Source: a virus
Reading direction: 5' to 3' (one strand)
DNA: 22,088 nucleotides
Virus record (IMG/VR): IMGVR_UViG_3300018421_000251
Coordinates: 1-22,088 of that record
Positions 1 to 22,088 of the stretch are shown piece by piece. How positions within the stretch are numbered: position 1 is the first letter of the stretch; every line of letters starts with the position of its first letter. The notes beneath the pieces are model-generated. The model did not search any database. It was given only the letters and a program-made list of their open reading frames with translations, and was not told the origin of the DNA. A program made the translations under genes and the position numbers.

Positions 1-2293
1 CAAAGATCTCTTCAACAGAACTGTAATTACTGGGGCCTTCAATCGTGAATGGAATAACTGTGCCTTGCCAACTGTCGCCATCACCAGCAGCGATTTGACA
101 TTCTTTGTTAATCTCTGTAACTAAAAACTTTTGTAGGGTCTCGTCCTCTCCCAGCATTATAAGAAGAGCAGCGGCTTGCTTTGGAGTATATTCGCCTCTC
201 TCTTGAAGAACGGAGAGATCAATTGAAAGAGTGCTTGTAAATGTAACATCGGTTTGTATTTCAAAAGGCCCGATGTAATCATAAGCTTGGGTTTGTTCAT
301 CCCACTCTTTGTATTGTTGAACAGAGTATTCAATAGCAACCTGTTGTAAATAAAAGTCCGAATCATCAACGAAGCCTGTAACTCCAAGAATTGTTGTGGC
401 GATTGTATCAAAGCCGTCCTCAACATAAGGATCCGTGGCGAGAGCAATAGACATTCCGCCATCTCTGCTGCTTTCTGTGAGTTGAGCGAGTTGGTTTGCC
501 AAATCATCAACACTGAACCGCTCTCCTGTCGCCATGCGAGACATGAACTGAAGATCAGGGTACCTGATTCTTACAAACGGAGATGAGAAATTTGAATCAT
601 CTACATTACCGGCGGCATAGACTGCAATCTCTTCTGGCTCAACTTGATCAAAGTTCGCCCAAGGCAAAGAGAAATAATCTATGTAATCCTCAAAGATTTC
701 ATTGATCTTGCTGAAGTTGTTTGCGACATCGACATCTTCTGGGAGAGTGGCATAAACTACAAGACCAACCTCGTCAATTGACGGAACACCATTTATGTCG
801 CCAACCTCGATATCAAAATACCATGCTTGTCTTCTACCAGCATCTCGTGCGATTCTTTCCACATCACGCTGCACATCTTCTATGCTCGCTCCAAATTCTT
901 CATCTGCTTTTGATTCAAGTTCATTCTGAAGAGACCTATCGTATTTCAAATATCCGGATGCTATAATCTTAAGCGGGTCAATATCAAGGGCGGAGGCGAA
1001 CATCATAGGAAGATTATCACGGACAGCCATTCCGTTGTCCTCGTAGCTTCCACCAAATCTTTCAAAATTATCAATGCTAAGCAAGGTTGAACCGTCTTGG
1101 AAGCCTTCAACTTCAGTTTGAAAAATCTTTTCAAGGTCGGCTTTTTGAATGTTTGCGATGTAACTTCTCACATACTCTTTGAAACCGCCGGTATCAAGAC
1201 CATAAACTTTTTGATCGGGAACGGCAAGTGGAATCACATTGTTGGTGTCTGGATCTGTGTATGCTGTTCGTCTAATTCGAATTCGTGATCTTGGTTCAAG
1301 GACGCCCTCTCCGCGTTCGGAATCATAAAACAATTCATCGTCTTCATACTCGTCGAGTGTTTGTTGAGTTGGTTCCATCTCATTCTTTTCAAATTCTTCT
1401 GCTGTTACAACATAAGAGATCATTCCGTTCGCATAAGCCTCTGCAAGAGCACAAATGTTGAATTGGTCAAATTTATCTTCTCCTTTCATTGATGGAGGAG
1501 AGTGGCAAGATGTGATCTTTGTAAAGTCAGACATTCTGAAAACGTCAATAGGATGTCGTGAAAAGATTACATAAGCCGGCGCAAACAGTTTATCAATTGA
1601 TTGTTGCATTTTGAAAAGAGCAGCTTGGTCGGCAAACAAGGGCATGTGTTCTGCAAGTCCTGCTCTCAGTCTTTTTCCTAATGCTGCTCCTTCCTCGCCA
1701 TAATGATAAAAAGAAAGATGGCTTCGCTTTGGGTTGAGATACTTGTTCATATAGTTTCTCATCCGCTTGCCTATGTCAACCTGCTTATACAAGTTTATTT
1801 GTATTTGGTCTTTAAGTTTTTCTTGTTCTTCGCCTTCGGCTGCGAGAAAGGATTTGTTTAACTCTTTTGCTTCCTCTCTTAGTTTTTCATAATCAGCAAA
1901 TGAATTGGGCATTGATTGAGTCATGGCCTTGTTCATATCTTGCATCAATTTTTGTAAGCCGATGGTTTTAGTGACAGACTTGACGTTTTTGTCAAATTTG
2001 GTACGATCATTTCTGTCTGCTGCGACCAAATCGTATGTCTTCGTAAAATTAAATTCTTTTGGCGGCTTTGGAGTGTTAAAAGTCCAGCCATTATCAGTAA
2101 GAAACTTAATAACTTTGCTCAAAGGATGTTCGTCGGTTACAACCTCAAAGTTTCCAAGAACTCGGTATCTGTCTCCGAAGATGTTTGAGAAAGGCAGTTC
2201 GCTTGGAGGGATCTCTAATGCTTCCGAAACAAAGTCATATTCTTCTTCGGTTATTTCGCTTAAAACTTGCTTTTTATTGATTTTGATTTTCAT
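1..2293 (-). CDS. Large phage protein, 3' end beyond the window, SCHS motif
   Basis: From the ATG at 2293 the frame stays open to base 2, giving at least 764 residues, and the stop lies off the left edge. GGGG (in GTGGGGTAATCATG) is 5 bases before the ATG, and the previous stop is 2 bases away. The product is acidic and mixed alpha/beta: an N-terminal region with FSNIFGDRYRVLGNFEV (35-51), a long helical segment (110-240), then VIFSRHPIDVFRMSDFTKITSCHS (242-265) and CALAEAYANGMISYVV (281-296). S262-C263-H264-S265 with C281 and E285 looks like a conserved active or metal site, but I know no assigned function. The later part (390-764) is acidic and beta-rich. It is probably a virion or assembly protein. 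Confidence 0.85.
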   Translation of the reverse strand, partial: MKIKINKKQVLSEITEEEYDFVSEALEIPPSELPFSNIFGDRYRVLGNFEVVTDEHPLSKVIKFLTDNGWTFNTPKPPKEFNFTKTYDLVAADRNDRTKFDKNVKSVTKTIGLQKLMQDMNKAMTQSMPNSFADYEKLREEAKELNKSFLAAEGEEQEKLKDQIQINLYKQVDIGKRMRNYMNKYLNPKRSHLSFYHYGEEGAALGKRLRAGLAEHMPLFADQAALFKMQQSIDKLFAPAYVIFSRHPIDVFRMSDFTKITSCHSPPSMKGEDKFDQFNICALAEAYANGMISYVVTAEEFEKNEMEPTQQTLDEYEDDELFYDSERGEGVLEPRSRIRIRRTAYTDPDTNNVIPLAVPDQKVYGLDTGGFKEYVRSYIANIQKADLEKIFQTEVEGFQDGSTLLSIDNFERFGGSYEDNGMAVRDNLPMMFASALDIDPLKIIASGYLKYDRSLQNELESKADEEFGASIEDVQRDVERIARDAGRRQAWYFDIEVGDINGVPSIDEVGLVVYATLPEDVDVANNFSKINEIFEDYIDYFSLPWANFDQVEPEEIAVYAAGNVDDSNFSSPFVRIRYPDLQFMSRMATGERFSVDDLANQLAQLTESSRDGGMSIALATDPYVEDGFDTIATTILGVTGFVDDSDFYLQQVAIEYSVQQYKEWDEQTQAYDYIGPFEIQTDVTFTSTLSIDLSVLQERGEYTPKQAAALLIMLGEDETLQKFLVTEINKECQIAAGDGDSWQGTVIPFTIEGPSNYSSVEEIF

Positions 2294-2295
2294 GA

Positions 2296-3537
2296 TTACC
2301 CCACAAAGATTCCAAGAGGAACTTGTTTTTGAATTGCGTTTGTGTTGTCGACAATGTTTTTGTCTGTCTCGATAAGTTTATCGTATGTCATTAGATCCAA
2401 TTGTTCTTTCAATTCTGTGCGTAATTTGTCTTGTTCTTCTTTTGCTTGGCTAAGAAGGTCAGAACCATTAAGAGTTACATTGTCACCGGGAATTGGCACA
2501 TTATTGCCGAATTTTGAGCGAACTTGGCCTAATGTTTCCTTGCTTAGTGCTAAGGCAAAGCGTCTGATCCATTGCTTACCAATTGAATTGATGTTTTCGT
2601 AAGGAATATTCTCAAATGGAAGCGTATTCATGTTGTTTACGCCATCCTGACCGTCATTATACTCATCAGTCCATGTTGATTCGCGAATTGAGAACCGAAA
2701 CCAGAACTTTTCTGGTGAAACAGAGTCGGGAGGTGGGAAAAGTCGAAGATTATTGTTAATAATCTCATATGAATAGTGAGATGTGCGTGTATAGAGATGA
2801 TCTTCGTATTGAATTGCCTGCATTTTGTTCTGCCAAACGGGAACAACCTGCCATGTTGAGTCATCTGCGAACTGTCCGTACGAATGAAGGTTCCCAACAA
2901 CGTTGAGACCACCATAATAACCATAGAATCTCCACATTTGTCGAGGAGAAAGATAAAATACGTCTCTGATAACAATTCTTTTTGTTCTATCGATGTCCTC
3001 GTAGGGAACACCACCGGCTTCTGCCGATGAAGAAACGATTGCTTGGAGATCATAGTCTTGTTGATCTACGACTGTATCAAAAGAAGCTGAATAGATTGGA
3101 AGAGTTCCACCAATTCCGGCTTCGTGCGAGAACTGTTGGCCTACTTTCAACGCATAACCAAAATTAAACTTTGGATATTTTAACTCAACACCTGTTTGAC
3201 CATCGATAACAGCACCGTCTTCATTAAAAGACCCAGTTGGATTTCCTAATGTAGATCCTAGTGTATTTTTTGCTTGATGAAGATTGACAATATAAGAATA
3301 TTCTAATACTGCTTCTTCATAATTTGCATAGACATTCTCTGCTTTGATCTCAAGATCAAGAATGTCACCGCCTAACTTGCGGTATGTATATGCAACCTGA
3401 TCTACAGCACCAGATATAAAAGAACCGGTTGTATAAATACCAAAAGGCAGAGATGAAAGAACATCATCTGCCGATCCGGTTGAGGGAAGAACAATTGCTG
3501 ATTGTTGAGAAGTAGGTGTTAAAGTTGGAAATGCCAT
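2296..3537 (-). CDS. Putative neck/connector structural protein
   Basis: The 413 residues have an N-terminal Ser/Thr-rich stretch, then VYANYEEAVLEYSYIVNLHQAKNTLG (69-94), a helix pair that resembles connector or adaptor proteins. A Tyr/Trp-rich middle follows (VIRDVFYLSPRQMWRFYGYYGGLNVVG, near 190-215), then WFRFSIRESTWTDEY, and a C-terminal helical region (WIRRFALALSKETLGQVRSKFG and a coiled segment QAKEEQDKLRTELKEQLDL). Downstream of gene 23, a neck or head-completion protein (gp13/gp14 role) is plausible, but I cannot align it to T4. GGAGGG precedes the ATG by 7 bases. The next gene starts 2 bases after the TAA. Confidence 0.8.
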   Translation of the reverse strand: MAFPTLTPTSQQSAIVLPSTGSADDVLSSLPFGIYTTGSFISGAVDQVAYTYRKLGGDILDLEIKAENVYANYEEAVLEYSYIVNLHQAKNTLGSTLGNPTGSFNEDGAVIDGQTGVELKYPKFNFGYALKVGQQFSHEAGIGGTLPIYSASFDTVVDQQDYDLQAIVSSSAEAGGVPYEDIDRTKRIVIRDVFYLSPRQMWRFYGYYGGLNVVGNLHSYGQFADDSTWQVVPVWQNKMQAIQYEDHLYTRTSHYSYEIINNNLRLFPPPDSVSPEKFWFRFSIRESTWTDEYNDGQDGVNNMNTLPFENIPYENINSIGKQWIRRFALALSKETLGQVRSKFGNNVPIPGDNVTLNGSDLLSQAKEEQDKLRTELKEQLDLMTYDKLIETDKNIVDNTNAIQKQVPLGIFVG

Positions 3538-3556
3538 GCATGAACCCTCCGATCAT

Positions 3557-3571
3557 AGTAAATAGTTAAAA
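3557..3571 (-). promoter_or_regulatory. Candidate late element upstream of the 413-residue gene
   Basis: The plus strand reads AGTAAATAGTTAAAA (minus strand TTTTAACTATTTACT), 20 bases before the ATG. The minus strand continues ATGATCGGAGGG, giving a TATGAT -10-like hexamer. It is nearly identical to the copy before the 68-residue gene. Confidence 0.55.
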
Positions 3572-3590
3572 GAGGGTGTTGTTTCCCTTT
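3571..3590 (-). terminator. Weak hairpin after the 68-residue gene
   Basis: On the minus strand AGGG / CCCT encloses AAACAACA and runs into CTTTTAAC. A 4-bp stem is weak. It would fit a leaky stop between the 68-residue gene and the next promoter-like element. Confidence 0.3.
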
Positions 3591-3796
3591 TACTTTTCAG
3601 CGGCTTTAGTTGTTTTCTTTCTTCTTGTTCTTTTGGGCTTTTCTGCTTTGGGTTTCTCTGCTGCTTTCTCAACAACTGGCTCTGGGGCTGGCTCTGGCTC
3701 TGGTGGTGCTTCAACAACAGGTGCAGCCGCTACTTCAGACTGATTTTGTGCTTCTAGTTTTTTTCTAAGTTTATATCTTTTAAAAGACTTACCCAT
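3590..3796 (-). CDS. Small Lys/Glu/Pro/Ala-rich protein
   Basis: The 68-residue protein has a basic start (MGKSFKRYKLRKKLEAQNQ), then a Pro-Glu-Pro-Ala region with APPEPEPAPEPVVEKAA (about 29-47) and a very basic C-terminus (EKPKRTRRKKTTKAAEK). The composition suggests an extended nucleic-acid or capsid-contacting peptide, but no family is recognised. AGGAG lies 7 bases before the ATG, so translation is well supported. It stands between the capsid terminator and the 413-residue gene with a putative promoter on each side, so it is probably its own small transcript. Confidence 0.75.
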   Translation of the reverse strand: MGKSFKRYKLRKKLEAQNQSEVAAAPVVEAPPEPEPAPEPVVEKAAEKPKAEKPKRTRRKKTTKAAEK

Positions 3797-3817
3797 TTTA
3801 TAACTCCTAAATTATAC

Positions 3818-3831
3818 AATAAATAGTTAAA
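3818..3831 (-). promoter_or_regulatory. Candidate late element upstream of the 68-residue gene
   Basis: The plus strand reads AATAAATAGTTAAA (minus strand TTTAACTATTTATT), directly downstream of the capsid terminator and 21 bases before the ATG. The minus strand continues TGTATAATTTAGGAG, which includes TATAAT. Placement between terminator and start supports a promoter. Confidence 0.55.
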
Positions 3832-3835
3832 AACA

Positions 3836-3867
3836 AAGAAAAACCCCCCGATCCGAAGACCGAGGGG
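3836..3867 (-). terminator. Strong intrinsic terminator after the capsid gene
   Basis: On the minus strand a 10-bp stem CCCCTCGGTC / GATCGGGGGG (two G-U pairs) encloses a TTCG tetraloop closed by C-G, followed by TTTTTCTTTG. It ends the scaffold-capsid transcript and protects the abundant message. The next gene has its own element just beyond. Confidence 0.94.
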
Positions 3868-3886
3868 CTGGGTAGTGAGAGAACAC

Positions 3887-3902
3887 TAGTTTAAAAACTA
3901 GG
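3887..3902. repeat. Inverted repeat spanning the capsid stop codon
   Basis: The plus strand reads CTAGTTTAAAAACTAG: 7-base arms CTAGTTT and AAACTAG flank AA. The stop TAG of the capsid gene is in one arm. It lies about 20 bases before the main terminator stem and may only be chance. Confidence 0.4.
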
Positions 3903-5679
3903 CCCCAGACTCACCAAGAAGTCCTCGAACGATAACGAGACCGTACATATCAGGACGGACCATCTTCTTAGCGTAACGAGTCATTACACCCTTACGAGGA
4001 ACGAAGTCCTCTGGCCCGAAGATGGTAGGTGTGGTTTGCAACGGAACGTATGGAGCATATACGTAACCACTTTCAAGGAAAGAGTTTCCTTTGCGACCAA
4101 CAAGAAGGACGGTACGTGGGAAGTAAGGATCCACAATAACGTCGAACTTACGGCTAAGCGAACCAACATTAACAGCACCGATGTCGCCTTTGTCGGCATC
4201 AGCAGTAACGTTTGCACGGAAGCCAGCGGTGAATTCAAGGATGTTAGCGATCTCAGGACCACAAACAACAAAGTTAGCACCACCTCGAAGTGTCTTTCTA
4301 TGGATTTGAGCAGAAACATCATTGATGGTTTCAATGAGAGTCTCATACCATTCAGACACAGTACCGGTGAAGTCAGGAGCCTTCGCAGAAGCACCAACTT
4401 CTTCACCAGTGGTACGATTTACGAAAAGACCCGGTGAACGAGACCAGTAGAAAGTACCAGCAGTTGCACCAACGATAAGGTCGGTCATGATCTCACGATC
4501 AAGTTCAAGTGCAATTTGCTCTGAAAGAATAGAAGTCAATTCAACCTCAGCATCCAAGTTGTGATAAGCGTTGAGGTCTTGTCCCAATTCTGGGGTCCAC
4601 TTTGCTTTCAACTTCTTGGTTTCTGCGGTGATCGCTACAGAATCAACTTTAATGTCGATTTCTGGAATTCTTTCGTTGTTCTCGAGATCCCAAAGGTCAT
4701 CGCCCTTGATAGATCCAAGACCATTTCCAGCGACGAGATCATCATCGATTGGGAAAGATACATTAACGGTTGCACCAGTGATCGCAATGAGACTTGTTCC
4801 CAAACCGTTTGCTTCAAGGGTTGTTGACGTAGTAGCACCAGCATATACCATGGTAAATCTGTAGCCACTTTCGCCCGGAAGTTGTGTAACCGAGCCAGAT
4901 CCAATTCTAGTACAACGACGTACGTGCTGTGCAGCAGCAGTTGCCGAAGAAGAGATAGCAGTAACATTGTCAACTACAAATTGAGCCAAATCTGCTGAAC
5001 CTGTAAATTCCATAACGATTACAGGGAAACCAGCAAGGTCGGCATCATATTGAGTCAAAGAATCAAGAGTTGCTTGATCAGCAGCAGAAAGTGGGTTATC
5101 ACCTTCTCCAGCAGCAGCACCGGCAGTACCAGATGCAACCAAAACTGCGCTTGCAAGAGCAGCAACAGCAGAACCAGTAGCAGAAGCGTAACCATTATTA
5201 AGTCCACGAGGACCACCACCAAGATCGCGAACACGAGAAAGGTCCACACCACCGGTGATTTGAGAAGCCAATTTGCCGCCACCATAGAGAGATTCACCAG
5301 TTTCATATCCAAGACGATCTGCAACACCAGCAGGGCTGTTGTCAGAGAACTTAAAGTCCATGAAGAAGATGAGTCCAGATGGAAGGCTCATAGGCTGAAC
5401 ACTAACAAGATCGTTAGCGATAAGTCCGGCGAATACACGACGAACGATTGGGAAAGCCACAGCAGCGAAACCTTCAACATCACCGCTTGCCATTGCAGAC
5501 GATTCGCGAAGAAGTTCCTTTGCTTGGTTTTCAAGAAGACGGGCCATGTTGCTTCTTTGATGATCGTTTGAAAGACCTTCAAGAAGACCGGTTTGACCCC
5601 ACTTGTTTAAGAGGGCTTGTCCTTCCTTCGCCATATCGCGTTGGACAATACCTTCTGTAAGGGTTTGTACAATAGACAT
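3898..5679 (-). CDS. 23: Major capsid protein, T4 gp23 type
   Basis: I choose the ATG at 5679 (593 residues). The earlier ATG at 5694 is the ATG of ATGGAGG, the ribosome binding site itself. The N-terminus (LLNKW, then ARLLENQ at 46-52) parallels T4 gp23. ELLRE at 55-59 fits the (L/I)-x-E cleavage rule, so mature protein probably begins near S60. Core segments are FPIVRRVFAGLIANDLVSVQPM (76-97), KLKAKWTPELGQDLNAYHNLDAE (356-378), LELDREIM (391-398), GGANFVVCGPEIANIL (466-481), YAPYVPL (541-547) and FVPRKGVMTRYA (559-570). An Ala/Gly/Ser-rich region (about 130-345) is longer than in T4. It forms the hexameric shell. A strong terminator follows. Confidence 0.97.
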   Translation of the reverse strand: MSIVQTLTEGIVQRDMAKEGQALLNKWGQTGLLEGLSNDHQRSNMARLLENQAKELLRESSAMASGDVEGFAAVAFPIVRRVFAGLIANDLVSVQPMSLPSGLIFFMDFKFSDNSPAGVADRLGYETGESLYGGGKLASQITGGVDLSRVRDLGGGPRGLNNGYASATGSAVAALASAVLVASGTAGAAAGEGDNPLSAADQATLDSLTQYDADLAGFPVIVMEFTGSADLAQFVVDNVTAISSSATAAAQHVRRCTRIGSGSVTQLPGESGYRFTMVYAGATTSTTLEANGLGTSLIAITGATVNVSFPIDDDLVAGNGLGSIKGDDLWDLENNERIPEIDIKVDSVAITAETKKLKAKWTPELGQDLNAYHNLDAEVELTSILSEQIALELDREIMTDLIVGATAGTFYWSRSPGLFVNRTTGEEVGASAKAPDFTGTVSEWYETLIETINDVSAQIHRKTLRGGANFVVCGPEIANILEFTAGFRANVTADADKGDIGAVNVGSLSRKFDVIVDPYFPRTVLLVGRKGNSFLESGYVYAPYVPLQTTPTIFGPEDFVPRKGVMTRYAKKMVRPDMYGLVIVRGLLGESGA

Positions 5680-5700
5680 TTTTAATACCTCCATAAATGA

Positions 5701-6879
5701 TTAATCAATGCCAGCGAGTTTTTTCATTCTGTCAGCGAAAGACATGGACTCGGTAACCACGTTTTCTTTGCGCCTAGGCATAATTGCTGAAAGATTGGAT
5801 CTTCTATTCACAGACTCGCTCAGTGATTGTGGACCTTTCTTTGCAGAGGATCCCACTGTAGCAGTTAGAGTCTCGTGGAGAGTCTTTGCTTCTTCAGCAG
5901 ATGTTGCCTTAGCGATGGCTTCAACAATTTTAGATTTTTGTCGCTCATTCAGGGAGGCATCGCTCAAAGTTTTATTTGAGTAAACAAGACGAGCATTAGA
6001 AACCAATGCTTCATCAAGTTTAATTTTAAGTTGTTCTACAACTTCTAAAAGTTTATGTGAATCTTCGTTTGCTTTCTTGAAAGATTCTTCAAGTTCTCCG
6101 TATTTCTCTTTATACATGTCACATTCTTGATTTGCTTTACGGAGTTCTTCGTCGTATCTAAGAGTTCCTTCATCGGTCACAATATGACCGTGCTTTTGTT
6201 CAGAAACATCAACAACGAGTTCTTCATTAATTTCTTCTTTATCTTCTTCAAGAATATCAGAGACCATGTCAATCATCTCTTGAAGTGTTAGTTCTTCATC
6301 TTCTCCACCGAGGTCACCAAGAAGGTCATCTTCGCCTTCATCTCCACCAAGGTCTCCAAGAAGATCGTCAGTTGCCATTGGTTCTTCACCAGCAGATGTA
6401 GGATCCGCTTCAGCAGCAGCCTTTACAGCATCAAGGTCGATTTCAAAATCGGAAGGATCAAATTCGAATTCCATTGATAGTTCGGCTTGAGAGTGTGGAT
6501 CCACAATATTTTGAGGAGCAGAAGCAATCGGAGCAGATGGAGTTGCAGATGTCGCAACAGCACCCATTGCCATTTCTTCTTCATGAAGCATATCGGCTTC
6601 TTCAAGTTCATCCATTTCGGCAAGGAATACTTTGCCGTCACGGCCTTCAACTTGGACTCCGTCCTCATCGATTTGATGAACTTTCCCAATTTGATTTGAC
6701 CCCATATGGCGAACATATGAGCCAACACCAATTTGAGAATCATTGCCTTCAAGCAATGACTCAACTGCCTCTTTTATTTGAGGTGCATACTTTTCAATAA
6801 TTGCCTGCTCGGCATTCTTAAGTGCCGCCTCGCGAAGTGCGGTTGCATCAACAATTGCTTGTTCTAACATTGAAGACAT
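5701..6879 (-). CDS. 22: Prohead scaffolding protein, T4 gp22 type
   Basis: The scaffold forms the inner core of the prohead and is destroyed by the gp21-type protease. It lies directly before the capsid gene, as in T4. The C-terminal part is the recognisable portion: a coiled coil (about 240-295), then VYSNKTLSDASLNERQKSKI (299-318) and the closing helix FADRMKKLAGID (381-392), similar to the ends of T4-like scaffolds. The N-terminal part has a helix (1-45), an SH3-like beta segment (50-92, GSYVRHMGSNQIGKV...VEGRDGKVF), a Pro/Ser linker, and two DDLLGDLGG units (171-179, 184-192). At 392 residues it is longer than T4 gp22 (269). AGGAG precedes the ATG by 7 bases. Confidence 0.92.
   Translation of the reverse strand: MSSMLEQAIVDATALREAALKNAEQAIIEKYAPQIKEAVESLLEGNDSQIGVGSYVRHMGSNQIGKVHQIDEDGVQVEGRDGKVFLAEMDELEEADMLHEEEMAMGAVATSATPSAPIASAPQNIVDPHSQAELSMEFEFDPSDFEIDLDAVKAAAEADPTSAGEEPMATDDLLGDLGGDEGEDDLLGDLGGEDEELTLQEMIDMVSDILEEDKEEINEELVVDVSEQKHGHIVTDEGTLRYDEELRKANQECDMYKEKYGELEESFKKANEDSHKLLEVVEQLKIKLDEALVSNARLVYSNKTLSDASLNERQKSKIVEAIAKATSAEEAKTLHETLTATVGSSAKKGPQSLSESVNRRSNLSAIMPRRKENVVTESMSFADRMKKLAGID
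6304..6369 (-). repeat. DDLLGDLGG repeat in the scaffold gene
   Basis: Scaffold residues 171-192 carry two copies of DDLLGDLGG separated by four acidic residues. The plus strand shows caccaaggtct/caccgaggtca blocks. It resembles the Gly-Asp-Leu repeat in the portal tail. Confidence 0.75.
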
Positions 6880-6908
6880 TCAATTTCTCCTAGAAATACT
6901 ATATCACA

Positions 6909-6920
6909 AGTAAATAGTGT
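6909..6920 (-). promoter_or_regulatory. Candidate late element upstream of the scaffold gene
   Basis: The plus strand reads AGTAAATAGTGT (minus strand ACACTATTTACT), 29 bases before the ATG, in a 78-base gap without a terminator. The minus strand continues TGTGATATAGTATT, which contains a near -10 hexamer TATAGT. It would drive the scaffold-capsid unit. Confidence 0.5.
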
Positions 6921-6957
6921 TTATGATAGGAAAAGGAAGATTAGTATTGTTCTGGGT

Positions 6958-9273
6958 CTATGGAGTCAGATCGGTAGGATCTTCATACCATTCTTCCATA
7001 AATGATTCGCCTGTAATTTCCTCTAGTTTTCGAATCATTCTCTCCATATTAACTCTTACAACTTTTCCTGTTCGCGTGTTTCTCGAGAAATATTGCCATT
7101 CGCCTTCCGGAGTGTGAGGAGAGATTTGTGTCACGTTGCCATTTGAATCTCGCACAAAAACCTCAGCGTGACCAGTAACAATTTTAGAATATATGTGTGC
7201 ATGGTCATTGACGCTCGAAGGATCAGTTCTATCAGTACCATCAAAATTCCTACAGTTGAGCCCTAATATGCCTTGAAGTTGTACACTGCCACTACCATTT
7301 ATTGTAAGTATGTCTGCACCGTTCCCATTCCCTTGAGCGTCTCCGTAGAAAATGTTAAATTGTGCGTCTGTCGGAGATCCTTGTGCTGATGAACTACCTG
7401 CTAAAGTCCACTCGTGGGAGACGGCCCCAATTTGACCGCTTGTATCGGCATTATTCGTGAAACTTATTCTACCATATTCAGTATCATCCTCATGAATATG
7501 TATTTGCGGTGCGGTGCCAGCCGAATCAGATTCAAGAAACAAAGAAGATCCCGTGATCTCATTGAAAAATGCATTGTTGCCTTGGAAGTTACCCTCATCT
7601 GTTATTACAGTTCCTCCGGCAGTGGCATACGCAGAGGCGGAAATATGCTGAGACGAAGATAAGGCCATCAATAATTCAAGTTGATATGGACTAGAATTAA
7701 AATCAACAAGAATCGGCTCTGTTGAATCTGGTGCTTCAAAAATAACATATTGATCTGCTTTAAATCTTATTCTATTTTTACCGTCCATTATTATGCCATT
7801 TCCGCCGGCTCGCTCAGTCATAAACACATCAATAGTGCCATCATCTCCATCAAAGAAAATTCTCGAGGTGCCTGCAAGATAAAGATCGCCATTAAGCAAT
7901 TTAAGGTCGCCCGATCCGCTTATATGTCCTCCGACTTGAAGATCAGCAGAACCAGAAAACCCACCGGCATCATTGAAGACGTCACTTCCATTGTACCTGA
8001 AGTTAGCGTTTGAAGTTATTGTTTGGTTTCCTGCATTGTCAATAAAAACAACAGAAGCACCGTTAGATTGTACCAACGGAACATTGTTAAGGGTACTTCC
8101 GTTTCCTCGGAAGTTCTCAGCATAAATGTCACTAGAAGATGATATTTCGCTTGATGCTGTGATTTCTATAAAAGAAGCATTGCCTCCACTGACATCACCC
8201 TCAATATCTAAAAACGTCTGCCCTCCGACTATAATCTCTTCTTGTAGATACAAAGATGAACCAGAGATATTCGAAGAAGCAGATATATTTGTTGTTGCTA
8301 ATGTTTGAGATCCTGTAAAAAATGTCAGATCTGGAGATCCTGTTAAAGAATCATCATCGTTAAATTGAATCTCTGTATTTGCTCCTCCGGGTGTTGGGTT
8401 GCCTGTTACGCCTGTTAAGCCCGAGCCATCGCCTTCAAAATATGCACCCGATATTGTTGTACTTGCGCTCAATTGTGATACGTTAATATTATCGGGCATT
8501 CTAGCGTTGTCTAGTTTTCCGGAAGAGATTCGAGCCGCATCTAAACTAATACCGCCTTCTAAAGAAGTAAGAGCCATACTTCTGTTTTCTATTGCACTTC
8601 CGGATACAAGAATGCTATATGCATTGTTATAAGTTGTCGTTGTACTGTTTCCAATATCAACTTTCAGTCCGGAATCGTCTGCGAGCGCTCCTTGTGATTT
8701 AAGATCTACTGCGAGGTTATTGCCATCGGTGGTCAGGCCAGTCGATGCTGATATTTGAGATCCAGATATTTGTCCTATAAGATTTGCAGCCAAAATACTG
8801 TCAGCAGTAACGCCTGTTATACCAGATCCGTCACCATTAAAAGCACCAGTTATTGATATATCGCCTCCGAATGTGGCATTACCAACATTGTGAAATGTTC
8901 CGGAACCGGATATGTCGCCGTCGACCTCAAGTTCAAATGTTGGTACGGAAACTCCGATCCCTATATTTCCATTCGGAAGGGTGAGATTGCCTGTTTGAAC
9001 TTGCACACGATCAGGATTAAGGTTTCCATAAATCGTGAATAACTCAACATTTTCACCAAAAAACTGAATTCTGTCTGTCTCAAAGGATATTCTAGTATCA
9101 CTATCACCAGTGTGAGAAACAACACTATCGACCGAAATTGAACTTGCTGATAGATCTGTGAATGTCTTTTGGCCGTTGATTGTTTGATCTGAAGATGTAT
9201 CAACCATCCCTTCAATTTCTGGTGTATCGTCTCCAACAAAATTGACTTTGCTTTTTAAAATATTATATGACAT
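6958..9273 (-). CDS. Large Ser/Gly-rich fibre protein
   Basis: The 771 residues are the longest complete product. The start MSYNILKSKVNFVGDD resembles neighbouring fibres. The stem has repeats GDGSGITGV (147-155), GDGSGLTGV (281-289) and GNGSTLNNV (390-398), many I-S-G-S-G/S-A-S-S strands, NIGIGVSVPTFELEVDGDISGSG (103-125, like S74-type fibre stems), and an IQF...TGSPDLTF unit (302-318) that echoes GPTGSIQFL...LVF in the 218- and 318-residue proteins. Near the end, NDHAHIYSKIVTGHAEVFVRDSNGNVTQISPH (689-720) leads into a W-Y-F-S segment and a short helix (VNMERMIRKLEEITGESF). I see no S74 peptidase catalytic pair, so self-cleavage is not predicted. It is likely a tail or capsid fibre. Confidence 0.88.
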   Translation of the reverse strand: MSYNILKSKVNFVGDDTPEIEGMVDTSSDQTINGQKTFTDLSASSISVDSVVSHTGDSDTRISFETDRIQFFGENVELFTIYGNLNPDRVQVQTGNLTLPNGNIGIGVSVPTFELEVDGDISGSGTFHNVGNATFGGDISITGAFNGDGSGITGVTADSILAANLIGQISGSQISASTGLTTDGNNLAVDLKSQGALADDSGLKVDIGNSTTTTYNNAYSILVSGSAIENRSMALTSLEGGISLDAARISSGKLDNARMPDNINVSQLSASTTISGAYFEGDGSGLTGVTGNPTPGGANTEIQFNDDDSLTGSPDLTFFTGSQTLATTNISASSNISGSSLYLQEEIIVGGQTFLDIEGDVSGGNASFIEITASSEISSSSDIYAENFRGNGSTLNNVPLVQSNGASVVFIDNAGNQTITSNANFRYNGSDVFNDAGGFSGSADLQVGGHISGSGDLKLLNGDLYLAGTSRIFFDGDDGTIDVFMTERAGGNGIIMDGKNRIRFKADQYVIFEAPDSTEPILVDFNSSPYQLELLMALSSSQHISASAYATAGGTVITDEGNFQGNNAFFNEITGSSLFLESDSAGTAPQIHIHEDDTEYGRISFTNNADTSGQIGAVSHEWTLAGSSSAQGSPTDAQFNIFYGDAQGNGNGADILTINGSGSVQLQGILGLNCRNFDGTDRTDPSSVNDHAHIYSKIVTGHAEVFVRDSNGNVTQISPHTPEGEWQYFSRNTRTGKVVRVNMERMIRKLEEITGESFMEEWYEDPTDLTP

Positions 9274-9288
9274 GTTTACCTACTCGTT

Positions 9289-10113
9289 TTAAACTTTTGT
9301 TATAATTCTGACTAGTGCTGCGAGATCATCGGCACTAATACCTGTCTGATCAAAATTAACCTTAACCGTGATTGTCTCACCCGGGTCGAAACTAATTGGG
9401 GGATCAAATGCTTTTACAAATCCCGTGGCACCACTACCACCACCGGCTTTTGTTATAGACATTGAACCAGAATCTACTAATTGATTGTTTTTATAGACTC
9501 CTCCGATAAACTCGTAAGTTGAGCCGTCAGAAGCATTAAATTGAAATTGGCATGTTAAATGTGTTATCGTTCCACTTAGCGGCATTCTATATCCGTAATC
9601 ATTTGTAGATCCATTAACAGTTGTGGTCTCAATGGGCGTAGAGTTTGAAAAACTAGGATTATAGCCATAATGAAGAAAAGAAGCAGCCCCTAATTCATCA
9701 ACAGGTCTGTATGAAAGATTACCACCTCCATCTGTTGCTATAACTTCGTCGGCATTGCCATCAGCATCTGGCAATTGATAGACAGGGCTCCCACTATCTG
9801 TAATTACAATGTTAGAACCCGATACGGTCCCAACATCGATAGAGCTTCCATAAAAGTTTCCTTGATTATCAATAACAGTATCTTCGCCCGGCGGCGCTCC
9901 TGCGATCTTGATTGAGTCAGCAAAATAAAAAGTCGAACCGGATATTCCCAAAGAAGACGAAATATGTTGATTATCTATCTGAAGACGAACAGACCCAGAT
10001 GTCTGAAATTCAATCTGGTCTTCGCCAAAATCAATCGCAGTATCTCTTTGAGTGTCGTCCTTAGCCTTAAGGTCCCCAATAACTTGAGGTCCTACTGAAA
10101 ATTTATATGCCAT
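9289..10113 (-). CDS. Fibre-type protein with a beta-jelly-roll-like C-terminus
   Basis: The 274 residues start MAYKFSVGPQVIGDL, close to the 304-residue protein (MAYKFQIGAAQLSG). Short beta-stem strands follow (30-130), with YQLPDADGNADEVIATDGGGNLSYRP (112-137), a typical 'LP..DG..~~VL.TDG.G.LS' fibre junction. The C-terminal half (148-274) has long alternating strands including MPLSGTITHLTCQFQF, FIGGVYKNNQLVDSGS and FDPGETITVKVNF, which look like a C1q/TNF or BclA-type jelly roll. That fold in phages often binds receptors or decorates virions. GAGGATTATAGA precedes the ATG. The next gene starts 15 bases after the stop. Confidence 0.85.
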   Translation of the reverse strand: MAYKFSVGPQVIGDLKAKDDTQRDTAIDFGEDQIEFQTSGSVRLQIDNQHISSSLGISGSTFYFADSIKIAGAPPGEDTVIDNQGNFYGSSIDVGTVSGSNIVITDSGSPVYQLPDADGNADEVIATDGGGNLSYRPVDELGAASFLHYGYNPSFSNSTPIETTTVNGSTNDYGYRMPLSGTITHLTCQFQFNASDGSTYEFIGGVYKNNQLVDSGSMSITKAGGGSGATGFVKAFDPPISFDPGETITVKVNFDQTGISADDLAALVRIITKV

Positions 10114-10153
10114 TCTATAATCCTCGCCTTATCCATAATTAGGCATTTGATAA

Positions 10154-10184
10154 TAAAAAGGGAGGTTGCCCGAAGGCAACCTCC
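10154..10184 (-). terminator. Strong intrinsic terminator with UUCG loop
   Basis: On the minus strand a perfect 10-bp stem GGAGGTTGCC / GGCAACCTCC encloses TTCG and is followed by CTTTTTATT. It closes the 304-residue gene and isolates it from the 274-residue gene. This is a textbook rho-independent terminator. Confidence 0.93.
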
Positions 10185-10198
10185 AAGAAAGAATAGGA

Positions 10199-10220
10199 CA
10201 AAAATCCAATCCGAAGATTA
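10199..10220 (-). terminator. Minor UUCG hairpin at the 304-residue gene stop
   Basis: On the minus strand AATC-TTCG-GATT (5 bp with a T-G closing pair) overlaps the TAA stop and is followed by GATTTTTG. It is A/T-rich and weak, and precedes a much stronger hairpin 25 bases on. Confidence 0.35.
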
Positions 10221-11132
10221 GATAATGTACCAGTCACCAGCACCAGCAGAACCTGAGAATACACAGGTTACAGCAGCGCCTTTTGCTTCAAGAACAAGAA
10301 GATCGCCATTGGTTTCATCAGCCATAGTCTCACCAGCAACAGAAGCAGAAAGTGTAATAGCACCATTATTGATGCTTTTAATTCTAACAACTTTACCGTC
10401 TGCACCAGCAGGAAGGTCTAACTGGAAAGCGGTTGCACTGTTTGCAATAGCAAAACCAACGCTAGAACCGATAGTGGCAGTAGAAGTATATGTTCTTGTT
10501 TCAACATTAATGACAGCACCAACAACATTTTCAACGTAAATATTAGCCCAACGCTTAGTAGCGTCTCCTAAGTTAAGTGAGTTGTCAACATCTGGAAGCC
10601 AGTTTTGAGCGATTTCTGCATCAGAACCTGCGTTAATAAAGAACGCAGAACCAGAAACATCACCAGAGGTTGAGATAGCACCATCTGCAACGGTAACTTG
10701 GAATTCACCAGAAGCACCAACAATAAGACCAGTGTGACCTGAGCCGTTAACGGTGAAACCAGCAGAAGCAGTTGCTTGTGAACTGAATGTTGAAACGTCT
10801 GTGTTATTAGCACCAAGTGTGATTGCATTGTTGTCTAAAGTAATAAGACTGGTATCACTTCTAGAACCAATGGTTTTTCCGTCTTCAATTTGAAGATCCA
10901 AGCCATCAAAACCAAGTGAAGCAGAAACATCACCTTCAACATCAACAGAATTTGCTGCAAGAGTCATAAGGTTGGTGTCACCATTAACACCAATGGTTTT
11001 TCCGTCTTGAATAACAAGATCGAAACCTGAAAGAGTAGACGAACCAGAAATTGTAGATTCACCTACAACGGTGCCCTCTTGAGTTAAATTACCCGAGAGT
11101 TGCGCTGCACCAATTTGAAATTTATAAGCCAT
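10218..11132 (-). CDS. Fibre-type protein with a 41-residue internal repeat
   Basis: The 304 residues start MAYKFQIGAAQLSG. Two tandem units of 41 residues carry DLVIQDGKTIG (38-48) and DLQIEDGKTIG (79-89), each followed by a D-T-x-L-x-T-L strand. The segment SLNLGDATKRWANIYVENV (185-203) is the well-known 'LG...RW..IY' motif of phage fibre heads. The C-terminus (238-304) has the same LP-x(5)-G-x-V-x-x-I-K layout and W-Y-I-I end as the 218- and 318-residue proteins. It has GGAGG 9 bases upstream of the ATG, its own leader and a strong terminator behind it, so it may form a separate and abundant transcript. A receptor-binding or decoration role is likely but not shown. Confidence 0.85.
   Translation of the reverse strand: MAYKFQIGAAQLSGNLTQEGTVVGESTISGSSTLSGFDLVIQDGKTIGVNGDTNLMTLAANSVDVEGDVSASLGFDGLDLQIEDGKTIGSRSDTSLITLDNNAITLGANNTDVSTFSSQATASAGFTVNGSGHTGLIVGASGEFQVTVADGAISTSGDVSGSAFFINAGSDAEIAQNWLPDVDNSLNLGDATKRWANIYVENVVGAVINVETRTYTSTATIGSSVGFAIANSATAFQLDLPAGADGKVVRIKSINNGAITLSASVAGETMADETNGDLLVLEAKGAAVTCVFSGSAGAGDWYII
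10867..11008 (-). repeat. Direct repeat inside the 304-residue fibre gene
   Basis: The plus-strand 19-mer ccaatggtttttccgtctt occurs at 10867-10885 and again at 10990-11008, an offset of 123 bases or 41 codons. It encodes the DGKTIG core of the two tandem protein repeats, so the duplication is visible at DNA level and is probably recent or kept by recombination. Confidence 0.85.
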
Positions 11133-11146
11133 AATTTATATCCTCC

Positions 11147-11165
11147 ATAAAAACGCGCCATGGCG
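11147..11165 (-). terminator. Weak hairpin with short T-run in the 304-residue gene leader
   Basis: On the minus strand ACGC / GCGT (4 bp) encloses CATGGC and runs into TTTTTATGG. It lies downstream of the intergenic element and just before the ribosome binding site GGAGG, so it may be a leaky attenuator or only chance. Confidence 0.25.
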
Positions 11166-11211
11166 TGTGATGCCGATGAATACGGGATCCAACCGACACC
11201 ACTGGCGCTGT

Positions 11212-11221
11212 AATAAATAGG
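11212..11221 (-). promoter_or_regulatory. Candidate late element in the leader of the 304-residue gene
   Basis: The plus strand reads AATAAATAGG (minus strand CCTATTTATT), 79 bases from the ATG, in the largest intergenic gap of the window. The gap (11133-11243) holds nothing else convincing except a weak hairpin near 11152-11165. Confidence 0.4.
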
Positions 11222-11243
11222 ACATAAATGTCGTAAGTGACCG

Positions 11244-12200
11244 CTAGTATATAAAGAATTTATCTGAGCCATTTGTATAGATACTTATGGCTCCATATGG
11301 CGACTCTAGGTAAACTTCTGAAACACCATCAATCAAATCAGCAGCAGAGGCAGTGATCTTGATATTGTATGTTTGGGCATCTCCGCCCTCGTCTTTGATT
11401 ATGAAGAACTGTCCGTTTTGAAGTGTATTGGCAACAGGCAAATTAATCGTACTCGCAGCACCAATTGTCGCAGTATCAACACCAATAACATAATCCGTCG
11501 CAGATATTGTGTAAGGAGAAGACGTTACAGATTCTCTTGCCCTGATAATACTGCCGTTTACTAAAATACTTCCTGTAAATTGGTGAGTATCATCATCTGT
11601 GTCTCCAAACTTAGTTGATCCAGATGCTTCTAGATTAATGACAGTTTTGTTGGTGACATTGATATTTAGTTCATTTGCATTGATGGTGCCGCTCACATCA
11701 AGTGTCCCAGTCAATACAAGAGTATTACTAGCGCTCAAGAACAAAAGATTTGCTGAGCCGCTCGTTGAGTTCGATCCAGTTAAGAACTGTAAAGAGCCGG
11801 TAGGTCCTGCTGCTTGGCCTGAGCCGCCACCGCCGCCTCCTGCTGAAGATGTAACAACAATTCTACCAGAAGGATCAATTCCCAAATAAGAAGTTGTTGC
11901 AATATTCCCTGATACTGGTTCGCTCACAGAAAGATGAGTAAATGAACCAGTTCTTGTTGAAAATGTATCGGTGCCTTGATCAAAAGTGAAATTTATATTT
12001 CCCTTTAAATTAAATTCTCCGACTTGAGATGTCGGAGCAGCGCCAAAGAAATAAGGAATTCTACCTTCGTCAGCGTTTGTTTGTTCTGCATGACTAACAT
12101 TGATAATGTCAGTGCCATCACCATCGTATGCACCACTAAAGGCGCCCGATAATATTAAGGCACTTTCGCCAACATTTCCAGATAATATGTTATAAGCCAT
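11244..12200 (-). CDS. Fibre-type protein with MAYN anchor
   Basis: The 318 residues begin MAYNILSGNVGES, which resembles the starts of three nearby fibre genes. GDGTDIINV (27-35) is a degenerate form of the GDGSGLTGV stem repeat seen in the 771-residue protein. A Gly7-like linker (about 121-127) leads into a C-terminal half (131-318) paralogous to the whole 218-residue protein: AGPTGSLQFL, GTINANELNINVTNKTV (171-187), STKFGDTDDDTHQFTGS, and a terminal LPVANTLQNGQFFIIKDE...FFIY domain. It is most likely a trimeric beta-fibre or head/tail decoration protein. GAGGAATAACTC precedes the ATG. A gap of about 111 bases follows. Confidence 0.84.
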   Translation of the reverse strand: MAYNILSGNVGESALILSGAFSGAYDGDGTDIINVSHAEQTNADEGRIPYFFGAAPTSQVGEFNLKGNINFTFDQGTDTFSTRTGSFTHLSVSEPVSGNIATTSYLGIDPSGRIVVTSSAGGGGGGSGQAAGPTGSLQFLTGSNSTSGSANLLFLSASNTLVLTGTLDVSGTINANELNINVTNKTVINLEASGSTKFGDTDDDTHQFTGSILVNGSIIRARESVTSSPYTISATDYVIGVDTATIGAASTINLPVANTLQNGQFFIIKDEGGDAQTYNIKITASAADLIDGVSEVYLESPYGAISIYTNGSDKFFIY

Positions 12201-12213
12201 GAGTTATTCCTCA

Positions 12214-12226
12214 TAATAAATATTAT
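12214..12226 (-). promoter_or_regulatory. Candidate late element upstream of the 318-residue gene
   Basis: The plus strand reads ATAATAAATATTA in the 26-base gap, 14 bases from the ATG at 12200. It has T instead of the final G of the recurring TAAATAG core, so it is a weaker copy of the intergenic element. Confidence 0.35.
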
Positions 12227-12236
12227 CTAGATAATA
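12221..12236. repeat. 16-bp perfect palindrome at the end of the 218-residue gene
   Basis: TATTATCTAGATAATA is its own reverse complement and contains the TAG stop of the 218-residue gene. It abuts the AATAAATA element before the next start. There is no T-run hairpin, so it is not a clear terminator. A protein-binding site or simple A/T chance are both possible. Confidence 0.5.
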
Positions 12237-12883
12237 AACCAATTAGTTCCACCATCAGAATAAAGAGTTACAGAAGCATTGTCACCAGAAAGACCAACGA
12301 ATGTTCCATGGTCAACAGTATCGCTTGAAGATCTTGAAATAGCAATTTGGTCTGTTGGTGTCTCGGGCCGACCACCACTAAAATCAAATTCGTCTTTAAT
12401 AACAATAATTCTACCCGGAAAGACATTAGCAGCAGGCAGTGTGATCGTTGTACCTTCACTGGCTGAATATCCAATAATATAATCTGCCGGGCCCACTGTG
12501 TGGCTGGTGGCAGTTAATCTGTAATAAGAAAAGTACACTCCGCCGGTTATGCTAACACTACCGGTGAATTGATGAAAATCATCTTCTGTGTCTCCGAACT
12601 TTGTCGATCCAGATACATCAATATTTGTGACTGTCTTATTGGTCACATTAATATTAAGTTCATCAGCATTTATTGTGCCACTAACAGTTAATGTGCCTTT
12701 TAGAGTTAACTCTGGCAAAGTGGCGTCAGTTTCGGCCGATGAACCAGTGTTGAAAACTAATCTAGAAGAACCAGTAATATCTGTCCCAGCATGCAAAAAC
12801 TGAATAGATCCCGTAGGACCTGCTCCGGAGGTGCCTCCACCAGTACTATCGCATTCAATATAAGCCCAGCCGAATTCAGCCAT
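12227..12883 (-). CDS. Fibre-type protein, paralogue of the 318-residue neighbour
   Basis: The 218 residues match the last 190 residues of the next gene almost end to end. Shared blocks are AGPTGSIQFL (21-30), GTINADELNINVTNKTV (69-85), SGSTKFGDTEDD (91-102) with HQFTGS, and a C-terminal domain with LPAANVFPGRIIVIKDE (149-165) ending in LYSDGGTNWFII. Such a Gly-anchored beta domain closing in W-x-I-I is common at the C-terminus of phage fibre and decoration proteins and probably trimerises. It has its own short N-terminus (MAEFGWAYIECDSTGGG) instead of the MAY start of the neighbours. The TAG stop lies in a 16-bp palindrome. Confidence 0.83.
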   Translation of the reverse strand: MAEFGWAYIECDSTGGGTSGAGPTGSIQFLHAGTDITGSSRLVFNTGSSAETDATLPELTLKGTLTVSGTINADELNINVTNKTVTNIDVSGSTKFGDTEDDFHQFTGSVSITGGVYFSYYRLTATSHTVGPADYIIGYSASEGTTITLPAANVFPGRIIVIKDEFDFSGGRPETPTDQIAISRSSSDTVDHGTFVGLSGDNASVTLYSDGGTNWFII

Positions 12884-13311
12884 TAACCTACTCCGATAGA
12901 ACCAGACCAGTTAGAACCGGAAGGAGATGCGCCCTCGACTCTACCAATATTAATATTTGTTAAAGATGCATAAACAGAAACTTCATATGTAGCAGTACTA
13001 TCATCACTCATAAGATAAAGAGCACTCGCCTTTACATTAAGGGTTGTTGGTCCACCATCGATTGATGATCCAATGAGAATGTAATTTTTAACGTCATCTC
13101 TCATGCCTCTTTCAGAAAAACTAAGCCTAATTGGTTTTGTAGTTGGCGCATGATTAAGAATTGTAATTTCTTTAGTTACATATGGAAACTCAATTTTGTG
13201 AAAAACAGTTCCGGATGCCGGTATTGCAGATGATGTAACAAAAGGCGCACCAGATGCTTGATACGAACCAACGTTATTCAGGCCAACCGAATATATAAAA
13301 CTTGATGACAT
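12883..13311 (-). CDS. Beta-rich virion protein, unknown
   Basis: The 142 residues are rich in Ser, Thr, Val, Ile and Gly with alternating hydrophobic residues, as in a beta sandwich. It begins MSSSFIYSVGLNNVGSYQAS and has KIEFPYVTKEITILNH (about 39-54) and an Arg-containing mid-segment (RLSFSERGMRDD). The end is Gly/Ser-rich. There are no cysteines. GGAG lies 7 bases before the ATG. It opens the fibre block and its stop overlaps the next ATG as TAATG, so it probably works with that protein. A decoration, collar or fibre-adaptor protein would fit, but I recognise no named family. Confidence 0.8.
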   Translation of the reverse strand: MSSSFIYSVGLNNVGSYQASGAPFVTSSAIPASGTVFHKIEFPYVTKEITILNHAPTTKPIRLSFSERGMRDDVKNYILIGSSIDGGPTTLNVKASALYLMSDDSTATYEVSVYASLTNINIGRVEGASPSGSNWSGSIGVG

Positions 13312-13328
13312 CTCTAATCTCCTATCGT

Positions 13329-13341
13329 ATTAAATAGTTTA
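13329..13341 (-). promoter_or_regulatory. Candidate late element upstream of the 142-residue gene
   Basis: The plus strand reads ATTAAATAGTTTA (minus strand TAAACTATTTAAT), overlapping the bS21 stop and 17 bases from the next ATG. The minus strand continues ACGATAGGAG. The TAAATAG core recurs in other gaps of this window. Whether it is a promoter and in which direction is unproven. Confidence 0.45.
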
Positions 13342-13545
13342 ACGGCGTCGTTTCGCCATTTCCTTTCTGTGTCTCGCAATTGCTCTTTTCTTAGCCAATC
13401 GTCTTTTAACAGATGGCTTCATGTAATGTCTTCTATCACGGCACTCTTGGATGATTCCAAGTTTTTTGCATTTTCTTGAAAACTTCTTTACGGCTCTCTC
13501 GACTGGTTCGCCTTTTTTGATCTTATATTCGTAGTTGTGTCCCAT
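13339..13545 (-). CDS. rpsU: Ribosomal protein bS21, phage-encoded
   Basis: The 68-residue basic protein aligns over nearly its whole length with cellular bS21. The core is GEPVERAVKKFSRKCKKLGI (12-31), followed by RDRRHYMKPSVKRR and a Lys/Arg-rich end. bS21 sits on the 30S platform near the anti-Shine-Dalgarno region and promotes initiation. I choose the ATG at 13545, which overlaps the upstream TAA as TAATG. The frame also opens at a TTG at 13572, but that would add nine residues of the upstream gene's sequence and lacks a site. bS21 genes are known in marine phages, including the Pelagibacter myovirus HTVC008M. Here it is embedded among structural genes, so late expression is likely. Confidence 0.94.
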   Translation of the reverse strand: MGHNYEYKIKKGEPVERAVKKFSRKCKKLGIIQECRDRRHYMKPSVKRRLAKKRAIARHRKEMAKRRR

Positions 13546-13967
13546 TACTTTTTCTCGTTCATTTTCTGCCAAATGGCAGATGTTTTATTCATTAATTTGG
13601 AAATGTCAACACCAGCGTCGTTTGGAGCGACTCCGCTAAGAGCGCCCTGTCCTTGTGTATTTGTAGGTGCGGGGGCTGGTGTTGTTCCTTCGAAAAGATT
13701 GATACCATTATAGGCATCTTTTCCAATGGAGTCCATTAGAGTTTTTCTTTTTGCCGCAAGTCTTGCTTTGGCCTCCTCATCGGTTTCCAAGCGAGGTTGT
13801 GGCGGTTGATATTGTTGCTGCTCTACAATTGGCTGAGTGGGTGATTGTTGTGTACCCTTCATGACCTCTGCGATAATCGAAGAAAGAGTTCCATCTTCGA
13901 ACATAACTTCTTTGATGCACTCTTTGATCAGCGGCTTCAATACTTTTTTTAATTCGTTTTTATTCAT
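13545..13967 (-). CDS. Helical/linker protein of unknown function
   Basis: The 140 residues begin with an amphipathic helix (MNKNELKKVLKPLIKECIKE, then an acidic helix up to about residue 36). A Gln/Pro-rich linker follows (42-60), then a charged helix (62-80), then NGINLFEGTTP (about 87-97), a Pro/Thr/Gly linker and a short C-terminal helix. I do not recognise a family. The helix-linker-helix layout suggests an assembly adaptor or internal head protein. GAGG precedes the ATG by 4 bases. The junction with the previous gene is AAAAATGAATAA, the same string seen at the micro-ORF. Its stop overlaps the bS21 start as TAATG. Confidence 0.8.
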   Translation of the reverse strand: MNKNELKKVLKPLIKECIKEVMFEDGTLSSIIAEVMKGTQQSPTQPIVEQQQYQPPQPRLETDEEAKARLAAKRKTLMDSIGKDAYNGINLFEGTTPAPAPTNTQGQGALSGVAPNDAGVDISKLMNKTSAIWQKMNEKK

Positions 13968-14865
13968 TTTTCCTCATTTTTTTTAAATCAGATTTTTGTG
14001 GATTATCGAAATTAACTTTACCTTGTTCTAATGCCTTGTTAACTAAAGCCTGCTTTGTGCCTGAATCTGCTGCTTGAGGCATGCCGAGTTTTCTTTGGAA
14101 TTTTCCTTTTTCTCTTTGCTGTAGGCCGATGAGATTATTTGCGTACATTTCAGCAGCAGCTTCTTTTGTTGGTTCGCTAATTTTACCAGCATTGTGCAAC
14201 ATTTGCAATACTTCATCGCTTATTCTTTCTAAAACATAATTTTTAATTTGTTCTGGTTTTACTGTTAATAAATTGATTTTTGTATCGTTTGTAACAACAT
14301 TTCCAGCAAGAGCGGCAATTGCTAATTGAGTTGCTTTCAATGCTTTTTCGGCCCCTTTTTGTCCGGAGCCAAATGCTGGTGCTGACAGATTATCAATAGT
14401 CATCATAGCTTCTGGATTAGTCATTACGACCTGTGACCATCGATGATGACCATCTAAAATATATTTTCCATCAAAGACTAAAATCGGTATACGACCTTCT
14501 TTCGAACCCATTGTTACTGTATCTTCTAGAGCATATTCTGTACCGCTGAATCTATTGATCATTTGATCTCCAAGTGATTTTTCTAAGTCAATATCAAATT
14601 GAGTCGGAACTAAATTTTTTGCTGCGACAGGTTCGCCACTTGATACAGATATAGCTTCATCAGCGGGGCCACCAGCATCAGATTGTCCAGACAAAGCAAG
14701 TTTTCTAAATTCTTCATCAGATGCAATCTTCTTCAATAAAGCGGTATAATCATGAAGACCTTTATCAGCGCCGGCTATAAAGGCATCTACCTTCTCGTTT
14801 TCTTTTAAAAACTTACGCCAGTTTTCAAATAGTTTTTGTTGTTTACCATAGCTTGAATAACTCAT
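13960..14865 (-). CDS. ParB/sulfiredoxin-fold-like protein with DGHHR motif
   Basis: The protein has 301 residues. Residues 84-160 look like a ParB/Srx-type domain: LVPTQ (85-89) at the start, then IPILVFDGKYILDGHHRW (126-143), where D138-G139-H140-H141-R142 is the hallmark loop of ParB-like nucleotide-binding or nuclease domains. Known relatives bind nucleotide or cut DNA, but the activity here is unknown. The N-terminus KLFENWRKFLKENE (11-24) is an amphipathic helix containing LKE, a possible gp21-type cleavage site. This could make it an internal head protein delivered with DNA. The C-terminal half is helical and basic. It sits directly after the protease and overlaps the next gene by 8 bases. 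Confidence 0.85.
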   Translation of the reverse strand: MSYSSYGKQQKLFENWRKFLKENEKVDAFIAGADKGLHDYTALLKKIASDEEFRKLALSGQSDAGGPADEAISVSSGEPVAAKNLVPTQFDIDLEKSLGDQMINRFSGTEYALEDTVTMGSKEGRIPILVFDGKYILDGHHRWSQVVMTNPEAMMTIDNLSAPAFGSGQKGAEKALKATQLAIAALAGNVVTNDTKINLLTVKPEQIKNYVLERISDEVLQMLHNAGKISEPTKEAAAEMYANNLIGLQQREKGKFQRKLGMPQAADSGTKQALVNKALEQGKVNFDNPQKSDLKKMRKNE

Positions 14866-14869
14866 GATA

Positions 14870-15478
14870 TTAATCCTTTAAAATTTTGTTAAATAAATTA
14901 TCAATTTTATTTTCTTTGTGTTCTCGCATCCTGATTGGATCAGCTTTGTAATTCTTTGGATAAACGAAGGCATTCGGAGTTGATGGTTCAGAAACAATGT
15001 CGAAGCAGATCAATTGAAAATCATTCTCGACAACAGTCTTTCCCATACTCTCACGAACCGAACCAAGGCCTCTTGAAGAAATGCCTAACTTCACTCCGGC
15101 ATTAATTAGTTCTTTCAATGTTCTTCCGGATGGAGTGTCAAGAACTTTAATTTTGCCCATGACATCCTTGCCTTCCCACCAGACATCTGTAACAATATGA
15201 GAGACATTTTTAAGATTCACAACGGAATCATCTGGGTGGTCAAGTTCGCCACAAGCACGATTATCATCAACTACTTTTTTGTAGTTCTTCAATTCACGAC
15301 TTAAAACGTCGTAAGGATAAACTCGACCATTTCCGTTCTGTTTGTCGGCGGTTTGGATACGTCCGGTAAGATACATAGCACCATTAGAGATCTCCCGCTT
15401 CTCTCGTTCAGTCAAGAGATCGGGGCACATCCCGTTGGGGCATAGTTCGTAAAATTCTTGTAAAAGTTGTTTAGACAT
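14870..15478 (-). CDS. 21: Prohead core protease, T4 gp21 type
   Basis: This serine protease cuts scaffold, core and capsid proteins after (L/I)-x-E during head maturation. The 202 residues are close to T4 gp21 (212). The catalytic His is in ELDHP (H81), the Ser is in the strongly conserved LGISSRGLGS block (S134 or S135), and the DIVSEPSTPNA segment (160-170) is the family's C-terminal core motif. The N-terminal region has GRIQTADKQNGNGRVYP (39-55), also typical. Its own C-terminus is basic and helical and may be removed on activation, as in T4. The ribosome binding site GAGG lies about 7 bases upstream. The next gene follows after 4 bases. Confidence 0.95.
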   Translation of the reverse strand: MSKQLLQEFYELCPNGMCPDLLTEREKREISNGAMYLTGRIQTADKQNGNGRVYPYDVLSRELKNYKKVVDDNRACGELDHPDDSVVNLKNVSHIVTDVWWEGKDVMGKIKVLDTPSGRTLKELINAGVKLGISSRGLGSVRESMGKTVVENDFQLICFDIVSEPSTPNAFVYPKNYKADPIRMREHKENKIDNLFNKILKD

Positions 15479-15489
15479 TTTGTATCCTC

Positions 15490-15516
15490 AAAAGAAAAGC
15501 GGGCGCAACCCGCCCG
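15490..15516 (-). terminator. Terminator-like hairpin upstream of the protease gene
   Basis: On the minus strand a 6-bp stem CGGGCG / CGCCCG encloses GGTTG and is followed by CTTTTCTTTT. An alternative register GCGGG / CCCGC uses the same bases. It separates the portal-side genes from the protease and lies between the micro-ORF stop and the protease ribosome binding site. It may be partial, since no obvious strong promoter follows. Confidence 0.65.
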
Positions 15517-15518
15517 AG

Positions 15519-15572
15519 TTAAGATCCGCTGCAACAGCGACGAACTGGTTGTAACATCCATTTCTTATTCAT
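15519..15572 (-). CDS. 17-residue micro-ORF ending at a terminator hairpin
   Basis: The frame reads MNKKWMLQPVRRCCSGS and stops with TAA. It overlaps the preceding gene's stop by 8 bases through the string AAAAATGAATAA and has a perfect AAGGAG 6 bases upstream. A GC-rich hairpin followed by T residues begins 2 bases after its stop and lies before the prohead protease. It could be a small structural or regulatory peptide with an Arg-Arg-Cys-Cys core, or a leader peptide whose translation affects read-through into the protease gene. Both are inference. Chance is possible for such a short frame, but the ribosome binding site and layout argue for translation. Confidence 0.6.
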   Translation of the reverse strand: MNKKWMLQPVRRCCSGS

Positions 15573-15909
15573 TTTTTGCTCCTTGGTTAATCTTAATGCC
15601 ATCATCGTTCACAAGCATACTTAAAAAATATGATGTGCCTGATGCCATCCACCCACAAATTAGAAAGTTTGCGAATGTATAATCAAATGTAAATAGTTCT
15701 GTAAAGCCGTTTAACGTAAATAAAAGGGCTCCAACCCAAAATCCCATACACATAGGGCAGTGCCATACTTTACCCCATCCACGATAAGCGTCCTTAGCAG
15801 GACGAATCTGATCGAAGATTGAGCCATATACAAGTATTTGAGTCAGCCCGTATGCGGCCAGAATAAACCACAACCAACCAACATCAAGTTCTAAAAAATT
15901 TACGTTCAT
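15565..15909 (-). CDS. Small membrane protein with a CPMCMGFW motif (DUF1360-like)
   Basis: The 114-residue protein has three likely membrane segments at about 11-31, 54-69 and 77-99. The motif HCPMCMGFWVG (50-60) opens the second segment. A C-x-x-C-x-G-F-W-x pattern at the mouth of a helix is what I associate with the DUF1360 family of small membrane proteins in phages and Bacillus, whose function is unknown. I cannot verify this by search. GAGGT precedes the ATG by 5 bases. It lies in the head operon between the 205-residue protein and a 17-codon ORF that overlaps its stop. A membrane protein here is odd and may be a passenger gene acting on the host envelope. Confidence 0.85.
   Translation of the reverse strand: MNVNFLELDVGWLWFILAAYGLTQILVYGSIFDQIRPAKDAYRGWGKVWHCPMCMGFWVGALLFTLNGFTELFTFDYTFANFLICGWMASGTSYFLSMLVNDDGIKINQGAKNE
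15579..15584 (-). promoter_or_regulatory. Consensus Shine-Dalgarno AAGGAG of the 17-codon ORF
   Basis: On the minus strand AAGGAG is followed by CAAAAA and then ATG, which is ideal spacing of 6 bases. It lies inside the end of the membrane-protein gene, where no translation start would be needed unless the short downstream ORF is real. Confidence 0.75.
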
Positions 15910-15917
15910 TTTTACCT

Positions 15918-16535
15918 CTAGTAATAATATCCACCATAAGGATAAGCACCAAAGATATAAGGTTCAATAGATCCTTTCTTTGCATCTTGTGGCACCTTGC
16001 CTAATTCGGTTGAATCTTCTTTGTCCGGATGTGTTAGAGAATCATCATACATTTGCTCGTATTCATGAACAGTCTCGAAGTAAGGCCTTTCGCTTTCGAT
16101 CCACTCAGAGATTTGATTGAGAATAAGAGGAAACATTTTATCTTTCATCTCGGGATTCTTCATCTCGAGCAATTGCCCTTCAAGTGATCCGTAAACATTG
16201 CCGCCTTGAATAGTCTCATATGCAATGATGCCTTTGGTTCGCAGGCGCTCCATGAGGCGAGACGATGTTCCATAAACGATATCGGTTGCCAAATCTTTTG
16301 CAAATGTGACAACTTTTTTCTTCTCGACCATTACAACAATATCAATGTCTGGGTGATCGAAGATCATGAGGTCGCCATTGTGTGCTTCTCGAATATTTAA
16401 CTTAAATTTTACTTCGTAAAGATTAGGATCAGGAACTGTGACTTTGATTTTTGGTGGATCTGATATTTCAACATCAACACCTACATCTTCAGGTGGACCT
16501 TCGGGAGCACCTGCAATTGTAACGTTAATTGCCAT
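15918..16535 (-). CDS. Unknown virion-operon protein with a Tyr/Gly-rich C-terminus
   Basis: The protein has 205 residues. The first 45 are Pro/Val/Asp-rich and beta-like (PEGPPEDVGVDVEISDPP). The middle contains IFDHPDIDIVVMV (58-70) and a Gly-containing segment QGGNVYGSLEG (about 108-118). A helical acidic region follows. The end is strikingly aromatic (YIFGAYPYGGYYY, final 13 residues). GAGGTGA just upstream of the ATG is a very strong ribosome binding site. I do not recognise the family. The position between portal and protease suggests a head-assembly or core role. The final aromatic patch may be a docking peptide. Both statements are inference. Confidence 0.82.
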   Translation of the reverse strand: MAINVTIAGAPEGPPEDVGVDVEISDPPKIKVTVPDPNLYEVKFKLNIREAHNGDLMIFDHPDIDIVVMVEKKKVVTFAKDLATDIVYGTSSRLMERLRTKGIIAYETIQGGNVYGSLEGQLLEMKNPEMKDKMFPLILNQISEWIESERPYFETVHEYEQMYDDSLTHPDKEDSTELGKVPQDAKKGSIEPYIFGAYPYGGYYY

Positions 16536-17328
16536 TTTTTATCACCTCATGCACTAAATCTTGAATGTAAAATAGGTCCCTAAGCATTTGTTCGTCTAAC
16601 CTTCTCTTCTTAAAACTTTCAAGTTTATCGACAACTTTTGAGGCATTTTGAGCATAGGCGCCTTCGGTCAAGGTTTGAAGGGAAGATCGAAGACGATGAA
16701 TCTCTTCATTAATAAACGACTTAAGACCCACGCCATTGTCCGAGAACGAAATAATAAAATTCGTTAAAAGCTCTCTCTGTTCTTTGCGAAGAGACTCGGC
16801 ATAGGTATCATTGAACTTATTGACAAAGGTTTTATATGTTAAGTTGTCGATGTGCTTCATCTTGGACTCGACAAGAGTCTCTCTTCTAAACTCGACAACT
16901 CTGTGCTCGATAAGTAATCGCTTCTTTGCTGGTAGTTTCTCTTGCTTGAAGAACATATCGGCTGTCGCCATGTTCTTGTAGTTTCCGATAAAGTTATTCC
17001 AAATTGCGGAATTAAAAGATTCGTTGATTTGCTTGATAAGTTTGGTCTGAGCGTTGAATACGGCTTTACGGTCAAGGCTGTCATAATCTTTTTTGATCTC
17101 GTAAATAACACGGAGAGATTTTGCGTATTCTGACTGCCCTGTTCCTTCAAGAAGTGAATTATAAATATCAAGTTCTTTCTTAAGAATTGTTCCTTTCTTA
17201 AAGTTTTCTTTTATAACCTCGGTAATCTTTGTTTTAAGATCATTATCATTACGAACGATTGCTTTTGTTAATTCTTTTACTAAGCATTCGTAAAGAAAAG
17301 CGGTGTTTCTTTTCTTATTGTGCTTCAT
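16525..17328 (-). CDS. Helical protein in the portal-protease interval, unknown
   Basis: The 267 residues are almost entirely helical and charged, with Lys/Glu/Arg-rich segments and no cysteine or transmembrane stretch. It begins MKHNKKRNTAFLYECLVKELTKA and carries a long Leu/Arg/Glu region near 140-195. In T4 the corresponding interval between genes 20 and 21 holds the small core genes 67 and 68. By position this could be a prohead core or head-assembly factor, but I see no sequence match to gp67 or gp68. The start overlaps the portal by 14 bases and the end overlaps the next gene by 11 bases, so it is embedded in the head operon. Confidence 0.82.
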   Translation of the reverse strand: MKHNKKRNTAFLYECLVKELTKAIVRNDNDLKTKITEVIKENFKKGTILKKELDIYNSLLEGTGQSEYAKSLRVIYEIKKDYDSLDRKAVFNAQTKLIKQINESFNSAIWNNFIGNYKNMATADMFFKQEKLPAKKRLLIEHRVVEFRRETLVESKMKHIDNLTYKTFVNKFNDTYAESLRKEQRELLTNFIISFSDNGVGLKSFINEEIHRLRSSLQTLTEGAYAQNASKVVDKLESFKKRRLDEQMLRDLFYIQDLVHEVIKNGN

Positions 17329-19285
17329 GCTTATCTTCCTTCTTCACTAAACTTTCAAGCAAATGCTTTACATCATTGCTTAGAGTAAATAGTTTCTCTT
17401 CTTCCAAGTTCTCATTTTGTTGGTTTTCTTGGAACATGCCTTTGGCTAACGAGTCAAGGCCGCCATATCCTGACTTGCCGGGAAATGTTGTTCTAGCTGT
17501 TGAGCCACGAACTTCGCCGCCTGTTGCGACATTAGACATCTGTTGTCCTCGTCTTGATTTGCGAGGCTTTTTCTTCATTTCATATCGACCTCGTGGCCTT
17601 GCATCGTCATCACGTTTGGCGGGTGGTTCAGCCAATAACGTCGTCTCTCCTTCATCGCCGGCCGGCTCTGCTGCCGGCTCTGGTGTGTCTTCACCTCCGC
17701 CAAGGTCGCCAAGATCGTCACCACCACCGAGGTCGCCGCCAAGATCATCACCACCGAGATCACCGCCCAAATCGCCAAGGCCGCCTCCGGCATCGCCACC
17801 TGCTGCTGCTTCATCTGGTTGAGCAGCGGCCTCAAGGGCAGCGCCAAACTTACGATCATGGAACATTTCTCTCTGACAGCGAATAAACTCGTCAGCAGAC
17901 ATACCGAACATGTGCTCAGCAATCCAGCGCTTGGAGAAGAATCCTTCCGTTGCGTTTCCGGCAACAGCAAACTTTTTGTCCCAATGTTCAAGTTCTTGAA
18001 GTTCTGCGATCTTTGATGGATTATTGAGGGCCAACTTGAAGGAGAGTAAATCATCCCCACGAAAGCCAAGAGTAAATAAATGGATAATTCCAATTTTTTC
18101 TAGCTCCGCAATAACAACTCGTTGAAGTCTTTGAATAGTTCTGGCAAAACGAATATCTTTCTGAGCAAGGGTAGTCTTGTCCTCGGTTGCTCCTTCTCCC
18201 ATTGACAGATAAGATTGTGGAATTTTTAGTGCGGAAAATAATTTGTCGCGAAGGTATTTTACATCGTCAATCCCGCCATTGTATGAAGATCCGGGCAAGT
18301 TTGAAATGTCCGAAGCAGATCCACCACGAACAGGAATGAAATAATCTTCTTCAATTGAAAGAGGGTTATAACGAAGATCAACACGACCAGTGGTTGGGTC
18401 AACAACTTGGTGACGCTTCATTTGAGTCATGACCTTCTGCATATATTGCTCTACATCTTCTGGTGCAATGTTTCCAACATCAATTTTAAAAAGTCTTCTT
18501 TCTGGTGCTCGAACAATACGGTAAGCCATCATAGCGTCCTCGAGCATTGTAAGTTGTCGCCAAATACGACGAGCAGGCTCGAGCACAGATGTTCCGTATG
18601 GAGCAAACTTATCATTACCGAGAATACGGAAGTGAGCAACCTGCCAGTTCTCGAAGGTCATACCACCAGAGTTCCACTGAAACTGAACGTAGTTTGGGTT
18701 CATTGGGTCTTCGCCTTCAAGCCTTTCAATTTCTTGCGGAGGTAGGCCAATGCAGTTTTGAATACCGGCTTGATCGTCAATATCTAGGTAAAGAAAAAGA
18801 TCTCCGTATTTACACATTGTGCGACACCATCCGAAAAGATTATAATCAATGTTTAGAATTTTGTGGTATAGATTTTGAAGAAGATAAGAGATTTCTTCAT
18901 TAGAACATTTAATATTAAGCATTGGCTGAAGGGCCGAATGCGTAGTCATCTCGTCAGCATAGATATCCAAAGAAGAAGCAATTTCTGGTGTATACTCCAT
19001 CTCATCAAAATCTACATATCTCTCTGCTCGATTACGGTTTGCAAACATAGCAGAATTGAGCTTAGACATTGGAGCATAGCTTTCGACTTTTTTGAACTGC
19101 TTACCAGAAGCAGAGCGAAACTTTCTAGCATACATGTCAAGATGTCTGCGCCTTAATTGTCTACCAGTCTGTGTCCTTCTTGTGGTAATTGGTCCGGAAA
19201 ATAATCGAGTTAGCGATTTAAACAGTTCGCTTTCTTGATTATTTGGGTTATTACCTTTTCTTCTAATTTTATTGCGTGGAGCCAT
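17315..19285 (-). CDS. 20: Portal vertex protein, T4 gp20 type, with Gly/Asp-rich tail
   Basis: The portal forms the dodecameric ring at one capsid vertex, nucleates head assembly and is the docking site for the terminase and neck. Diagnostic T4-family segments are APERRLFKIDVGN (260-272), DYFIPVRGG (314-322) and the stem/crown region around LSMGEGA (360-366). The basic N-terminus (1-55) precedes the wing. At 656 residues it is about 130 longer than T4 gp20. The excess is C-terminal: an Ala-rich segment (482-496), a low-complexity Gly-Asp-Leu repeat (500-532), a basic stretch (557-580, KKKPRKSRRG) and a final charged helix (625-656). A ribosome binding site GAGGA lies 7 bases upstream of the ATG. 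It overlaps the next gene by 14 bases. Confidence 0.96.
   Translation of the reverse strand: MAPRNKIRRKGNNPNNQESELFKSLTRLFSGPITTRRTQTGRQLRRRHLDMYARKFRSASGKQFKKVESYAPMSKLNSAMFANRNRAERYVDFDEMEYTPEIASSLDIYADEMTTHSALQPMLNIKCSNEEISYLLQNLYHKILNIDYNLFGWCRTMCKYGDLFLYLDIDDQAGIQNCIGLPPQEIERLEGEDPMNPNYVQFQWNSGGMTFENWQVAHFRILGNDKFAPYGTSVLEPARRIWRQLTMLEDAMMAYRIVRAPERRLFKIDVGNIAPEDVEQYMQKVMTQMKRHQVVDPTTGRVDLRYNPLSIEEDYFIPVRGGSASDISNLPGSSYNGGIDDVKYLRDKLFSALKIPQSYLSMGEGATEDKTTLAQKDIRFARTIQRLQRVVIAELEKIGIIHLFTLGFRGDDLLSFKLALNNPSKIAELQELEHWDKKFAVAGNATEGFFSKRWIAEHMFGMSADEFIRCQREMFHDRKFGAALEAAAQPDEAAAGGDAGGGLGDLGGDLGGDDLGGDLGGGDDLGDLGGGEDTPEPAAEPAGDEGETTLLAEPPAKRDDDARPRGRYEMKKKPRKSRRGQQMSNVATGGEVRGSTARTTFPGKSGYGGLDSLAKGMFQENQQNENLEEEKLFTLSNDVKHLLESLVKKEDKHEAQ
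17690..17788 (-). repeat. Low-complexity DLGGDLGG-coding repeat in the portal gene
   Basis: Portal residues 500-532 are built almost only from G, D and L in imperfect DLGG/DDLGG units. The plus strand reads as repeated ccgccaagatc / ccaccgaggtc blocks. The same DLGG signature occurs twice in the scaffold protein (residues 171-192). Acidic Gly repeats can bind calcium or act as flexible linkers, but no calcium-binding nonapeptide consensus is clear here. Confidence 0.8.
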
Positions 19286-19289
19286 AATT

Positions 19290-20873
19290 TTATCCTCTAA
19301 AGATCCAAACGAAATCTTTTGCGTTCTTTATTTCTTCTCGATACTTTTCTTCAAATGATTGTGAATGTCCGTCTTGACCTTTAATTGTGGTATTCATCTT
19401 TGTTGAGTTCATATACATGCCATTCATCATGGCCTTCTTGTATGCTACATCTCTTTTATCAATCTCAAGGGCTGTATCTCTAACCCAACAAGCAATCGAT
19501 AGTGACATAACCAGATCATCGTGGTAAGATCGCATCGCCTGTGGTCTCCCATTGTGCCAGATAAAAGTTTTAAATTCGTGAAAAAGTCGAGAAGATCTAA
19601 CAGTAATTAGTCTGTTTCTCATGTACTCTTCCATTTTAGCCACAATAAGTGGTCTTGTCTTCGATGAGTTAGTAAATCCGGGTACGGAATTAGACATGTA
19701 TTCTGCTTTATGTTGTTCTACATATTCGTGCGAACCCTTGACAGAATAATAAAGATTTGGATAATCTTTGTTTATAAGTTTTTCTAAAACTGAGATGCCA
19801 ATGCCGTTGTTCTCGACAACTAACAAGCAGTTCCCATATTCTCGTCCGGCATCATACAAAATATCAGCGTAGTGATCAAGCGATGGTTTACCTTGGTATT
19901 CGGCTGCGACTTCCATTGTGTTTAAATTAATAACATGAAAAACAGAATAGTCTGCTCCGTCTCCTCTCGCAACGTCAGCTACGAGCAGATATTTAGAGCC
20001 TTCTTGGTACTTCTCCCAAATCCAAAAGTTCCTGTCAAATCCAGTGCGATAAACGGGATCTTTTATACATGCGTGGATCCACTCCATATCTTCTGACTGT
20101 AAGACGTTCTCACCAGAAGAATTGAAATTGCACTCTAATTCCTGAGCAATCTGGCGGCGAGACATATTCTTAGTCTCGTTCTTAAACCACGCTTGATCTC
20201 TCTCAGGATGAACACTCCATGGGAGACTGACGGATTTGAAATCATTCTGTCCATCAACGGCATCAACATAGGTTTTGTGAAACCAATTACCAACACCGTT
20301 GGGCGTGCTCAAAGCGATACAACGACCACCAGTTGACAACGTGGGATAAAGAGCAGTCCAAAGTTCTTCAAGACCATCAACGAAAGCGGCCTCGTCGATA
20401 ACAAGGAGTGAGAGTGCCTCCGAACGACCCGCATCACCGGAAGTAGATGAAGCCTTCACTTGCGAGCCGTTGGAGAGTTCAAAGGATGTTCTATTATCGA
20501 TCGAGATGTCTGTAATGCGAATCCAATCTGGTAAATTCTTCATTACATTTTTAACTTTCTTTACGAGGTTTGCTGCTGTGGCAAACTTGGTTGCAAGAAC
20601 CATCACATTTTTGTCTCGATGAAAGTTAATAAGCCAGACAATATAGGCGGCAGTGATTGTTGAAATCCCTAACTGTCTGGCCTTTAGAATAACTGTAAAA
20701 CGAAAATCGTTGAAATCTTGAAGAAGATCGTCTTGGTAAGGATATGTATCAAACTTGATCAATCCTCGTTGAGGATGAGAAATGCGGCAATAAGTATTAA
20801 TAAAGTAAATCGGGTCTTTGCCCGACTTTACAATTTCTTTTACAATCTCTTGCTTGGATAACTCAAATGCCAT
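19290..20873 (-). CDS. 17: Large terminase subunit, T4 gp17 type
   Basis: This is the packaging ATPase and headful nuclease that docks on the portal and pumps DNA into the prohead. The 527 residues include both domains. In the N-terminal ATPase the Walker A-like motif is KARQLGIST (64-72), Walker B with catalytic Glu is LLVIDEAAF (156-164; D160, E161), and the coupling motif is ALSTPNG (187-193). The stretch SLPWSVHPERD (216-226) is typical of T4-like terminases. The RNase H-like nuclease has acidic residues at D300 (VADVARGDGADYS), E354 (VVENNGIG) and D452/D453 (YHDDLVMS). The length is near that of other T4-like large subunits (T4 gp17 is about 610). The start overlaps the previous stop as TAATG. 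The portal follows after 4 bases. Confidence 0.97.
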   Translation of the reverse strand: MAFELSKQEIVKEIVKSGKDPIYFINTYCRISHPQRGLIKFDTYPYQDDLLQDFNDFRFTVILKARQLGISTITAAYIVWLINFHRDKNVMVLATKFATAANLVKKVKNVMKNLPDWIRITDISIDNRTSFELSNGSQVKASSTSGDAGRSEALSLLVIDEAAFVDGLEELWTALYPTLSTGGRCIALSTPNGVGNWFHKTYVDAVDGQNDFKSVSLPWSVHPERDQAWFKNETKNMSRRQIAQELECNFNSSGENVLQSEDMEWIHACIKDPVYRTGFDRNFWIWEKYQEGSKYLLVADVARGDGADYSVFHVINLNTMEVAAEYQGKPSLDHYADILYDAGREYGNCLLVVENNGIGISVLEKLINKDYPNLYYSVKGSHEYVEQHKAEYMSNSVPGFTNSSKTRPLIVAKMEEYMRNRLITVRSSRLFHEFKTFIWHNGRPQAMRSYHDDLVMSLSIACWVRDTALEIDKRDVAYKKAMMNGMYMNSTKMNTTIKGQDGHSQSFEEKYREEIKNAKDFVWIFRG

Positions 20874-21406
20874 TATTTCCTTGTGTCATTATCAGGGCGC
20901 TTTTTTGACGCCTGTTCCAAAAATTTCTTTGTAATATCTCGAACGCTAGGCTCAGATGGTTGTCGAATCCCATCTGCTTTCAAACCGCCAATGTCAAATG
21001 TCTGCGTAGCTTGAACCCAAGAATGAACACGAGAAGTTGACTGAACGAGTACCTTTGGTTCGCCGGCTTTCTTGAGAGTAACACCGTTGCCAGTAATGGC
21101 TTTATATTCTTTTTGGAGAAACTTTTTAACTTCGTTAATTCTTCTTTCGATCTCGGACTCAAAACCACCAGCATACACTTCTTTAAGTTTGATCTCTGAC
21201 TGATAAGTGATAATCATTTGTGGCCCTTGGAAGCGGACAGCAAATCCATCTATAACACGACGATCAATAATTGGGTCGCCCTCTTCTCTTTTGAGGCCAA
21301 CTTTGCGTGCGGTGCCATCATGAGAGTATCTTTCATCATATCCACCGTCATAACCATGGGCGGCTGCTTGGGCAAGTCCTCTAATAATTTCTAATGTTGT
21401 AGCCAT
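20873..21406 (-). CDS. Unknown protein directly upstream of the large terminase
   Basis: The 177-residue protein is not recognised. It starts with an Ala/Gly/Tyr-rich stretch (IIRGLAQAAAHGYDGGYDERY, beginning near residue 7). A mixed alpha/beta core follows (about 36-135), including a helix at 82-102 rich in Glu and Lys, and the tail is basic (SKKRPDNDTRK). GAGGA lies a few bases before the ATG. The stop and the terminase start overlap as TAATG, so expression is probably coupled to packaging. Small terminase genes often sit in this position, but I see no clear helix-turn-helix or coiled-coil oligomerisation segment, so I do not call it TerS. Confidence 0.8.
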   Translation of the reverse strand: MATTLEIIRGLAQAAAHGYDGGYDERYSHDGTARKVGLKREEGDPIIDRRVIDGFAVRFQGPQMIITYQSEIKLKEVYAGGFESEIERRINEVKKFLQKEYKAITGNGVTLKKAGEPKVLVQSTSRVHSWVQATQTFDIGGLKADGIRQPSEPSVRDITKKFLEQASKKRPDNDTRK

Positions 21407-21409
21407 TGT

Positions 21410-21709
21410 TTAGTCCTCTTGTTTATCTTTTTTCATTTTGCCGACTTCCTCAGCAACTTTATCTAGCATAATAGCAAGACCACCAGCACCGCCGGCAATC
21501 TGAATAAGATTCATAAGGCCATCCTTAAGCATAGCCATCTGCTCTGGTGTAAGCTCAGCGAGATGCTCAAACGCTTCTTGAGTAACTTCTTCTTCTTTTT
21601 CAACAGGGGCACCCAATTTCTTGGCAATAGTTTCAATGCTTGGTTTGGCACTTGCCTCTTCAATCTCTTCTCTAATGATTTGCTTAATCATCTTTGTTGT
21701 TAGTTTCAT
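21410..21709 (-). CDS. Small helical protein with a KQIIREE N-terminus
   Basis: I place the start at the internal ATG at 21709, giving 99 residues, because GGAG lies 8 bases upstream. The frame is open to 21895, but that extension lies antisense-free inside the preceding gene and reads as unrelated hydrophobic sequence. The protein begins MKLTTKMIKQIIREEIEEA, an amphipathic helix. A Lys/Glu-rich linker follows, then a hydrophobic Gly/Ala/Met segment (about 65-83) and a Lys-rich end. The I-R-E and I-E-E triplets near residue 15 match the (L/I)-x-E consensus cut by T4 gp21-type proteases, so this could be a small internal head protein. That is inference. It ends 3 bases before the next ATG. Confidence 0.75.
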   Translation of the reverse strand: MKLTTKMIKQIIREEIEEASAKPSIETIAKKLGAPVEKEEEVTQEAFEHLAELTPEQMAMLKDGLMNLIQIAGGAGGLAIMLDKVAEEVGKMKKDKQED

Positions 21710-22079
21710 CGTTGGGTCTCCATCCAGATTTCCATCTTTCTTCTCGGCCCTCAACCCATTGAATATAACATTTAAAGCAGCAGTCAAACTTTGTGAAATA
21801 AAGGTCGTCTTGGGCTTTGGTCGTATAGATAGAACAAACAGGACAGGAACGATTAGAATCACTATTAAGTAGTTTTCTTGGTATGAAAACACCATTTACT
21901 TCTTTCTTGTCGAAATCCTCTTCTTGTTTCTGTTCTCGATAGAACTCTTTCAATTGTTGAAAGTATTCTTTTTCTTTTTCCTCGTTCCATGTCTTCTTTG
22001 GATTTTGGATTGCTTCTTCTCCATATTTAGCAGCGATTGCTTGCTCAATCTTTACAGCGTAATTTGGATCTTTGGACAT
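21684..22079 (-). CDS. Zinc-ribbon phage protein of unknown function
   Basis: The 131-residue protein has a charged, helical first half (about residues 1-60). A four-cysteine knuckle follows: CPVC at 79-82 and CCFKC at 100-104, so C79, C82, C101 and C104 could bind one zinc ion. The tail is aromatic and charged (WVEGREERWKSGWRP, 108-122). Zinc ribbons of this kind often contact nucleic acid or protein, but the role here is not known. The ATG has GGAG about 5 bases upstream. Its end overlaps the start of the next gene by 26 bases, so the two are probably translationally coupled. It lies three genes before the large terminase, so a packaging role is conceivable, but only position supports that. 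Confidence 0.8.
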   Translation of the reverse strand: MSKDPNYAVKIEQAIAAKYGEEAIQNPKKTWNEEKEKEYFQQLKEFYREQKQEEDFDKKEVNGVFIPRKLLNSDSNRSCPVCSIYTTKAQDDLYFTKFDCCFKCYIQWVEGREERWKSGWRPNDETNNKDD

Positions 22080-22088
22080 TATTTCTCC

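Follow-up and report, generated by a model that had tools for sequence, protein, structure and literature searches.

Why would a phage keep a reading frame of only 17 codons, closely followed by a small hairpin, among its head genes? This question is raised by a 22,088-nt stretch of viral DNA (IMG/VR record IMGVR_UViG_3300018421_000251, positions 1 to 22,088), hereafter called the window. A first-pass annotation, which named no strand, had described a 17-codon frame with an AAGGAG ribosome binding site that overlaps the previous stop codon, ends two bases before a hairpin and lies just ahead of the prohead protease gene. We find each of these features on the minus strand (Table 1). The frame, here termed the micro-ORF, begins inside the upstream gene g114 and shares the final 8 nt of that gene, and the two-base distance holds for an alternative pairing (CGGGCG/CGCCCG at 15516-15500), the stem of which begins 2 nt past the stop. 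The genes on this strand follow the order terminase, T4-type portal, two unassigned proteins, g114, micro-ORF, gp21 (the prohead protease), two more proteins, the ribosomal protein bS21 and, later, the Gp23 major capsid protein.

Table 1. Features of the micro-ORF locus, in window coordinates.
Feature	Position	Strand	Remarks
g114, 114 aa, DUF1360-like / PHROG_781 membrane protein, invariant CxxC	15565..15909	-	nearest conserved partner gene; stop 15567-15565
Shine-Dalgarno AAGGAG	15579..15584	-	6 nt 5' of micro-ORF ATG; within g114 3' end
Micro-ORF, 17 codons	15519..15572	-	peptide MNKKWMLQPVRRCCSGS; ATG 15572-15570, TAA 15521-15519
Micro-ORF stop UAA, +4 C at 15518	15519..15521	-	weak termination context
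UNRYG-loop hairpin GCGGG-TTGCG-CCCGC	15499..15513	-	first pair 8 nt past last codon, 11 nt from that codon's first base
gp21 prohead protease gene, downstream	14870..15478	-	Peptidase_S77, E 2.4e-31

Distribution and coding signal of the micro-ORF

On both strands of the window, the micro-ORF is the sole ATG frame of 12-25 codons with a strong Shine-Dalgarno (SD) sequence. Taken as a whole, the 131-nt stretch does not stand out in its predicted minimum free energy fold (z 0.00), and the case for the micro-ORF rests for this reason on comparative evidence. Loci for the conservation analysis were fetched through gp21 or g114 and never through the peptide, and those recovered by the peptide pattern were left out of the conservation statistics. 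The micro-ORF is present in 231 of 236 loci, the window itself counting as one and the other 235 having been fetched by gp21 or g114; the copies share ancestry, and counts across the family are thus not independent. Four of the five loci lacking a call (L010, L341, L381 and L293) are truncated by contig ends. The fifth, L338, carries a copy that has diverged, recognised by eye as IKKWFLPQTNTRNCCKGS, and its hairpin is the same and equally far away. Relatives retaining the flanking genes without the frame, which would speak against a gene, were looked for and no case was found: every untruncated g114 locus has it.

A search with the peptide pattern recovered at least 117 credible additional copies in viral contigs. 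Three versions of the peptide run by tblastn against GenBank phages returned nothing credible. Among 84,980 bacterial and archaeal genomes the pattern gave only matches that look like chance, the 28 in bacterial genomes being without the W and L context. Microcystis phage Mel-JY01, Flavobacterium phage immuto, and certain Synechococcus and Caulobacter phages, whose gp21 is the nearest, carry neither g114 nor the micro-ORF, and profile and covariance-model searches of Pfam, PHROG and Rfam found no match for the peptide or the hairpin.

Coding statistics were computed on 188 distinct copies. Entropy is 1.43 at third codon positions against 0.56 and 0.52 at the other two; overall pN/pS is 0.27, with pS near saturation. 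In 64 near copies pS is 0.68, pN 0.13 and dN/dS 0.08, and values in the two wrong frames exceed 1. Ser13 and Ser15 are each encoded by both AGY and TCN codons. As judged from these substitution patterns, the comparison shows that the peptide core is under selection as a protein. The frame usually spans 16-19 codons. Its N-terminal part is variable, usually with 3-11 residues before the W, and conservation lies toward the C terminus, where the pattern [KR]-W-x-[LI]-[QR]-P-V-x-x-C-x-x-G-x is fixed and C11 and G14 (core numbering) are invariant in all 188 copies. Exactly two cysteines occur in 187 copies and three in the remaining one. The second Cys is at position 12 in 171 copies and at position 15, together with K/R12, in 17. 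On a quick gp21 tree this swap requires at least 13 changes, compared with 14-17 under shuffled labels, a count that recombination or a poorly resolved tree could have inflated; the two-Cys rule holds in every copy whatever the tree says.

On this comparative evidence, the micro-ORF is a genuine gene, near-universal across a large, uncultured group of T4-like water phages. Its presence in the fetched loci and its coding signal lend strong support to the suggestion that it encodes a real tiny peptide which gene callers overlook. Within the head-gene region of this abundant group it ranks among the most conserved features, yet it is too short for gene callers and absent from Pfam, PHROGs and Rfam, and further genes of fewer than 30 codons are probably hidden in the same genomes. 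The site is also an insertion hot spot, where many relatives (L002, L006, L026, L302, L312, L315) carry unrelated genes upstream or downstream of the micro-ORF. The micro-ORF persists despite such insertions, mostly together with its hairpin.

The neighbouring genes

The micro-ORF lies directly downstream of g114 in nearly all loci. Both are present in 228 loci and neither in 10; contig ends, an upstream stretch that is short or has been replaced (L078) and the diverged L338 copy account for the five loci where they disagree. Cysteines C51 and C54 of g114 are invariant in 226/226 sequences, with no further fully conserved Cys. The structural model (pLDDT 88.5) depicts a small membrane protein with predicted helices at residues 10-28, 41-50, 52-69 and 79-99. 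Against the Pfam profile PF07098 (DUF1360), g114 of the window scores 17.4 bits, under the cut-off of 21, and its relatives reach E<=0.01 in 62 of 101 cases (best 1.1e-6). The closest viral folds to the model are DUF1360 (E 0.0076), and a fold search against the PDB gave nothing. As judged by profile and predicted fold, g114 is probably related to DUF1360.

Phages of Mycobacterium, Gordonia, Streptomyces and Microbacterium have a DUF1360-like gene directly, or one gene, before the portal gene (L396, L397, L398, L392, L394), which suggests a role as a general membrane factor in head assembly. These actinophage DUF1360 / PHROG_781 proteins have the CxxC, but no micro-ORF follows their genes; it is confined to the T4-like relatives. 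In a 595-kb uncultured phage (LR756511, L393:1492-2110), a g114 relative (E 2e-12) is followed by an overlapping gene for a small CxxC...CxxC zinc-ribbon protein in place of the micro-ORF.

Downstream, gp21 is directly adjacent in 136/187 copies, and the remaining copies have other genes inserted. A frameshift fusion of the micro-ORF with g114 was considered and rejected: the g114 stop lies at -13, -14, -16, -17 and other distances from the core, in a frame that differs by lineage, and none of 348 loci has an in-frame fusion.

The hairpin and the stop codon

A hairpin at a fixed register, 8-22 nt past core codon 15, has all five pairs in 146 of 188 copies. In 158/187 copies a hairpin of some kind has its base at 6-10 nt, and in 29/187 (about 15%) the hairpin is lost. 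At the fixed register 89% of cells are paired, against 40-47% when the register is slid. Pair covariation, calculated on 30 diverse copies picked among hairpin carriers, is 0.354 compared with 0.098 in shuffled alignments (0/500 as high) and 0.009-0.132 in slid versions, with both-sided changes in four of the five pairs. The loop reads UNRYG in 134 of the 146 in-register copies, and the same hairpin occurs 157 times at the micro-ORF site against 4 times elsewhere on the same strand of 1.72 Mb. Gene insertions on either flank do not separate it from the micro-ORF. As far as pairing and covariation can tell, these data show a specific hairpin anchored 8 nt past the last core codon. In many hairpin-less copies gp21 starts 5-7 nt past codon 15, and residue 13 is there usually Lys, within AAR GGN (Fisher p 3e-6), a sequence that we infer can act as SD for gp21.

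Three other roles for this region were set aside. A hairpin inside the Arg-Arg-Cys-Cys codons is lost when Ser13 is TCN, and is not general; sequestration of an SD sequence by the conserved CUC past the stop does not agree with copies that lack CUC and retain the same downstream SD; and attenuation at Cys codons is unlikely, since the second Cys moves while W, P and G are kept.

Elsewhere, the minus strand of the window has two long hairpins with a UUCG loop and a T-run, at 3842-3869 and 10161-10184. Both are convincing intrinsic terminators, one following the major capsid gene and the other a structural gene.

The stop codon differs from those of other genes. C is found at +4 in 117 of 151 micro-ORF stops (77%) against 7% of 1588 other gene ends on the same contigs, and this context is documented as inefficient for termination (PMC5289835). 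The stops comprise 72 UGA, 52 UAG and 27 UAA, so that UGA or UAG make up 82% compared with 30% in other genes, and UAA 18% compared with 70%. Read against the documented effect of +4 C, the context of the micro-ORF stop is shown to be weak. The +4 C is retained in 27 of 28 hairpin-less copies. In about 20% of copies a sense codon replaces the stop, core codon 16 being variable, and 36 of these 37 keep the hairpin. A stop or a hairpin is thus present in 186/187 copies and both are missing in one (Fisher p 0.02), a link that is not significant in independent pairs.

Proposed ribosome slowing and its rivals

Taken together, the likeness of the peptide to known nascent-chain signals, the weak stop and the distance of the hairpin lead us to favour, with a confidence that approaches an even chance, a translated micro-gene between the DUF1360-like gene and gp21 whose terminal part serves to slow or hold the ribosome through its nascent chain. 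When codon 17 (core residue 15) occupies the P site and the stop the A site, the hairpin would sit at the mRNA entry channel and the core K-K-W-x-L-Q-P-V-R-R-C-C-x-G-S in the upper exit tunnel, with W at -12. A chain of 17 residues should still be inside the tunnel at this point. Nascent core, weak stop and hairpin would then delay release, and the pause might tune or time neighbouring output, most plausibly that of gp21 and the genes after it, and possibly also the membrane insertion of g114, whose 3' end the frame overlaps. The leader peptide of the first-pass annotation remains a candidate in this form. Its attenuator, as a T-tailed hairpin, does not hold across the family: at least five T among the 8 nt past the stem occur in only 49/146 in-register copies, the window copy being one with a T-run, the hairpin is lost in the share of copies given above, and the frame reads through it in 36/158.

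Several known systems resemble parts of this arrangement. Stem-loops of dnaX and HIV block A-site binding and pause E. coli ribosomes when located 11-12 nt from the P-site codon, 13 nt being inactive (PMC7282821), and the 11 nt found here, counted likewise from the first base of the P-site codon, fall within the active range. The micro-ORF differs from them in its stem of 5-6 bp, its conserved UNRYG loop, the absence of a slippery sequence and the position of the hairpin behind a stop codon. Such a short stem may pause ribosomes weakly, as an HIV stem reduced to six pairs lost most of its pausing effect (PMC8861025). The arrest leaders TnaC and SpeFL are likewise short ORFs with a conserved C-terminal half, and their slow release with the stop in the A site is what we propose for the micro-ORF; the 24-residue TnaC carries W12 and P24, its W lying 12 residues before the last codon, the same spacing as in the micro-ORF (PMC8429421). 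Unlike these leaders, the micro-ORF has no known sensed molecule and no constant downstream gene, and it has two obligatory Cys, an entry-channel hairpin and tolerance of a sense codon at the stop. The gene 60 nascent signal of T4, KKYKLQNNVRRS, which slows ribosomes when KKYK reaches the constriction (PMC11194080), bears a resemblance to KKW(M/K)LQPVRRCC of the micro-ORF, and both belong to T4-like phages and have a stop and a hairpin at the halt site, a putative one in the micro-ORF. This likeness, found post hoc, has a shuffle p of 0.0024 for the window peptide, 0/5000 for K4 variants and 0.28 for a distant variant. In contrast to gene 60, the micro-ORF lacks a Gly take-off codon next to the stop as well as a matching landing codon, and it does not split a gene; its motif lies much nearer the P site, the W at 12 residues compared with about 25-30 for the gene 60 motif (PMC5009743).

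Ribosome slowing is weakened by the two Cys, which are always kept and which a pause does not require, by the persistence of the peptide where the hairpin is lost and by the inconstancy of the downstream gene. The peptide may in addition bind metal or a partner. A close rival, in our view a tentative but serious possibility short of an even chance, is a trans-acting two-Cys microprotein of head morphogenesis, whose thiols, probably with metal, would bind a partner, most likely the CxxC of g114 supplying the other two ligands, with the weak stop and hairpin only setting dose or protecting the mRNA. The near-absolute two-Cys rule, the swap of the second Cys between positions 12 and 15, the invariant C51/C54 and the co-occurrence with g114 all agree with such a protein, as does retention of the peptide without the hairpin and where inserted genes separate it from g114. 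However, it leaves the weak stops, the fixed hairpin position and the redundancy of stop and hairpin unexplained; actinophage DUF1360 proteins have the CxxC without a micro-ORF, in-frame fusions with g114 are absent, co-occurrence is confounded by common descent and the swap count lies barely under that of shuffled labels. Both models may be partly true. More speculatively, and as a plausible minority view, nascent two-Cys peptide, weak stop and UNRYG hairpin would form a new cassette that jointly holds the ribosome at the g114 / gp21 boundary, the thiols acting as sensor or as bridge to the membrane protein. If the micro-ORF pauses ribosomes, it offers a compact natural set of nascent peptide, weak stop and entry-channel hairpin whose three parts are found apart in hundreds of natural variants. 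Acting in trans, it would instead be an exceptionally small conserved two-Cys protein with a named candidate partner, g114.

The remaining explanations seem to us improbable to different degrees. An ordinary intrinsic terminator or mRNA 3'-end hairpin, ending or stabilising the upstream transcript, would agree with CTTTTCTTTT directly past the stem in the window, yet we consider it unlikely and reject it as a general role: a T-run follows only one third of copies, the 5-6 bp stem and conserved UNRYG loop are unlike the long UUCG terminators of the window, the position is tied to a codon and not to a T-tract, and the frame reads through the hairpin in the copies counted above. Programmed readthrough, or bypassing of the gene 60 type, joining the peptide to gp21 is suggested by the weak stop with its nearby hairpin and by the copies with a sense codon at the stop. 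We hold it to be very improbable, given that the gp21 frame is random with respect to the micro-ORF (43/35/29), the C-terminal extension is not conserved, codon 15 equals gp21 codon 2 in 15 copies against 11.2 expected by chance and gp21 has its own SD and ATG. That the frame is a chance ORF or artefact, for which its length alone would allow, has a probability that we regard as negligible, being refuted by conservation, coding signal, hairpin and stop context.

Some further features of the window deserve mention. The bS21 gene (13339-13572, minus strand; PHROG 21469, E 7.8e-13) shares a strand with the head genes; published freshwater bS21 phages encode it on the opposite one, and Bacteroidetes are the predicted hosts of related bS21 phages (PMC9723584). 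SD sequences precede most genes of the window, and a Bacteroidetes host is for this reason not assumed for this phage. In addition, the adjacent ORFs 9289, 10218, 11244 and 12227 (9289-12883, minus strand) share stretches, for instance GTxNAxELNINVTNKTV in two of them, and resemble an array of paralogous structural genes.
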